A stretch of DNA of 64,000 nt, from positions 1-64,000 of the forward strand of contig CACLMT010000001.1 in the NCBI GenBank assembly GCA_902608115.1, read 5' to 3'. Positions 1 to 64,000 of this stretch are shown in pieces. Source of the DNA: an uncultured SAR86 cluster bacterium. GTDB lineage: Bacteria > Pseudomonadota > Gammaproteobacteria > Magnimaribacterales > D2472. How positions within the stretch are numbered: position 1 is the stretch's first letter; the number at the start of each line of letters is the position of its first letter. Made by a program: the position numbers and the translations under genes. The notes under the pieces are model-generated. The model saw only the letters and a list, made by a program, of their open reading frames with translations, ran no database searches and was not told the DNA's origin.

Positions 1-660
1 ATTAATGTTTGGGGTTCTGACCATCATGGCTATATTAAGAGAATTGAAGCCTCAATTGAGGCAATGGGCTACAACAAAAATCAAATGAAAGTTCAATTAG
101 TGCAATTTGCAAATCTGTTTAAGAATGGGGTAAAAATTAAAATGTCTACACGAAGTGGGAATTTTTATACCCTAAAACAACTCATTGAAGATATTGGTCC
201 TGATGCGTCAAGATTCTACTATCTCTCAAAACAGGCTGACCAACATTTAGATTTTGATATTGATATAGCTAAGTCTAATTCAAAAGAAAATCATTATTAC
301 TATGTTCAATATGCGCATGCAAGAATATGTTCAATTGAAAAAAAATTTACTAAGTTAGGAAAATCATTACCTAAAAAGTTTACCAATATGGACAAATTTC
401 ATACTTGTGATTCGTTGTTACAGCTTGCGTTAAATTTCCAGTTTCTTGTTAAAGCCTCTGGCAGAAACCTTCAACCACATCTCATTATTTACTTCTTAAG
501 AGATTTGGCTCAAGGCTTTCATCATTTCTATAATGAAACAAATATATTAAAGGCTCCCAAAGATGAACAAATTAATTTAATGCGTTCGTTAATGATTGTG
601 AAAGATGTAATAGCAACCTCATTTAAACTAATTGGAATTGAGCCGCTTGAGAAAATGTAG
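1..660 (+). CDS. argS: Arginyl-tRNA synthetase, C-terminal part
   Basis: Class I aminoacyl-tRNA synthetase that charges tRNA-Arg in the cytoplasm. The reading frame is open from base 1, so the gene starts outside the window and about 219 residues are visible. The segment WGSDHHGYIKR near the beginning is typical of ArgS. The variant KMSKS signature reads KMSTRSG at bases 139-159. The remainder is the alpha-helical anticodon-binding (DALR) domain. The SPOR-domain gene follows after 5 bases, a common arrangement in gammaproteobacteria. Confidence 0.95.
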   Translation: MNVWGSDHHGYIKRIEASIEAMGYNKNQMKVQLVQFANLFKNGVKIKMSTRSGNFYTLKQLIEDIGPDASRFYYLSKQADQHLDFDIDIAKSNSKENHYYYVQYAHARICSIEKKFTKLGKSLPKKFTNMDKFHTCDSLLQLALNFQFLVKASGRNLQPHLIIYFLRDLAQGFHHFYNETNILKAPKDEQINLMRSLMIVKDVIATSFKLIGIEPLEKM

Positions 661-665
661 TTGCC

Positions 666-1202
666 GTGAAAGATTTTGCAAAAAAACATCCTGTCAATAA
701 ACCAAAACGTAAAAAAGTTAAGGCGTCCCTGCGAGCAAAACGACAATTAAATCAACCTTTAAAAATTAAACATTTATTTTTTATAAGTAGCTTTACAGCC
801 TTGGTTTTATTTTCATCCTATTATCTTTTAAAAACAGACGTAAAAAATTTAAGGGGTGGTGTTGTAAACCCAAAAATAGAGTTTTTATATCCGTATGATC
901 TTGAAAGAGATACTGTCTTGATAGAGTCCGGGGGGATTATAAAAGCAGAAGACTGTGAATATTTTCTTCAAATTGAATCCTACGGTAGGCGCATTTATGC
1001 CCAAGAACAACTTACCTCAATCCTTACATTTGATCTGGAGGCATATGTTGAAAAAACATTTAGCTCATCTCAACCAGATAAACCATTATTTAGAGTAATG
1101 TCTGGACCCTATAAAACAAAATCAGAAGTGAATAATGCTAGAGAAATTTTAATAAAAAACGACCGCCAGCCTTTAATATTAAAGAAATGCACCAAAACTT
1201 AG
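666..1202 (+). CDS. SPOR-domain membrane protein (FtsN-like position)
   Basis: 178 residues from a GTG start. A very basic cytoplasmic N-terminus (about 1-34) is followed by one membrane segment (about 35-56) and a periplasmic region. The last 80 residues resemble a SPOR peptidoglycan-binding domain (YFLQIESYGRR..., then FRVMSGPYKTKSEVNNA). SPOR proteins bind denuded glycan strands at division sites. The place directly after argS is that of FtsN-like genes in many relatives. The call as a division protein is inference. Its end overlaps the next gene by 16 bases. Confidence 0.8.
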   Translation: MKDFAKKHPVNKPKRKKVKASLRAKRQLNQPLKIKHLFFISSFTALVLFSSYYLLKTDVKNLRGGVVNPKIEFLYPYDLERDTVLIESGGIIKAEDCEYFLQIESYGRRIYAQEQLTSILTFDLEAYVEKTFSSSQPDKPLFRVMSGPYKTKSEVNNAREILIKNDRQPLILKKCTKT

Positions 1203-1873
1203 CTTCTAGACTGCGCGAAGTAAACACTAATATTCAAAATGCTTGCGCAGAATCTAATGCTGATTTTAATTCTGTAAAACTAATAGCCGTTTCTAAATTG
1301 CAGTCCATAGAAACCATCTTAACTGCAAGCCGTCTTGGTGTAAGAGATTTTGGTGAGAGCTATGCTCAAGAGCTTGCTAAAAAGGCACTAAAGTGCCCTA
1401 AAGACATAATCTGGCACTTTATTGGACCAATACAAACCAACAAAATAAAGCTTATTGCTAAACATTCTCAATGGATACATTCGCTTGATAGATTGAAAGT
1501 TGCTGAGAAATTGAATGCCGCTTGCAAGGAATATAAAAAAACTGTTTCTATATTGGTCCAAGTCAATATTGATAATGAATTGTCTAAATCAGGAATTAAG
1601 CCTGAAGATATGATAAGTTTTGCACAAGACATAGACTCTAATTTTCCTAATTTAAATTTAAAGGGGTTAATGTTTATGCCAAATATTAATTTAAATAAAA
1701 CAAATCAATTGAAAACTTTTAAAAATATTCAATTTCTAATGCAATCACTTATTAATCTCTTGCCAAACTGTGATCAACTTTCTTTGGGAACCTCGGATGA
1801 TTATATTGAAGCAATTAAAGCGGGATCCTCCATGATAAGAATTGGAGAAGATTTACTTGGACCAAGATCATGA
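1187..1873 (+). CDS. yggS: YggS/PLPBP family pyridoxal phosphate homeostasis protein
   Basis: 228 residues, the normal length. The single-domain TIM-barrel PLP-binding fold is indicated by the N-terminal KLIAVSK segment with the PLP lysine at about residue 37, by WHFIGPIQTNK, and by the phosphate-binding end SLGTSDDYIEAIKAGSSMIRIG. The family controls free PLP and has no known catalytic activity. It sits in the usual yggS-proC-yggT order. Start ATG lies inside the 3' end of the SPOR gene, suggesting translational coupling. Confidence 0.93.
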   Translation: MHQNLASRLREVNTNIQNACAESNADFNSVKLIAVSKLQSIETILTASRLGVRDFGESYAQELAKKALKCPKDIIWHFIGPIQTNKIKLIAKHSQWIHSLDRLKVAEKLNAACKEYKKTVSILVQVNIDNELSKSGIKPEDMISFAQDIDSNFPNLNLKGLMFMPNINLNKTNQLKTFKNIQFLMQSLINLLPNCDQLSLGTSDDYIEAIKAGSSMIRIGEDLLGPRS

Positions 1874-2658
1874 ATGTATGTTTTTTTGGAGGAGGCAACA
1901 TCTCACAAGCAATTATCGCAGGACTGTTAAAGGGAGGCGGTTTTCCTGCTGGCTCAATAGCGTGCATAGAAAGAAACACCAGTAAAATACAATCCCTTAA
2001 ATCAAAAGGAATACTAATCTTAAAAATAGATGAATTAACTAAACATCAGTTTGATTTAATTATTCTTGCTGTAAAACCAAAGGACGCTTTAGATGCAACA
2101 AAACAAATTCTTATCCATGCTCCTAATGCAAATATAATTAGCACTGTGGCCGGTATTACTGCAGACAAATACCCCAATACAGCAACCATTATTCGTTCAA
2201 TGCCAAATACTGCATCTGAATTTAAAAAAGGCATAACAGCCTTATACACAAAAGATATTAACAAAAGTTCATTTAAAAAAGCCATTAAGTTTTTTGAGCA
2301 TATTGGACATGTTCTAGTAATGAAAGATGAGGCTGAAATGCATTCTTTTACTAGTGTTATTGGGAGCGGGCAAGCTTTTTTGTTTAAAATTTTAGAGGTT
2401 TATCTCACAGAGTTTAAGAAACTTTCCAAGGGGGTTGATGTTAGTGCCACAGAAATTTTTAAAAATTTTGTATATAGTCTTGGGGATCAATTTAATCAAG
2501 ATCCAGATTTTGATAGCTTGATAAATAAGATAAAATCACCTAACGGAACAACTCAAGCTGGAATTGAATCTCTTGAAAATAATAATGTTGAAATGATTAT
2601 CAAAGAAGCGTTTAAGGCTGCAACAAATCGATCAGCAGAAATAAGCAATGAAAACTAG
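1870..2658 (+). CDS. proC: Pyrroline-5-carboxylate reductase
   Basis: 262 residues. Catalyses the last step of proline synthesis, NAD(P)H-dependent reduction of 1-pyrroline-5-carboxylate. The N-terminal Rossmann motif is FFGGGNISQAIIAGLL. The region IIRSMPNTASEFKKGITALY carries the conserved proline-asparagine-threonine segment. The C-terminal dimerisation helices contain SPNGTTQAGIESLE, diagnostic of ProC. Overlaps yggS by 4 bases (ATGA). Confidence 0.95.
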   Translation: MNVCFFGGGNISQAIIAGLLKGGGFPAGSIACIERNTSKIQSLKSKGILILKIDELTKHQFDLIILAVKPKDALDATKQILIHAPNANIISTVAGITADKYPNTATIIRSMPNTASEFKKGITALYTKDINKSSFKKAIKFFEHIGHVLVMKDEAEMHSFTSVIGSGQAFLFKILEVYLTEFKKLSKGVDVSATEIFKNFVYSLGDQFNQDPDFDSLINKIKSPNGTTQAGIESLENNNVEMIIKEAFKAATNRSAEISNEN

Positions 2659-2676
2659 TATTTTCTTAAGAAGAGC

Positions 2677-3192
2677 ATGACTGAATTGTTAACTATTGCT
2701 CTTGGATTCCTAAGCTATGCATTTGTTATTTTGTCTATTTTTAGATTATTTCGAATTAATTACTTTAATCCAATAGTTAAGATATTTACCACATACCTTG
2801 AGCCCCTATCAAAATCTGTTTTCTTTTTCTTAACGCCATTACTAGCGGCAATTGTATCGGCTTTATCTTTAAAATTTTTTTCTTACTACCTTGTTTACTC
2901 TTCGGGTCATGAGCCTTTAACTTTATTTTATATTTCAATTATTAATATTGTTAATTCGGCGTTTAGGATTTTATTTTACAGCCTTATTGCGTCTGTCATC
3001 TTGAGCTGGGTGGCGCCAGGCAGTCATCATCCTCTCCTACAAATAATTGAAGAAATCTCTAACAATATTTTAGCTCCTGTTAGAAAATTTATGCCTCCAA
3101 TGGGTGGGTTAGATTTTAGCCCAATAATAGGTCTGTTAATTTTAAATCTGATTAATAACTTACTAATTCAAATTATTACGACATTTACATGA
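2677..3192 (+). CDS. yggT: YggT family membrane protein
   Basis: 171 residues with four or more hydrophobic segments in two YGGT repeats; the second contains SVILSWVAPGSHHPLLQIIEE and the ending VRKFMPPMGGLDFSPIIGLL. The family is widespread, and a role in osmotic tolerance or membrane organisation has been proposed; the function here is unknown. It follows yggS and proC as in most gammaproteobacteria and overlaps metX by 4 bases. Confidence 0.9.
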   Translation: MTELLTIALGFLSYAFVILSIFRLFRINYFNPIVKIFTTYLEPLSKSVFFFLTPLLAAIVSALSLKFFSYYLVYSSGHEPLTLFYISIINIVNSAFRILFYSLIASVILSWVAPGSHHPLLQIIEEISNNILAPVRKFMPPMGGLDFSPIIGLLILNLINNLLIQIITTFT

Positions 3193-4289
3193 AATCAAAT
3201 ACTAAAAAAATTCCATTTGATAAGCAGTTAAAACTTGAGTGCGGCAAAAAATTACAAGGCTTCGAATTAATGGTTGAAACCTATGGAGAGTTAAATTCAA
3301 ACAAAGATAATGCCGTCTTAGTTTGTCATGCATTTTCAGGCAATCATCATGCTGTAGGAGAAGAAAAAGAAGCGCAAAAACCTGGCTGGTGGGATCAGCT
3401 TATTGGTTTAGAAAAAACAATCGATACACAAAAATATTTTGTGGTGTCTTTAAACAATATTGGGGGGTGTCATGGTTCTACTGGTCCAACAACCATATTA
3501 TCTAAGACAAAGAAACCCTTTGGCTCATCTTTTCCTGAGGTTTCTGTTGTCGATTGGGTTAATACTCAATATTTACTTATGAATTATCTAAAAATTGAAT
3601 GTTGGGAGATGGTTGCAGGCGGGAGTTTGGGGGGAATGCAAGCTTTACAATGGGCAATATCCTATCCTAATAAAATTAAAAAGGCTGCTGTGATTGCGGC
3701 CTCTCCAAGAATAAGCTCTCAAAATATTGCATTGAATGAGGTTGCCAGAGAAATTATTCGTAAAGACGAAAATTTTCATGATGGTAACTATATGCAAAAC
3801 AATACTAAACCGAAGAAAGGATTAAAGGCCGCCCGAATGCTGGGACACATTACATATCTATCTGAATCAAATATGAGCAAACGTTTTGGAAGAAGGCTGC
3901 AAGATCCAATAACAAAAGTAGATGAAAAAATTAATTATGAAGTCGAAAATTATCTTCAGTATAAAGGAGAACAATTTTCTGAAACCTTTGATGCAAATAG
4001 CTACATATTAATGACAAAAGCAATGGATGGTTTTGACCCAGCAAAGAAATTTAATGGTGATCTAGTTAAATGCTTTAAAAAAATCAAAGCAAGGCTTTTG
4101 ATTGCATCCTTTAATTCTGACTGGTTATTTCCAAAAGAATACAGCATGGAAATTCAGATAGCCGCAATTAAAGCAGAGATTAAAAGCTCATATATAGAGC
4201 TTGAGGGAGACTATGGGCACGATAGTTTCCTATATTATTCAGATGAATATTCAACCGCATTAAAAAGTTTCTTAGAAAACAATGAATAA
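3189..4289 (+). CDS. metX: Homoserine O-acyltransferase (MetX)
   Basis: 366 residues, alpha/beta hydrolase fold. Acylates homoserine for methionine synthesis. The nucleophile elbow is GGSLGGMQALQW with Ser about 146, the acidic residue is Asp about 311 (SFNSDWLFP) and the histidine is about 344 (YGHDSFL). Pairing with metW is common where MetX uses succinyl-CoA, but the acyl donor cannot be settled by eye. Overlaps metW by 8 bases. Confidence 0.94.
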   Translation: MKSNTKKIPFDKQLKLECGKKLQGFELMVETYGELNSNKDNAVLVCHAFSGNHHAVGEEKEAQKPGWWDQLIGLEKTIDTQKYFVVSLNNIGGCHGSTGPTTILSKTKKPFGSSFPEVSVVDWVNTQYLLMNYLKIECWEMVAGGSLGGMQALQWAISYPNKIKKAAVIAASPRISSQNIALNEVAREIIRKDENFHDGNYMQNNTKPKKGLKAARMLGHITYLSESNMSKRFGRRLQDPITKVDEKINYEVENYLQYKGEQFSETFDANSYILMTKAMDGFDPAKKFNGDLVKCFKKIKARLLIASFNSDWLFPKEYSMEIQIAAIKAEIKSSYIELEGDYGHDSFLYYSDEYSTALKSFLENNE

Positions 4290-4872
4290 AACTCTAGAAA
4301 AAATTGTATTAAATTGGGTTCCTGATGACTCTAAAGTAATTGATCTTGGGTGTGGCGATGGGTCGTTGCTAAGACTGTTGGCTGATAAAAAATCTGTAAC
4401 AGGATATGGGGTTGAAAATGATCCAATTAAAATTAATCTTTGTATTAAAAATGGGGTTTCTGTTATACAGCAAGATATAGATTCTGGTATTCAGGAATAT
4501 AAGAATATGGGCTTTGACTTGGCGATTATGGCAAGCTCTATTCAGTGCTTAAAAAAACCAAAAGATGCGCTAGAAAATATTCTAAAAGTTGCAAATGAAT
4601 GTGTTATAACTCTTCCAAACTTTGGTAATTGGGAGTTACGATCCAGCCTTTTTACTGGAAAGATGCCATCTTCAGACAGACTGCCTGCAAAGTGGTATGA
4701 AACAAAGAATATTCACTTGTGTACTATTGCAGACTTTGAAGAGCTCTGTGACTCTAATAGATATAATATTAAAAAGAAAATCTACTTAAATCGACACGGA
4801 AAATCTTCTTGGGTTACAGATCTCCTCCCAAATTTTTTTGCCGCTGAAGCGGTCTACTTAATTGGCAAATAA
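4282..4872 (+). CDS. metW: MetW, methionine biosynthesis methyltransferase-like protein
   Basis: 196 residues. SAM-dependent methyltransferase fold with motif I VIDLGCGDGSLLRLL. The segments VITLPNFGNWELRSSLFTGKMP and LPAKWYETKNIHLCTIADFE are characteristic of MetW. MetW works with MetX in homoserine acylation; its own enzymatic role is poorly defined. It overlaps metX at its start and rdgB at its end, so the three are almost certainly one transcript. Confidence 0.93.
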   Translation: MNKTLEKIVLNWVPDDSKVIDLGCGDGSLLRLLADKKSVTGYGVENDPIKINLCIKNGVSVIQQDIDSGIQEYKNMGFDLAIMASSIQCLKKPKDALENILKVANECVITLPNFGNWELRSSLFTGKMPSSDRLPAKWYETKNIHLCTIADFEELCDSNRYNIKKKIYLNRHGKSSWVTDLLPNFFAAEAVYLIGK

Positions 4873-5464
4873 AACAAAACTTCTTATAGCAACAAGCAAC
4901 CAGGGGAAACTAAAAGAGTTTTCATTATTATTACCTGACTTTAAAATAATATCCCAAAAATCTCTTAACCTTGCCCCAGAAGAAGAGACTGGTACCACTT
5001 TTTATGAAAATAGCCTTCATAAGGCTAGGGCTGGTGCAATAAAATCTAGTTTACTCTCTTTGGGCGATGACTCTGGATTAATTGTCCCCGCTTTAGGTAA
5101 TATGCCCGGCCTGCGCTCAGCTAGATACGCCCACGAAAATGCAACTGATGAAGAAAATAGAAATTATTTAAAAAATGAATTAAAAAAAATAGGAGTAAAT
5201 AAAACAAAGGCGTATTTTGTTTGCATCCTAACCATAATTAAAAACGCAGAAGACCCCTTTCCATTAATCTCAACGGGAATATTAAACGGTATAGTCAGTA
5301 TTGAATCTAGGGGTCAAAATGGCTTTGGTTATGATGAAATGTTTTACCCAAAAAACTATAAAGAATCTTTAGCAGAGATGAGCTTAGAGAGAAAATCAGA
5401 AATAAGTCATAGAGGCAAAGCTATTAGAGATTTAAAAAATAAAATTGACAAATTCTCAAAATAA
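4862..5464 (+). CDS. rdgB: XTP/dITP pyrophosphatase (RdgB/HAM1)
   Basis: 200 residues from a TTG start that overlaps the end of metW by 11 bases. Hydrolyses non-canonical purine triphosphates such as dITP and XTP to prevent mutagenic incorporation. Signatures are the N-terminal ATSNQGKLKEF, the metal-binding GDDSGLIVPALGNMPGLRSARYA, and GFGYDEMFYP. Position before hemW is the standard gammaproteobacterial order. Confidence 0.95.
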   Translation: MANKTKLLIATSNQGKLKEFSLLLPDFKIISQKSLNLAPEEETGTTFYENSLHKARAGAIKSSLLSLGDDSGLIVPALGNMPGLRSARYAHENATDEENRNYLKNELKKIGVNKTKAYFVCILTIIKNAEDPFPLISTGILNGIVSIESRGQNGFGYDEMFYPKNYKESLAEMSLERKSEISHRGKAIRDLKNKIDKFSK

Positions 5465-6557
5465 CAAATCTCCTTTAAGTTTATACATTCACTTACCTTG
5501 GTGTGAGCGCCGATGCCCTTATTGTGATTTTTCAATTACAACAGATCCAGTTGGTAAAAATGATCTAACTCTTGCTAAAGCAATTATTAAAGATATTAAT
5601 AATTCCTCCCCACTTATCAATGGAAGGAATTTCTCAACAATCTACTTTGGAGGCGGCACCCCCTCTTTGTCTTCGATAGAGGCTATTGAAATGATTTTAA
5701 ATTGTGTTAAAGGTCATTACTCAAACAAAGATATTGAAATTACTTTTGAAATGAACCCAACCGATGTAACAAAAGAGAAGGTTAATGGGTTAAGTGGCAT
5801 AGGTGTTAATCGTTTTTCTTTGGGGGTTCAAAGCTTCCATGATGCTGAGCTTAAGGCCCTTGGAAGAAACCATGATAAATCTTCTGCGTTAAATGCCATT
5901 AATATTCTTGCAGAAAGAAATATAACAATGGACCTTATGTATGGAATAGAGTTACAAACAATCCAATCTTTTGAAGAGACCTTAAATCAATTTATTGAAT
6001 CTAGGGTTAATCATCTTTCGTTATATCAGCTAACCATTGAACCAAATACAATTTATTACAAAAAAGCCTTAAAACTTCCCATGGAAGAGGAAATTGAAGC
6101 CATGGAAAACTCTGCCAAGACATTGTTAAAAAAAAGCGGTTACCATCAATATGAGATTTCCTCTTGGTCTAAAGCTGGTTTTGAAAGTAAGCATAATTTG
6201 AATTATTGGATGTTTGGAGATTATTTAGGCGTGGGTCCTGGAGCTCACAGCAAAATTACTTCAAAGGATAAAATATCTAGGTTTAGAAAGATAAAACCTC
6301 TTAATGCCTACATAAAAAACCAAAAAATAACTGATAACAATATTCTCTTGGGAGATGATCTAGATATGGATTTAGCTATGAATTTATTAAGAATGAAAGA
6401 GGGTATAACCCCTAATGAATTGCAAATTGAGCTCCCCAAAAGCTTTTTAAAGAAATACTTAAAGGGCGTGTCAAATGGTTTGTTAAAAAAAGATAAAATA
6501 GGCGCAACCAAAAAAGGTTATCAATATCTTAATGAGACGATAAATCTATTTTTTTAA
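5445..6557 (+). CDS. hemW: HemW, radical SAM heme chaperone (HemN-like)
   Basis: 370 residues from a TTG start inside the end of rdgB. The radical SAM cluster motif is CERRCPYCDF (CX3CX2C) near residue 15, followed by FGGGTPS. The HemW-type ending KHNLNYWMFGDYLGVGPGAHS is present. HemW has the CX3CX2C motif but lacks the extra HemN cysteine and acts in heme delivery rather than as coproporphyrinogen oxidase. Its 3' end overlaps convergent trmB by 12 bases. Confidence 0.93.
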   Translation: MTNSQNNKSPLSLYIHLPWCERRCPYCDFSITTDPVGKNDLTLAKAIIKDINNSSPLINGRNFSTIYFGGGTPSLSSIEAIEMILNCVKGHYSNKDIEITFEMNPTDVTKEKVNGLSGIGVNRFSLGVQSFHDAELKALGRNHDKSSALNAINILAERNITMDLMYGIELQTIQSFEETLNQFIESRVNHLSLYQLTIEPNTIYYKKALKLPMEEEIEAMENSAKTLLKKSGYHQYEISSWSKAGFESKHNLNYWMFGDYLGVGPGAHSKITSKDKISRFRKIKPLNAYIKNQKITDNNILLGDDLDMDLAMNLLRMKEGITPNELQIELPKSFLKKYLKGVSNGLLKKDKIGATKKGYQYLNETINLFF

Positions 6558-7238
6558 AGCTTCTAATAGATAAGTATGAATTGCCCTTCCTTCATTAATT
6601 GCTCTTTGTTGAAAACGAGTTATGGGCAGACCTCTTTGAGGGGTTTTATTATATTCAAATTTTTTTGAAGAATCATGAATTGCTTCTTCTATAAACTCTG
6701 CGTAATGCTTCCAGTCTGTGGAAATATAAATTGTTCCATTGGGCTGAATTGTTCTATGTAATATTTCTAAAAAATCTTTATTGAGTAATCTGCGTTTATG
6801 ATGTCTTGCTTTTGGCCATGGATCTGGGCAAATAATATAAATTTCATCAAAAATTGATGTGGATATTTTTAATAAAAGTTCACGAATATCTTTATCAAAA
6901 ATCTTAATATTACCAATTGAGTTCTCTACAATTGACCCTAACAGACTTCCAATTCCTGACTTGTAAACCTCCGATGCGACTACTAATGCTTCTGGGTTAG
7001 AGTTTGCTATATAAACAGTGCTTTCTCCGTTACCAAACCCAATATCCAAAATAACTTTTTTATAGTCTGGTGCAAAACCAAGTAATTGAGTTTCATCAAT
7101 AAGCTTAAATTTATCCAACAATTTTAAGGCTTCTTTCTGCGCAGAAGTAATTCGTCCAAGTCTTTGAACGAAGCTTGCTAGATAAGGCTTATCCTTATTA
7201 ATTGATCTTTCCTTCAGAAGGAGAAGAGGCAGAACCAT
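6546..7238 (-). CDS. trmB: tRNA (guanine-N7-)-methyltransferase
   Basis: Methylates G46 in the tRNA variable loop. The SAM motif is [12 protein letters not shown]. The catalytic/binding segment is [16 protein letters not shown], and the C-terminal [15 protein letters not shown] is also typical of TrmB. The start is uncertain: the frame is open to a TTG at 7289, and this entry uses the ATG at 7238. Either start overlaps the end of thiG by 40 to 90 bases. Homology with TrmB only becomes clear around [13 protein letters not shown], so a later, non-ATG start is also possible. Confidence 0.9.
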
Positions 7239-7980
7239 GAACGGTCTTAGGTATTCGGCCAGATAAAAACGCTTCTCGACCAGCTTCAATTGCTTTTTTC
7301 ATGGCGCTTGCCATTAATACTGGGTTATCAGCTTTAGCTATAGCCGTGTTCATTAAGACTCCATCACACCCAAGCTCCATTGCTATCGCAGCATCAGAGG
7401 CCGTCCCAACTCCTGCATCTACAATAATTGGTTTGTTTGCATTTTCAAGAATTATTTGTATATTGTGGGGGTTTATAATCCCCAGACCAGATCCAATTGG
7501 AGAAGCTAAAGGCATAACAGCCACGCAACCCATACTATCAAGCTCCTGACAAAACAAAGGATCGTCTGAACAATAAACCATTACATCAAAACCATCATCA
7601 ATTAATTTCTTTGCAGCGAACATCGTCTGAGACATATCTGGAAATAAAGTCTTTTTATCTCCAAGAACTTCTAATTTTACTAAATTTTTTCCATCTAATA
7701 ATTCCCGTGCTAAATTACATACACGAATTGCATCTTCAGCGGTAAAACAACCAGCAGTGTTAGGAAGTATGGTCCATTTTTTTGGATCTATATGATCAAG
7801 CAAATTGGGCTCTCCTTTTTCTTGACCTATGTTTGTTCTTCTAACCGCTACAGTAACTATTTCAGCGCCTGATGCCTCAATTGCAGATTGTGTTTCATGA
7901 AAATCTTTATATTTACCTGTACCAACCAGTAGCCTTGATTTAAATGATAAATTTCCAATTTTGAGCTTTTGATTCATCAT
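7198..7980 (-). CDS. thiG: Thiazole synthase ThiG
   Basis: 260 residues, TIM barrel. Forms the thiazole phosphate of thiamine from 1-deoxy-D-xylulose 5-phosphate, dehydroglycine and ThiS thiocarboxylate. The Schiff-base lysine lies in [10 protein letters not shown], and the phosphate-binding [25 protein letters not shown] is well conserved. Two adjacent ATG codons are possible; the first overlaps the thiS stop by 4 bases. Confidence 0.96.
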
Positions 7981-8192
7981 CCCCCTCCAACCGCTTCAAC
8001 AATCTCGACTCTATCATTATTGGCCAAAATATATGAATGATGTTCAGACCTAGGAACAATTAGCTGATTAACCTCAACAGCAAACCTCTTATTTTCTAGG
8101 TTTAATTTATTAAGCAAGGCCATCAAAGCAATATCTTCTATAAGAATTTCTTCCCCATTTAAGTAAATTTTTATTGCCTGACTAGGCGGCAT
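7977..8192 (-). CDS. thiS: Sulfur carrier protein ThiS
   Basis: 71 residues with a beta-grasp fold pattern and the terminal [11 protein letters not shown]. The C-terminal Gly-Gly is adenylated and converted to the thiocarboxylate that supplies thiazole sulfur to ThiG. It lies directly upstream of thiG with a 4-base overlap. Its ATG sits within the last codons of rpoH, so rpoH-thiS-thiG-trmB may be cotranscribed. No TPP riboswitch was seen, as there is no leader. Confidence 0.92.
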
Positions 8193-9042
8193 TAGACATT
8201 GCAGCTTTAAGTTTTTTCAAAGCTCCATTTTCAATCTGTCTAATTCTTTCAGCAGAAATTTTGTATTCTTCAGCAAGTTCGTGCAGAGTTTCTTTCTCAT
8301 CACATAAATACCTTCTAGAAATAATATCTTTGCTTCTTTCATCTAGTTGAGACAAAGCTACGGCTAGCTCTTCTGAATTATGCTCAGCAACCTCTTGCTC
8401 AGAAACTAATATTTCTGGGCTAAATGATTTGTCCTCTAAATACTGAGAAGGATACATAACATCGCCCTCATCATCAGTTCCACTTGGAGCATCAAAGGCT
8501 GTATCGTGAGAAGTAAGTCTGTTTTCCATGTGTAACACATCTTTAACTTCTACGTTTAGATCTTTAGCAATTTTTTCAGCCTCTTCTTTGGTTAGCCAAT
8601 CTAATGTTTTTTTCTTGCTTCTCAGATTAAAAAATAACTTTCTCTGTGCTTTTGTTGTTGCTATTTTAACCATTCTCCAGTTCTTCAAGATATATTCATG
8701 AATTTCTGCCTTAATCCAATGCACCGCAAATGAAACAACTTTCACGCCTTTGTTTGGATCAAATCGGTCAACTGCTTTCATTAAACCAACATTGCCTTCT
8801 TGGATAATATCGGCCAAAGGCAACCCATATCCAGAATAAGATCTAGCAATATGAATAACAAACCGAAGGTGTGATAAAACCAATTGTCGAGCAGCCTCCA
8901 AATCATTATTCTCATATAACTTAAATGCCAATTCCTTTTCTTGCTCTGGTGTGAGTATCGGAATAGCATGAACACAAGACAAATAGGATTCTATATCCTT
9001 ACCAGGGGTCGAAAGCGTTATAGTTTGTAGATCTGTACCCAT
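8182..9042 (-). CDS. rpoH: RNA polymerase sigma-32 factor (heat shock)
   Basis: 286 residues, typical RpoH length. Region 2 includes ADIIQEGNVGLMKAVDRFDP and the -10 recognition stretch SFAVHWIKAEIHEYILKNW. The RpoH-specific RpoH box KAQRKLFFNLR lies just after it. Region 4 at the end (LHELAEEYKISAERIRQIE) is the -35 binding helix-turn-helix. RpoH directs transcription of chaperone and protease genes. Linkage with thiS rather than the usual ftsYEX is notable. Confidence 0.95.
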   Translation of the reverse strand: MGTDLQTITLSTPGKDIESYLSCVHAIPILTPEQEKELAFKLYENNDLEAARQLVLSHLRFVIHIARSYSGYGLPLADIIQEGNVGLMKAVDRFDPNKGVKVVSFAVHWIKAEIHEYILKNWRMVKIATTKAQRKLFFNLRSKKKTLDWLTKEEAEKIAKDLNVEVKDVLHMENRLTSHDTAFDAPSGTDDEGDVMYPSQYLEDKSFSPEILVSEQEVAEHNSEELAVALSQLDERSKDIISRRYLCDEKETLHELAEEYKISAERIRQIENGALKKLKAAMSNAA

Positions 9043-9094
9043 ATATAAATATTACTAATAATTAATTATAACTATTAGTTATCTGAATAAATAA

Positions 9095-10033
9095 TTATAG
9101 CAAATTTTTGCTAAACCTATCCACAATAGACAAAATTGATCTTTTTTCGTTCAAATCATCAATTGCAATGAACATAGGGTTTAATATGCTATTTTTTTTC
9201 CCATATTCAAGGGGTTGGCCATTTTCAATCTGAAAAATACCCCCTCCATTAGACCTAAGAACAGCATCAGCCGCAGCAATATCCCATTCTGAGGTTGGTC
9301 CGAATCTTGGGTAGATGTCTGCTTTCTTATCTGCCAAAGCGCAAATCTTAATAGAACTACCTTTGTTAACTATCTTAATTTTATGTCCATTTTTATTTAA
9401 ATGATTAAGGAATGCTCGATCTAGAACTGTTTGATGATTTTTGCTCATAATAATTCTTAAAGTCTTCTTGGTTTGCTTCTTCGATTGCCTCTTTAATAAC
9501 TTTAAATAGTCTTGTTTATTCTGCATAACTTTGTCGAACATCTCCGATTCCAATTTGTCTTGAACTTCCAAGCTGGCGAAATAATTGGGTATTGTCTTCT
9601 TGGTTTTAAATAATTGATTAGGGGACCGCTTTGAAATGCCTGACCAAATTTTATTTAGCATAGGTGCCCCAACAATTCCAAGCACAGGCATTCCATCTTG
9701 AATAAGGGCAATATTAGTGGTGAACTCACCTGATCGATCAACAAAACCCTTGGTTCCATCCAAAGGATCAATCAGCCAAAATTCTTTAGAAGGCTTATAT
9801 GTTGTTTGCTTAAAGCTTTCCTCTGAAACAATTGGAATATTGGGATATTCTTTTTTTAAAAACTTAATAATAAGATTATGAGAGATCATATCTGCATCTG
9901 TAACGGGCGACCCGTCCTTTTTGTATTTAGTTTTGAAATGTGGATCTTTGTATATCCTTAAAATCTCAAAAAATAAACTACGAGTTAATTTCTCTAATTG
10001 GGGGATAATAGATTCTAAATTTTCTGAAATCAT
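9095..10033 (-). CDS. cysQ: 3'(2'),5'-bisphosphate nucleotidase CysQ
   Basis: 312 residues of the inositol monophosphatase superfamily. Removes the 3' phosphate of PAP formed during sulfate assimilation. The metal-binding motifs are SEES near residue 73, IDPLDGTKGF and the C-terminal SEWDIAAADAVLRSNGG. It is longer than the roughly 250-residue E. coli enzyme because of a lysine-rich insertion (about residues 155-190). It is divergent from the HAD nucleotidase gene, 8 bases away. Confidence 0.9.
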   Translation of the reverse strand: MISENLESIIPQLEKLTRSLFFEILRIYKDPHFKTKYKKDGSPVTDADMISHNLIIKFLKKEYPNIPIVSEESFKQTTYKPSKEFWLIDPLDGTKGFVDRSGEFTTNIALIQDGMPVLGIVGAPMLNKIWSGISKRSPNQLFKTKKTIPNYFASLEVQDKLESEMFDKVMQNKQDYLKLLKRQSKKQTKKTLRIIMSKNHQTVLDRAFLNHLNKNGHKIKIVNKGSSIKICALADKKADIYPRFGPTSEWDIAAADAVLRSNGGGIFQIENGQPLEYGKKNSILNPMFIAIDDLNEKRSILSIVDRFSKNLL

Positions 10034-10041
10034 ATTATTTA

Positions 10042-10692
10042 ATGAAAAAACTCAATTCTACCACTGCTATTCTATTAGATCTTGATGGTGTCATCTTAAA
10101 TTTAGAATATGACAGCAAATTTTGGAAATTTTGGCTTCCCGAAACATTGGCACTAGAATCAAGAAAATCAATTAATGTTATAAAAAATGAGCTTGATTTG
10201 TTAATGAAAAAAGAGGAGTCAAGTCTAAATTGGTATGACTTGAATTTCTGGGATGAGTTGCTTGGGGTAGATTGTTTGAAGATTATGAAAAATCAAGACG
10301 AAAAATGTTCCTTTTTAGAGGGCTCTTTAGAGGCTTTAAAAAAAATATCTCAACTTAAGAACCCTAAACACATCTTAACCAACTGCGACCCAAGACTCAT
10401 TTTATATAAAGCAGAAACTAAAGATTTTCTTCAATTCTTTGATTCATATTTATGTAGCATGCAGCTTGGCTTTGCAAAGGAACAAAAAGAATTTTGGGCA
10501 TTAGCTAGCTTAAATTTAAAAATCGATTTAGGTAACTCTATATTTATAGATGATAATTTTAAGATAGTTAATTCTGCAGCAAAAGCTGGTGTTGGTCAGG
10601 TCTATTGGATCAACCCTGGTAGACATAAAGTATTGAGCAATGGGGTAAAAACTTACCCTAGTCTTAAAGCTTTAATTGACACAATTCTTTGA
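10042..10692 (+). CDS. yrfG: HAD-family nucleotidase, YrfG-like (GMP/IMP 5'-nucleotidase)
   Basis: 216 residues. HAD motif I is ILLDLDGVIL (DLDG at about 13-16), followed by the YrfG-type stretch YDSKFWKFWLPETLA. Motif II is ILTNCDPR and motif III/IV is SIFIDDNFKIVNSAAKAG. YrfG dephosphorylates GMP and IMP. The gene is divergent from cysQ, and the C-terminal 21 bases overlap the convergent alkaline phosphatase gene. Substrate is inferred from family resemblance. Confidence 0.82.
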   Translation: MKKLNSTTAILLDLDGVILNLEYDSKFWKFWLPETLALESRKSINVIKNELDLLMKKEESSLNWYDLNFWDELLGVDCLKIMKNQDEKCSFLEGSLEALKKISQLKNPKHILTNCDPRLILYKAETKDFLQFFDSYLCSMQLGFAKEQKEFWALASLNLKIDLGNSIFIDDNFKIVNSAAKAGVGQVYWINPGRHKVLSNGVKTYPSLKALIDTIL

Positions 10693-11814
10693 ATCAAGAT
10701 TGCTGTAATCAAGGGCTAACAATATTCGATCAAAAATCTCAGTGTTGTTCATTACACCAGAAAACAACTCTGCGCCTGGTCCATAAGCATAAATATTAAT
10801 TGGAGATAGGTCGTGACTTTCAGTTGTCCATTGAGATCTAATTCTTGAGCCAATTGGTTTTTGTAAAATCAAGCCTCCTGTTGCATGGTCGGCTGTAACA
10901 AGTATCAAAGTATCTTGGTTTTCTTTTGCAAAATCTATACCAGCTTGAACTGAATGCTCAAAATCTACAAATTCTGAAAGCATATATTTAACATTATTAT
11001 CATGGCCGCCCCAGTCTATTTGACTCCCCTCAGACATCAAAAAGAATCCTTTGCAGTTTAAGGATTTTTTAGCTAAAAAATTTAATGCTATCTCAGTCAT
11101 TTTAAGTTGGGTTGGTGGCGCCAGCCTTCTATCTAAACCGCCATCAGCAAACAAACCAATTACTCGCGGATGAGAAGATAAAAGATTGTTATCTAAAGAT
11201 TCTTTCTTATAAATAACATGCAGACTTTCGTTTGATGGTGAAAAGTCAAAAAACTTTGCCCCTCCCCCTAGCGCAATTGAAATGTCAGACTCAATTAACA
11301 TCTTGGCAATTTCTTTTTCTTCATACCGGTTATGAATGTGGGCATAAAATGCAGCCGGAGTTGCATGTGTTATAGATGATGTGGCAACTAGACCTGAAAG
11401 ATATCCTTTGGTATTTAATAACTCAACGATATTAGGTAAGAATTTTCTTTCTGCATCTACGGAAAGAAAACCGTTGATTGTTTGGATGCCGGTCGCCCAA
11501 GCTGTTGCCGCTGCCGCAGAATCTGTGGATAGACTTTCAGTAGAGTGATTATAGACAATGCCAGTGATAGGAAAATTTTCAAATGAAAGCCTATGTTCAG
11601 AGCCACCAATAGACAGCCTAGCTAAAGCTACTTGATTGGGCCCCATGCCATCACCAATAAATAAAATAACATTCTTTGCTTTTAATTTTGTAGATCTCCC
11701 AAGGGGCGATGCTACCTTGGTATCTAATCCCATTAAAACAAACTCTTCTACGCCGGCGCCATCTTCACAGGATGCAAGTAATAAAATACTAATCAATAGC
11801 AAAGATTTTTTCAT
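10672..11814 (-). CDS. Alkaline phosphatase family lipoprotein
   Basis: 380 residues. The N-terminus is a lipoprotein signal (LLLASC, lipidated Cys at about 16). Alkaline phosphatase motifs are in order: the first metal site FIGDGMGPNQVALARL, the nucleophile region STDSAAAATAWATG, HATPAAFYAHIHNRYEE, the metal-binding EGSQIDWGGHDN, and LVTADHATGGL. It should release phosphate from organic esters outside the cytoplasmic membrane. It lies 4 bases downstream of a second exported phosphatase, so the two probably form a phosphate-scavenging pair. Confidence 0.9.
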   Translation of the reverse strand: MKKSLLLISILLLASCEDGAGVEEFVLMGLDTKVASPLGRSTKLKAKNVILFIGDGMGPNQVALARLSIGGSEHRLSFENFPITGIVYNHSTESLSTDSAAAATAWATGIQTINGFLSVDAERKFLPNIVELLNTKGYLSGLVATSSITHATPAAFYAHIHNRYEEKEIAKMLIESDISIALGGGAKFFDFSPSNESLHVIYKKESLDNNLLSSHPRVIGLFADGGLDRRLAPPTQLKMTEIALNFLAKKSLNCKGFFLMSEGSQIDWGGHDNNVKYMLSEFVDFEHSVQAGIDFAKENQDTLILVTADHATGGLILQKPIGSRIRSQWTTESHDLSPINIYAYGPGAELFSGVMNNTEIFDRILLALDYSNLDSKNCVN

Positions 11815-11818
11815 ATTT

Positions 11819-12670
11819 TTACCTTGATGGTTGAAGGGCGTTTAAGCGAGCTTGATGGGTTTCATTAGGAGATAGAGAATAATCAAAATTATAAAGAGAC
11901 CCCTCCCAATCGCCATAAGTTATGTTTTGAAACAAAAACCATTTAGTCCCCCAATATTCAGAATATTTAGTAACTATTTCTTTTCTGTCAAGAAAGCTTA
12001 AATTATTATCTTTTGCATCAACAAAATCACCAAGGTTGTCTCCTGCTATTAACAGCACCCTATATTGATCTCCTACCAACCTCCTCCTTGGGCCTTTGTC
12101 AATGCCCCAATTCTTTTCTCCTCTCATTAAAATAGTTTCCTTTGATTCATCCCATGGAATTCCAAGTTTAGTAAGATTTTTTTGAGTTGCTTCTTTTAAT
12201 TCTGCAACTCTGTTGGTGATATAAAAAATTGTTATGCCCTTTGAGTGGGCGTAACTTAAGAAATCTTTTGCTCCAGGCACTGCTGTGGCTACAGCTTCAT
12301 TGGCCCAACCAATCCAGCCCTCTGGGTATTTTGTTCCATCTATAATCATTCTAGCTTCATAGGCTGTGTTATCTAGAACTGTTTCATCAACATCAACAAT
12401 TATTGCAGGTTTTTTATTGTTAAAATTTTTTTGTCCAGGCAAAGCGGTCCAAGTTGGGTCTTTGAGCGCCTCATTCAAAGCCAACTTTGCAGCTTTAAAT
12501 GTTTGAATGCTGCCTGCCAAGCGTTCTGCTGATGTTTGTTGATATAAAACTGACATCATGCTTTGCTCTTTTAGCGCTCTAATGTCCTTGCTTGGAGCGT
12601 CTGAAAGAACAAATTCAGCAAATATCAATAAATTTAAAATAAATAAACTATGTAAGAGGCGTGCTTTCAT
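11819..12670 (-). CDS. HAD acid phosphatase, 5'-nucleotidase e(P4)-type
   Basis: 283 residues with a signal peptide (about 1-23). The HAD nucleophile motif is VDVDETVLDNTAYEA, followed by FYITNRVAELKEATQKNL and LLIAGDNLGDF with the late acidic pair. These are the class C acid phosphatase / e(P4) features. Haemophilus e(P4) dephosphorylates NMN and other nucleotides for uptake. No clear lipobox cysteine is seen, so it is probably periplasmic rather than lipidated. Cotranscribed with the alkaline phosphatase gene. Confidence 0.87.
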   Translation of the reverse strand: MKARLLHSLFILNLLIFAEFVLSDAPSKDIRALKEQSMMSVLYQQTSAERLAGSIQTFKAAKLALNEALKDPTWTALPGQKNFNNKKPAIIVDVDETVLDNTAYEARMIIDGTKYPEGWIGWANEAVATAVPGAKDFLSYAHSKGITIFYITNRVAELKEATQKNLTKLGIPWDESKETILMRGEKNWGIDKGPRRRLVGDQYRVLLIAGDNLGDFVDAKDNNLSFLDRKEIVTKYSEYWGTKWFLFQNITYGDWEGSLYNFDYSLSPNETHQARLNALQPSR

Positions 12671-12714
12671 TGGTTGAAGCCATTATAATTTTTTTTTAGT
12701 AACCTATTGTAACT

Positions 12715-12879
12715 ATGAGCAAAGAAATAACCACCAAATTAAACGAGTTAGATAACGGTCTTAAAAAATTAAGCACAGAGAGAAAAGTAGTTTTGTCGCA
12801 TCACAAAACTTTTGAATTGGTTGATAAGCTAAGAGAGCTAGTAAAACAACTAAAAGAAGAAGCAAATACAAATGAATAA
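12715..12879 (+). CDS. Small coiled-coil protein, 54 residues
   Basis: Unrecognised short ORF: it starts MSKEITTKLNELDNGLKK and ends KQLKEEANTNE. It is highly charged, lysine- and glutamate-rich, and helical throughout with leucines at heptad-like spacing, but has no cysteines or membrane segment. Its last codons overlap the start of the dienoyl-CoA isomerase gene by 8 bases (ATGAATAA). That supports a real translated ORF coupled to the downstream gene. Function unknown. Confidence 0.6.
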   Translation: MSKEITTKLNELDNGLKKLSTERKVVLSHHKTFELVDKLRELVKQLKEEANTNE

Positions 12880-13732
12880 TTACACCTGTTTTAAGATCAG
12901 CATAAAAGATCATGTCGCTAATTTAATTTTAAATCGACCCAATGAATTGAACACAATGATAAGAAAATTTTGGGTTGAGCTTCCTGCGGTTTTAGAAGAC
13001 ATAAACCGAAATTCAGAAATAAGAGTGGTGATAATGTCATCAACTGGTAAACATTTTTGTGCAGGAATGGATCTTGCGGCTTTCTCAAATGGTGTGGATA
13101 ACATTCCAGATGATAAGAAACCAGATCCCGCAAGAGTTGGTGAGGCCTTGTATAGATCTGCTAAAGAGCTTCAAGGTTATATAAGTACTCTGGAAAAAAT
13201 TAGGGTTCCAGTTATTGCTGCTATTCAAGGGGCGTGTGTTGGTGGAGCATTAGATCTAATTACTGCTTGTGACATTAGGCTGGCTTCAAAAGAAGCTTTT
13301 TTTTGTATTCAAGAAATTAATATAGGCATGGCTGCAGATGTTGGAACCCTGCAAAGGCTGCCAAGGATTATCCCTGACTCAAAAATGAGAGAACTTGCCT
13401 ACACAGGCAGAAGAATGTATGCCGATGAAGCCAAGGACTCTGGCCTAGTAAGCGATATCTATGAGTCTCAAGAAGAAATGTTAGAGGCTGCAACTAAAAT
13501 GGCAAAAGAAATAGCCTCTAAATCTCCAGTTGCTATCTATGGATTAAAAGCAATTATAAATTATTCAAGAGATCACAGTATCAGTGACAGTCTCGATTTT
13601 AATGCTTTATGGAGCGGAGCTATGTTAAGCCAGAAAGATATGACCGAAGCCATGTCAGCTAACATGGAAAAAAGAGATGCTGCATTTACAAAAATGGCAG
13701 ATGTAAAAAACTTCGATGAGACCGGAGACTAA
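12872..13732 (+). CDS. Crotonase family, delta3,5-delta2,4-dienoyl-CoA isomerase-like (ECH1)
   Basis: 286 residues. The oxyanion-hole segments are KHFCAGMDLA (about 68) and GACVGGALDLITACD. The stretch EINIGMAADVGTLQRLP carries both the Glu and the Asp that mark dienoyl-CoA isomerases of the ECH1 group rather than plain enoyl-CoA hydratases. These enzymes shift conjugated double bases pairs during oxidation of unsaturated fatty acids with odd-numbered double bonds. A 54-residue ORF overlaps its start. Family assignment is firm, exact substrate less so. Confidence 0.87.
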   Translation: MNNYTCFKISIKDHVANLILNRPNELNTMIRKFWVELPAVLEDINRNSEIRVVIMSSTGKHFCAGMDLAAFSNGVDNIPDDKKPDPARVGEALYRSAKELQGYISTLEKIRVPVIAAIQGACVGGALDLITACDIRLASKEAFFCIQEINIGMAADVGTLQRLPRIIPDSKMRELAYTGRRMYADEAKDSGLVSDIYESQEEMLEAATKMAKEIASKSPVAIYGLKAIINYSRDHSISDSLDFNALWSGAMLSQKDMTEAMSANMEKRDAAFTKMADVKNFDETGD

Positions 13733-13736
13733 AGCT

Positions 13737-14504
13737 TTACTTTCTTAAAAAAACTGGTTCGCTCTCGGTAGACTCTGACTTAGAAAATCTATATCCCTCT
13801 TCATTAAAATTCATAAGATCTTCGGGTTCTTTGATTTTGTTTTTAATAATCCAATTGCTCATGTAACCTCTAGCTTTTTTAGCATAGAAACTGATTAGTT
13901 TATATTGACCATTTTTATAATCCTTAAATACGGGAGAAACAACATTAATGTCTTCGGGTAATTTTCCAATAACAGTGAAGTACTCTTTTGATGCTAGATT
14001 TATAATCAAGTTTGATTGATTCTCTTGTAATTCTTTAAGTATGTTTTGTTGAACTTTCTTACCCCAAAATTCATACAAATTTTTACCCTTATTAGTTTGA
14101 AGCTTAGTGCCCATTTCTAAACGATAAGGTTTAATGACATCTAAAGGCCTAAGTTCTCCATAAAGACCAGATAAAATCCTTAAGTGTTTTTGAGCAAAAA
14201 TAATATCTTTTTTATTAAAAGTTTCTGCTTGAAGGCCTTGGTAGACATCTCCCTGAAAAACAAATAAAGCAGGCTTGCTATCTTCTGAAATTGCTTTCGA
14301 TGGCGCCCAGCTTTGATAGCGGTCAAAATTTAATGTGGCTAATTTATCACTCAACTTCATTAGAGAGGCTATGTCTTGTGGCTCTTTGGTCTTAAGCTCG
14401 TTAATTAATTTAGATGAATCAGACAAAAATTTTGGTGTAGTTGGATTTACATCAACATTTTTGCTGTAATCTAGGGTTTTTGCTGGTGACAATAAAATTA
14501 ACAT
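13737..14504 (-). CDS. yaaA: Peroxide stress protein YaaA (DUF328)
   Basis: 255 residues, starting MLILLSPAKTLDYS, which is diagnostic of YaaA. Further conserved parts are FQGDVYQGLQAETF, LRILSGLYGELRPLDVIKPYRLEMG and SFYAKKARGYM. In E. coli YaaA lowers free intracellular iron and DNA damage during peroxide stress. It is convergent with the isomerase gene, 4 bases between stops. Confidence 0.95.
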   Translation of the reverse strand: MLILLSPAKTLDYSKNVDVNPTTPKFLSDSSKLINELKTKEPQDIASLMKLSDKLATLNFDRYQSWAPSKAISEDSKPALFVFQGDVYQGLQAETFNKKDIIFAQKHLRILSGLYGELRPLDVIKPYRLEMGTKLQTNKGKNLYEFWGKKVQQNILKELQENQSNLIINLASKEYFTVIGKLPEDINVVSPVFKDYKNGQYKLISFYAKKARGYMSNWIIKNKIKEPEDLMNFNEEGYRFSKSESTESEPVFLRK

Positions 14505-14542
14505 GGTTCTTATTTTAACTAAATCTCTTTAAGATACATAGC

Positions 14543-14995
14543 ATGACTGAGTTTATTGGAAAGTTTTTTGCACGCTTGCTACCCCTGTTGCTTTTTTTGG
14601 TAATAATGGTTGTAGTAAGCCGCTATGTTTTTGGAGTGGGTCAAACTGGCATACAAGAGTTAGCGCTTTATTTACATGCTTTAATTTTTTTGGGTTGCGC
14701 GGGGTGGGCTTATATAGCAAATGAGCATGTAAGAGTAGACATCTTCTATCGAAATGCATCGCCTGCTTATAAAAAATTAATTAATACTCTAGGTATCATC
14801 TTGTTTTTGGCTCCAGCAATGGGAATTATTGGGTTTTATTCAATAGATTTTGTTGCAACCTCATGGGCAATTCAAGAAATTTCAACCGAGCCTGGCGGTT
14901 TAACCATTGTGTTTATTCAAAAAACGTTCATCTTTTTATTTCCAATAGTGTTAGTAATCGCTGGCATTAGGGAGCTTAGACAACTATGGAAATAA
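14543..14995 (+). CDS. TRAP transporter small permease (DctQ)
   Basis: 150 residues with four membrane segments and the DctQ pattern LLFLVIMVVVSRYVFG near the start, followed by ELALYLHALIFLGCAGWAY and EHVRVDIFY. It is the small membrane subunit of a sodium-driven tripartite transporter. It overlaps the large permease by 10 bases. The probable binding protein is separated from it by lipA and lipB on the other strand. Confidence 0.93.
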   Translation: MTEFIGKFFARLLPLLLFLVIMVVVSRYVFGVGQTGIQELALYLHALIFLGCAGWAYIANEHVRVDIFYRNASPAYKKLINTLGIILFLAPAMGIIGFYSIDFVATSWAIQEISTEPGGLTIVFIQKTFIFLFPIVLVIAGIRELRQLWK

Positions 14996-16314
14996 TCCCA
15001 GTTATTCTAATTCTATTGGTCTGTTTTGCTTTACTGCTTGGTTACCCAGTGGCTTTTACTTTAGCAGGAATCTCTATTTTATTTGCATTCTTGGGGGTTT
15101 CTTTAGATTTCTTTGATCCTAATCTATTTAAAACCATCCCCATGCGAATCTTTGGAATTATGAACAATCAAACTCTTCTAGCGGTTCCTTTGTTTGTTTT
15201 GATGGGTGTTGTTTTAGAAAAAGCAGGAATTGCTGCAAAAATGCTCAAAGATATGGCACAAGTTTTTAAAAACACTAACTCTGGTTTAAGTATTTCTATC
15301 ATTGTTGTCGGGGCTCTTTTAGCCGCAAGCACTGGAATTGTTGGAGCAACGGTTGTAACCATGGGTTTAATGTCTTTACCAGCAATGCTGAAGCAGGGTT
15401 ACAGTAAAGAATTTTCATCAGGATTAGTTGCTGCTACTGGTACCTTGGGTCAAATTATTCCTCCCTCAATTGCCTTGGTGTTACTTGGGGATGTAATGTC
15501 CAATGCTTATCAAAGAGCCCAAAATAATATGGGTGTCTTTTCTCTAGAAACTGTCTCAGTGGGCGATCTATTTGTTGGTGCAATTATTCCTGGGGCTCTT
15601 ATCGTCTTGGGATATTTAATCTTTACGCTTTTTGTTAATCGAAATAAAGAGTTTTTGCCTCTTGATAATTCGGAATCCGAGGTGAATATCTTAAAAACTC
15701 TTTTACCGCCTGCGGCATTAATTTTTATTGTCTTGGGATCAATTATTGCTGGTATTGCCACTCCAACTGAAGCGGCTGGAGTTGGAGCGTTTGGAGCATT
15801 AATAATTGCAGGTATAAATGGAAGCTTTAATTTTAATTTATTAAAAGAATCTAGTTATAAGGCTGCGACCGTTACCACCATGATTTTTAGCATTTTAATT
15901 GGTGCGTCAATCTTCGCATTGATATTTAGGGGTGTGGGCGGCGATCTCTTAATCGATCAAATTTTTGAGCTTATGCCAGGCGGCAAGTACACAGCCTTGC
16001 TATTTATACTTTTAGCAATCTTCTTATTTGGATTTATCTTAGACTTCATAGAGATTTGTTATGTCATCATTCCTTTGGTTGCACCCCCGCTTCTCATGAT
16101 GGGCTTTGATCCTGTTTGGCTTGGAATACTCATAGCAGTTAATTTACAAACCTCTTTCCTAACCCCGCCCTTTGGTTTTTCTCTCTTTTATCTTAGAGGG
16201 GTTGCCGATGAAAGTATTAAAACCACAGATATTTATAAAGGGGTTGCTCCCTTTATCGTCATTCAACTATTAGTTTTACTGCTACTAATGATCTTTCCTT
16301 TCTTTGTTTTGTAA
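14986..16314 (+). CDS. TRAP transporter large permease (DctM)
   Basis: 442 residues, about 12 membrane segments. Recognised by GYPVAFTLAGISILFAFLG, ATGTLGQIIPPSIALVLLGD, ATPTEAAGVGAFGALI and the C-terminal NLQTSFLTPPFGFSLFYLRG, all typical of DctM. It forms the sodium-coupled translocation channel. The likely solute, a 2-oxo acid or monocarboxylate, is inferred from the TakP-like binding protein at 17893-18996. Confidence 0.94.
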   Translation: MEIIPVILILLVCFALLLGYPVAFTLAGISILFAFLGVSLDFFDPNLFKTIPMRIFGIMNNQTLLAVPLFVLMGVVLEKAGIAAKMLKDMAQVFKNTNSGLSISIIVVGALLAASTGIVGATVVTMGLMSLPAMLKQGYSKEFSSGLVAATGTLGQIIPPSIALVLLGDVMSNAYQRAQNNMGVFSLETVSVGDLFVGAIIPGALIVLGYLIFTLFVNRNKEFLPLDNSESEVNILKTLLPPAALIFIVLGSIIAGIATPTEAAGVGAFGALIIAGINGSFNFNLLKESSYKAATVTTMIFSILIGASIFALIFRGVGGDLLIDQIFELMPGGKYTALLFILLAIFLFGFILDFIEICYVIIPLVAPPLLMMGFDPVWLGILIAVNLQTSFLTPPFGFSLFYLRGVADESIKTTDIYKGVAPFIVIQLLVLLLLMIFPFFVL

Positions 16315-16320
16315 CTATCT

Positions 16321-17304
16321 TTAGCCTTGCACGCTAGCAGCCGAAAGACCGGCATTGTTTTTCTCTAGCGCTCTTTCTGCTCTATAACTTGATCTAACCA
16401 TAGGACCAGAGACCACTTCCAGAAAACCTTTAGAGAGTCCTATATCTCGATAATTATTAAACTCTTCTGGGGTCACCCACCTTTCAACGGGCAAATGATT
16501 TAAAGTTGGTCTTAAATATTGCCCTAAAGTCAAAATATCTACTTTATTGTCAATAAGGTCATCCATAGTTTTTTCAATCTCTGAATCTGTTTCTCCTAAT
16601 CCAAGAATTAAACTGGTTTTTGTTAAAACGTTTAGATTTATCCTTTTTGATTCTGCCAATACTTCAAGCGTTTGTTCATATCCTGCTCTAATATCTCTTA
16701 CTGGATGAGTTAACCGTCTTACAGTTTCAATATTTTGAGCAAAAACTTCTAGCCCACAATTTACCAAAGTTTCTATTGAAGATGATAACCCTTTAAAGTC
16801 TGGTGTTAGAGCTTCTACTGCGGTGTTTGGATTCAACGTTTTAATTGCTTTAACCGTTTGCGCATAGTGTTCTGCACCACCGTCTTCTAAATCATCTCTA
16901 TTAACCGATGTTAAAACCACATATTTTAGTCCCATGGTTTGAACGGCTTTGGCTGTATGCATGGGCTCATCTAGATCTAGCCAGCCTTTAGGGTTGCCTG
17001 TATCCACTGAACAAAACTTGCATGCCCTCGTACAAACTGAACCCATTAACATAAATGTAGCAGTACCATTAGACCAACACTCTGAAATATTTGGGCACAT
17101 AGCCTCTTCGCACACCGTATTTAAACGTTTGTTTTCAACCTGCCTTTTAACCAAAGTAAAGTTTTTATCAAAGGTAGCCTTTACTCTTATCCACTCAGGT
17201 TTTTTTTGGTTTGGGATCGATGAGAATTTATTGGCTTTCTGACCATTTTTAACTGCCTTGATACCGTCTCGATTAACTATTTTTTTTGTTGGGATTATTT
17301 CCAT
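16321..17304 (-). CDS. lipA: Lipoyl synthase
   Basis: 327 residues. Radical SAM enzyme that inserts two sulfurs into octanoyl groups on lipoyl domains. The auxiliary cluster is the CX4CX5C in [12 protein letters not shown], and the SAM cluster is CTRACKFC (CX3CX2C). The conserved C-terminal serine ligand motif RSSYRAE is present. It follows lipB with a 1-base overlap. The C-terminus is convergent with dctM. Confidence 0.97.
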
Positions 17305-17909
17305 TAAACAAATATTTTTTGCATTTCTTCTTTCGCAACTGATTCTACCCCTTTCATACTGACATTTGAATCAAAATCACTAATTTGAGCTACTTCTAAC
17401 CCCTCATATCCACAGGGGTTAATTCTTTTAAATGGCTCTAAATCCATCTTCACATTTAAGCTAATACCATGATAGGTTCTTCCCTTAGAAATACGCAGAC
17501 CAATAGAAGCAATTTTTTTCTCATCTACATATACACCGGGGGCACCCTCAACAAAATTGCTGTGAATTTGATAGCGCTCTAGAATATTTTTAATTAGCGT
17601 CTGAAGCGAAGCCACTAATGATTTTGGTCCTATTTTTTTACTTTTAATATCTAAAAGAAAGTAAATAACCAGCTGGCCCGGACCGTGATAAGTAACCTCG
17701 CCGCCCCTGTCGGTTTGAATAACCGGTATATCTCCTGGATTTAAAACATGGGCCCTTTTTGCTGCTGTGCCTAATGTAAAAACTGGGTCATGTTCAAGCA
17801 GCCATATCTGATTTTGAAATTTTTCTTCCTTAACCAATATGCGCATTTGGTCATAAATGGTTGCATAGGGTTGTTTGCCTAAATTTAGAAGCTCAGGAGT
17901 CAGTGTCAC
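17304..17909 (-). CDS. lipB: Octanoyl-[ACP]:protein octanoyltransferase
   Basis: Transfers octanoate from ACP to lipoyl domains. Motifs: [20 protein letters not shown], the lysine in [13 protein letters not shown], and the catalytic cysteine in INPCGYEGL. The start is uncertain. The frame is open to TTG at 17945, with ATG at 17936 and GTG at 17909. The GTG gives an N-terminus matching the E. coli length and overlaps the dctP end by 17 bases, so it is used here. Confidence 0.94.
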
Positions 17910-18996
17910 TGTTTGTTCTGGCCTCAATGAAGGCATCTCCGGCAATGGCGTTAAAGCTTTTCACTTCAGCCATGAATTTTTTAAATGATTGATAAACTTT
18001 GTTTACCGCAGGATCATTCGCTGCGGATGTTTCTAATATTTCTTCAGAAATGGATCTAAACTCATTAATTACATCTTTGGGCAATTCCCGTAATTGTACA
18101 TTGTGATTTTTTATTAAATCTTGTAAGGCTCTGTTATTAGACGCGTTATATTCATTTAATAGATCTTGATTGACCGCTTTTGCAGCAGTGGAAACAATAG
18201 ATTGAAGGTGGGAAGGAAGAGAGTCCCATGCTTCTATGTTAATTGTGAACTCAAGCATAGAGCCTGGCTCATGCCAGCCAGGATAGTAATAATATTTAGC
18301 AACCTGCTGAAAACCAAAAGCTAAATCGTTGTATGGGCCAACCCATTCGACGGCATCAATGGTTCCAGTTTGCATTGCTGTATATAGCTCTCCACCCGGT
18401 ATGTTTACAGGCACCCCGCCAGCTCTTTTAAACACTTCTCCACCAAAACCTGGGAAACGCATCTTCAAACCTTTAATGTCATCAAGAGAATTAATTTCTT
18501 TATTAAACCAACCAAACATTTGTGTGCCAGTGTTACCTCCTGGTAATGGCTTCATATTAAAAGGTTTATAAAGCTCTTCCCAAAGCTCCAATCCTCCGCC
18601 TCGGTAAACCCATGCGTTAATTTCGTCTGCTGTAAAACCAAAGGGCACACCAGCAAAAAACTGTGCAGCTGGCACTTTGCCTTTCCAGTAATATGCGCCT
18701 CCATGCCCCATCTCAACTGAGCCAGATGAAACAGCATCAAATACTCCCATTGCGGGCACCAACTCTCCAGCTCCATAAACTTTAACTTTTAACTGACCTT
18801 GGGACATCTCTTCAACTAAAGTGCTAAATCTTTCTGGCGCCATCCCTAATCCTGGATAATTTTTAGGCCATGTAGTTACAAGTGACCATGAATAGCTTTT
18901 GATTTTGCTTTCATTTATTTTGCTTTGCTCTGGCGCGCCACAGGCTATGAGCAAACTTAAAACTAACGCACTAATTAAAAAATTTTTCATCCTCAT
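17893..18996 (-). CDS. TRAP transporter substrate-binding lipoprotein, TakP-like
   Basis: About 367 residues. The ATG at 18996 overlaps the uvrD stop (ATGA) and gives a lipoprotein signal (ALVLSLLIACG). The mature protein resembles TakP-type receptors for 2-oxo acids: WSLVTTWPKNYPGLG, HGGAYYWKGKVPAAQFF, the ligand-arginine region MRFPGFGGEVFKRAGG, AMQTGTIDAVEWVGPYNDLA and YYYYPGWHEPGSM. It probably serves the dctQM permease at 14543-16314. Adjacency to the lipoate genes fits a pyruvate or 2-oxo acid theme, by inference. Confidence 0.88.
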   Translation of the reverse strand: MRMKNFLISALVLSLLIACGAPEQSKINESKIKSYSWSLVTTWPKNYPGLGMAPERFSTLVEEMSQGQLKVKVYGAGELVPAMGVFDAVSSGSVEMGHGGAYYWKGKVPAAQFFAGVPFGFTADEINAWVYRGGGLELWEELYKPFNMKPLPGGNTGTQMFGWFNKEINSLDDIKGLKMRFPGFGGEVFKRAGGVPVNIPGGELYTAMQTGTIDAVEWVGPYNDLAFGFQQVAKYYYYPGWHEPGSMLEFTINIEAWDSLPSHLQSIVSTAAKAVNQDLLNEYNASNNRALQDLIKNHNVQLRELPKDVINEFRSISEEILETSAANDPAVNKVYQSFKKFMAEVKSFNAIAGDAFIEARTNSDTDS

Positions 18997-21161
18997 GTCT
19001 CCAGTTTTGCAAAAGCAAGAACCAGCCATTTACTTCCAGCTTTTTCAAAATTAATTTGAACCCTGGCTGATTCTCCCGATCCCTCATAGTTTAAAACGAT
19101 GCCGGGTCCAAAGGTAGGGTGAACAACCTTTTGACCTAATCCAATTCCAACCTCATCTTTAAAATCCATGGTAGATTTTTTTGTTTTTCTTCTATAAGGG
19201 GTAGTTACAGATGCTCTTGGTCTAATTTCTTCAATATAAACTGATGGTATCTCTTTTAAAAATCTTGAAGGTGGATTAAATACATCTGTTCCATGCAGCC
19301 TCCTGGATTCAGCATAAGTTAAATATAATTTTTTCATGGCTCTAGTGATACCAACATAACAAAGCCTTCGCTCCTCTTCTAATTGCGAGGGAGACTCAAG
19401 AGACCTACCATGAGGGAACAGGGTTTCTTCTAGACCTGTAATAAAAACTAGTGGAAATTCTAGTCCCTTTGCAGAATGCAGAGTCATTAACTGTACAGCA
19501 TCTTGAAATTCATCGGCCTGGGTATCGCCAGCATCTAGGGAAACAGTATCAAGAAATATTTCTGCAATCTCTTTATAAGATTTATTTTTCTCAAATGACT
19601 GTTCAAAATTTTTAGCGGCAGTTACTAGTTCTTGTAGGTTCTCTATTCTGGTTTTTCCTTTTTCTCCTGCTTCTTTTTTGTGATGCTGATATAACCCAGA
19701 GTTTTGTATCATCATTTCCATTAATTCTGATAAAGGCGTTGTATCTAGTAATCCTATACTTTCTGAAATTAAAGTTAGATATGCTGTAAGTCCTTGACCA
19801 GCCCTGCCTCCCATCTTTCCTTCATCAAGAAGTTTTGCGGCTGCTTTGATGTAAGAAAGGTTATAAGTTTTGGCAGCATCTCTAATTTTAGCTTGAGACT
19901 TAACTCCTATCCCTCTGGTTGGGTTAGCAATAGACCGCTCAAAAGCAGGATTATCATGCGGATTAAAAATAACCTTTAAATAGCTCATGGCATTTTTAAT
20001 CTCCATGCGCTCATAAAAACGGAGACCCCCATAAATTCGATACGGGATACTGATTCTTAAGAGTGCTTCTTCTAATGCCCTGGATTGAGCATTAGATCTA
20101 TAAACAATACCGACGTCTTGATATAACTCTCCACCCTCCATCCAAGCTTTTACAATTCCAGCAATAAATCTTGCCTCATCCTGTTCATCGTATGCCTGAT
20201 AAAGGGTGATAAGCTCTCCTTCAAGAGAGTCTGTCCACAAATTCTTTCCTAGGCGTTCTTGATTATTATCTATAAGAGCATTGGCAGCACTAAGAATTAC
20301 ACTGGTAGACCTATAGTTTTGTTCAAGTCTTATAACTTTTGCTCCTTTAAAGCTAGATTCAAATGAAGAAATATTTTCTACCTTGGCCCCTCTCCAACCA
20401 TAAATCGATTGGTCATCATCTCCAACCGTCGTAATAGTGGCGCTTTTAGATGAAATTTCTTGAAGCCAGTTATATTGAATGGTGTTAGTGTCTTGAAATT
20501 CATCAACCAAAATAGCTTTAAACCTATTATGAAAAAACTCTTTAACACTTTTATTGGTATTAATTAGTTCATATGATCGAAGAAGCAATTCAGCAAAATC
20601 TACTAAACTATCAACCTGACATAGCTCTTCATAGTTTTTATAAACCCCTTTAACTGTCTGAGCATAAAAATCTCCATTATCTTTAACTTTATCTGCTCTT
20701 ATGCCTTCATCTTTCCAGTTATTAATTTGCCACTGAATTTGTTTCGGTGGCCACATTGCGTCATCTAGGCTCGCTTCTTTCACTAGCCTTTTAACTATTC
20801 GAAGCTGATCATCACTATCAAGGATCGTAAACCCCGAGATTAAACCCGCTTCTTTATAAAATCTTTTAAGGGTTCTGTGGGCTAAACCATGAAATGTGCC
20901 ACACCACATATCTCCAGCTGGTGATTGTAATAATTCTTGAATGCGTGCCTGCATTTCTTGGGCCGCCTTATTTGTAAAGGTAACTGCTATGATTGATGAA
21001 GGATTGATTCCCATGGCCTCAACCTTCCAAGCAATTCTATGAACTAAAACTCTAGTCTTGCCGGAGCCAGCCCCAGCCAGAACCAAAATATACTTATCTT
21101 CTGACGTTACTGCTTCGCGTTGAGGTTCGTTAAGATTTTCAAGTATATGAGAAACATCCAT
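18993..21161 (-). CDS. uvrD: DNA helicase II (UvrD)
   Basis: 722 residues, the same length class as E. coli UvrD. Superfamily 1A 3'-5' helicase for nucleotide excision and mismatch repair. The start MDVSHILENLNEPQREAV matches UvrD. Walker A is LAGAGSGKTRVLVHR, motif II LVDEFQDTN, motif III TVGDDDQSIYGWRGA, motif IV RLEQNYRST, motif V LMTLHSAKGLEFPLVF and motif VI GITRAMKKLYLTYA. The C-terminal VVHPTFGPGIVLNYEG is the UvrD tail. Confidence 0.97.
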   Translation of the reverse strand: MDVSHILENLNEPQREAVTSEDKYILVLAGAGSGKTRVLVHRIAWKVEAMGINPSSIIAVTFTNKAAQEMQARIQELLQSPAGDMWCGTFHGLAHRTLKRFYKEAGLISGFTILDSDDQLRIVKRLVKEASLDDAMWPPKQIQWQINNWKDEGIRADKVKDNGDFYAQTVKGVYKNYEELCQVDSLVDFAELLLRSYELINTNKSVKEFFHNRFKAILVDEFQDTNTIQYNWLQEISSKSATITTVGDDDQSIYGWRGAKVENISSFESSFKGAKVIRLEQNYRSTSVILSAANALIDNNQERLGKNLWTDSLEGELITLYQAYDEQDEARFIAGIVKAWMEGGELYQDVGIVYRSNAQSRALEEALLRISIPYRIYGGLRFYERMEIKNAMSYLKVIFNPHDNPAFERSIANPTRGIGVKSQAKIRDAAKTYNLSYIKAAAKLLDEGKMGGRAGQGLTAYLTLISESIGLLDTTPLSELMEMMIQNSGLYQHHKKEAGEKGKTRIENLQELVTAAKNFEQSFEKNKSYKEIAEIFLDTVSLDAGDTQADEFQDAVQLMTLHSAKGLEFPLVFITGLEETLFPHGRSLESPSQLEEERRLCYVGITRAMKKLYLTYAESRRLHGTDVFNPPSRFLKEIPSVYIEEIRPRASVTTPYRRKTKKSTMDFKDEVGIGLGQKVVHPTFGPGIVLNYEGSGESARVQINFEKAGSKWLVLAFAKLET

Positions 21162-21203
21162 TGGGGGTTCATTTTTTAATCCAAGAAGCCTATTCTAACC
21201 CTT

Positions 21204-22046
21204 ATGCAAACTAAATTATTAAGAGAAATAAAAAATGCCTTGTCTAGTCTCAGAAAATCTGAAATCAAAGTGGCTGAATTTATATTAAACAAGCCAAGCG
21301 CAATTATTGAGCTAACAACAGCGCAGGCCTCTAATGAAATTGGTATAAGTGAGCCAACCCTTATTAGGTTTTGTAAAGCAATTGGTTTTAGTGGTTTCCA
21401 AAAATTTAAACTCACCCTTGCTCAGCAGCTTGCTGCGGATAATTATTTCCACGCCTATGAGATTAATCCTGATGACAGCATACAAACCCTGACAGAAAAA
21501 GTATTTGATAGCACTATTAGTGAAATTTTAAATGTTCGGTCCCAACTCAGCCAAGAATCTCTTGAAGAGGCTATAAAAACTTTAGCCAATGCAAAGCGGG
21601 TTGAGTTTTATGCTTTTGGCGGATCAGCCCCCGTGGCAATGGATGCTCAACATAAATTTTTTAGACTAAAGATACCTTCGTCATGTATCTCAGACCCTCA
21701 CATACAATTCATGTCAGCTAACTCACTAAATAAAACTGACGTAGTGGTTGCTATCTCTCAATCAGGAACAACAGCCGCCTTGGTAGAAAGCGTAAAAACC
21801 GTACAAAGCTTTGGAGTTGTTGTTGTTGGTTTGATGCCCTCTAGGACTCCTCTCTCTAGAATATGTGACATCTCATTAGATATAGACGTAGGAGAGAATG
21901 CCCGACTAACTCGACCCCTAACATCTAGGCTTGCTTATATGGCAATTATTGATGTCTTGGCCGTGGGTGTGGCGCAACTTAAGCCTGAAGCACAAGATCA
22001 TTTGTACAATATTGTTACAAGCCAAAATTCTCTTAAGCTTAAATAA
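21204..22046 (+). CDS. hexR: HexR-type transcriptional regulator (RpiR/SIS)
   Basis: 280 residues. N-terminal RpiR helix-turn-helix (about 1-77), including SEPTLIRFCKAIGFSGFQKFKL, then a SIS sugar-phosphate domain (about 120-260) with FYAFGGSAPVAMDAQHKFFR and VVVAISQSGTTAALVE. The pattern matches HexR, which senses KDPG and controls central carbon genes in gammaproteobacteria. No edd, zwf or eda gene is nearby, so the target set is unknown. Divergent from uvrD. Confidence 0.83.
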   Translation: MQTKLLREIKNALSSLRKSEIKVAEFILNKPSAIIELTTAQASNEIGISEPTLIRFCKAIGFSGFQKFKLTLAQQLAADNYFHAYEINPDDSIQTLTEKVFDSTISEILNVRSQLSQESLEEAIKTLANAKRVEFYAFGGSAPVAMDAQHKFFRLKIPSSCISDPHIQFMSANSLNKTDVVVAISQSGTTAALVESVKTVQSFGVVVVGLMPSRTPLSRICDISLDIDVGENARLTRPLTSRLAYMAIIDVLAVGVAQLKPEAQDHLYNIVTSQNSLKLK

Positions 22047-22691
22047 CTAATATCTTAGGTTTTCTCGGAACCAAAGATTAATTACCCACTTCTCTCCTTT
22101 GATCACCGGCATTCCACCATGCAACGATCTTGGATTAATTTCAGCGTGTAAAGAAGATTCGCTGTTTAAAAGAGCATTATGAAATATAACCACATCTCCC
22201 TTTCTTGGGCTGATGGTTACTCCGAGCTCAGGAAAGTCTGTTCCGCCCCCCGCCTCTACATTGTTAAGATAGGCTAGGGCAGTGATGAGGCGCTGTCCTC
22301 CTGGCTCCCAGTTTTTTTTACCGTCTTCAGAGTTAAAGTCAAAAGAATCAAAATGGGGTTTATATTCTGCCCCCTCTTTGTAATAAACAAGTTGGTATTG
22401 TTCTGCGTTTCTAATGGGCATCTGCACCAAAATAGAGAACCTTTTACTAACCTCATGCAATATTTCACTGGCATCATGTTGTATCCAACAATTTTCACTT
22501 GTTCTGCTCTTGTGTTGAATATGCTTATCAGGACTAATGACTGTAGAGGGTTTTAACCTGCCCTTTCCAGCCTCAATAAAAGCATCACACTCATCATTGC
22601 TCAAAAAATTGTCAACAACGTACAGTATGGGATTTGATGAATGCATGGTGACATTATCTGCAATTTTTTTTGGAAACTCTTCTTCTTTCAT
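22047..22691 (-). CDS. Prolyl 4-hydroxylase-like 2OG-Fe(II) oxygenase
   Basis: 214 residues, one catalytic domain, no signal peptide. The iron triad is in KPHFDSFDF (HxD) and SLHGGMPV (distal His), with the 2-oxoglutarate lysine in IKGEKWVINLWFR. Other P4H features are VVDNFLSNDEC, the YQLVYYKEGAEY strand and ALAYLNNVEAGGGTDFPELG. It should hydroxylate prolines in a cytosolic protein. It is divergent from a Skp1-type GlcNAc transferase with a 35-base gap (see findings). Confidence 0.88.
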   Translation of the reverse strand: MKEEEFPKKIADNVTMHSSNPILYVVDNFLSNDECDAFIEAGKGRLKPSTVISPDKHIQHKSRTSENCWIQHDASEILHEVSKRFSILVQMPIRNAEQYQLVYYKEGAEYKPHFDSFDFNSEDGKKNWEPGGQRLITALAYLNNVEAGGGTDFPELGVTISPRKGDVVIFHNALLNSESSLHAEINPRSLHGGMPVIKGEKWVINLWFRENLRY

Positions 22692-22726
22692 GTGAGATAA
22701 TTGTAATTTAAAAACTTGTTTCTAGC

Positions 22727-23734
22727 ATGTCTATGAAAATATTTATTTCCATTCCCTCTTATCAAGACCCATTATTGCTTGAAACTCTTTGTAGCGCATA
22801 TCAAAATGCTGCAAATAAAGACAACATTTCATTTGGTGTTTGTGAGCAAGCCAATCATGGTATAGATGTTGAATCATTAAAGTTTCAAGATCGAGTTGAA
22901 TATGAATTATTAGACCCAGTTATGGCAAAAGGACCCTGTTGGGCAAGAGCAAGAATTCAAAAATTTTTAAACGATGAGGATTACTTTCTTCAAATAGACT
23001 CTCATACTATTTTTGCAAAAAATTGGGACGCCATTCTATTAAATTATTATTCTTGGTTAGAGGACAACTTGGAAAATAATTTCGTAATTACAGGATATCC
23101 ACGAGAATTCAAACCCAATAAAGAGCTTACTAGTTTTGAATTAAATACTACACATAAAGATACTCTAGGAATCACTTTTCGAGAGGACAGAATGTTTGAA
23201 GACGGTCATTATTCTATGCAAAAAAGCTTTCCCGCTAATGCAAAGGTTCCGGTTAAAGGTTTGTTAGTGGCGGGGGGTTTTATTTTTACAAAAAGAAAAT
23301 TTATAGAAGATATTCCATATGACCCAAACTTCTATTTTCACGGAGAAGAGCTGAGCATTGCTTTAAGACTTTTTACAAATAAGTGGGATGTGGTACACAT
23401 ACCAGGAGTGCCAATATTTCATTTTTATACAGATGTAAATAATTTAGATAGAAAGCTTCATTGGGATCCTGAAGATGACAAAAATCGAGTGATAAAATGG
23501 AATGAACTGGACAAAAAAAGCAAAGCAAGATTGACCGATTTAGTAAATAATAAACTGAAAGAGCCCTTTGGGCTGGGCTCAGATAGAACGATCGAAGAAT
23601 TTGGAAAACTATCCGGGGTCGATCTTATTAAAAAAGATATTGTTGACTTTGATAGGGCCACTAATACTTTCTGTTTTTTTAAGATTGATTCAGATGACAG
23701 GCCTTTTCATTCAATTATTTCAGCAAATAATTGA
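22727..23734 (+). CDS. Skp1-type GlcNAc transferase family glycosyltransferase
   Basis: 335 residues. The beginning IFISIPSYQDPLLLETL, then FGVCEQ, GPCWARARIQKF and YFLQIDSHTIFAKNWD (DSH metal-binding motif), match the family that includes Dictyostelium Gnt1. That enzyme adds GlcNAc to hydroxyproline on Skp1. The segment VAGGFIFTKRKFIEDIPYDP and FFHGEELSIALRLF-like residues (YFHGEELSIALRLF) follow. No signal peptide, so cytosolic. Acceptor and sugar are inferred only. Confidence 0.82.
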   Translation: MSMKIFISIPSYQDPLLLETLCSAYQNAANKDNISFGVCEQANHGIDVESLKFQDRVEYELLDPVMAKGPCWARARIQKFLNDEDYFLQIDSHTIFAKNWDAILLNYYSWLEDNLENNFVITGYPREFKPNKELTSFELNTTHKDTLGITFREDRMFEDGHYSMQKSFPANAKVPVKGLLVAGGFIFTKRKFIEDIPYDPNFYFHGEELSIALRLFTNKWDVVHIPGVPIFHFYTDVNNLDRKLHWDPEDDKNRVIKWNELDKKSKARLTDLVNNKLKEPFGLGSDRTIEEFGKLSGVDLIKKDIVDFDRATNTFCFFKIDSDDRPFHSIISANN

Positions 23735-23757
23735 AAAAATATTAATGGAGAACAAAA

Positions 23758-24174
23758 ATGAAAGACGAAGTTAAAAAATTTTTAAATGCTTATGGAGACT
23801 TTGTTACTAAAGTCACTAGTAAACCAAGCCTAAATCAATCTAGTCTAGATGAGAGAATGAAAGAAATTGATTCTTCCTCTGATATCAAATCCGCAAGGCT
23901 TATAACGGCTGCGCTTGGACTTGGGAGTGAAACGGGCGAATTTGTGGAAATAGTTAAGAAAATATTTCTGCAGGGCAAGCCCGCAAACGAAGACAATATA
24001 TTTCACATGAAAAGAGAGCTTGGTGACATTATGTGGTACTGGGTTACGGCATGTATGGCTCTAAAGCTTGACCCATATGAAGTAATCAAGGAAAACCAAG
24101 ACAAACTTGAAGCAAGATATGGAGAAAAATTTAAAGTTGATAGAAGTGAGCACAGAAAAGATGGTGACTTATAA
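23758..24174 (+). CDS. MazG-like nucleotide pyrophosphohydrolase
   Basis: 138 residues with the all-alpha NTP pyrophosphohydrolase motif: ETGEFVEIVKK followed by KRELGDIMWYWVTAC, giving the EXXE and EXXD metal-binding pairs. A ribosome-binding sequence (ggag) lies just before the ATG. Such proteins remove aberrant nucleotides or alter nucleotide pools and are frequent in marine phages. It follows the glycosyltransferase after 23 bases and probably shares its transcript. Confidence 0.85.
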   Translation: MKDEVKKFLNAYGDFVTKVTSKPSLNQSSLDERMKEIDSSSDIKSARLITAALGLGSETGEFVEIVKKIFLQGKPANEDNIFHMKRELGDIMWYWVTACMALKLDPYEVIKENQDKLEARYGEKFKVDRSEHRKDGDL

Positions 24175-24232
24175 ACCCCTCTCCACAAATTCCTATTTGT
24201 TATTGCAATGGCATGGCTAGAAATAAATTAGC

Positions 24233-25207
24233 CTAGTATGATGACTTTTTTTTAAAATCAGCAACCGCCTCAATATACTCTTTCTTTAATTGATCAACCA
24301 AAGCCTGCACAGATGGAGAGCTCTTGATTGACCCAATGCCCTGTCCAGATCCCCAAATATCTTTCCAAGCTTTGGAGTCCATATTGCCGCCTGAACCAAA
24401 ATCCATAGATAATTTGTCAGCTTTGGGTAAATTGTTGGGATCTAAGCCAGCCTTCTCAATAGATGGCTTTAAATAATTACCAAGAACACCTGTAAACAAA
24501 GAAGAATAAACAATATCATCTGCTGCGCCCTCTACCAACATGTCTTTGTATTCCTGCTCAGCATTTGCTTCTTCTGAGGCAATAAATCTGGATCCCATAT
24601 AAGCAAGATCAGCACCGAGAGCCAAGCTTGAAGCAACTGCACTTCCAGAGCTGATTGAACCTGAAAGAATAATGGTTCCATCAAAAAATTCTCTTACCTC
24701 TCTTACTAGGGCAAAGGGCGATAATGTGCCCGCATGACCCCCGGCTCCAGCACAAACTAAAATTAATCCATCAACTCCCTGTTCGGCTGCTTTGCGAGCA
24801 TGCTTTACATTAATAACATCGTGATAAACCAAGCCCCCATAAGAGTGGGCCGCTTTAACTATCTCTTCTGGCGGTCTTAATGAGGTAATAATAATCGGAG
24901 CCTCGTGTTTTACACACAATTCCATGTCACCTAATAATCGATCGTTTGATGCGTGACAAATTTGGTTGACTGCATAAGGAGCAATGGGCATGTTCGGATT
25001 TGCTTCCTTGGCTTCCGCAAGCTCTTTTTTAATTCTAATCAACCATTCTTCTAATACAGTTTGAGGTCTTGCATTTAAAGCTGGGAAGGCGCCAACAATA
25101 CCAGCCTTGCATTGGGCTATAACTAGCTCTGGACCTGAAACCAAAAATAAAGGTGCGCCGATTACCGGTATTGAAAGATTATCTAGGAGTATTTTTGGAA
25201 GAGGCAT
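24233..25207 (-). CDS. Nitronate monooxygenase family flavoprotein
   Basis: 324 residues, FMN-dependent TIM barrel of the 2-nitropropane dioxygenase type. Features are VIGAPLFLVSGPELVIAQC near the start, QGVDGLILVCAGAGGHAG, and the FMN phosphate segment LSGSISSGSAVASSLALGAD followed by GSRFIASEEA. The last fits the actinobacteria/proteobacteria class that oxidises alkyl nitronates. True substrate unknown. Convergent with mazG. Confidence 0.88.
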   Translation of the reverse strand: MPLPKILLDNLSIPVIGAPLFLVSGPELVIAQCKAGIVGAFPALNARPQTVLEEWLIRIKKELAEAKEANPNMPIAPYAVNQICHASNDRLLGDMELCVKHEAPIIITSLRPPEEIVKAAHSYGGLVYHDVINVKHARKAAEQGVDGLILVCAGAGGHAGTLSPFALVREVREFFDGTIILSGSISSGSAVASSLALGADLAYMGSRFIASEEANAEQEYKDMLVEGAADDIVYSSLFTGVLGNYLKPSIEKAGLDPNNLPKADKLSMDFGSGGNMDSKAWKDIWGSGQGIGSIKSSPSVQALVDQLKKEYIEAVADFKKKSSY

Positions 25208-25274
25208 GTTTATCCTTAATTTTTAAATATGAGCTTACACCATCGTAGACTGCAATAGAATAAGCGAATCGAAG

Positions 25275-25997
25275 TTATTTAATTTGGTCAGCAACCCAGC
25301 TAATTGACCAGTTGTGACCCAATCTATTTCCTTTATACGTATCTGGAAGAGTTGTAACATGGCTCCCCAAAATATTGATATCTTGAGGGTTGTTTTCTAA
25401 ACCTTTAAAAGCGTTATCTAGTTCTTGTTGAGTTCTCCATTCAAATAAAACAATATTATTTTTAATTTTTTTTAGTGGCTCAAAATTACAGCTCTTAATA
25501 AAAGCTGCCGTCCCTGCCAAAGGCGATGCAATAATATGTACTTCAAACGCCGTCTCGCTACTCCAATTCTCTACTATATGGCTAACCACTATACCCCCAT
25601 AACTATGACCCATGAGAGTAACTTTTTGAATCTTGGGATATGTATCAAGCAAACCTTCGATTTCTAAAATTAAATTTTCTGCAGGGGCTTGGTAACAGCC
25701 ATCATCAGGCCACCTATAAAAATAAATTTCTTTGTTATTTGTGTTTAAAACTTTAAGCGGATAAACCCACTCATAACCCTCACTATTTCTTCCATGAACT
25801 CCAATGAGCACTTCATTAGCATTGCTCATATTTGACTCTAAAGCATTTAATCCATGTGAAAAAGCCATTAACTGCTTTCCTAGTTTTTCAACAGAAATAT
25901 CTTTATCAAAATCTGAAAGCTGAATGCTTGTAACAGATGGGCTGTCACACCCAAAAATAAAAAATATGAGCAAAAAAATAACTGATGATCTTTTCAT
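25275..25997 (-). CDS. Alpha/beta hydrolase lipoprotein
   Basis: 240 residues. The lipoprotein signal ends at FIFGCDSP (Cys about 17). The nucleophile elbow is LMGHSYGGIVVSH with the serine about residue 120. The C-terminal histidine is likely in NRLGHNWSISWVA. No closer family is recognised, so esterase or lipase activity at the cell envelope is only inferred. Confidence 0.72.
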   Translation of the reverse strand: MKRSSVIFLLIFFIFGCDSPSVTSIQLSDFDKDISVEKLGKQLMAFSHGLNALESNMSNANEVLIGVHGRNSEGYEWVYPLKVLNTNNKEIYFYRWPDDGCYQAPAENLILEIEGLLDTYPKIQKVTLMGHSYGGIVVSHIVENWSSETAFEVHIIASPLAGTAAFIKSCNFEPLKKIKNNIVLFEWRTQQELDNAFKGLENNPQDINILGSHVTTLPDTYKGNRLGHNWSISWVADQIK

Positions 25998-26083
25998 AAA
26001 AAATTATTTAATAAAATACATAACACTGTAGTTATCAAAGCCCTTTGTACCAACCTTATACTTAAGCAACTCACTAATTATTG

Positions 26084-26674
26084 TTATGAAAGCTCTGACC
26101 TTTTACCTGAAAAGTTTGAAAAGTATCTTTGGATTACTACAAGATCTTTTTCTTTATCATTGCTTGGAATAAAAAATTCTCCAAGCTCAATGGTTTTATT
26201 GGAAAAATCAAGACCTGCTAACATTATTTTGCTGTTGGTTTGCTTGGCAATGCGAAGGAATCCTGTTTTAAGCCTTGTAACTTTCCTTCGAGTTCCCTCT
26301 GGAGCCACTCCAATAATAAAACCTTTGTACTTTAAAGTGATAGCTTGTATTTCTTTCTTTAGGGCTGCTGGATTGGCTCTGTTTACAGGGATGCCCCCCA
26401 TTTTTCTTAAAATTCGTCGAAATCCTTTTTTAAATATTGAATGTTTGCCAATCCAATGAATGTGAATATCCAGGCTCAGCAAGGCAAACATTGCAACAAC
26501 AAAATCCCAGTTAGATGTGTGGGGACCAATAACAAGCACCACCCTCTCATCTTTTGGGAAATGTCCCCTCCATTTCCAACCCGTAATCTTCATAAGAATT
26601 GAGCCAATAAATTTAAGAATTTTTGGTCTGTTGGCGCGGAGATGTTCTGGAATAAATACTTTGTACTTGCTCAT
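26084..26674 (-). CDS. 1-acylglycerol-3-phosphate acyltransferase family protein (PlsC-like)
   Basis: 196 residues. The acyltransferase HX4D motif is HTSNWD in VIGPHTSNWDFVVAM, and the second motif is GVAPEGTRRKV. The short, basic form resembles the LPLAT subgroup common in marine bacteria. The substrate could be lysophosphatidate or another acyl acceptor. It stands upstream of an unrecognised membrane protein and a crotonase gene on the same strand. Confidence 0.85.
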   Translation of the reverse strand: MSKYKVFIPEHLRANRPKILKFIGSILMKITGWKWRGHFPKDERVVLVIGPHTSNWDFVVAMFALLSLDIHIHWIGKHSIFKKGFRRILRKMGGIPVNRANPAALKKEIQAITLKYKGFIIGVAPEGTRRKVTRLKTGFLRIAKQTNSKIMLAGLDFSNKTIELGEFFIPSNDKEKDLVVIQRYFSNFSGKRSELS

Positions 26675-26694
26675 TGGGGTTAGTCTATATGTTT

Positions 26695-27336
26695 TCAGTC
26701 TCTACTTCTAATTTGTAATATAAGGCCAAAGCTAAGAAGAATTAAAAACAATAAAAGCCTTGGGTCGCCCAAATAAAAGGATGGCTCAACTGGATATGCA
26801 ATAGTTTTTTCCATGGCCTCTATTTTGAACTCATGTTTACCAAAAAAAACTGGGTTGGTTGCTATCTCCATCATTACTCGTCTACTTTTATACCTCATTA
26901 AAGCTGCCCTATCCCAAGTTTCAGCATTCTCTATGCCGAACACGTCCATTGATGAGTTCACAACATAACCCATAAATATAGGGTGTGAAGCCCTCTTCAA
27001 AAGAGCTGGTGTCATATATTCCATATATCGGTTCAATAAATCATCTGCTGTGTCTCCCTCTTTCGCCCCCTCAACAAAACCAGGATTTTCATTTATATCG
27101 ATGTTATTGACCATTATGAATTGCTTGCCTGTGTCTTCTTCCATGAAATGCTTTAAACGGTTATAACGATCTTTGCTAAAAGGACGATTGTTTAGCTCAG
27201 CATTTTTTTCTGCTTGAGCTAAGAAAAATTTAATCTCTTCTGCGCTAAGTTCCCCCCCAAGATTTGTATACCAAGAAAAAAACATGGCATAGAGAACTGA
27301 AATAATTAACCAATTTTTTTTATTCTTTGACATCAT
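26695..27336 (-). CDS. Membrane protein of unknown function
   Basis: 213 residues, not recognised. One hydrophobic segment near the N-terminus (about 9-25) and one at the very C-terminus (LLLFLILLSFGLILQI) bracket a soluble, probably periplasmic region. That region contains AEKNAELNNRPFSKDRYNRLKHFM and a conserved-looking stretch FIMVNNIDINENPGFVEG. Overlaps the crotonase gene by 4 bases, so cotranslated with it. Confidence 0.65.
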   Translation of the reverse strand: MMSKNKKNWLIISVLYAMFFSWYTNLGGELSAEEIKFFLAQAEKNAELNNRPFSKDRYNRLKHFMEEDTGKQFIMVNNIDINENPGFVEGAKEGDTADDLLNRYMEYMTPALLKRASHPIFMGYVVNSSMDVFGIENAETWDRAALMRYKSRRVMMEIATNPVFFGKHEFKIEAMEKTIAYPVEPSFYLGDPRLLLFLILLSFGLILQIRSRD

Positions 27337-28037
27337 TGTTTCTTTTTTACTAGGTCTTCGTATTTTTTAATGGCATCAGAAATCTTTTTTATTACATCGC
27401 CTTGCGCAAAATGTTTTGTGTTTGTGTAAAAAGGATGGGGAAGTGAGGCTAACTCCTTGGCTTTCTCCATAACTCTTCCTATAAATTTATCTTCTGACGT
27501 AACCTCATCAATATACCCAACGGCTATTGAGTCTTTCATAGAATATGCATCTGAATGATAAACAGCAGGGTAAAAATAATTCTTGTTTACCCTAGCTTTT
27601 AATATTTCCATGATTTGAATTGGAATATCCATATTGTTCCTTACTTCATTTGCCTGACAAACATACTCTCCATCTATTCCGATTCTGTAATCTGCGCAAC
27701 AAGTGACAAACAAGCCTAATGCTATAGAGTGTCCTGAAACTGCAGCTACTATTGGTCTATCGAACGAATAAAGTTCTAGCAACATCTTGTACCCAAGTCG
27801 AACCATTTTCATAATTTTTTCCATATCCCCGGTTGCCAAAGTCTTTAAATCAAACCCTCCTGAAAAAATACCATCTCTTCCTTTTATTACTAAGGCTCCA
27901 GAGTCTTTGGGAACCTTTGCTAACAAGGCATTAAATTGGGTAAGCATTTCACATGAGAAAGCATTAACCTTCCCATCATCTAACTTAATTACAGAAATAT
28001 CATTTTCTTGGATTAGTGTTGCAATTGCTTCAGCCAT
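27333..28037 (-). CDS. Enoyl-CoA hydratase/isomerase family protein
   Basis: 234 residues, crotonase fold: VIKGRDGIFSGGFDLKTL and IVAAVSGHSIALGLFVTCCADYRI form the oxyanion-hole regions. The second segment lacks the usual glycine pair GGG and the catalytic glutamates are not obvious. The reaction therefore cannot be assigned from sequence; it may be a divergent hydratase or isomerase. Confidence 0.8.
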   Translation of the reverse strand: MAEAIATLIQENDISVIKLDDGKVNAFSCEMLTQFNALLAKVPKDSGALVIKGRDGIFSGGFDLKTLATGDMEKIMKMVRLGYKMLLELYSFDRPIVAAVSGHSIALGLFVTCCADYRIGIDGEYVCQANEVRNNMDIPIQIMEILKARVNKNYFYPAVYHSDAYSMKDSIAVGYIDEVTSEDKFIGRVMEKAKELASLPHPFYTNTKHFAQGDVIKKISDAIKKYEDLVKKKQ

Positions 28038-28051
28038 TGATTCCTTAATTA

Positions 28052-28375
28052 TTAATGAGTGGAATATATGTTAACAAGGATTACCCCATTTACTATTAAG
28101 AACAAACCTAAAACCGCTTGCCAGCTTAATGCTTGTCCATAAATAAAATATGACAATATTGCAATAGCCAAGACTCCTAGGCCGCTCCAACAAGCATAAA
28201 CAATAGCAATTGGTATCACTCTTAAAGCTAATGTTAAAAAATAAAAGGAAGTAAAATAGAAAATGCTCATAATAATTGTTGGGATTATTTCTGAGAATTC
28301 CTTTGTGATGGGAAGCATTAAGGTGCCAGCGACTTCAAATACAATGGCCCCTAATAAAGATAAATACGGTGACAT
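28052..28375 (-). CDS. Small multidrug resistance (SMR) family transporter
   Basis: 107 residues with four membrane helices. The conserved proton/drug-binding glutamate is at position 14 (LGAIVFEVAGTLML) as in EmrE. The third-helix motif IVYACWSGLGVLAIAIL is typical. Proton-driven export of cationic compounds or guanidinium is likely. It lies between a crotonase and a DUF3089 gene on the same strand. Confidence 0.88.
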   Translation of the reverse strand: MSPYLSLLGAIVFEVAGTLMLPITKEFSEIIPTIIMSIFYFTSFYFLTLALRVIPIAIVYACWSGLGVLAIAILSYFIYGQALSWQAVLGLFLIVNGVILVNIYSTH

Positions 28376-28390
28376 GGTTAAAATTGAATC

Positions 28391-29545
28391 TTATTGAGGA
28401 TACTTTTTTAAGTAAGTCTTAACCTTAAGTTTAGCATTTTCTCTTATATCCAAGTAAAAAAGCGCAAAGTCTAGGCCGTGATAATTTAATTTTGATCCAG
28501 CAAAGCCTTGGAACCTTGTCCCAGATTGATCAGAAGCAAATAAAGCCCCTTGTTTACATTGAGCTTGAACATATTGGGCTATTGGAGACTCTAACTCATT
28601 GAAAACTGTATTTTTTGGTGCATCTGAACCCGAAAACTCCAATGTAAAATCTCCTGAAATATGAACGGCGCCTTTTGCTTCAACCAAATCAGACATTGGA
28701 CCTTCATTTGTCCAGGTAATGGGATTAACACATATATTGCCCTGATAAAGAGGCATCTCTTTATCAATATAAGCAAGATTCATGGTGTCCCAATGAACTA
28801 AACAACCAAGCTGATCAGCGCTGTCGCAAACACCAATATCTTTCATTTGGTTTAACCAGTCCTTAGAGATCATGCCGCCTATAATGTAGGCTCCAACAAA
28901 TCTAGAGTATAGCTCTGAATCATCTATTTCTTCTGCCAGCAGTCTAATTGAATGGTGAGTACCTTGGCTATGGCTGGCAATTATAAAAGGTCTGTCGTTG
29001 TTAAAGCTTTCAATAAAATATGTAAATGCTTTTTTTACATCTTGATAGACAAATGCATGTATCTCTTCACGAAGCTCGTCTGATCCGAAGTAACTATAAA
29101 TAGATGCCTGGCGATAATGAGGCGCATAAATGCTACAACAACCATTAAACGCGCTGGCTTGGTTAGCCATCATCCATTGAGTGTTCTCTTTAGTTGCAGA
29201 TTGTTTATCTAGGGGGTCTGTCCAATGATCACCTTTTAGATAACCAGTTGGGTGAACAAAAAAAACATCTACTGGTGCTTTGGTTTGATCGATAGACTCC
29301 TCCCCCTTAGGAAAGAGATCTGCTTCATCTTCAATAAAAGGCATTGCAGCCCATGAGCTATTTTTAGAATAATCTAATTGTTTGACTGCGTCTTTTGGAT
29401 CAAAAGGTTTGTCTGGGCCGCTAAAAAAATAGTCATAAGCAGTATCAAAGGTTAAGCCCTGATCTCTTAAATCACTAATATAAGGATAAAACCAGGCACC
29501 AACCCCACACAGGATAATAAGAACAGTTAATATAAATTTTTTCAT
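28391..29545 (-). CDS. DUF3089 alpha/beta hydrolase-like protein
   Basis: 384 residues with an N-terminal membrane anchor (about 3-20). The DUF3089 pattern is DVFFVHPTGYLKGDHWTDP and IYAPHYRQASIYSY. The nucleophile elbow is IASHSQGTHHSIRLL, and CVNPITWTN follows. The family is alpha/beta hydrolase-like and uncharacterised. Located outside the cytoplasm judging from the anchor. Confidence 0.83.
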   Translation of the reverse strand: MKKFILTVLIILCGVGAWFYPYISDLRDQGLTFDTAYDYFFSGPDKPFDPKDAVKQLDYSKNSSWAAMPFIEDEADLFPKGEESIDQTKAPVDVFFVHPTGYLKGDHWTDPLDKQSATKENTQWMMANQASAFNGCCSIYAPHYRQASIYSYFGSDELREEIHAFVYQDVKKAFTYFIESFNNDRPFIIASHSQGTHHSIRLLAEEIDDSELYSRFVGAYIIGGMISKDWLNQMKDIGVCDSADQLGCLVHWDTMNLAYIDKEMPLYQGNICVNPITWTNEGPMSDLVEAKGAVHISGDFTLEFSGSDAPKNTVFNELESPIAQYVQAQCKQGALFASDQSGTRFQGFAGSKLNYHGLDFALFYLDIRENAKLKVKTYLKKYPQ

Positions 29546-29549
29546 ATGG

Positions 29550-29852
29550 TTAACTTATCTTCTTAAGTATCCAAAAACCTAACCAAGTGCTAATAATTGC
29601 TTTAAGTGTTTGGGCTATTATCAGTGGTAATGAAAAAATAAAATCCAACCATGGGTTCCATACCCATGAATATAGCCAATCAATGACAGGAAGAAAGATC
29701 ATAAAAAAATTTTTAAAAAACTCTATATGGGACAAAGAAAGAACTCCAAAGTCAGAGCTTATGACAATCCAAATCCCCCAAAAAACCAGCCCTATCTGTA
29801 AAGGAGTGGTTCCTATGCAAAAGTAAGCAAAAATTTTAAGAAATGTTTTCAC
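29550..29852 (-). CDS. Small membrane protein of unknown function
   Basis: 100 residues, unrecognised. Hydrophobic segments at about 5-30, 45-62 and 70-95, with tryptophan-rich loops (WLYSWVWNPWLDFIF). It precedes the DUF3089 gene by 4 bases on the same strand, suggesting joint expression. Confidence 0.6.
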   Translation of the reverse strand: MKTFLKIFAYFCIGTTPLQIGLVFWGIWIVISSDFGVLSLSHIEFFKNFFMIFLPVIDWLYSWVWNPWLDFIFSLPLIIAQTLKAIISTWLGFWILKKIS

Positions 29853-29942
29853 AGCAAGGCCTCTTATGGATCATAATAAAACTTTAACAGGTTCACGAAG
29901 TAACTTGTATCTAAAAAGCTCGGCTTTGTATGAAGCTAGACT

Positions 29943-30671
29943 TTATTTTTTCGGTGCGCTCTTCCATGCGTAGATCGAAAACGGGATTGAGAAAAAATAG
30001 GCTAAAGCAAGAATATTCAAAGTGGCCCATAAAAAATTAATCATACTCAATACTATTCCTGAAAATAGAGTAAAAAAAAGAATTTTTGATTTAATAAAAA
30101 TTTGTCTTCTTTTGAGAGAAAAAGTTGGGATCCTGCTAACTAAAAGACTGCTAATTAAAATGGTGTATCCAGCAATAAAATTTACATTCTGATAAGCCCA
30201 GTCATATCCCATCAAAGAATGGGTTAAAGGTAGCAAAATTAAAATCGCTCCTACTGGCGTTGGAATGCCAGCAAAAAAATGCGCTTGAAAATCTTTAGAA
30301 TTTTTAGATTGTTCTAGACTTACATTAAAAAGCGCAAGTCTTAAGCAGGAAAATATTATAAAAGTTAGAGCGGCAAAAGCCCCTATGCTGGTATTTTGAT
30401 CAAAGATAGTCATGTAAATTAGCAATCCTGGTGCTATACCAAAACTTAGGAAGTCTGAAAGAGAATCTAACTGAGCACCAAGATCAGATTCGCTTTTAAG
30501 ATACCTGGCAAGCATCCCGTCTAAAACATCGCATGCCCCTGCAAGCAAAATACAAACAATAGCTAGACTATATTCTGATTCAAGGGCAAATCTAATAGAG
30601 CTTAAACCAAAGCTTAATCCCGTGAGGGTTATAAGATTTGGGATTAAAGCTTTAAAGTTTATCTTATTCAT
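29943..30671 (-). CDS. pssA: CDP-diacylglycerol-serine O-phosphatidyltransferase (type II)
   Basis: 242 residues, several membrane helices. The CDP-alcohol phosphotransferase motif is present as CDVLDGMLARYLKSESDLG followed by AQLDSLSDFLSFG, which supplies the DGx2ARx8Gx3Dx3D residues. Makes phosphatidylserine from CDP-diacylglycerol and serine. This is the integral-membrane type, unlike the phospholipase D-like PssA of E. coli. Overlaps psd by 4 bases, so the two steps to phosphatidylethanolamine are coupled. Confidence 0.92.
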   Translation of the reverse strand: MNKINFKALIPNLITLTGLSFGLSSIRFALESEYSLAIVCILLAGACDVLDGMLARYLKSESDLGAQLDSLSDFLSFGIAPGLLIYMTIFDQNTSIGAFAALTFIIFSCLRLALFNVSLEQSKNSKDFQAHFFAGIPTPVGAILILLPLTHSLMGYDWAYQNVNFIAGYTILISSLLVSRIPTFSLKRRQIFIKSKILFFTLFSGIVLSMINFLWATLNILALAYFFSIPFSIYAWKSAPKK

Positions 30672-31345
30672 AAATCTTCTTTTGTATTTTTAAGTGAAGC
30701 TAAAACGGTTTCCCCTGCTGTGACCTTGTCCCATAATTTGCACTCTGTAACTGAATTAAGTGGCATGTAAATATCCACCCTTGAGCCAAAGCGAATTAAT
30801 CCAAATCTCTCACCTTGTTGAAGTGTGTCCTTGACCTGAATAAAGTTTAAAATTCTCCGTGCTATTAAGCCGGCTATTTGCACGACTACAATTTTTGAAC
30901 CATTTTCGCTCTTAATGATTAGGCTGCTTCTTTCGTTTTTGTCGCTGGCTTTATCTAGACTAGCGTTTAAAAATTGTCCTTTTTTATAAACAATTTTTTC
31001 CACCAGCCCACTTATTGGACTTCTATTAACATGAACGTTAAATACATCCATAAAGACACAAATTCTTTTCATTTTTTCTTGCGAAGTTAAAGCCTCATCA
31101 GGCGGCAAAGCTTCATCAATCAAACACACTTTTCCATCTGCCGAACTAACGATTTTATTTAAATCAAAAGGGGGGTTTCTATCTGGATCACGAAAAAACC
31201 AAACAACAAAGAATGTAAATAAATAGCCTATAAAAGCTATGGACGGCCATACAAAAAAGATACATGTAGATATAGAAAAAAAAATAGCTGCAAACTTCCA
31301 CCCCTCTCGGTGAATATAAGGCGTTGATTTAATTAACTGCTTCAT
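30668..31345 (-). CDS. psd: Phosphatidylserine decarboxylase, short type
   Basis: 225 residues. Converts phosphatidylserine to phosphatidylethanolamine. The self-cleavage site giving the pyruvoyl group is the serine in LIRFGSRVDIYMP near residue 190. The N-terminal half has two membrane segments and WFFRDPDRNPP. FMDVFNVHVNRSPISG is also conserved. The short form resembles archaeal/alphaproteobacterial-type enzymes rather than the longer E. coli Psd. Confidence 0.93.
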   Translation of the reverse strand: MKQLIKSTPYIHREGWKFAAIFFSISTCIFFVWPSIAFIGYLFTFFVVWFFRDPDRNPPFDLNKIVSSADGKVCLIDEALPPDEALTSQEKMKRICVFMDVFNVHVNRSPISGLVEKIVYKKGQFLNASLDKASDKNERSSLIIKSENGSKIVVVQIAGLIARRILNFIQVKDTLQQGERFGLIRFGSRVDIYMPLNSVTECKLWDKVTAGETVLASLKNTKEDL

Positions 31346-31433
31346 TTTAATTGTCTCGTCAAGCGGAGTATTTTATTCTAAAAAAATATTTTTTTTTAGC
31401 TTTTAGATAAATTAAATCTATTTTCTTGTTTAT

Positions 31434-32744
31434 TTAAAAAATAACTAACTGACTATAAATAATTAATCCTGCCATTCCAAGCTGAAGAATTAAAGTTAGC
31501 CATAATATTAATTTGGTTGTTAGGCTTGGTTGAAGTTCTTTTTCAAGCTTATTTGTAAGGTATAAAGCCCCAATATTTATAATGGGCAATCCTAATGCTG
31601 CCCAAATTCCTGCTATTAGTAATAAGGCAATGGGGTCTGGCAAAAGAAAGTAGGCAACACAAGAAAATAAAGGGATTAACAAGGCAATGATTTTTATTAA
31701 TCGCTTGCGAGTGCCTGGTTTTTCTAAAACCAGCCCCATAGATATTAAATAATCTGAGATTGTTCTAGTAAATGCAGCTGTTCCTGAAAGAAGCGTTGAA
31801 AAGAGAACAAAAAATGCTAATGGGATAAAAAACCATTGAGCCCAAGCGCCGAGAATGCTGGTAAACATATTTAAAAGAGTTTGAATAATATCGCCGTCAG
31901 GAGGGGGGTAAAGACCCAACGTATTTAAAACGGCGGCGCCTAGTAGAAAAAACGGCAGAGTCCCAATAGTTACAAAAAATACTGTGGCCCAAACATCCGT
32001 TTGCATAACCCTAATCCAAGCCCTCTTCTCAGTAAGGTCATTGCCATGATTTGCATAGCCCTTCTCTAAGCACCAGTATGTGTATGCCATGATCTCTCCA
32101 TAGCTAATTCCTGTAAAACCAAAGACCGCCAATGCAAGCGCTGCATGTTCAAATGGAAATGAAAATGAAAACCCACTAAAAATTTGTTCACCTGTTATAG
32201 CATAGGGAGTTGACTGCATGGAGATAGCAATAATTAAAGTTACAACCGAGAAAAAGAAAACCATTCCAAGCAAGGTCTTCTCAAGTAATTGATATGAACC
32301 AAGAAATAAAATAAACCATGTGGTTAAGCATGCCGTTACCACCCATGCTTCTACGCTTAAAAATGAAACCATCAAATGCCCGGCTTCGGCAACGGCCCCA
32401 GCAAGCCCGCCCATGCCTGCAATCGACGGCACAACCCCAATAAACATAAACCAAACCAACCATGAGGCTTTTTTCCCGCGAAGACTGGTCTGAGGTCCCG
32501 GCATATCAGAAAAAGACTCCAAAAATGTTTTTCTTGTTGCGATTACATATCGAGTAATTTCAGCCTGAATAAGTGGCTTGCTCCAGAGACTTAATAAAAG
32601 CCACCACAACAGAGTAAATCCTGTTGCTGCCCCTAGCAAAGGAGATAAAGCAATGGATCCACTACCAACAACACTGCCAGTTACAACGAGGCTGGGACCA
32701 ATAAATTTTAAACGTTGTATAAATGAGACAGGGGCTTTAATCAT
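31434..32744 (-). CDS. Nramp-related membrane transporter with divergent metal site
   Basis: 436 residues, 11 or so membrane helices. It aligns with the Nramp fold at helix 1-2 (LKFIGPSLVVTGSVVGSGSIALSP, shown here in parts, then LLWWLLLSLWSKPLIQAE). The canonical helix 1 DPGN metal motif is replaced by GSGS-type residues, and helix 6 reads FTGISYGEIMAYTYW instead of MPH. The transported ion is therefore uncertain; it may not be manganese or iron. Confidence 0.78.
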   Translation of the reverse strand: MIKAPVSFIQRLKFIGPSLVVTGSVVGSGSIALSPLLGAATGFTLLWWLLLSLWSKPLIQAEITRYVIATRKTFLESFSDMPGPQTSLRGKKASWLVWFMFIGVVPSIAGMGGLAGAVAEAGHLMVSFLSVEAWVVTACLTTWFILFLGSYQLLEKTLLGMVFFFSVVTLIIAISMQSTPYAITGEQIFSGFSFSFPFEHAALALAVFGFTGISYGEIMAYTYWCLEKGYANHGNDLTEKRAWIRVMQTDVWATVFFVTIGTLPFFLLGAAVLNTLGLYPPPDGDIIQTLLNMFTSILGAWAQWFFIPLAFFVLFSTLLSGTAAFTRTISDYLISMGLVLEKPGTRKRLIKIIALLIPLFSCVAYFLLPDPIALLLIAGIWAALGLPIINIGALYLTNKLEKELQPSLTTKLILWLTLILQLGMAGLIIYSQLVIF

Positions 32745-32796
32745 GATTTTTTTTGCAAGAGAACTATGTCCTTTGATTGGATTTCACATGTCCATT

Positions 32797-33315
32797 TTAT
32801 TTTACTCTTCTTACTCTTAAGCTTACTTTTTTGCCTTCAACTTTCATAACATAGCCACTAATGAACCCTTGAGAAATAGATACTGTTTGACCTTCATTTA
32901 CTGGGATTCGATCATAGATATCCTTAACGCTTCTCCAAGTTTGTTTATTGTCTAAGGTAATATAAATCTTGTAATTGCCCCTTTTGTTTACATTTATTAT
33001 TTTTGCTGTGATCGATAAATCATCTTTTGGTTTTTCCAAACCATAATCATTGTTATTTGTGTTATCTGATTTTTTAACTATTGGAGTTTTTTGAGCTTTC
33101 TCTGATTTATCAATTTTTTGTGTGTCTTGGAACAAAGCATCGTAGCAAATTAATCTTGCAGCAGGGTCAGTTATGCTTACACAGTTTTGTATATCTGGGT
33201 TATGAGAAAAAACTGGGGCACCAAAAAATAACAATCCTATAAATAAAATAAATGATTTTGATTCAACTAATGCATGCTTTTTTTCTGCAACAGTTTTTTT
33301 ATTGTAATTATTCAT
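32797..33315 (-). CDS. Exported protein of unknown function
   Basis: 172 residues. An N-terminal hydrophobic segment (about 20-38) looks like a signal sequence. After it comes NCVSITDPAARLICYDALF, a CxxI..p..RL.CYD motif seen in many small exported gammaproteobacterial proteins. The C-terminal half is a predicted beta-rich domain (WRSVKDIYDRIPVNEGQTV, SLRVRRVK). Function unknown. Divergence of the start was not tested; an internal start could shorten it. Confidence 0.65.
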   Translation of the reverse strand: MNNYNKKTVAEKKHALVESKSFILFIGLLFFGAPVFSHNPDIQNCVSITDPAARLICYDALFQDTQKIDKSEKAQKTPIVKKSDNTNNNDYGLEKPKDDLSITAKIINVNKRGNYKIYITLDNKQTWRSVKDIYDRIPVNEGQTVSISQGFISGYVMKVEGKKVSLRVRRVK

Positions 33316-33392
33316 GATTATAAAAATATAAACCTCCCGTTAAATAAGTCAAAAATTATTTTAAAATCTGAGTTTTTTTGTTAATGAGTGCT

Positions 33393-34238
33393 CTAGCCTT
33401 TATTTTTTATATGGGTATTTGGTGGCCCAAAGATTGCATTTAACATTTCACTAAAATCGTTCTTATTTTTGATGTCTTCAATCATGGATGACCAGGCCAT
33501 AAAAGTTATTTTTGCAGGATTAAATGTATTGACGTTATTTACTAAACCAAACGTTACAGGCTCTTCTTCAGGCTCAAATGTTCCAAACATTCTGTCCCAT
33601 ATAATCAATAAATTCCCATAATTCTTATCAATATACTGTTTGTTAGAACCGTGGTGGACTCTGTGATGAGAGGGGGTATTAAAAACCCACTCAAGGGGGC
33701 CAAGCTTGTCTACGATTTGGGTGTGACCAACTATCCCCCATAAAGTACTCATTACGCCTGCTACTGCAATAATTGTTGGATCAAATCCAAGCAAAGGAAG
33801 CGTCATGAAGAATGGTATTTTGGAAATTGGCCCGAACCACGCTTGTCTAAACGATACTGCGAAATTCATTTCTTCGCTTGAGTGATGGCTTAAATGAATA
33901 GCCCAAAGAAATCTGGTTCTATGTGACATTCTATGATAAACATAAAAAACAAGATCAATCATTATGAAGGTTAGAATCCACATTGCCCAAAGCGGTATGG
34001 TGTTAGCAAAGTCGAAGATCCTAAACTGATATAAGTAAAAGTGGAAAGCCAAGACTAGGCCCTTGATAGCAAAAGCCATCACTATGTTTCCTGCCAACAA
34101 ACCAACGGTGCAATATGTATCTTCTCTTTTATAGTATTTTCGGTTTTGCCAGTTAGAGATTAAAGCTTCCGCAAATATCATGGCCAAAACAATCGGCGCA
34201 CCGATTGCGTAAACTTCTGTGACTGTCAAACCCGTCAT
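33393..34238 (-). CDS. Fatty acid hydroxylase / sterol desaturase family protein
   Basis: 281 residues with several membrane helices. The di-iron histidine boxes are HRMSH, HLSHHSSE and HRVHHGSN (HX3H, HX2HH, HX2HH), with a further His in VGHTQI. These define the ERG3/fatty acid hydroxylase superfamily. Bacterial members act on fatty acids, carotenoids or ether lipids; the substrate here is unknown. Confidence 0.88.
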   Translation of the reverse strand: MTGLTVTEVYAIGAPIVLAMIFAEALISNWQNRKYYKREDTYCTVGLLAGNIVMAFAIKGLVLAFHFYLYQFRIFDFANTIPLWAMWILTFIMIDLVFYVYHRMSHRTRFLWAIHLSHHSSEEMNFAVSFRQAWFGPISKIPFFMTLPLLGFDPTIIAVAGVMSTLWGIVGHTQIVDKLGPLEWVFNTPSHHRVHHGSNKQYIDKNYGNLLIIWDRMFGTFEPEEEPVTFGLVNNVNTFNPAKITFMAWSSMIEDIKNKNDFSEMLNAIFGPPNTHIKNKG

Positions 34239-34353
34239 TCAAAAACAAAAAATAGTGAGAAGTTTTTCATAGTTTTAATATATCAGTGTATTAGCTCTTT
34301 TCATTTTTTATATTCAATATATATTTAGTTAAAAGCAAGTATTTATTTTTATC

Positions 34354-34437
34354 ATGAAAAAAAGAACTAAAAACAGAATTGCCTTATTTCTAATTATGAT
34401 TTTTGTGTTTTTCTATATGTTTAGTCCGTACCTTTAA
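34354..34437 (+). CDS. Possible 27-residue single-span membrane peptide
   Basis: Short ORF with a basic N-terminus (MKKRTKNR) and one hydrophobic helix ending FYMFSPYL. Composition is typical of small membrane proteins, but no ribosome-binding site is obvious upstream. The end overlaps the 3' end of the convergent oxygenase by 4 bases. It may be real or chance. Confidence 0.35.
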   Translation: MKKRTKNRIALFLIMIFVFFYMFSPYL

Positions 34438-35268
34438 TCAACTGGGGTTATGCCAGCAGATGCAAGCTTTGAAAGCCACTCAGGCTCGTCTTCAGATCTA
34501 AGATTGAGATCAAGCATGGGTTGATAATTTATAAAATCTACTTCATAAGTATCATAAATAGATTCTCTGCCATCATACTTCAGACAAGGGTTTTCTTTGT
34601 ACAATGGGCCGTTTTTATCTACATAGTGAATAAAAATATTTTTTAGAGAAATTTCCTTCTAGCGGGTCTCTCCAATGCAGCACATTAATGCCCTGATATA
34701 TCAAAACATCGCCTGGCTGCATGGATATTGCTTTGCAGCCAATTGATGACCTTTCCTGCATTGATTTTTTTTGAGAAAGACCAAAAAATGACTCATATTT
34801 GTAACCTGCATAATTTTTATTATTTAAAAGCCAAATTGGCCAGGGTTCTTTGTTGTCTGTTTCTTGATCAATGCATATGGTAGCGCTCACTTCACAGCTT
34901 GGTCTGTCTCGATGGGCATACAAAACTGCATTTCTATTATATTTTCGAGAATAGTTATAGGTTGGAACCAGCTCAAGATTAAGAATGGATTCAATGGATT
35001 TTTGGAGATGCGTTAAAAGAAATACCCCAAAAGGAGCGGCCCCAAATTCAACTGTAGTAAATGGTTTGACCCATGAGGAGTCTTCTCTGTGAATGCCTTC
35101 AGATTCAACAAAAACCTGATCAAAAGGATGTTTTTCAAATGCATTCCATGAAATTTGAATGTGTTCTAATAATTCTGGAGTAAGTAAATTTTTTGCTAAA
35201 AAATATCTATGCTCTTGAAAAAAAACTTCAGAAGAAGTCTTAGATTTTTTCTTAAATACATCAAACAT
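34434..35268 (-). CDS. 2OG-Fe(II) oxygenase-like protein, frameshifted near its C-terminus
   Basis: The undisturbed frame from the ATG at 35268 (a TTG at 35277 is also possible) ends early at 34615. It contains the metal ligands in YAHRDRPSCEVSATICID (HxD) and INVLHWRDPLEGNF (distal His and Arg). Shifting one base at the A/T runs 34632-34644 continues with FIHYVDKNGPLYKENP and about 60 more residues to a TAA at 34434. FIHYVD.NG is the normal strand after the distal histidine in this family. Restored length is about 277 residues. Divergent from a GT39 gene. Confidence 0.72.
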
Positions 35269-35386
35269 AGAGAACAATTTAATCTTTTTTGCTAAAAAAT
35301 CAAATCAAGATTATAAAATAGATTCAATATGCATAATTACTACGAACCACTAACTTATTGTATTTACAGAAACACTATTAAATTTA

Positions 35387-36790
35387 ATGCTTAAAAAGTC
35401 TTTCCAGTTGAATCCTTATGCTTTTTTATTAGCCTTGATGGTTATAGCTTTATTTTTAAGGTATCAATCTATTGTTGATCAAAGTTATTGGATGGATGAG
35501 CTATACAGCGCCGCAAGGTCTATGCCAAATAAAGCTTTTTTTGATGTGTATTATTGGGGTCCAGATCCCCACCCACCCTTTCATTATATTCTTCTATGGG
35601 GCGCTTATAACATTTTTGGATTTTCAGAGTTTGTTGGAAGAGGCTTATCTGTTTTTGCAGGCACTCTGATGGTTCCGGCGGTTTATTATCTAGGAAAAGA
35701 GATATTTAATAGAAATACTGGATTCTTAGCCGCTATAGCGGTTACTTTCAATCCTGTTTTATTATATTTTTCTATAGAAGTAAGAGCCTATGAGTTTTTA
35801 TCATTATTTTCAGTTCTCTCCACTTATCTGCTCATCAAAAATTCTTTGAACCCAAAAATTATAATATCTTTCCTATACTTTGCGTCCCTGTTAATTTTAA
35901 TCAACTTACATTTCTTTGGGTTTCTTATCTTAATTGCACATTTATTTGCATATATTATTTTTCAATTTAAAAGCTCTAATTTAAAAGAAGCTAAGTTTAT
36001 AATTTTACCAATTCTTTTATCATCTCTGTCCTATATACCTTTGCTTGGACTGGCTCTAGAGATTGCTAGAAGTGGACCTACGTGGATAGAACCAGTTCCA
36101 ATCTTTAGCTTTATTCAAAATACATTTAGTTATTTTATTTTTGGGGCTACTTTTGAAAATTTAAATTTACTAAATTTCTTACTTGGAAATATTCTATTTA
36201 TTTATTTGATGCTATTTTTTATTTTTGCATTTAGGGAGGCTGATAATTATAAATATATGCTTATTTTTTTTATTTTTATGTTTATTTTTATAGCCTCGAT
36301 TTTTATTGGGTTAATAATTAATCCTATATTTAATGCGCGCAATGCTATAGGCTTTCTTCCGTTCCTTATTATCGTTTTAAGTTATGGTATTGAGGTTGTT
36401 GAAAGAAAAAAATATAAAATTACAGCAATATCACTTTTAACGGCTTTGTTCCTCGTGCCGCTCTTTTTTTATGAGACTACCCCCAAGCAAGAATGGAGGC
36501 AGACCCTGTTAAGAGCTTCAGAGCTTTCTAATAAAATCTATGTATCAAGCTGGATAGGACAATGGGATGTTTATAGAAAATGGCTTGGTCTTAATGAGGT
36601 AGTATTGCTTCCGTTTTCGGATATTCATAGCAAGAATATAAGCCATGAAGAGAGAATGTATGTTGTTTGGGCTCAGATGAAGCCGGGTGAATTCACCAAT
36701 CTTCAAAACATTATTAATAGTTTGTCCCTAGAAGATGAAATCATTTTCCATGAATCGGGGATTCATATATATAAAAAGATGGACCCTTGA
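35387..36790 (+). CDS. GT39-like membrane glycosyltransferase (GT-C fold)
   Basis: 467 residues with about 11 membrane helices. The first periplasmic loop has the acidic motif YWMDELYSAARS, and the next has WGPDPHPPFHYILLWG, both typical of ArnT/PMT-type enzymes that use polyprenyl-phosphate sugars. VGRGLSVFAGTLMVPAVYYL and FNRNTGFLAA follow as in this family. It transfers a sugar on the periplasmic side; acceptor unknown. Divergent from the frameshifted oxygenase gene. Confidence 0.85.
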   Translation: MLKKSFQLNPYAFLLALMVIALFLRYQSIVDQSYWMDELYSAARSMPNKAFFDVYYWGPDPHPPFHYILLWGAYNIFGFSEFVGRGLSVFAGTLMVPAVYYLGKEIFNRNTGFLAAIAVTFNPVLLYFSIEVRAYEFLSLFSVLSTYLLIKNSLNPKIIISFLYFASLLILINLHFFGFLILIAHLFAYIIFQFKSSNLKEAKFIILPILLSSLSYIPLLGLALEIARSGPTWIEPVPIFSFIQNTFSYFIFGATFENLNLLNFLLGNILFIYLMLFFIFAFREADNYKYMLIFFIFMFIFIASIFIGLIINPIFNARNAIGFLPFLIIVLSYGIEVVERKKYKITAISLLTALFLVPLFFYETTPKQEWRQTLLRASELSNKIYVSSWIGQWDVYRKWLGLNEVVLLPFSDIHSKNISHEERMYVVWAQMKPGEFTNLQNIINSLSLEDEIIFHESGIHIYKKMDP

Positions 36791-36796
36791 AGGGTC
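36782..36796. terminator. Small hairpin between convergent genes
   Basis: gaccct-tga-agggtc forms a 6-bp perfect stem across the stop codon of the GT39 gene, followed by a T-rich tract on the + strand. It lies between the convergent stops of the glycosyltransferase and the thioredoxin-like gene. A weak, bidirectional terminator is plausible. Confidence 0.35.
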
Positions 36797-37348
36797 TATT
36801 TCCATTTTATGTTGCAGCCCATAGATGGATATTGCTCTGATGAAATCTTCTCTCCCTCTATAAGGCAATACATCGCATCTCTTAAATCTTTTCCATCGGG
36901 ATCTTTTCCTGAGCCTGGTGAAGTTTCATCAAATCGTCCCCTGTAGACTAACTTTCTATCTTCATTAAAAAGATAAAATTCAGGCGTGCATTCAGCTTTA
37001 TATTTTTTTTGCAATGTCCTGAGTTTCGTCATACAGATAAGGAAACTCAAGCCCCAATTCCTCCCACAGTAACCGCATCTTCTCTGGACCATCTTGTGGA
37101 TAATTTACAATATCATTTGAGCTTATCGCAACAAGATTTAATTTATCTTTAAAATCCTTCTCTAATTTTTGAATCTGCTGATGATAATGAATCACATAAG
37201 GACAATGATTGCATATAAACATTATCAGAGATGGTTTTGTTCCCTCAAGATTATCGGTTGAGAAATTCTCACCCGAAATTGTGTTAAATAAATCAAATTC
37301 AATTAAGCTTGATTGAAGCTCAAGCATAGTAGAGTATTTAAGTACCAT
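36796..37348 (-). CDS. Thioredoxin-fold protein, frameshifted
   Basis: Reconstructed from two overlapping frames joined at the eight-T run 37003-37010 (A8 on the coding strand), giving about 183 residues. The N-terminal part has the redox motif IMFICNHCPYVIHY (CNHC) and LVAISSNDIVNYPQDGPEKM. The C-terminal part carries KYKAECTPEFYLFNEDRKLVYRGRFDE. Both belong to the AhpC/TSA-related thioredoxin family with a CxxC pair. It begins just outside the distal glmS-tail repeat, so it may be the first gene outside the island or its last cargo. Confidence 0.75.
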
Positions 37349-37378
37349 AATTTCCCTCTTCTAGTTCACTGTTCTGAA

Positions 37379-37395
37379 TTACTCATGGTTACGAA
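37379..37395 (-). repeat. glmS-tail repeat A10 (distal end of array)
   Basis: Minus-strand reading TTCGTAACCATGAGTAA, one base shorter than the other copies. It is the most complete site: 11-base arms TTCACTGTTCT and AGAACAGTGAA form a perfect inverted repeat on either side (about 37365-37375 and 37404-37414). No copy was found further left. Confidence 0.7.
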
Positions 37396-37421
37396 GTGTT
37401 TTAGAACAGTGAATAAGATTA

Positions 37422-37751
37422 TTAAAACCCCTCTGGCGCCTTCTTGCTGGTGCTATCAGCATACCAACATATATAAAGATCTGGATATTTTGTTCCTATC
37501 TGATCTCTTATCTCATATATGTCAATCATCTTGGGAACGTTATCAGCTGACGTGCTACCCAACCTATCATAGCTAAATACTTTGTTAGATATTCTTGAAA
37601 GGTGAGAAAAATATTCCACTAAACCAGAGACTGCTCTTACCGGAATGGGGTTTGTTGCATCTAAACCAAACCTACCTGTAGCTCCGGGTATCTCATCAAA
37701 TCCAGAAATGCTTATGGCTTGCATAAGTATTAATTCATCCATTTCATTCAT
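37422..37751 (-). CDS. Island cargo protein of unknown function, 109 residues
   Basis: Unrecognised. Soluble, acidic protein starting MNEMDELILMQAISISGFDE, with GATGRFGLDATNPIPVRAV and a C-terminal DLYICWYADSTSKK. It fills the space between repeats A9 and A10 exactly: the start lies 18 bases from A9 and the stop next to the arm of A10, as expected for a one-gene cassette. Confidence 0.65.
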   Translation of the reverse strand: MNEMDELILMQAISISGFDEIPGATGRFGLDATNPIPVRAVSGLVEYFSHLSRISNKVFSYDRLGSTSADNVPKMIDIYEIRDQIGTKYPDLYICWYADSTSKKAPEGF

Positions 37752-37769
37752 AAAATTCTCTGTTCTGAA

Positions 37770-37787
37770 TTACTCCATAGTGACGGA
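37770..37787 (-). repeat. glmS-tail repeat A9
   Basis: Minus-strand reading TCCGTCACTATGGAGTAA, coding for SVTME-stop. The downstream arm (AATTCAGAACAGAGAATT) belongs to the TTCACTGTTCT family. The upstream arm (GGTCAAAAACACATACAAGC) resembles those of A5 and A8, so the site looks hybrid. Confidence 0.7.
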
Positions 37788-37832
37788 ATAGAACCGCTTG
37801 TATGTGTTTTTGACCACCTTAAATTAAAGCGA

Positions 37833-38216
37833 CTACTTTAAGTGGTTACATACTAGTTCTAGCATATATTCATTCATTGAGTTTGGAGCGGTATAAATCC
37901 ACTTTGGATTTTTAACGGTATTGGTCGTAACTTTTCCTACACCCATCGGTTGCTTATAGTAGAACTCGCTTAAAACCATAATTTTTGATAGTTTACAGTC
38001 GCCTTGCATATAACTTACATAAGAGAAATCACCATCTTGATCGGGTTCAAACAAATCAGTTAAAAACCGATAATATTTATATCCATCAACTTTTTTAATT
38101 TTCTCAAAATCTATATAGTAATCACTGTTATTTACATTATCACCAATCAGTTTCCAATCCGCATAAGAGTTAAATGAAATCAGTATTGAGAATAAAAAGA
38201 CGAGGAGTTTTTTCAT
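37833..38216 (-). CDS. Exported cargo protein, surface-adhesin E-like
   Basis: 127 residues with a signal peptide (about 1-19). The mature part, WKLIGDNVNNSDYYIDFEKI then CKLSKIMVLSEFY and WIYTAPNSM, resembles the short domain of surface-adhesin E proteins, including two cysteines. It is clearly related to the cargo at 43262-43657 (shared YID..IKK, YY, DC.L, WxY and terminal C). Function of such single-domain proteins is unknown. Confidence 0.72.
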   Translation of the reverse strand: MKKLLVFLFSILISFNSYADWKLIGDNVNNSDYYIDFEKIKKVDGYKYYRFLTDLFEPDQDGDFSYVSYMQGDCKLSKIMVLSEFYYKQPMGVGKVTTNTVKNPKWIYTAPNSMNEYMLELVCNHLK

Positions 38217-38305
38217 AATAGACTTATTTTTGAACTAGAAGTTAATTCTACTACTGAAAGCAATCAAAAGGTCGAAAATTGGCCCCTAAAGGGGAGCGAG
38301 CGATT

Positions 38306-38323
38306 CTACTCCACAGCAACCGG
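38306..38323 (-). repeat. glmS-tail repeat A8
   Basis: Minus-strand reading CCGGTTGCTGTGGAGTAG, coding for PVAVE-stop. Its upstream arm (AACAGTAACACCCAAATACA) is nearly the same as that of A5. It is preceded on the + strand by ggcccctaaaggggagcg, a small GC-rich palindrome. Confidence 0.68.
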
Positions 38324-38348
38324 TTGTATTTGGGTGTTACTGTTTTTG

Positions 38349-38525
38349 TTACCATGGAAATAATCTAGTATTGCCTGAGAGAAAATATCTTAATACCCAA
38401 GATATTATCAATGGCGACAATCCTAAACCGATTTCTATAAGTCCTAAAGACGGTAAATATATAAAAAACAGAATGCTTATCAAAAAACCTAACCAGTGAA
38501 TGATTTTACCAAGTCGTTCTAACAT
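38349..38525 (-). CDS. Small two-span membrane protein, 58 residues
   Basis: MLERLGKIIHWLGFLIS starts it and SGNTRLFPW ends it, with two hydrophobic helices. It is a clear relative of the 77-residue cargo at 44846-45079, which begins with FLERLSNVIHLIGWLIS and ends with GNKKIFPTFK. The relationship to a second cassette gene in the same island makes this a real gene despite its size. Its stop lies at the arm of repeat A8. Function unknown. Confidence 0.7.
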   Translation of the reverse strand: MLERLGKIIHWLGFLISILFFIYLPSLGLIEIGLGLSPLIISWVLRYFLSGNTRLFPW

Positions 38526-38609
38526 TTTTATATTTTCTCAAAATTATCTTTAATATACGAATATACTATTATGAAGACATTAAGAAACATTTAAGAAATA
38601 GGATCTAAT

Positions 38610-39095
38610 ATGGAATCATTCATAAAAGGGATAAAAAATTACACAAATTTTAGTGGCAGGACAACCAGAAAAGATTATTGGTTGTTCGTCCTTTTTTATC
38701 TAATTTTCAGTTTTGTAGCAGGACTAATTGATGGATTTTTTGGGCTTTATAATTATGAAGCAGACTATGGGCTTATAAGCGGGATTTACATACTATTTAT
38801 GTTTATACCTGTCATAGCCGTAGAAATTAGAAGGAATCACGATGCAAACAGAAGCGGTTGGTTTATTCTGTTACCTTTTTATAATTTTTATCTCCTTTTT
38901 GTTCCAACCCACCCCGAAGAAAATGATTGGGGTCCTGTGCCTGCGAGCATTGCCGAATCAATACAAAATAATGGTAACAAAAAAAATACCTCTGATTTAG
39001 AAGCAAAACTAGAAGAAGTGAAAAATCTATTAGAAAAAGGATTGTTAACTGAAGGGGAAGCAAGCACCAGAAGACAAAAAATAATCTCTGATTAA
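38610..39095 (+). CDS. DUF805 membrane protein with SHOCT-like tail
   Basis: 161 residues. The DUF805 domain begins FSGRTTRKDYWLFVLFYL and has four membrane segments, with RRNHDANRSGWFILLPFYNF, a typical signature. The C-terminal LEEVKNLLEKGLLTEGEA resembles a short SHOCT motif. It is on the + strand, against the direction of most island cargo, and just upstream of a restriction nuclease gene. Function unknown. Confidence 0.82.
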   Translation: MESFIKGIKNYTNFSGRTTRKDYWLFVLFYLIFSFVAGLIDGFFGLYNYEADYGLISGIYILFMFIPVIAVEIRRNHDANRSGWFILLPFYNFYLLFVPTHPEENDWGPVPASIAESIQNNGNKKNTSDLEAKLEEVKNLLEKGLLTEGEASTRRQKIISD

Positions 39096-39109
39096 TATTC
39101 TTAACTGCA

Positions 39110-39808
39110 ATGGAAATTTTTAATACTACTGCTGCAATGCTAGCGAGCTATAATGACATGATGAGCTCTATAAATGAAGCAGCTCAAACCCAGTCGAAAC
39201 GAGCTTACGGGGGCTTTGTGAGGGGCGTAAAAGGTAAATGGTGGGAGGCCCTTACGCACTCCCTTATCCTCCTGGCTTGGAAAGAATTAAACGGCAAAAG
39301 GAAAGATTTAGAAATTCAAGCAAGAAAAATAAAAATTCCAATCCGACAATCCTATTTATCGATGATAGAGCAGGAAGACGTAAAAGCCCACATTGAAAAC
39401 AAACCTCACTTTTTTATGGCCTCAGTAGACAAACATGTTTATGTAAAAGGAGCCTTTGTAATGGGGATAGAGTGCAAGAACTACACAGAAAATGCAATGT
39501 TGAAAAGAATTATGCTTGATTTCATGATGTTGAGATCACAATATCCCAATTTGAAATGCGCTCTATTTCAACTAGAAAGCCAATTAGGTGGAGACCATTC
39601 AGAACTAAATGAAATTACTTTGGGAAGTAAATCATCTCATACAATAATGTCGCTTTTTGACTTTCCATTACAAATAGTCACCTTTCTAAAAGGCGAAAGA
39701 AAAGTCGATCAGCCCATACACAAACCTGGATTTTATAAGCAATTGGATGAAAGCCAGCTTTTAATTGCAAAAGAACTTTTAAAAAAAGAGCTAATCGAAT
39801 TTATATAA
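39110..39808 (+). CDS. PD-(D/E)XK restriction endonuclease-like protein
   Basis: 232 residues. The active-site region is predicted at ASVDKHVYVKG followed by GIECKNYTENAMLKRIM, giving D...ECK of a PD-(D/E)XK nuclease. The basic RGVKGKWWEALT segment lies near the N-terminus. It is convergent with a DNA methyltransferase 10 bases away, as in type II restriction-modification systems. Recognition sequence unknown. Confidence 0.75.
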   Translation: MEIFNTTAAMLASYNDMMSSINEAAQTQSKRAYGGFVRGVKGKWWEALTHSLILLAWKELNGKRKDLEIQARKIKIPIRQSYLSMIEQEDVKAHIENKPHFFMASVDKHVYVKGAFVMGIECKNYTENAMLKRIMLDFMMLRSQYPNLKCALFQLESQLGGDHSELNEITLGSKSSHTIMSLFDFPLQIVTFLKGERKVDQPIHKPGFYKQLDESQLLIAKELLKKELIEFI

Positions 39809-39818
39809 AAAATTAAGC

Positions 39819-40796
39819 TTAGAGTGACTGGTCTTTTATTCTTTTTTCGGCGGTTTTACAGTAGTCTTTAGAAATATCAAGCCCTAAATAGTTTCTTTCC
39901 AGCTTATGACTAACCAAGGTTGTCGTTCCTGCTCCATTAAAAGGATCCAAAACTATATCTCCTTTAAAGGTAAACAGCTTCAATACTCTTTCTACTAACC
40001 TTTCAGGAAACATGGCTGGGTGGCCATGCTCCTTCATGCCTCTTTCTGGTGCGATGGACCACTTTGCATTAACCCAAGATTTGAATTCTTCGGCGTCTAT
40101 ATCTATGTCTTCTTTCTTGCCAGCTTTTTTTAGATTTCCCTTACAAAAAACTTCTAAAAATTCCCATGTATATTTTAAGTAAGGACTTGAGGGGCTCTTC
40201 CAGCTTCCCCAGGCAGTATATTTACAATTATAATTATTTTTTTCCCAAAGTATCTCACCCTTCCAAATAAGCCCTTTATTAAAAAAATGATTACTAATAA
40301 GGTGGTGCGCTGGAATGTAATCAGAAAACAGGGGTTGGATATTGATAATTATCCTGCCGCCATGTTTTGCAACTCTTATACACTCGTCAAAAATATTGAA
40401 AAGCGTTTCGAAGTAACTAAGCCAATCATTGGTGTCATTGTGATCTCCATAATCAAGGCCAAAATTATAAGGAGGAGAAGTAAAAACCAGATCAATTGAA
40501 TTGTCAGGAAGCTTTTTTAATACCTTTAAACTATCTTCACAAATAATTTTGTTCAGATATTTCTTTGGCAGTGGGTTTTCTGTTTTATCAAAAGGTTCAG
40601 TAAAAAATTCATAGCCCAGCCTCTTCTTTTCCTTCTCTTTTCTATTTTTAACTTTTCTTTCCGCATTAAACCCCTCGTAAATTCTTTTTCCCATTTTGAT
40701 GCCATAACTTTTTTTGGTCCTAACGTTCTTTTTTATTTTAGGCTGATTAATTTTGACAGTCTTGGGCTTTGCTGCTGTGGTTGCTTTTTTATTCAA
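39819..40796 (-). CDS. Type II DNA methyltransferase, beta class
   Basis: 325 residues. Catalytic motif IV is TSPPYNFGLDYGD, followed by FTFKGDIVLDPFNGAGTTTL (motif X and the SAM-binding motif I), giving the beta-class order. SPPY often marks N4-cytosine enzymes, but N6-adenine is not excluded. The N-terminal 70 residues are very lysine-rich. Convergent with the nuclease gene 39110-39808, so they probably form one restriction-modification pair. Confidence 0.85.
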   Translation of the reverse strand: MNKKATTAAKPKTVKINQPKIKKNVRTKKSYGIKMGKRIYEGFNAERKVKNRKEKEKKRLGYEFFTEPFDKTENPLPKKYLNKIICEDSLKVLKKLPDNSIDLVFTSPPYNFGLDYGDHNDTNDWLSYFETLFNIFDECIRVAKHGGRIIINIQPLFSDYIPAHHLISNHFFNKGLIWKGEILWEKNNYNCKYTAWGSWKSPSSPYLKYTWEFLEVFCKGNLKKAGKKEDIDIDAEEFKSWVNAKWSIAPERGMKEHGHPAMFPERLVERVLKLFTFKGDIVLDPFNGAGTTTLVSHKLERNYLGLDISKDYCKTAEKRIKDQSL

Positions 40797-40840
40797 TAAT
40801 GGGCTCCAAATAATACTTTATTATGCCTTAATATTACTCC

Positions 40841-41399
40841 TTAACCATACAAGTAAGAGTTTAAAATTTCTAGCTTGTTCACCAAGTCATTCAAGTCTTT
40901 AATGTCACTTAATTGATTGTTCTCAATTTCATATAAATCTGCCTTAGTTCTAAATGATGTTCCATTAGATCTATGCCTCAAAGTACCCTTTTTGTAAAAT
41001 TTCGCTTTTTGTAATAAACGTTTTTTAGATATTATGCCTACTATGGTAAGTTCATTTTTATTTATATTTAGTGAGTTAAATATATAAACATCCGTTGGGA
41101 ATTCTTTCTGAAGACCTATAAAGTTATTTACATAGTAGCCCCTCACATCGGTTGTTCTGCCCATTGTTTTTACATCAATTGACAGGTTTTTTAAATTTTA
41201 TGTCCTCCCCATTATCATTACCTTCTTTACCATCAACTAAATCTAAATCGAATAGATCTTTCAGAACAGATTCTCCGATAATTCCTGTGAGCTGCTCTCT
41301 TTTGTTACCATCAGCAATTCCTCTATTTCCAAAATTAAATCTTTCTACTTGATCAATGCAGTGCTTCGAAATTTCTTCTTTAACTAAAATTTTGAACAA
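40841..41399 (-). CDS. PD-(D/E)XK nuclease-like protein, frameshifted
   Basis: Two frames joined at the six-T run 41187-41192 give about 185 residues from a TTG start at 41399. Restored sequence reads GEDIKFKNLSIDVKT followed by MGRTTDVRGYYVNN; the DVK and the earlier GES and GED form a PD-(D/E)XK-like nuclease core. Unshifted, the first frame stops just before the catalytic lysine. It sits upstream of the methyltransferase and may be an accessory nuclease of the same defence cluster. Confidence 0.65.
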
Positions 41400-41406
41400 T
41401 TGTTAT

Positions 41407-41424
41407 CTACTCCACAGTCACTGT
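41407..41424 (-). repeat. glmS-tail repeat A7
   Basis: Minus-strand reading ACAGTGACTGTGGAGTAG, coding for TVTVE-stop. It is only 6 bases from the neighbouring copy A6, so the pair either marks an empty cassette or two adjoining half sites. The nuclease-like gene begins 8 bases downstream. Confidence 0.68.
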
Positions 41425-41430
41425 TTAAAC

Positions 41431-41448
41431 TTACTCCACAGTTGCGGA
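41431..41448 (-). repeat. glmS-tail repeat A6
   Basis: Minus-strand reading TCCGCAACTGTGGAGTAA, coding for SATVE-stop. The upstream arm GTTATCCACTGCTGTGAACA is a diverged form of the GTTATTCACTGTTCTAAAAC arm in A4. Confidence 0.7.
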
Positions 41449-41494
41449 ATTGTTCACAGCAGTGGATAACTTGGCTCTATTAAGGTGGAAAATC

Positions 41495-41884
41495 TTAATC
41501 GGGATTTTGATTTTCTTTTTTTTGTTTAAACCTCTCTTGATAAGCCAGGGCATTGGTTGAGGACAGTAAATAGAGCAAGAATATAATTTCTTTTAGGGCT
41601 GATATGTAGTCTGCCCTCACCAACTCCTCTGCACCAATTACAAACAAAAATGAAAGCACATCCAAAGAAACTACAAATATTGTCCAGTTTCTAGTCCAGT
41701 CTGGTTTAAAAATCATTGTATAAGCAATTCCGCCTGTGAAAACTGCTGTGAATATAGCCACAACTGGATCTACAAGATAAGTAATTGGAACCGTTATAAG
41801 AAGTGGAAGGATCCATAAACCCAACCATATTTTCCAACTGAGGGGGGATTCTTTAAGGAGCCTTAGGTTTGATGAAGAAGACAT
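41495..41884 (-). CDS. Membrane cargo protein of unknown function
   Basis: 129 residues with four hydrophobic segments between about 18 and 112 and a basic, glutamine-rich C-terminus (AYQERFKQKKENQ). Not recognised. It is the last of three same-strand genes lying between repeats A5 and A6. Confidence 0.6.
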   Translation of the reverse strand: MSSSSNLRLLKESPLSWKIWLGLWILPLLITVPITYLVDPVVAIFTAVFTGGIAYTMIFKPDWTRNWTIFVVSLDVLSFLFVIGAEELVRADYISALKEIIFLLYLLSSTNALAYQERFKQKKENQNPD

Positions 41885-41925
41885 TTGTTTATTGAAACAG
41901 ATTATTTATTAATAGAGAAATTTTT

Positions 41926-42399
41926 TCATTCTAAATGGGGATCCAGACGGAGAATTTGTCTTGGTGGTGGAAATCCCATGAGGAACCTTACTGGAAGCGG
42001 CAAAGGATGTTCGGCAGCCACCCGTTCAAACTCTTCTCCTTCCACTGGAACCGCAATGTAGTCTTCAACCTTTCCCTGAATCTCTCCGCGTACATTAGGA
42101 TTCTTGCGTGCTGATTTGTACCAGCCTCTAGTCCAATGGTGGGCTGAAACATATAATTTTCCATCAGTAATAAAGCGTGCAACCATTGTGTTTTTAGATT
42201 CTCCCTTATTATCCGTCGTTGTAATCACAATCATTGGTATACCGCAATCTTTCCTTGGTGTCTTTTGTTCTTCTACATTTGAGCACCCTTCTGGATCCTC
42301 AAAAGAAGGTTGATACATGCCCAGAAATACGGATTCGAATAGCAAAACAAAAACAACATAAACTACAGCTACGATTCCTAACCATTTAAATACTTTCAT
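41926..42399 (-). CDS. Membrane-anchored flavin/F420 nitroreductase-like protein
   Basis: 157 residues. One N-terminal helix anchors the protein (about 7-27). The rest resembles the split beta-barrel of deazaflavin-dependent nitroreductase and pyridoxamine-phosphate-oxidase-like proteins. Similar stretches are VSAHHWTRGWYKSARKNPNV, then RGEIQGKVEDYIAVPVEGEE and FERVAAEHP. Cofactor and substrate are unknown. Overlaps the preceding membrane protein gene by 4 bases. Confidence 0.7.
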   Translation of the reverse strand: MKVFKWLGIVAVVYVVFVLLFESVFLGMYQPSFEDPEGCSNVEEQKTPRKDCGIPMIVITTTDNKGESKNTMVARFITDGKLYVSAHHWTRGWYKSARKNPNVRGEIQGKVEDYIAVPVEGEEFERVAAEHPLPLPVRFLMGFPPPRQILRLDPHLE

Positions 42400-42761
42400 T
42401 TATTTTCTGCCTTTTTCTTTGCAGCTTCCTTTTGTTTTATTTCTTTGATCTTTTGACCAATTTCTTTTGGTTTGTCAAACCACGTCCTAGTCAAAATAGC
42501 CATGAGACTAAGGAACACAAAACCCCATACTTTTACCTGCAGTGTTTCCACATCAAAGATACTTACTTTAGAATCAAACAACCAAGCAAAGAAATAAAGT
42601 GGTGCGAAAAGAAACAAAGATAAAATTAATAAGATCAAGAAAAAATTACCTATGTTTGGTTTTTTTCCGTTTTCATCTACAACATTTATATGTCTCAGGT
42701 TAATAAAAATTATTAAGGTTAAGAGCAGTCCTGTCGCTTGGTTTATATTTATTGCGTCCAC
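42396..42761 (-). CDS. Membrane cargo protein of unknown function
   Basis: 121 residues from a GTG start. Three hydrophobic segments (about 9-22, 40-63, 82-94) and a strongly charged, lysine-rich end (KEIGQKIKEIKQKEAAKKK). Not recognised. It starts just beyond the degenerate repeat A5 and overlaps the flavin-enzyme-like gene by 4 bases. Confidence 0.58.
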   Translation of the reverse strand: MDAININQATGLLLTLIIFINLRHINVVDENGKKPNIGNFFLILLILSLFLFAPLYFFAWLFDSKVSIFDVETLQVKVWGFVFLSLMAILTRTWFDKPKEIGQKIKEIKQKEAAKKKAENK

Positions 42762-42778
42762 AACAGGTATTTTACCCT

Positions 42779-42796
42779 GTTTTCCACAATAACAGA
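42779..42796 (-). repeat. glmS-tail repeat A5 (degenerate)
   Basis: Minus-strand reading TCTGTTATTGTGGAAAAC, SVIVE with the stop codon lost. It is recognised mainly because its upstream arm (AACAGTAACACCCAAAACAA) matches that of A8. Confidence 0.55.
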
Positions 42797-42830
42797 TTGT
42801 TTTGGGTGTTACTGTTTTCTTCTAATCGCA

Positions 42831-42898
42831 AGGAAAAATATTATATTGGGGAACTTCTGAATGGACAGCAGACGAGGTTGACCAGGCGTATACCTTTG
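42831..42898 (+). repeat. 68-base inverted copy of an aldo-keto reductase fragment
   Basis: The + strand here equals, base for base, the reverse complement of 44257-44324 inside the aldo-keto reductase gene; it encodes GKILYWGTSEWTADEVDQAY-like residues. Identity starts and ends abruptly, and the end coincides with the stop codon of the next gene at 42899. It may be a recombination scar or an amplification/assembly chimera. Confidence 0.9.
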
Positions 42899-43135
42899 TT
42901 ATTTTTTGAGATCATTCAGAGATTGATTTGCAAGAACAAGTTCATCCTTTATATTTATCAATAGCGCTAATGTTCCGCAAATAAGGATTGCCAATATAAG
43001 TCCTGCTAAGCAGCCTACAATAAAAGCTAGAAGGTTCCCTCCGTTTGTTGCAAAAAGAATTACTGTAGCAAAAATTATTACAAACGCTATAAAACCATTA
43101 ACGAAAGACAGTCCATCAGCTAAAAATTTATTCAT
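42899..43135 (-). CDS. Small membrane protein, cargo between A4 and A5
   Basis: 78 residues with two hydrophobic helices (about 14-32 and 35-60), the second rich in glycine and alanine (FIVGCLAGLILAILICG), then a charged tail ending LNDLKK. Not recognised. Its stop codon directly abuts the inverted reductase fragment, so the natural 3' end may have been replaced. Confidence 0.6.
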   Translation of the reverse strand: MNKFLADGLSFVNGFIAFVIIFATVILFATNGGNLLAFIVGCLAGLILAILICGTLALLINIKDELVLANQSLNDLKK

Positions 43136-43213
43136 AAAATTTCTCCTAAATTTATATTAGTTAATCATAGTACAAGGTATCAATTAAAAAAAAATTTAAT
43201 TTGCTGTTATGTT

Positions 43214-43231
43214 CTACTCCACAGTTACAGA
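43214..43231 (-). repeat. glmS-tail repeat A4
   Basis: Minus-strand reading TCTGTAACTGTGGAGTAG, coding for SVTVE-stop. Its upstream arm TTATTCACTGTTCTAAAACA is identical to that of A10, 5.8 kb away. Confidence 0.72.
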
Positions 43232-43261
43232 GTGTTTTAGAACAGTGAATAACATGCGCTT

Positions 43262-43657
43262 TTAATTATTATAGGAACAAGCAAAATCAAAAGCTTTTTT
43301 GCCTACAGATCCTGGGGGTGGGTATGTCCACTCTTTGTTCGGTCCATAAAGTTTTGGCTCTCCTAAGCCCATATTTTCCGGAAAAAAGAATAAGTTTAAA
43401 GCTTGTTGTCTATCTAAATCACAGTCTGCCTTGAAACGTCCCATCACTGACAAAGCATTAGCTCCCTCGAGAGACTCTGTGTAATCATCTAAGCTCCAAT
43501 AGTAAACAAAACCTTCGTCTTTTTTTATTGTTTCTGTATCTATATATACTGAAGTGACGCCATCAAAAGACGAACCAAGTTTTAGCCAATTTTCTGCAGC
43601 AACGTTTTGGATAAAGGCTATTAAGAAAAGAACGAAAATTTTTGCTAAATAATTCAC
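43262..43657 (-). CDS. Exported cargo protein, surface-adhesin E-like
   Basis: 131 residues from a GTG start, with a signal peptide (about 1-21, ending VAAENW). The mature part includes VYIDTETIKKDEGFVYYWSL, the cysteine pair (ADCDLDRQQ and FACSYNN) and EWTYPPPGS. It is a diverged relative of the cargo at 37833-38216. The GTG start lies inside the arm of repeat A3 (AGAACAGTGAATT), so the attachment-like site supplies the start codon. Confidence 0.72.
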   Translation of the reverse strand: MNYLAKIFVLFLIAFIQNVAAENWLKLGSSFDGVTSVYIDTETIKKDEGFVYYWSLDDYTESLEGANALSVMGRFKADCDLDRQQALNLFFFPENMGLGEPKLYGPNKEWTYPPPGSVGKKAFDFACSYNN

Positions 43658-43666
43658 TGTTCTAAA

Positions 43667-43684
43667 TTACTCCACCGTGACGGA
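43667..43684 (-). repeat. glmS-tail repeat A3
   Basis: Minus-strand reading TCCGTCACGGTGGAGTAA, coding for SVTVE-stop; apart from A0 it is the copy closest to the present glmS end, with three differences. Downstream arm is of the TTCACTGTTCT family, upstream arm (CACATGTTGGACTAA) is not, so the site is hybrid. Confidence 0.75.
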
Positions 43685-43782
43685 GTTAGTCCAACATGTG
43701 GGTTTGTTGATTTGGATCATGTTACTCATTATTTAAAATTATCTATAAAGATTAACGCCAAGCATTTTTTCTTCATTCATTT

Positions 43783-44761
43783 CTATTTCACAATATTTCC
43801 TAATTTTTTGATTAACTCATCATCTTTTAAAGAATCTGAATAATCTAATGCGCCTAAATTATCTTTAAGCTGCTCTGTATTTGATGCGCCCAAGATTACA
43901 GTTGATACATTTTTATTAAGTAAGCACCAAGCTATAGCAAGCTTTGAAGGGCTGAGGTCATAATCACCGGCTAACTTTATAAAATTAGCGACTCTTTTCA
44001 TTCTATCTTGGCCTCTATCTGATTCGACCATATGCTTTCTTAGCCACTCATATCCCTCTAACGATGCTCTTGAGCCTTTAGGAATGCCTGTTAAGTATTT
44101 ACCAGTTAATGCTCCTGATGCTAAGGGCGACCATGTTGTAGTGCCCATACCATATTTTTTTAAAGATGGGCTCATACTCGACTTCAAATCTATCTCTATC
44201 TAGTAAGTTGTATTGAGGCTGCTCCATTGAAGGGGGTGTTAAATGGTTTTCTATAGCAAAGGTATACGCCTGGTCAACCTCGTCTGCTGTCCATTCAGAA
44301 GTTCCCCAATATAATATTTTTCCTAGGGTAACTAAATTATGCATAGCCCAAACCGTTTCACCAATAGGGGTATCTGGGTCTGCTCTATGGCAAAAATAAA
44401 GATCAAGATATTCAACTTGTAGTCTTTTTAGGGCTTGATGACATGCTTCAGTAATATGTTTTCTACTTAAACCCATTTGAGTCGGTGAAGGGTTTTCATG
44501 AGCTCCAAAAAAAACTTTTGAACTAACGCAATAAGAGTCTCTTGGATTATTTAAGTTATTTAATGCCTCTCCCATAACAACTTCTGACAAGCCTCTTTCA
44601 TATGCTTCTGCGTTATCAAAAAAATTGACGCCTGCATCCAGACAAATTCCAAACATTTCTTCTGCTAATTTTGAATCAACTTGTTTATTAAATGTTACCC
44701 AAGATCCAAAGGATAGCTCAGAGAGTTTAAGGCCTGATTTACCAAGATTTCTATACTTCAT
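43783..44761 (-). CDS. Aldo-keto reductase (voltage-gated K+ channel beta type), frameshifted
   Basis: Two frames joined at the seven-T run 44155-44161 restore about 325 residues. The start MKYRNLGKSGLKLSELSFGS, then FFDNAEAYERG with the catalytic Asp and Tyr, and LDLYFCHRADPDTPI with the His, identify the family. VILGASNTEQLKDNLGAL is the NADPH-binding end. Reduces carbonyl substrates with NADPH; natural substrate unknown. Cargo between A2 and A3. Confidence 0.85.
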
Positions 44762-44802
44762 ATTTTTCTTTACTCATATTCCTAGTAATTCACTACTCTG
44801 AA

Positions 44803-44820
44803 CTATTCCACCGTAACGAA
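44803..44820 (-). repeat. glmS-tail repeat A2
   Basis: Minus-strand reading TTCGTTACGGTGGAATAG, coding for FVTVE-stop. The downstream arm (GTTCAGAGTAGTGAATTAC) is a variant of the TTCACTGTTCT family; the upstream arm (GGTACAACCAATTCAA) resembles that of A1. Confidence 0.7.
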
Positions 44821-44845
44821 GTTGAATTGGTTGTACCTGTTTTCC

Positions 44846-45079
44846 TCATTTAAAAGTAGGGAATATTTTTTTATTGCCCGTGAAAATATATTTTATAAAC
44901 CAAGTAACTAAAATAGGTATAAACGTAATCACCAAAACTACTGGAGGTGAGTAGTTTATGTTGTTTGGATAAATAGAGTATTGTGATTCTACAAATCCAC
45001 CCTGATAGAACAAGAAAATAGAAATTAACCAACCAATCAGATGAATAACGTTACTTAATCTTTCAAGAAAATCCTTCAT
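44846..45079 (-). CDS. Small membrane cargo protein
   Basis: 77 residues, two hydrophobic helices, starting MKDFLERLSNVIHLIGWLIS and ending GNKKIFPTFK. It is a relative of the 58-residue cargo at 38349-38525, with an extra loop of about 20 residues between the helices. Function unknown. It fills the unit between repeats A1 and A2. Confidence 0.68.
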   Translation of the reverse strand: MKDFLERLSNVIHLIGWLISIFLFYQGGFVESQYSIYPNNINYSPPVVLVITFIPILVTWFIKYIFTGNKKIFPTFK

Positions 45080-45098
45080 TTAACTAGTACAACCAAAT

Positions 45099-45116
45099 CT
45101 ACTCCACAGTGACTGA
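45099..45116 (-). repeat. glmS-tail repeat A1
   Basis: Minus-strand reading TCAGTCACTGTGGAGTAG, coding for SVTVE-stop. The flanking arms CAAATCTA and TAGATTTG form an 8-base inverted repeat around the core, extendable with mismatches. Confidence 0.72.
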
Positions 45117-45145
45117 TTAGATTTGTGTGTAACGGTTTTTTGTTT

Positions 45146-45541
45146 TTAAAATTCATTACAAGTTCCTATCGAAACAACCGTAGTGTCCATCCCACCACTT
45201 GGATATCCCAATACAGTTCCTTCGAAATAAGTAAATTTCTTGTTTTTTGTGTGATAAAGGAATATGTAAGGAACCGTACTGTCTTGGGTACAAAAAAGTT
45301 CGTCTGGATAACTCATTTCGATCTTACAGGAAAACGAGGTTTTTTCTTTCTCTTCTCGATCATACATTTTGAGAAGTTTATAATCATTATTAAATGAGAG
45401 GGTGAATCTTTTTTCTACAAACCGAACTGTTTCATCACCCTTAAACCCAGTTCTGTCTTCAGTAATACAGTATAGAACTGTTTCTGATGAAAAAACTGGT
45501 TGAAAATAAATAAGTAATAGAATTGTTAAAAACTTTTTCAT
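45146..45541 (-). CDS. Exported cargo protein coupled to glmS
   Basis: 131 residues with a signal peptide (about 1-18, FQPVFSSETV). The mature protein has four cysteines (YCITED, FSCKIEM, LFCTQDS, IGTCNEF) and beta-rich character; no family recognised. The ATG overlaps the glmS stop (ATGA), so the last bases of the attachment-like glmS end provide its start codon and it is probably translated by coupling with glmS. Confidence 0.65.
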   Translation of the reverse strand: MKKFLTILLLIYFQPVFSSETVLYCITEDRTGFKGDETVRFVEKRFTLSFNNDYKLLKMYDREEKEKTSFSCKIEMSYPDELFCTQDSTVPYIFLYHTKNKKFTYFEGTVLGYPSGGMDTTVVSIGTCNEF

Positions 45542-45555
45542 TCTACCGTGACGGA
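45538..45555 (-). repeat. glmS-tail A0, the genuine glmS end
   Basis: Minus-strand reading TCCGTCACGGTAGAATGA, coding for SVTVE-stop. It is the reference copy of the island repeat and the native attachment position. Confidence 0.8.
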
Positions 45556-47365
45556 CTTAGCTAGATTTCTAGGTTGATCCAAGTCAGTGCCGCGTTGACA
45601 TGCAACATGGTAGGCTAGAATTTGAAGAGGAATCGTGTAAATAATCGGGGCCAGCGTTTCGCTACATTCAGGCATTTCTATATAACTGCCATGCTCAATG
45701 TGTATCCTTGAGTTTGCGCCCCCAAAAACATATAAAGTTCCGCCCCTGGCTTTAACCTCTTCAAGGTTTGATACAAGTTTTTTCAGTGAGAGTGTTCTCA
45801 GGCGACAAGGCAATCACGGGTATCTGATCATCAACCAACGCAAGAGGGCCGTGTTTTAATTCTCCAGCAGGGTAAGCTTCGGCATGAATATATGAAATTT
45901 CCTTAAGTTTTAAAGCGCCTTCTTGAACAATGGGGAAAAACATGCCTCGACCCAAAAATAATGCATTATCTTTATCGGCTATGTTAGGAACAATCTTTAA
46001 AATTTCATCTGAAAGCTTTAAAGTTTTTTCAATGGCTGCTGGTAAGGATCGAAGCTCTTTGGCTAAATTTTTTCTTAAGGCCTTATCTATATCTAAGCTT
46101 TTTGCTATTGACATGGCTAGCAGAATCAAGCCTGTCAGCTGAGTAGTAAAGGCTTTGGTAGAAGCTACGCCTATTTCGGGTCCAGCATTAGTAAAAAGAA
46201 CATGCTCTGATTCTCTCGCCAGGGAGCTGGTAGGAACGTTGCAAATGCAAAGCGTGCTTAGGTAATCTTTTCCTTGTGCGTATCTAAGGGCTGCTAAAGT
46301 ATCTGCTGTTTCTCCGGATTGAGAAATCGTTACAAAAAGAGTGCCTTCTTCCACCAAGGGGTCTCGATAACGATATTCACTCGCAAAATCTACATAACAT
46401 GGAATCTTCGCAATCTGTTCGAACCAAAATCTTCCTACCTTGCCAGCATGAAGGCTGGTTCCACATGCAACAAACTGGATTCTTTTAATTTGACTAAAAA
46501 CCTCTGAAGACCTCAAGCCAAAAATATTATCCAACACATCATCTTCACCCAGCTTGCCATTGATGGTGCTGGCAACCGCATCAGGCTGCTCATAAATTTC
46601 CTTTTCCATAAAGTGAGAATATTCACCTTTAGTTACGGCGTTAACTGCTATATCTATTTCTGTAACCTCTCTTTTAACCGGAGAGTTTTTTCCATTAAAT
46701 ATTTTATATGTCTCATGCGTTATTTCTGCGACATCGCCATCTTCTAGGAATACAAATTCATTTGTAAGTTGAGAAAGCGCAAGGGGGTCAGAAGCCACAA
46801 AATTCTCTTCGAGACCAATCCCAATTAAAAGCGGGGTTTTGTTTCTTGCTGCTATTAAGCGGTTTTGGTCCGCAACATGTATGGCTGCTATGGCATAAGC
46901 ACCATCAAGCTGTTTAACCGCTTCATGCATAGCAGACAAAAGGTCTCCAGATGATTGAAGGTGTTGATGTAGCAAATGAGCTATAACCTCTGAGTCAGTT
47001 TCAGATTGAAAAATATACCCTGCTGATAAAAGGCTTTCTTTTAACTCTAAATAATTTTCTATAATACCGTTATGAACAATGTGCACTTCTCCATCGGAAT
47101 AATGCGGATGAGCGTTCTGTTCTGATGGCTTGCCATGAGTAGCCCATCTTGTGTGCGCAATACCCAGCTTACTCTTAGGACGCTTTTCAATCATTCCCTT
47201 CTCTAGCAAACTTACCTTTCCAAGAGTTCTGAGATTAAAAATACTATCTTTTTGGTGTAATGCTATTCCGGCCGAGTCATAGCCTCGATATTCCATTTTA
47301 TGCAAGCCCTGTACTAACAACTTACCAACGTTGCGAGATGAGGCCGCCCCTATAATTCCACACAT
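45538..47365 (-). CDS. glmS: Glutamine-fructose-6-phosphate aminotransferase, frameshifted
   Basis: Makes glucosamine-6-phosphate, the first step to UDP-GlcNAc. The N-terminal Cys2 (MCGIIGAAS) is the glutaminase nucleophile, followed by the class II glutaminase domain (about 1-240) and two SIS isomerase domains (VACGTSLHAGKVG, TISQSGETADTLA). Joining the frames at the six-T run 45778-45783 gives 608 residues, almost the E. coli length, ending PRNLAKSVTVE. As the gene is normally essential, the break is probably a sequence error. The 3' end is the classical Tn7 target. Confidence 0.95.
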
Positions 47366-47366
47366 A

Positions 47367-48719
47367 CTATTTTTTGTTTTTTGCCCAGTCTTCTTTTATA
47401 ACTTGTTTGCCCCTTCCTACAGCAAGAGCCTCATCTGGAACATCTTTGGTAATTACGGAGCCTGCGCCCACATATGCTCCCTTGCCTATGTTTACCGGAG
47501 CTACCAAAGAAGAATTAGTTCCAATAAAGCTGTCTTCTCCAATAGAGGTCTTATGTTTGCTGGTCCCGTCATAGTTACAAGTAATGGTTCCTGCGCCAAC
47601 GTTTGTATTGCTGCCTACCTCTGCATCTCCCAAATAAGCCAAGTGATTTGCTTTTGCTCCTTTCCCTAGCTTGGTTTTCTTGGTTTCAACAAAATTACCT
47701 ATTCTTGCATTGTCTCCAATTTCAGATCCTTCCCTTAATCTTGCGTATGGACCAATACTGCAACCCGATCCAACGGTTGCGGAACATAAATGAGAGAAGG
47801 CCTCAATGACCGAGTTGTCTCCAATAGAAACATCTTGCAAAACTACATTGGATTTGATTGTGACATTTTTTCCAAGCCTTATTTGGCCTTCTAATATTAC
47901 ATTCACATCAATGCTGCAATCCTTGCCAGCCTTAACATCGCCGCGAAGATCTACTCGTGAAGCATCTATTAATGATATTCCTTGGTCTAATAACTTATCA
48001 GCGTTCATTTGTCTTAATATTGATTCAAGCTCATGCAGTTCCTTTTTGTTGTTTGCTCCCATTACTTCTCTAGGGTTTGCTTGAATACAATTTATTTTAA
48101 CCCCTTTTGCGGAAAGTATCTCTACCAGATCGGTTAAGTAATATTCATTAGCAGCATTTTTGTTATCAATTTCTTCTAATGCATCTATAAGTAATTGTCC
48201 TTCAACCACCAAAGTTCCCGTAAAAACCTCATGTATTTTCCTTTGCTCATCTGATGCGTCTTTATGCTCAATGATTTTTATTGCATGCCCTTTATTGTTG
48301 GTCATAACTCTTCCATAGCCTGTTGGATCGTCTAGGTGCATGCATAAAAGACAGCACTCTTTAGATGAAGAAATTAAAGATTTGATGGTTTTATTAGTTA
48401 TCAATGGAACATCGCCATACAAAACCAAGACCTTTTCATTTGGTTTAATTAAATGCATGGCCTGTTTTACTGCGTGAGCGGTTCCAAGCTGCTTTTCTTG
48501 CTCGACGGTTTGAATGCTTGGATAAGCCTCATGAATGAGTTTCTTTAAAATCTTTTTTTCATAGCCAATTACTGCGGTTATGTTGGTACTGGTTTTTTGA
48601 GCTGTATTAATAACATGAGAAATTAGAGTTGCTCCGCCCAGGGGCTGCATAACCTTAGGCAGGTTAGTGTTCATCCTGGTTCCCTTGCCCGCTGCAAGAA
48701 TAATGGTATGAATGTTCAA
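47367..48719 (-). CDS. glmU: Bifunctional GlmU (uridyltransferase / glucosamine-1-phosphate acetyltransferase)
   Basis: 450 residues. The pyrophosphorylase domain starts IILAAGKGTRMNTNLPKVMQ and has the metal and sugar sites VLYGDVPLI and GANNKKEL. The left-handed beta-helix acetyltransferase domain (about 250-450) shows hexapeptide repeats, VETKKTKLGKGAKANHLAYL with the catalytic His, and CNYDG. It makes UDP-GlcNAc from glucosamine-1-phosphate and acts right after GlmS, whose gene follows after 1 base. Confidence 0.96.
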   Translation of the reverse strand: MNIHTIILAAGKGTRMNTNLPKVMQPLGGATLISHVINTAQKTSTNITAVIGYEKKILKKLIHEAYPSIQTVEQEKQLGTAHAVKQAMHLIKPNEKVLVLYGDVPLITNKTIKSLISSSKECCLLCMHLDDPTGYGRVMTNNKGHAIKIIEHKDASDEQRKIHEVFTGTLVVEGQLLIDALEEIDNKNAANEYYLTDLVEILSAKGVKINCIQANPREVMGANNKKELHELESILRQMNADKLLDQGISLIDASRVDLRGDVKAGKDCSIDVNVILEGQIRLGKNVTIKSNVVLQDVSIGDNSVIEAFSHLCSATVGSGCSIGPYARLREGSEIGDNARIGNFVETKKTKLGKGAKANHLAYLGDAEVGSNTNVGAGTITCNYDGTSKHKTSIGEDSFIGTNSSLVAPVNIGKGAYVGAGSVITKDVPDEALAVGRGKQVIKEDWAKNKK

Positions 48720-48751
48720 CGTATTGAAAAATTAAACTTGATACAAATACC

Positions 48752-49165
48752 TTACTTGTTTTTTCTTAATTTTTGAATTGTTTTGATTCGTGCGGCCGCT
48801 TCAGCAAGCTGTGCTGCTGCTTTGGTGTAGTCAAGCTCTGCTTCTTTGTCGTGCATATTTTTTTCAGCCATCTCTTGGGCTTTTATGGCCTCAGCCTCAT
48901 CCATAGATTCAGCTCTTTCAGCCCTATCAGATAAAAATGTAACTATGTCTGGTTGAATCTCTATGAAACCACCAGAGCAAAAAAACGTTTTCTCATCATC
49001 ACCGTTTTGAACCCTCACTGGGCCTGGGACAAGGCCCGTAAGAAGTGGCGCATGCCCGGGAGCAATACCAATTTCTCCAAGAGAGCCAGTTGCAAAAACC
49101 ATGGTGCCCTCACCAGAATAAATTTCCTCGCTTGATGAAACTATGCTGACTTTAATAGTAGACAT
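48752..49165 (-). CDS. atpC: ATP synthase epsilon subunit
   Basis: 137 residues. N-terminal beta-sandwich with GEIGIAPGHAPLLTGLVPG, a strong family signature, and a C-terminal two-helix hairpin (about 85-135). Rotor stalk subunit that regulates F1. Last gene of the atp operon; 33 bases separate it from glmU. Confidence 0.95.
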   Translation of the reverse strand: MSTIKVSIVSSSEEIYSGEGTMVFATGSLGEIGIAPGHAPLLTGLVPGPVRVQNGDDEKTFFCSGGFIEIQPDIVTFLSDRAERAESMDEAEAIKAQEMAEKNMHDKEAELDYTKAAAQLAEAAARIKTIQKLRKNK

Positions 49166-49168
49166 TGG

Positions 49169-51440
<2,272 letters not shown>

Positions 51441-51448
51441 GGATTAAA

Positions 51449-52993
51449 TTAAAAGGTTTGAGTTTTTTTAAATTGTTCAACTATTTCGGTGAATTTTTTT
51501 TCAATATCATCATTCCAATCACCGGTTTCATTTATGGCTTTTTCTAGCTCCGGCTTTTCTGAGCTAAAGAAGCCATGCAAAGCCTCTTCAAAGCTACCGA
51601 TCTTTTCAACTTCCACATCATCCATGTGGCCTTTATCGGCAGCGAAAATACTCAAAGACTGTTGCGCTACAGTTAAAGGTGAATATTGTTTTTGTTTAAT
51701 GAGCTCGGTTATTCTCTGCCCTCTGGCAAGCTGGGCTTTTGTTGTCTCATCTAAATCTGATGCAAACTGAGAAAAAGCAGCCAATTCTCTATACTGAGCT
51801 AAAGCCGTTCTTACGCCGCCGCTTAATTTTTTCATTATTTTGGTTTGAGCCGCCCCTCCAACCCGTGAAACTGAAATCCCAGGATTAATTGCTGGTTTTA
51901 TACCAGAATTAAATAAATCAGCTTCTAGAAAAATTTGCCCATCTGTAATTGAAATGACATTTGTCGGCACAAAAGCAGAAACGTCACCCGCTTGTGTTTC
52001 GATAATTGGTAAAGCAGTTAAAGACCCTGTTTTGCCCTTAACTTTTCCATTGGTGGCTTTTTCAACATATTCAGCATTAACGCGTGCAGCTCTTTCTAAC
52101 AATCTTGAATGAAGGTAAAAAACATCGCCAGGATATGCCTCTCTACCGGGAGGTCTCTTTAAAAGGAGTGAGACCTGCCTGTAAGCCACAGCCTGTTTAG
52201 AAAGGTCATCATAAACAATCAAGGCATCTTCGCCTCTGTCTCTAAAGTACTCCCCCATTGAACATCCAGAATATGGTGAAAGATATTGCATAGGAGCTGG
52301 ATCTGACGCCGAGGCAGACACCACTATTGTGTGCTCAAGAGCGCCATGCTCTTCTAGTTTTTTCACAACATTAGCAACACTAGATTGTTTTTGTCCTATA
52401 GCAACATATATACATTTAATCCCCGTTCCTTTTTGGTTAATAATGGCGTCAATTGCTAAGGCTGTTTTACCTGTTTGTCTATCTCCAATAATTAGCTCTC
52501 TTTGACCGCGTCCGATTGGCACCATCGTATCAACAGCCTTGAGCCCAATTTGCACTGGCTGTTCAACCGACTGCCTTGCTATTACGCCGGGGGCCACAAC
52601 CTCTACAGGGGCTGTTTCGTCTGTTTTAATTTCACCCTTACCATCAATGGGTGTGCCAAGAGCATCAACAACTCGACCCAATAAAGCCTCACCAACAGGC
52701 ACCTCTAAAATCCTGCCTGTACAAACTGCTTTTTGACCCTCAACAAGACCAAGATAGTCTCCTAGGACAACCGCCCCCACAGAATCTTGCTCTAGATTCA
52801 AGGCAAGCCCAAGAATGCCGCTTTCAAATTCAATTAACTCCCCATACATAACATCGCCCATACCGTGGATGCGAACAATTCCGTCTGAAACGCTGACGAT
52901 AATGCCCTCATTTTTTCTCTCTGCCGAAAGGTCTAGGGCAGAAATTTTTTCTTTTAAGACGCTGGATATTTCTGATGGTTTTAATTGACTCAT
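51449..52993 (-). CDS. atpA: ATP synthase alpha subunit
   Basis: 514 residues. Walker A motif [13 protein letters not shown], plus [40 protein letters not shown] and [14 protein letters not shown], all characteristic. Non-catalytic nucleotide-binding F1 subunit. Lies 9 bases downstream of atpH. Confidence 0.97.
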
Positions 52994-53002
52994 TTTTTTA
53001 CC

Positions 53003-53539
53003 TTAAAAATTTAATTGATTTACTAATTTCTTTACTTTTCCCCTAATGGACAGATCAAATATTTCGTCTCCTATTTTTATGGAAAACCCGCCCATAATCG
53101 AGGGGTCCTCTGAAAATTCTATATTTGAACCCTTTCCGTATCGGGCAAATAATTTATCAATGATCATTTGTTTGTTTTCATTTGAGGGTTTGGTTGCAAT
53201 GTTTACGATTATTGAGCTGGTTTTATTGTGTTGCTCTAAAAGTTCTTTGTAGCTTATATAAATTGCTTCGATTAAATTTAATCGTTTATTTGTAGCAAGA
53301 AGCTCCACCATTTTTTTTAAGATCTCGCCAACATCCTTGCCCATCAGTTTATTAATGGTTCTTGCTATTTCTTGTTTTGAAAATTCTGGATCCTCAATTA
53401 AGCTAGAAACCTCTTTTGTACGAGATACGGTTGATAATAGAGCAAGATCTGATGCAATTTTTTCTTGTTCATCCTGCTCTAAAGCTGTTAAAAAAATAGC
53501 TTTAGCGTAGGGTCTTGCAAGTGGAGATAGCTCAATCAT
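53003..53539 (-). CDS. atpH: ATP synthase delta subunit
   Basis: 178 residues. N-terminal helical domain (LARPYAKAIFLTALEQ) joins F1 to the stator. The C-terminal region contains EFSEDPSIMGGFSIKIGDEI, the family signature, and ends LSIRGKVKKLVNQL. Adjacent atpF encodes the stalk partner. Confidence 0.95.
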   Translation of the reverse strand: MIELSPLARPYAKAIFLTALEQDEQEKIASDLALLSTVSRTKEVSSLIEDPEFSKQEIARTINKLMGKDVGEILKKMVELLATNKRLNLIEAIYISYKELLEQHNKTSSIIVNIATKPSNENKQMIIDKLFARYGKGSNIEFSEDPSIMGGFSIKIGDEIFDLSIRGKVKKLVNQLNF

Positions 53540-53540
53540 A

Positions 53541-54011
53541 TTATAGTTCTGATGCTGCTTTTTTAAGAAGATTTTGATGTTTATCAGGGTCTATTTCTTC
53601 TTCTAATATTTTTTCTGAAGTGTCTATAATGAGCTCCGACATTTTTAGTTTTAATTCTTCTTTGGCTTTATTTGCATCATTTTCTATGGTTTTTGATGCG
53701 GCTGATAGAATTTTTTCAGCCTCAGCTTCAGCTTTGATTGATGCATTTGCAACAATTTGAGAGGCTCTAGTGTTGGCTTTGTTTAAAATTTCTGCTGCCT
53801 CTTCCTTGGCTTTATTCATTTTTTGATCAAACTCTAATTGGGCTTCTTCAAGAGAGTCATCCGCCTTCTTTGCGGCCTCTAACCCATCAGCTATACGCTT
53901 CTCCCTCTCCTCCATAATAGAGATGATTGGGGGCCAAACATACTTCCAACAAATTGCTACAAAAATAACAAATGCTATCGTTTGGCCTAAAAGCGTTGCG
54001 TTAATATTCAT
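53541..54011 (-). CDS. atpF: ATP synthase b subunit
   Basis: 156 residues. One N-terminal membrane helix (about 8-25, [19 protein letters not shown]), then a long charged, alanine-rich coiled coil with [20 protein letters not shown]. Peripheral stator stalk of the Fo sector. Length equals E. coli b. Confidence 0.95.
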
Positions 54012-54017
54012 CAGAAA

Positions 54018-54254
<237 letters not shown>

Positions 54255-54267
54255 CTAAAATTAAGAC

Positions 54268-55387
<1,120 letters not shown>

Positions 55388-55488
55388 TCCAAATAAAGAT
55401 AACCAGTTGTTTTTAAGAGTCTTTATATTTATTTAGAGTATGTTTTTTACGTGCGTGATTATAAAAATTTATGCTCTTAAGGACAAGC

Positions 55489-56331
55489 CTAATTGTTTTT
55501 TAATTTTAGTAACTTGCTAATAATTGCCTCCCTGTCATCTTTAGAAGCATAAGAAATAAACAACCTTCCTTTAGAAGAGGATTTTTGCTCTATTTGGATT
55601 TTGTGCCCAAATGCCTCAGATAGCTCCTCTTCTATATTTAAAAGGTCTCTATTTTTAGGTTTGATTTGGGTTTGAGTTGATTTGGGTTTTTTGATGGCGG
55701 CGGCATCTTTAACGGTCATACCTAAAGAGACAATTTTTTTTGCAAGCTCTTCTGCCTCTAATGGCTCCATGGAAGCCAATATTTTTGCGTGTCCCTTCTC
55801 TAGGTCCCCAGAATATAAAAGATCAATTATTGATTTAGGTAATTTTAATAATCTTATTGCATTTGCAATTGAGCTTCGTGCTTTTCCCGTAACCTCGGCT
55901 ATGCCCTCCTGGGTGAGGTTAAATTCTTTTTTTAAACGATCGTAACCCCTAGCCTCTTCAATTGGGTTAAGGTCTTCTCTTTGAAGGTTTTCAATTAATG
56001 CTAATTCCAATGCGGTTTGATCTTCTGCGGCATCTATTAAGCAGGGCGCGCTTTCGAGGCCGGCTTTTTTTGCGGCTCTGAGCCGTCTTTCCCCGGCAAT
56101 TAACTCATATCCGCCCGCTCCAGTCTCCCGAACAAGGATGGGTGAAAGGATGCCATGTTTGGATATAGAGAGGGTAAGTTCATCGATTTTTTCCTCATTA
56201 AACTCTTGTCTGGGTTGAAATCTATTTGGTTTAATTTGATTTAGGTCAATATCTTTAATTGTTTTTTGGTTCAATTCTGCAGCCCCTTTTAATAGAGCAT
56301 CCAGGCCGGTGTTTAAAATTTTATCCGCCAT
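55489..56331 (-). CDS. parB: Chromosome partitioning protein ParB
   Basis: 280 residues. N-terminal part GLDALLKG is usual for chromosomal ParB, then IKPNRFQPRQEF, LVRETGAGGYELIAGERRLR (CTPase/ParB-N box) and ALIENLQREDLNPIEEARGY. The central helix-turn-helix is EGIAEVTGKARSSIANAIRLL. Binds parS and slides as a clamp. Overlaps parA by 11 bases. No clear parS site was seen in the window. Confidence 0.95.
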   Translation of the reverse strand: MADKILNTGLDALLKGAAELNQKTIKDIDLNQIKPNRFQPRQEFNEEKIDELTLSISKHGILSPILVRETGAGGYELIAGERRLRAAKKAGLESAPCLIDAAEDQTALELALIENLQREDLNPIEEARGYDRLKKEFNLTQEGIAEVTGKARSSIANAIRLLKLPKSIIDLLYSGDLEKGHAKILASMEPLEAEELAKKIVSLGMTVKDAAAIKKPKSTQTQIKPKNRDLLNIEEELSEAFGHKIQIEQKSSSKGRLFISYASKDDREAIISKLLKLKNN

Positions 56332-57076
56332 TGTTTATTCTCCTTACAAGCTCTCCCGCTAAGGCTAAATATGCTTTTGCTCCAAATGAGGAGGGCATAT
56401 ATTGAATTGCTGATATTCCATGACTGGGCGCCTCTGCAAGTTTAATATTTCGTGGTATAAGTGTATTAAAAACTAAACTTGGAAAGTATTTCTCTAGTTC
56501 CTCAGAAACCTCTTTGGCCAGGTTGTTTCTCATATCTACCATTGTTCTAATAATACCGAATACACGGTTGTTTGTGAGATTTTTGTTTTTTAGAGTGTTA
56601 ATTGTGTTTATAAGTGAAGAAATGCCCTCCAGTGAATAATATTCGCATTGTAGGGGGATAAGCGTTCCAGTTGCCACAAAAAGAGACTCGAGGGTGAGTT
56701 GGTTAAGGGATGGGGGGGTGTCTATAATAATAAACTCGTAATCGAGCTCACCGAGGTGTTTTTTTAGGTCTCCTTGTTTGTGTTGGTCTCTTATTAAAAC
56801 CTCTAACGCGATTAGATTTTCCCCTCCTGGAATAACATCATATTCAGCTGAAGAGGGTAAAATTGCATTTTGTATGCTTGTTTCTTTTAGATAGATTTCA
56901 TATAACGTTTTTTCGTTTTTTTTTACCCCTGCGGCTGTGCTTGCATTGCCTTGCGGGTCAAGGTCCACCAATAAAACCCTTCTTTTCGTTGCCGCCAGAG
57001 CCGCAGCAAGGTTGACTGCTGTTGTTGTTTTCCCAACGCCACCTTTTTGGTTGGCTATTGCGATAATGTGTTTCAT
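56321..57076 (-). CDS. parA: Chromosome partitioning ATPase ParA
   Basis: 251 residues. Deviant Walker A motif IANQKGGVGKTTTAVNLA, Walker A' LLVDLDPQGNAS, and IIIDTPPSLNQLTL. Drives origin segregation with ParB. Overlaps the rsmG stop by 4 bases, consistent with the conserved rsmG-parA-parB order. Confidence 0.96.
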   Translation of the reverse strand: MKHIIAIANQKGGVGKTTTAVNLAAALAATKRRVLLVDLDPQGNASTAAGVKKNEKTLYEIYLKETSIQNAILPSSAEYDVIPGGENLIALEVLIRDQHKQGDLKKHLGELDYEFIIIDTPPSLNQLTLESLFVATGTLIPLQCEYYSLEGISSLINTINTLKNKNLTNNRVFGIIRTMVDMRNNLAKEVSEELEKYFPSLVFNTLIPRNIKLAEAPSHGISAIQYMPSSFGAKAYLALAGELVRRINNGG

Positions 57077-57660
57077 TTTTGGTTAATTTCTAAAATATTT
57101 CTTTTTAAGTTTTTTAAGTTTTTGTTGTGAATGGTATAAGAGTATTTCTTATTGTCTATTTGAACAACCTCATTCAGAACTTTTTCCTTTGTTCCCTTCA
57201 TTAATAAAAATTTGCCGCTTTGTTTTAGGAGGTGCTCTGATAGTGAGATTATTTTTTGTGTTTTGGCAAGAGCCCTGGCTGTTATAACATCAAAAGGACC
57301 TAAGTTTGTTGTGTTTTCTTCTACTGCTTTATCATAAATCTCTGCGTTTTTGAGGTTTAATAATTTTATTGTTTTTTTTATAAAATACGCTTTTTTGTTG
57401 TTTTTTTCTGACATAACCACATGTGTGTTTGGTTGGTGTATAGCTATAATCATGCCGGGGAAACCAGCCCCGCTTCCAATATCAAGTATTATGTTGGTAT
57501 TTTGGGTGTGAGTAAGGATTGTTTGTGAGTCCTGAACATCTGATTTTAAAATGTCTTCTTTTAGCTTCCTGCCTGTTATGTTATGGGTGGCATTAAATTT
57601 AACAACCTCTTTTACAAACCGCGCTATAAGGTTTTTTTGGTTTGGTGTTGTTTTAATAAT
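57073..57660 (-). CDS. rsmG: 16S rRNA m7G527 methyltransferase, no canonical start codon
   Basis: About 195 residues in one open frame. The N-terminal region aligns with E. coli RsmG ([16 protein letters not shown], then [16 protein letters not shown]), followed by the SAM motif [17 protein letters not shown] and [10 protein letters not shown]. The frame contains no ATG, GTG or TTG before the internal ATG at 57453, which would cut off the methyltransferase motif. An ATT at 57660, or the next at 57657, follows an AAAGG sequence 6-9 bases upstream, so an ATT start is proposed. A nearby sequence error is the alternative. Confidence 0.82.
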
Positions 57661-59476
57661 TTTTAACCTTTGTTTTTTTTATTTTTTTTATATTAATCGC
57701 TATGACATTAACAGCTGCTGGGGTTACGCCTTCAAGTCTACTGGCCTGACCAAGTGTTGAGGGTTGGCTTTTGGAAAGTTTTTCAATAACCTCATTAGAC
57801 AACCCGTTTATTTTTGAAAAATTTGTATTTTGAGGTATTTTTGTTTGTTCATTTTTTTTAGAATTTTCTACTTCTTTTTTTTGTTTTTTTATATAGCCGC
57901 TATATTTTATTTCGTTTGAGGCTCGGTCAAGCATTTTGCTTTCGTCTTTTTTAAGATTAATTTGGTTTTTAATTGTTTGGGTGTTCATGTCTGTCCTTTT
58001 GAGGGCATCTAAACATGGGATTGTTTTTTTATTATAAAAAATTTTCTTGTTTTTAATGTTGTTTAGGAAGGTATTATATTTGTTTTCCTCTTCTTTATAT
58101 TTGTCATAGGTTTTATTGTCGACCAGTCCTATTTTGTTAGCTTTGCTGGTTAGCCTTTGTCTTGCGTTGTCCTGGGATAACATAAGCCTATACTCGGCCC
58201 TGCTTGTAAACATTCTGTATGGTTCGGTGACTCCGTGCAAAGTAAGGTCATCTATTAAAACGCCTATATATGCTTCACTTCTTAAAAAAATTATTGGCTC
58301 TTTTTTTAATATTTCTTGTCCCGCATTAATTCCAGCCACCAAGCCCTGGGCAGCCGCCTCTTCATAGCCGGTTGTTCCGTTGATTTGACCAGCCAAATAA
58401 AGGTTTTTAAAAAATTTTGTTTCAAGGGTTTGATTGAGAGATCTTGGGTCTATGAAATCATACTCGACTGCATATCCATACTCATCTATTTCGCTATTTT
58501 CCAAACCTTTGATTGATTTTATAAATTGTTTTTGTACTTTTTTTGGGAGGCTGGTTGATATTCCATTCGGATAAACAAGGTCTTTTTTTAACCCCTCTGG
58601 TTCTATAAAGATTTGATGGCTTTCTTTGTGTTTAAATTTGTTTATTTTGTCTTCAATGGATGGACAGTATCTCGGACCAATCCCTAATATTTGACCAGAA
58701 TACATAGCTGATAGGTGGGTGTTTTTTTTAATAATTTGGTGGGTTAGTGGGTTGGTTCTGGTTATATAGCAGGATATTTGTGGAAGGTGTTTTTTTGGTG
58801 GGTTAAGCAGAGACATTGCTGGGGGTGGTACGTCCCCTGGTTGTTCTTCCATGGTTTTTATATTAATGCTTGACATTTTTATTCTTGCTGGGGTTCCTGT
58901 TTTTAGCCGACCCATGGGGAGTTTTAAGCTGTAGAGTTTTTTTGACAAAGGGATTGCGCTGTCATCCCCCACGCGGCCTCCGTATTTTTTGTCATCCCCT
59001 GTGTACATTACTCCGTTTAAGAATGTTCCTGTTGTTAGTATTAGTTTTTTTCCTTTTATTTTTTCACCTGAAGCCAATAAAACCCCATCAGCTTTTCCTT
59101 TGCTTGTTATTATGTCTACCACCTCGCCCTCAACTGTTGAAATATTACTAGCGGCTAAAATGTTTTGAATGGCTTTTTTATAAAGATCCCTGTCACATTG
59201 AACCCTTAGCGCCTGAACAGCAAAACCCTTGCGAGTATTAAGGGTTCTAAACTGAATCCCAGATTGGTCTGTTGCTTGTGGCATAATTCCGCCCAAAGCA
59301 TCAATCTCCCTAACTAGGTGAGACTTTCCCAACCCGCCTATTGCTGGGTTACATGACATTTGACCAATGGTGTTTTTTTTAAATGTGACCAAGCAGCATG
59401 TTAAGCCTTGGCGATAAATAGAATGGGCTGCTTCAACCCCAGCATGACCCCCACCTATTACTATTACATCAAACAT
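57653..59476 (-). CDS. mnmG: tRNA uridine-5-carboxymethylaminomethyl modification enzyme MnmG (GidA)
   Basis: About 607 residues from ATG 59476 (a TTG at 59482 also exists). FAD-binding [19 protein letters not shown] is at the start; [38 protein letters not shown]-type NADH site and [18 protein letters not shown] follow. With MnmE it modifies the wobble uridine of several tRNAs. The C-terminus is unusually lysine-rich ([11 protein letters not shown]) and overlaps the likely rsmG start. Confidence 0.95.
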
Positions 59477-59686
59477 ATACAAACAAAGTTATATAACAAC
59501 AATATACTATTGTTGTTATTATTAGGGGCGTGTTATTTTGTGAATAACCCACAAAACAACCAGCGCCATAAAGTTAGTTCAGTATAATAACTTATGTAAA
59601 CGATACCTAAAAACCTGTTTTCATATTTGCAATAAGGTGTGGACAAAAAAAGGGGTTATTTTAACCACAACAAGCTAACAATTTTT
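59477..59686. other. mnmE-mnmG intergenic region, possible replication-related site
   Basis: About 210 gene-free bases, very AT-rich. It contains a perfect 12-base inverted repeat with a 3-base spacer (59493-59504 and 59508-59519), two sequences one mismatch from the DnaA-box complement TGTGGATAA (59539-59547 and 59638-59646), and ttatgtaaa. Upstream of mnmG is the oriC position in E. coli. Strand composition also flips here. The flip direction is not that of a classical origin, so this is only a candidate. Confidence 0.35.
59493..59519. repeat. 12-base perfect inverted repeat upstream of mnmG
   Basis: ATAACAACAATA, spacer tac, then TATTGTTGTTAT. It sits 17 bases before the mnmG ATG on the minus strand. 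It could be a regulatory hairpin, a protein-binding palindrome, or part of an origin. It is not followed by a T-run in the mnmE direction. Confidence 0.6.
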
Positions 59687-60994
59687 CTACTTACCTATAC
59701 AAAAATCTTTAAAAATATCTCCAAGCAAATCATCGGGAAACTTAACACCAAGAAACTCATCAAAACAACCCCTGGCCACACGCAAGTCTTCCGCCGCCAA
59801 ATCAATGTTTTTTTCTTGTTTTATTTTTAACTCACATTCATTTAATTGTCTTAATGCGTTTTCAAACAAACTCAAATGACGGCCCCGGACAAGAAAAGTT
59901 TTTTTAGATTTAATTGGGCTTGATTTAATTGATTTTAAAATCAGGTTTTTTAAATCCTGGACACCCTCCCCAGTTTTAGCAGAAACCAAACAATTAAAAC
60001 CTTTGCCACCATCACCCCTATCTAACTTATTAAAAACAAACAAGTGGTTTTTGCCCCGGACAACCTCGGAAAAAACAGGCAAAAGGCTTTCGGTTGATCC
60101 ATCCAAAACAACCAAAACCAAATCAACCTCATCAACTTCCTTATTAGACAAATCGACGCCCTTTTGTTCTACCAAATCACCGGCGTCCCTAACACCCGCA
60201 GAGTCAACCAGTTCAAAACTTACGCTGTTATAAAACATTTCTGAGTCTATTAAGTCTCTGGTTGTACCGGGTGTGCTTGAAACCAAAGCCCTATCAAAAC
60301 CAAGCAAGCCATTAAACAGCGAAGACTTACCGGTGTTCGGAGGGCCAAAAAACAAAACTCGCCTTTTAGACATTTTTTTTGTAGAAACCAGACACGAATC
60401 TATTAAATCAACAACCCTGTTTTTAATACCTCTCAACCTTTCTCCAACACCACCCTCTTTTAAAAAATTATAATCTTCGTCAGAAAAATCAATACTACCC
60501 TCAACAAAAACCCTTAAAGAGTCAACCTCCTCTCCAACAGACCTAACCACCTCACTTAACTGACCAGACACAGCTGCGGCAGACAGCCTAGCTCTTTCAA
60601 CATCTTCAGAATGAATTAAATCTGCAACAGCCTCAACCTCATTTAAAAAAAGCTTGTTGTTTTCATAGGCAATTCTTGAAAACTCTCCAGGCTCAGCCTC
60701 CCTAAAACCCAAACTCAAAAAAGCAGAAGTCAAAGAACTGATCACAGCAAGACCCCCGTGACAAAAAACCTCCACAGAATCCTCTCCGGTAAAACTGTTT
60801 GGACTCCCATAATAAACAACAGAACACCTATCAATAACAACCCCGTCTAACACAAGGTTACGCAAACAAACTCTTCTGTTTTCTAAAATAGGCCTTTCTA
60901 ACAAAGCTGCAAAAACGTCTAGACAACCGTTACCTGAAAGCCTAAAAACAGCAAGAGCAGATTGGGCGACAGGTGTGGCTAAGGCAAAAATCAA
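59687..60994 (-). CDS. mnmE: tRNA modification GTPase MnmE (TrmE)
   Basis: 435 residues from a TTG start 2 bases after the yidC stop. N-terminal tetrahydrofolate domain (VDGVVIDRC..., GEDSVEVFCHGG), helical domain, and an inserted G domain: G1 FGPPNTGKSSLFNGLLG, G2 STPGTTRD, G3 DSAGVRD, G4 FNKLD. The C-terminus ends in the invariant CIGK. Partner of MnmG. Coding-strand composition is strongly G/T-rich, unlike the A/C-rich mnmG next to it. Confidence 0.96.
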   Translation of the reverse strand: MIFALATPVAQSALAVFRLSGNGCLDVFAALLERPILENRRVCLRNLVLDGVVIDRCSVVYYGSPNSFTGEDSVEVFCHGGLAVISSLTSAFLSLGFREAEPGEFSRIAYENNKLFLNEVEAVADLIHSEDVERARLSAAAVSGQLSEVVRSVGEEVDSLRVFVEGSIDFSDEDYNFLKEGGVGERLRGIKNRVVDLIDSCLVSTKKMSKRRVLFFGPPNTGKSSLFNGLLGFDRALVSSTPGTTRDLIDSEMFYNSVSFELVDSAGVRDAGDLVEQKGVDLSNKEVDEVDLVLVVLDGSTESLLPVFSEVVRGKNHLFVFNKLDRGDGGKGFNCLVSAKTGEGVQDLKNLILKSIKSSPIKSKKTFLVRGRHLSLFENALRQLNECELKIKQEKNIDLAAEDLRVARGCFDEFLGVKFPDDLLGDIFKDFCIGK

Positions 60995-60996
60995 AA

Positions 60997-62541
60997 CTAA
61001 CCCTCGTTAGTAGGAGCACCATACTTTTTATACATTGCTCGTTGTTGAACCAAAGAAATAGCACTATTAGCAATAGAATAAACAACCAAACCTGAGGGCA
61101 TAATTACAAAAATAGCCGCTATCATAAGAGGCATAACCTTCATTACCTGAGCCTGCATCGGGTCCATGCCCGGGGGTTGGGGGTTTAGTTGTTGAGTCAA
61201 ATACATCAAACCAGCAAAAACAACCGGCAAAATATAAAACGGATCCGGAGAGGACAAATCTTGAATCCAAAACAAAAATGGTTCATGCCGCAATTCAACG
61301 CTTTCCCTTAAACAAAAAAAGAACGCTATAAAAACAGGCATTTGCAACAACAATGGAAAACAACCACCAGCGGGGTTGATCCCTTCTTTTTTATATAAAG
61401 CCATCATCTCAGTTCCAAGCTTGGCTCGGTCATCTTTATAACGCTCCTGAGTTTCCTTTAATTTAGGCCCAACAGCTCTCATTTTTGCCATGCTTGAAAA
61501 ACCCTTAGCTGACAAAGGCCACAACAACATTTTAATTAAAAGGGTTAAAAGAATTATTGAAACACCCCAGTTTCCTGCAAATTGATTTATAAGGCTTAAC
61601 AACATTGTTAAAGGTTGTGCTAAAAACCAAAACCAACCCATATCAATTGAAAGTTCTAAATCAGACGCCCTGTTCATTAAATCAGACCTTATTTTTGGAC
61701 CAACAAAAATCCTATGCTCAACCTCAACAGGAGACAAAGTGTCATGACCCGAAGACATAACAGCCATAACATAAACTCCACCATTTTCTTTGGGCGGAAT
61801 TACAGTTAAGGTTTGCTCTCTGTCGGCTGGGGTTAAAATAGCAGCCATAAAATATTTTTGAATAAAAGCCAACCAACCGCCCCGCTGAACATACTCTACC
61901 CTTTCATCAACGTTTCTCAACCTTGAGTTTACATAGGGGTCGTCGGGCGTATTAAATGCAACCCCTGTATAAGAGCTATTTTCAAATATACCCCCCCTAG
62001 AGTCTAAAGGCTTTCCATCGGTTCTATACATAGCAATATAAGACGTCATTTTGCCGTCACCAATATCACCCAAATACTCATCAACAATTTTTAATTCATA
62101 ATCATCTTCTTTAAGTGAGATTGTTTTTTCAAAAAGACCATCTTTTGAAACTAATTTTACAGATGTCGGCTGTGTAGAAGAGACACTAAAATCAACCTCA
62201 TTATTGCTAAAACCACTACCTAAATAAAACTTAAAACCAGAATCATCAAAACCAAACACCCTTACACCCAACGAACCTTCTTTTTGTAAAAAAGTATATT
62301 CTTTTAAGCGCACCTCCCAAATACGTCCGGTCAAAGGGCTAATTTTTACAATTAGTTTTTTGTTTTCTATTTCAACAAAACCGCTGCTTTCTTGGGGTGG
62401 ATTGGCTTGATCCTCTTTAATCTGCTCTATATAAGAAGACTCAGCAAGCTCTTGTTTCTGTTTTGACTCTTGGTTCCACGAGAAAAAAAGCATATAAGAG
62501 AACACCAAAACCAAAGCAATATAAAAAAATCTAAAATTCAT
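60997..62541 (-). CDS. yidC: Membrane protein insertase YidC
   Basis: 514 residues. N-terminal membrane anchor (about 3-20), a large periplasmic beta domain (about 60-310), then five helices with LMNRASDLELSIDMGWFWFL, PKLKETQERYKDDRAKLGTE and CFPLLLQMPVFIAFFFCLRE. Inserts proteins into the inner membrane with or without Sec. One-base overlap with yidD upstream. Confidence 0.96.
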   Translation of the reverse strand: MNFRFFYIALVLVFSYMLFFSWNQESKQKQELAESSYIEQIKEDQANPPQESSGFVEIENKKLIVKISPLTGRIWEVRLKEYTFLQKEGSLGVRVFGFDDSGFKFYLGSGFSNNEVDFSVSSTQPTSVKLVSKDGLFEKTISLKEDDYELKIVDEYLGDIGDGKMTSYIAMYRTDGKPLDSRGGIFENSSYTGVAFNTPDDPYVNSRLRNVDERVEYVQRGGWLAFIQKYFMAAILTPADREQTLTVIPPKENGGVYVMAVMSSGHDTLSPVEVEHRIFVGPKIRSDLMNRASDLELSIDMGWFWFLAQPLTMLLSLINQFAGNWGVSIILLTLLIKMLLWPLSAKGFSSMAKMRAVGPKLKETQERYKDDRAKLGTEMMALYKKEGINPAGGCFPLLLQMPVFIAFFFCLRESVELRHEPFLFWIQDLSSPDPFYILPVVFAGLMYLTQQLNPQPPGMDPMQAQVMKVMPLMIAAIFVIMPSGLVVYSIANSAISLVQQRAMYKKYGAPTNEG

Positions 62542-62750
62542 TATTTAACCTCATCAATCCCACCTTGGGACCAAGGACCACATTTTACAATTCTAACCAA
62601 AGAATAATAACCCCCAATCAAAGCACCATGCTTTAAAATACTTAATTTCGCATACTCTGAACAGGTTGGGTGAAACCTACAATTATCACCAAACAAAAAA
62701 CTCAAACGCTTTTGGTAAAAACTAATTATATAAAGCAAAACTTTTTTCAT
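62541..62750 (-). CDS. yidD: Membrane protein insertion efficiency factor YidD
   Basis: 69 residues with the family core CRFHPTCSEYAKLSILKHGA and KCGPWSQGGIDEV. Membrane-associated helper of YidC. Normal length and position between rnpA and yidC, except that an unrelated small ORF lies between it and rnpA here. Confidence 0.95.
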   Translation of the reverse strand: MKKVLLYIISFYQKRLSFLFGDNCRFHPTCSEYAKLSILKHGALIGGYYSLVRIVKCGPWSQGGIDEVK

Positions 62751-62786
62751 ATATTACAAGACTGTAAAATCAGCCATTGTTATCTC

Positions 62787-63011
62787 CTAATGTATTGTTA
62801 TGTCTAAATTTAGGGACAACCTCATCTGCTCACTATAACCCCTATGTAAAGATGCATAAGTTCCATCATCCTCTTTGTGTAAAATCTCAAAGTAAACTTC
62901 AGCATCATCATCATCAGGTACATGAAGCACAACGCGATCTCCACACTCTGCACACTCAACATCATATTGGCATGAGAATTTAAATTGTCTATGTTCACAT
63001 TTTGTTTTCAT
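62787..63011 (-). CDS. Small zinc-ribbon-like protein of unknown function
   Basis: 74 residues, not recognised. Four cysteines and two histidines sit in the first 25 residues (KCEHRQFKFSC then VECAECGDRVVLHV), suggesting metal binding. After this comes an acidic stretch DDDDAEVYFEILHKEDD. It lies where rnpA and yidD are normally adjacent. Strand and spacing agree with the operon, but the ribosome site is weak. Confidence 0.55.
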   Translation of the reverse strand: MKTKCEHRQFKFSCQYDVECAECGDRVVLHVPDDDDAEVYFEILHKEDDGTYASLHRGYSEQMRLSLNLDITIH

Positions 63012-63058
63012 TTTTTTATCTCATTATCAAGAACATATTTCATTTCGCATTTGAAATG

Positions 63059-63346
63059 CTAATGATCTGTTTTTTTAAACCCTTGCAAAACTGATGACAT
63101 GTTTTCATCAATATAACTAAAGCCCTTTTCTAAAAAACCAGAGCGCAAAACCACTAAAAAACCAGGGCCTAGTTTATTTTTTTTAAAAACCTCTTTAACC
63201 CAACGTTTAGCTTTGTTTCTTTTGGTGGCTAAAGGGAATTGGTTTTTTTTTATAATAATTTTTAAAGTTTTTGAAAGGGATTCCTTGTCAAAAAAAATAG
63301 AAACCTCTTTTGATTGAAAGATTTTTTTAGAAGTATTCAGAACCAA
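63059..63346 (-). CDS. rnpA: Ribonuclease P protein component
   Basis: 95 residues from a TTG start just after the rpmH stop. The conserved RNR-type stretch is ATKRNKAKRWVKEVFK, and the C-terminal part ends FLVVLRSGFLEKGF and a short helix. Protein cofactor of the RNase P ribozyme for tRNA 5' maturation. Somewhat shorter than E. coli RnpA. Confidence 0.9.
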   Translation of the reverse strand: MVLNTSKKIFQSKEVSIFFDKESLSKTLKIIIKKNQFPLATKRNKAKRWVKEVFKKNKLGPGFLVVLRSGFLEKGFSYIDENMSSVLQGFKKTDH

Positions 63347-63352
63347 ATAAAA

Positions 63353-63487
63353 CTATGCTGTTAAAGTTTTTCTACCTTTTTTTCTTCTGTTTGCAATTAT
63401 TGCACGACCAGCCTTGGTAGCCATGCGCGCCCTAAAACCATGGTTTCTTTTTCGTTTCAGTGTGCTGGGTTGAAATGTTCTCTTCAT
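63353..63487 (-). CDS. rpmH: Ribosomal protein bL34
   Basis: 44 residues: starts [20 protein letters not shown] and ends [11 protein letters not shown], the near-invariant L34 pattern. Rich in Arg and Lys, part of the 50S subunit. It is the first gene of the leftward rpmH-rnpA-yidD-yidC-mnmE block and lies opposite dnaA. Confidence 0.98.
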
Positions 63488-63510
63488 TTGTTACTCAAAA
63501 ATAGGTTTGA

Positions 63511-63516
63511 ATTATA
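63511..63516 (-). promoter_or_regulatory. Candidate rpmH -10 element
   Basis: On the minus strand this reads TATAAT, a perfect sigma-70 -10 hexamer, 23 bases before the rpmH ATG. A 16-base spacer separates it from TTCCAA, which is a weak -35. It would drive the rpmH operon. Confidence 0.4.
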
Positions 63517-63578
63517 GAACATTGGCTACGAATTGGAAGAAAAACAGGATAAAATTAAACACAACGTATACCCACAGC

Positions 63579-63587
63579 TTATCCACA
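63579..63587 (+). promoter_or_regulatory. DnaA box
   Basis: TTATCCACA, exact consensus for the DnaA binding site, about 75 bases upstream of the dnaA start. Confidence 0.7.
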
Positions 63588-63662
63588 AAAAATACATATG
63601 CTTATGCTGTAGATATCTTGTTGGTTTTTGTTAGACTAACTTTTCAACAGGAGATATTTGAA

Positions 63663-64000
63663 TTGAAATTTTGGTCAGAGTGCACAGACAAACTTGAGGC
63701 AACCCTTTCACAAGAAGAGTTCAATACCTGGATAAGACCCCTTAAAGCACAAATCAATAAAAAAGATCTTGAAATAACTGCGCCAAACGACTTTGTTTTA
63801 AATTATGTAGAAGAAAACCTGGGCGAAACAATTAAAAGCTTGGTTAATAATTCAGACAAGTCGCTTAATGTAAAGTTTAAAATATTAAATAAATCAACAT
63901 TTGTCGAAAAATTAAATATCTCAGAAGATAATACTATTGGTTTGGTCCAATCTTTTACTTTTGATGCGTTTGTTGAGGGAAAATCAAACCACATGGCGCT
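63663..64000 (+). CDS. dnaA: Chromosomal replication initiator DnaA, N-terminal part
   Basis: About 112 residues are visible before the window ends. TTG start with aggaga 8 bases upstream. Domain I has FWSECTDKLEATLSQEEFNT and WIRPLKA, a typical DnaA beginning. The start of the AAA+ domain is FTFDAFVEGKSNHMA. Binds DnaA boxes and opens the origin. A short linker domain II is expected from the visible length. Confidence 0.95.
   Translation, partial: MKFWSECTDKLEATLSQEEFNTWIRPLKAQINKKDLEITAPNDFVLNYVEENLGETIKSLVNNSDKSLNVKFKILNKSTFVEKLNISEDNTIGLVQSFTFDAFVEGKSNHMA

Follow-up and report, generated by a model that had tools for sequence, protein, structure and literature searches.

A jointly inherited prolyl 4-hydroxylase and GT60 glycosyltransferase gene pair in SAR86 bacteria: a candidate cytosolic protein-modification cassette

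Cytosolic O-glycosylation linked to hydroxyproline is described, in the literature consulted, for Skp1 of protists. Skp1 is a eukaryotic protein. In Dictyostelium and Toxoplasma, its modification involves a cytosolic prolyl 4-hydroxylase, PhyA, linked to a GT60 (PF11397) transferase, Gnt1. The latter acts on Skp1 hydroxyproline (PMC6939170) and, in many protists, the PhyA and Gnt1 genes are fused (PMC6437050). Bacteria also have prolyl hydroxylases. Those of Bacillus anthracis (P4H) and Pseudomonas putida (PPHD) share a cytosolic target, EF-Tu; for the Bacillus enzyme, this is stated in the title of PDB entry 5v7y and cited in PMC6437050. In the literature consulted, no glycosyltransferase partner is described for either enzyme. 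Two other points of comparison are the GT27 family and the polypeptide alpha-GlcNAc-transferase of Trypanosoma cruzi, a GT60 member. Both are retaining alpha-HexNAc polypeptide transferases with Ser/Thr acceptors. GT27 enzymes differ further in their additional lectin domain and in working within the secretory pathway. Note that GT60, known from prokaryotes and protists, resembles GT27 in having a DxH motif in place of DxD, and that relatives in these families can use Ser/Thr acceptors (PMC7185993). Here, we describe a gene pair of SAR86, a bacterial group reported to be ubiquitous in the surface waters of the ocean (PMC3569297). Our limited literature search, combining SAR86 with prolyl 4-hydroxylase, found no paper, although others may exist.

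The DNA analysed is a stretch of 64,000 nucleotides (hereafter, the window) from a SAR86 assembly of 1.25 Mb in 37 contigs. It contains a gene for a prolyl 4-hydroxylase (P4H; positions 22047-22691, reverse strand, 214 amino acids, PF13640) and, divergent from it, a gene for a GT60/PF11397 glycosyltransferase of the GT-A type (GT; 22727-23734, forward strand, 335 amino acids). An earlier note on this DNA had placed the two genes 35 bp apart, and the open reading frames, strands and start codons agree with this. The 35 bp between the start codons (22692-22726) constitute a divergent promoter region. In most relatives this spacer is 16-45 bp, and the block ATAATTGTA is common to genera g1 and g6, with most of it also found in g10. 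Gene maps and slot scoring show that P4H and GT make up a discrete cassette of two genes, which occupies a fixed slot with conserved borders. On the left, outside the cassette, is hexR (21204-22046, forward strand), encoding a HexR-like regulator of the RpiR family. On the right is mazG (23758-24174, forward strand), encoding a MazG-like pyrophosphohydrolase (PF03819). The absence of signal peptides from both enzymes, also claimed previously, is borne out by hydropathy, the one measure used. Kyte-Doolittle windows of 19 residues detected no hydrophobic signal segment at either N-terminus; the best window nearby scored 0.5-0.8, compared to 1.9 for a neighbouring lipoprotein-like protein. Judged from their sequences, P4H and GT both look cytosolic.

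The SAR86 hydroxylase is of the collagen/plant/Bacillus type, and not the PhyA/PHD type. It matches the Pfam profile PF13640 (E 3e-16) and retains the residues that engage iron and 2-oxoglutarate (2OG): the triad H113-D115-H191 and the 2OG-binding K201. Its nearest solved relatives, with the same HxD...H and lysine arrangement, are protein prolyl 4-hydroxylases. Four relatives in other genomes depart from this type at the triad. A profile search found no PHD-type chain at E values up to 10, whereas P4H types reached 2e-39. The structural model (pLDDT 82.8) is less certain in loops around the active site, and its closest matches are the P4Hs of algae, human collagen and Bacillus. For substrate-bound algal P4H (3gze) the Z score was 26.2, with an rmsd of 1.9 over 193 residues, and for Bacillus P4H (5v7y), which is of the same structural type, it was 22.0. 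More broadly, collagen, plant, Bacillus and viral types scored 17-26 and PHD types 14-16. Similarly, DdPhyA (6t8m) fell well below the best matches (Foldseek TM of 0.53 versus 0.82). The window protein is therefore not a member of the group of Skp1 or HIF type hydroxylases that includes PHD2, PPHD and DdPhyA.

The transferase is a different matter. It matches PF11397 ('GlcNAc'; E 6e-44, 151 bits, cut-off 21), which is the family of Gnt1 and corresponds to CAZy GT60. The DxH motif is D91-S-H93 and the C-terminal histidine is H232. All three residues (D91, H93 and H232) are invariant in 39 sequences, following the rule for the family, and DxH was kept in 38 of 38 scored. While a PDB sequence search with GT found no relative, the model (pLDDT 93.9) gave clear structural matches. 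The top 29 were all polypeptide GalNAc-transferases of GT27 (Z 19.8-23.3) and the first enzyme of another kind had a Z score of 17.3. GT therefore resembles GT27 in fold and DxH motif, and the T. cruzi enzyme in family and DxH motif. Because the structures nearest to the GT model are polypeptide GalNAc-transferases, a protein acceptor is supported; polypeptide alpha-GlcNAc transfer would agree with the predicted fold. The earlier note had considered both enzymes homologous to those acting on Skp1. By sequence and by structural modelling, this stands for GT, as a GT60/Gnt1 family member, but P4H is only distantly related to the Skp1 hydroxylase.

These comparisons bear on whether proteins are the substrates at all. 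Conceivably, P4H might oxidise a small peptide or an amino acid in free form, while the target of GT might be an unrelated glycan, with the two sharing only a promoter region. The PF13640 superfamily is broad and sequence does not reveal the substrate. However, the solved structures nearest P4H are of prolyl hydroxylases that act on proteins, one of them in complex with a (Ser-Pro)5 peptide, and the GT fold is nearest that of polypeptide transferases. We regard a non-protein substrate as very unlikely.

We examined how the two genes are distributed. Among 107 genomes of the same family, GT was present in 48 and P4H in 47. The slot could be resolved in 83 SAR86 genomes, after excluding three cut by contig ends. 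Both genes were present in 40, P4H only in one, GT only in none, and 42 had neither. Hence, the co-occurrence check proposed with the earlier note places the pair well beyond this locus. In the pair-free genomes of g8 and g9, hexR and mazG abut, no more than 80 bp apart and sometimes overlapping as scored. The slot is occupied by an NMO-like gene in g5 and by a short-chain dehydrogenase gene in one g4 genome. In g3, hexR was not found beside mazG, and mapped genomes have an NMO-like gene there. The sole P4H-only slot is that of G052, a one-contig genome with 95% completeness and no GT60. The GT position is taken by a 272-residue protein without a Pfam match, which may be a second 2OG oxygenase because it has HxD...H-like residues. 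Separately, the window contains a remnant of a 2OG-oxygenase-like gene (34446-35277, reverse strand), 50-52% identical to this protein. In G052 and G091 the reading frame of this gene is intact; in G100 and in the window genome it is interrupted. Two further loci are irregular. In L067 (G053, SAR86A), around 5691-7907, there is a partial tandem duplication, in which GT is followed by another mazG-like stretch and by a fragment of GT. In L068 (G039), around 4822-6283, GT is split into two frames and MazG has several stops, consistent with decay or assembly error.

On a tree of flanking genes the pattern requires 12 state changes in all, at least 11 for P4H and 10 for GT, and the two genes changed together except once. 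In independent contrasts, P4H and GT changed jointly in 6-7 of 7 pairs (sign test, p about 0.016). Furthermore, patristic distances for P4H and GT are more closely correlated than the flank tree explains (partial r 0.37, matched in 0 of 2000 permutations). Since the genes come and go together, always in the same slot, we conclude that P4H and GT are functionally linked. Genetic linkage of a hydroxylase to a GT60 transferase, as in Skp1-type pathways, is thus present in SAR86, but with separate and divergent genes. Note that chance neighbours, with no functional link, could persist were a two-gene segment to hitchhike as a block. That explanation is already contradicted by the 40/1/0/42 distribution and by joint gain or loss at least ten times; replacement of GT in place, discussed below, also preserves the pairing. 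We give it almost no credence.

Outside SAR86, GT60 enzymes appeared in only three other genomes of a class sample (n = 369). Scanning a larger collection identified 382 relatives and we read the loci of the best 79: 42 from SAR86 and 37 others. A P4H gene was next door in all 42 SAR86 loci. Conversely, no recognisable P4H was found in the flanks of the 37 non-SAR86 bacterial loci (up to 5 kb, some incomplete, among the best 79 of 382). Hence, the GT60 family needs no such hydroxylase. Neighbours in these other bacteria were heterogeneous and no common partner was seen. In one case, a Phyllobacterium plasmid (L330, 1-6939), GT60 directly follows a gene for a large calcium-binding protein, with type I secretion genes nearby.

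An origin in phages had been raised previously, partly because of the MazG neighbour. This part of the argument fails; mazG is a host gene, found in 94 of the 107 SAR86 genomes whether or not they carry the pair, and we rejected it as one of a phage-derived trio. The remainder depends on which enzyme is considered. SAR86 GTs form one clade (support 97) that adjoins viral GT60s with weak support (SH-aLRT 84-85). Phage ancestry is, for this reason, possible for GT alone. Viral relatives of P4H were weak matches (22-35% identity), with no close phage relative among them (best 30-32%). It might be supposed that the slot is a phage-derived, variable locus for surface or phage interaction, at which gain, loss and GT allele exchange reflect phage pressure, and that the target of GT is a component of the cell surface or of phages. 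In line with this are the position of the GT clade, a GT type common to two genera in which P4H follows genus (see below), and one marine phage type (L177/L188) with GT60 and a PF13640 oxygenase about 2.2 kb apart. In the viral contig L177 (2104-5978), the oxygenase, a sulfotransferase and GT60 lie within 4 kb, adjoining DNA polymerase A. However, the maps drawn show no recognisable phage genes on either side of the cassette, the phage P4H relatives are distant, and the sole PADLOC match was to a generic 2OG-domain model, for P4H, with nothing defence-specific. We consider such a phage-driven locus unlikely.

The full triad is intact in 38 of 42 P4Hs (that of the window and 37 of 41 others scored). 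The exceptions are P4Hs of G015 and G019, with the substitution H113R, and those of G046 and G047, in which H113, H191 and K201 are all lost. All four iron-ligand-deficient P4Hs adjoin an intact GT of one type, clade A, which comprises 8 genomes of the tree. This association has a Fisher p of 0.0008, a value naive as to kinship, since perhaps only two events by descent are involved. No other PF13640 enzyme was found in G046 or G047, though G046 is only 59% complete. Clade A also brings together, with full support, GTs from the two genera g1 and g6; the P4Hs of G034, G037 and G050, by contrast, group with their own genera. The spacer of most clade-A members is unlike that of other g1 genomes. 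From these features, it appears that GT has been replaced in place by recombination.

Because a broken P4H sits beside an intact GT in four genomes, the acceptor is probably something other than hydroxyproline in some cases. These four genomes speak against a pathway of two obligatory steps in every SAR86 lineage with the pair. The enzymes might serve the same target or process without acting in sequence: GT would modify Ser/Thr, and P4H would modify prolines independently or bind GT. The broken P4Hs are kept as open frames, and for G046/G047 dN/dS is 0.26-0.30 (no more than suggestive, from a single 191-codon comparison), below 1 but above the 0.01-0.10 of those intact pairs that gave a value. 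Use of Ser/Thr by GT27, the nearest fold, and bacterial GT60s lacking a neighbouring hydroxylase in the flanks examined, also fit. Yet nearly all P4Hs retain the full triad, purifying selection is strong in those intact pairs that were compared, no resolved slot has GT without a P4H gene, and the value for broken P4Hs comes from a single short comparison. On balance, we think non-sequential action rather unlikely.

P4H and GT are a real, conserved and jointly inherited pair that most likely forms a cytosolic protein hydroxylation-glycosylation system. Our preferred explanation, with a probability of about 0.52, is sequential proline hydroxylation and HexNAc transfer onto hydroxyproline. P4H, using Fe(II) and 2-oxoglutarate, would oxidise one or more prolines of a cytosolic SAR86 protein. 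With a UDP-sugar as donor, the adjacent GT60 enzyme would then glycosylate the resulting hydroxyproline with HexNAc in alpha linkage, GlcNAc being the probable sugar. We infer the order of action, the donor sugar and the acceptor. For some clade-A GTs, it is probable that the acceptor residue has changed, or that the degenerate P4H serves them as a non-catalytic partner. Hence, the two-step modification of a cytosolic protein suggested by the earlier note keeps its support from the functional link, cytosolic appearance and polypeptide-transferase fold, but not as a rule without exception. EF-Tu was considered as a candidate acceptor. The region of Pro54, the PPHD target, was present in 30 of 30 SAR86 genomes, with or without the pair, and no proline column of EF-Tu separated pair-bearing from pair-free genomes among the 30 compared, a neutral result for EF-Tu as acceptor.

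A more specific version is a bacterial protein-hydroxyproline O-HexNAc system that would be convergent with that of Skp1, since its hydroxylase is of a different type to PhyA, and in which P4H would have become a catalytically dead partner of GT in one clade. This version is offered only tentatively, and we find it somewhat doubtful. The broken P4Hs beside intact GTs are a natural experiment on the need for hydroxyproline. If sequential modification is true, the SAR86 pair would be a bacterial, oxygen-dependent form of hydroxyproline O-glycosylation, and would offer a system well suited to the search for its acceptor.
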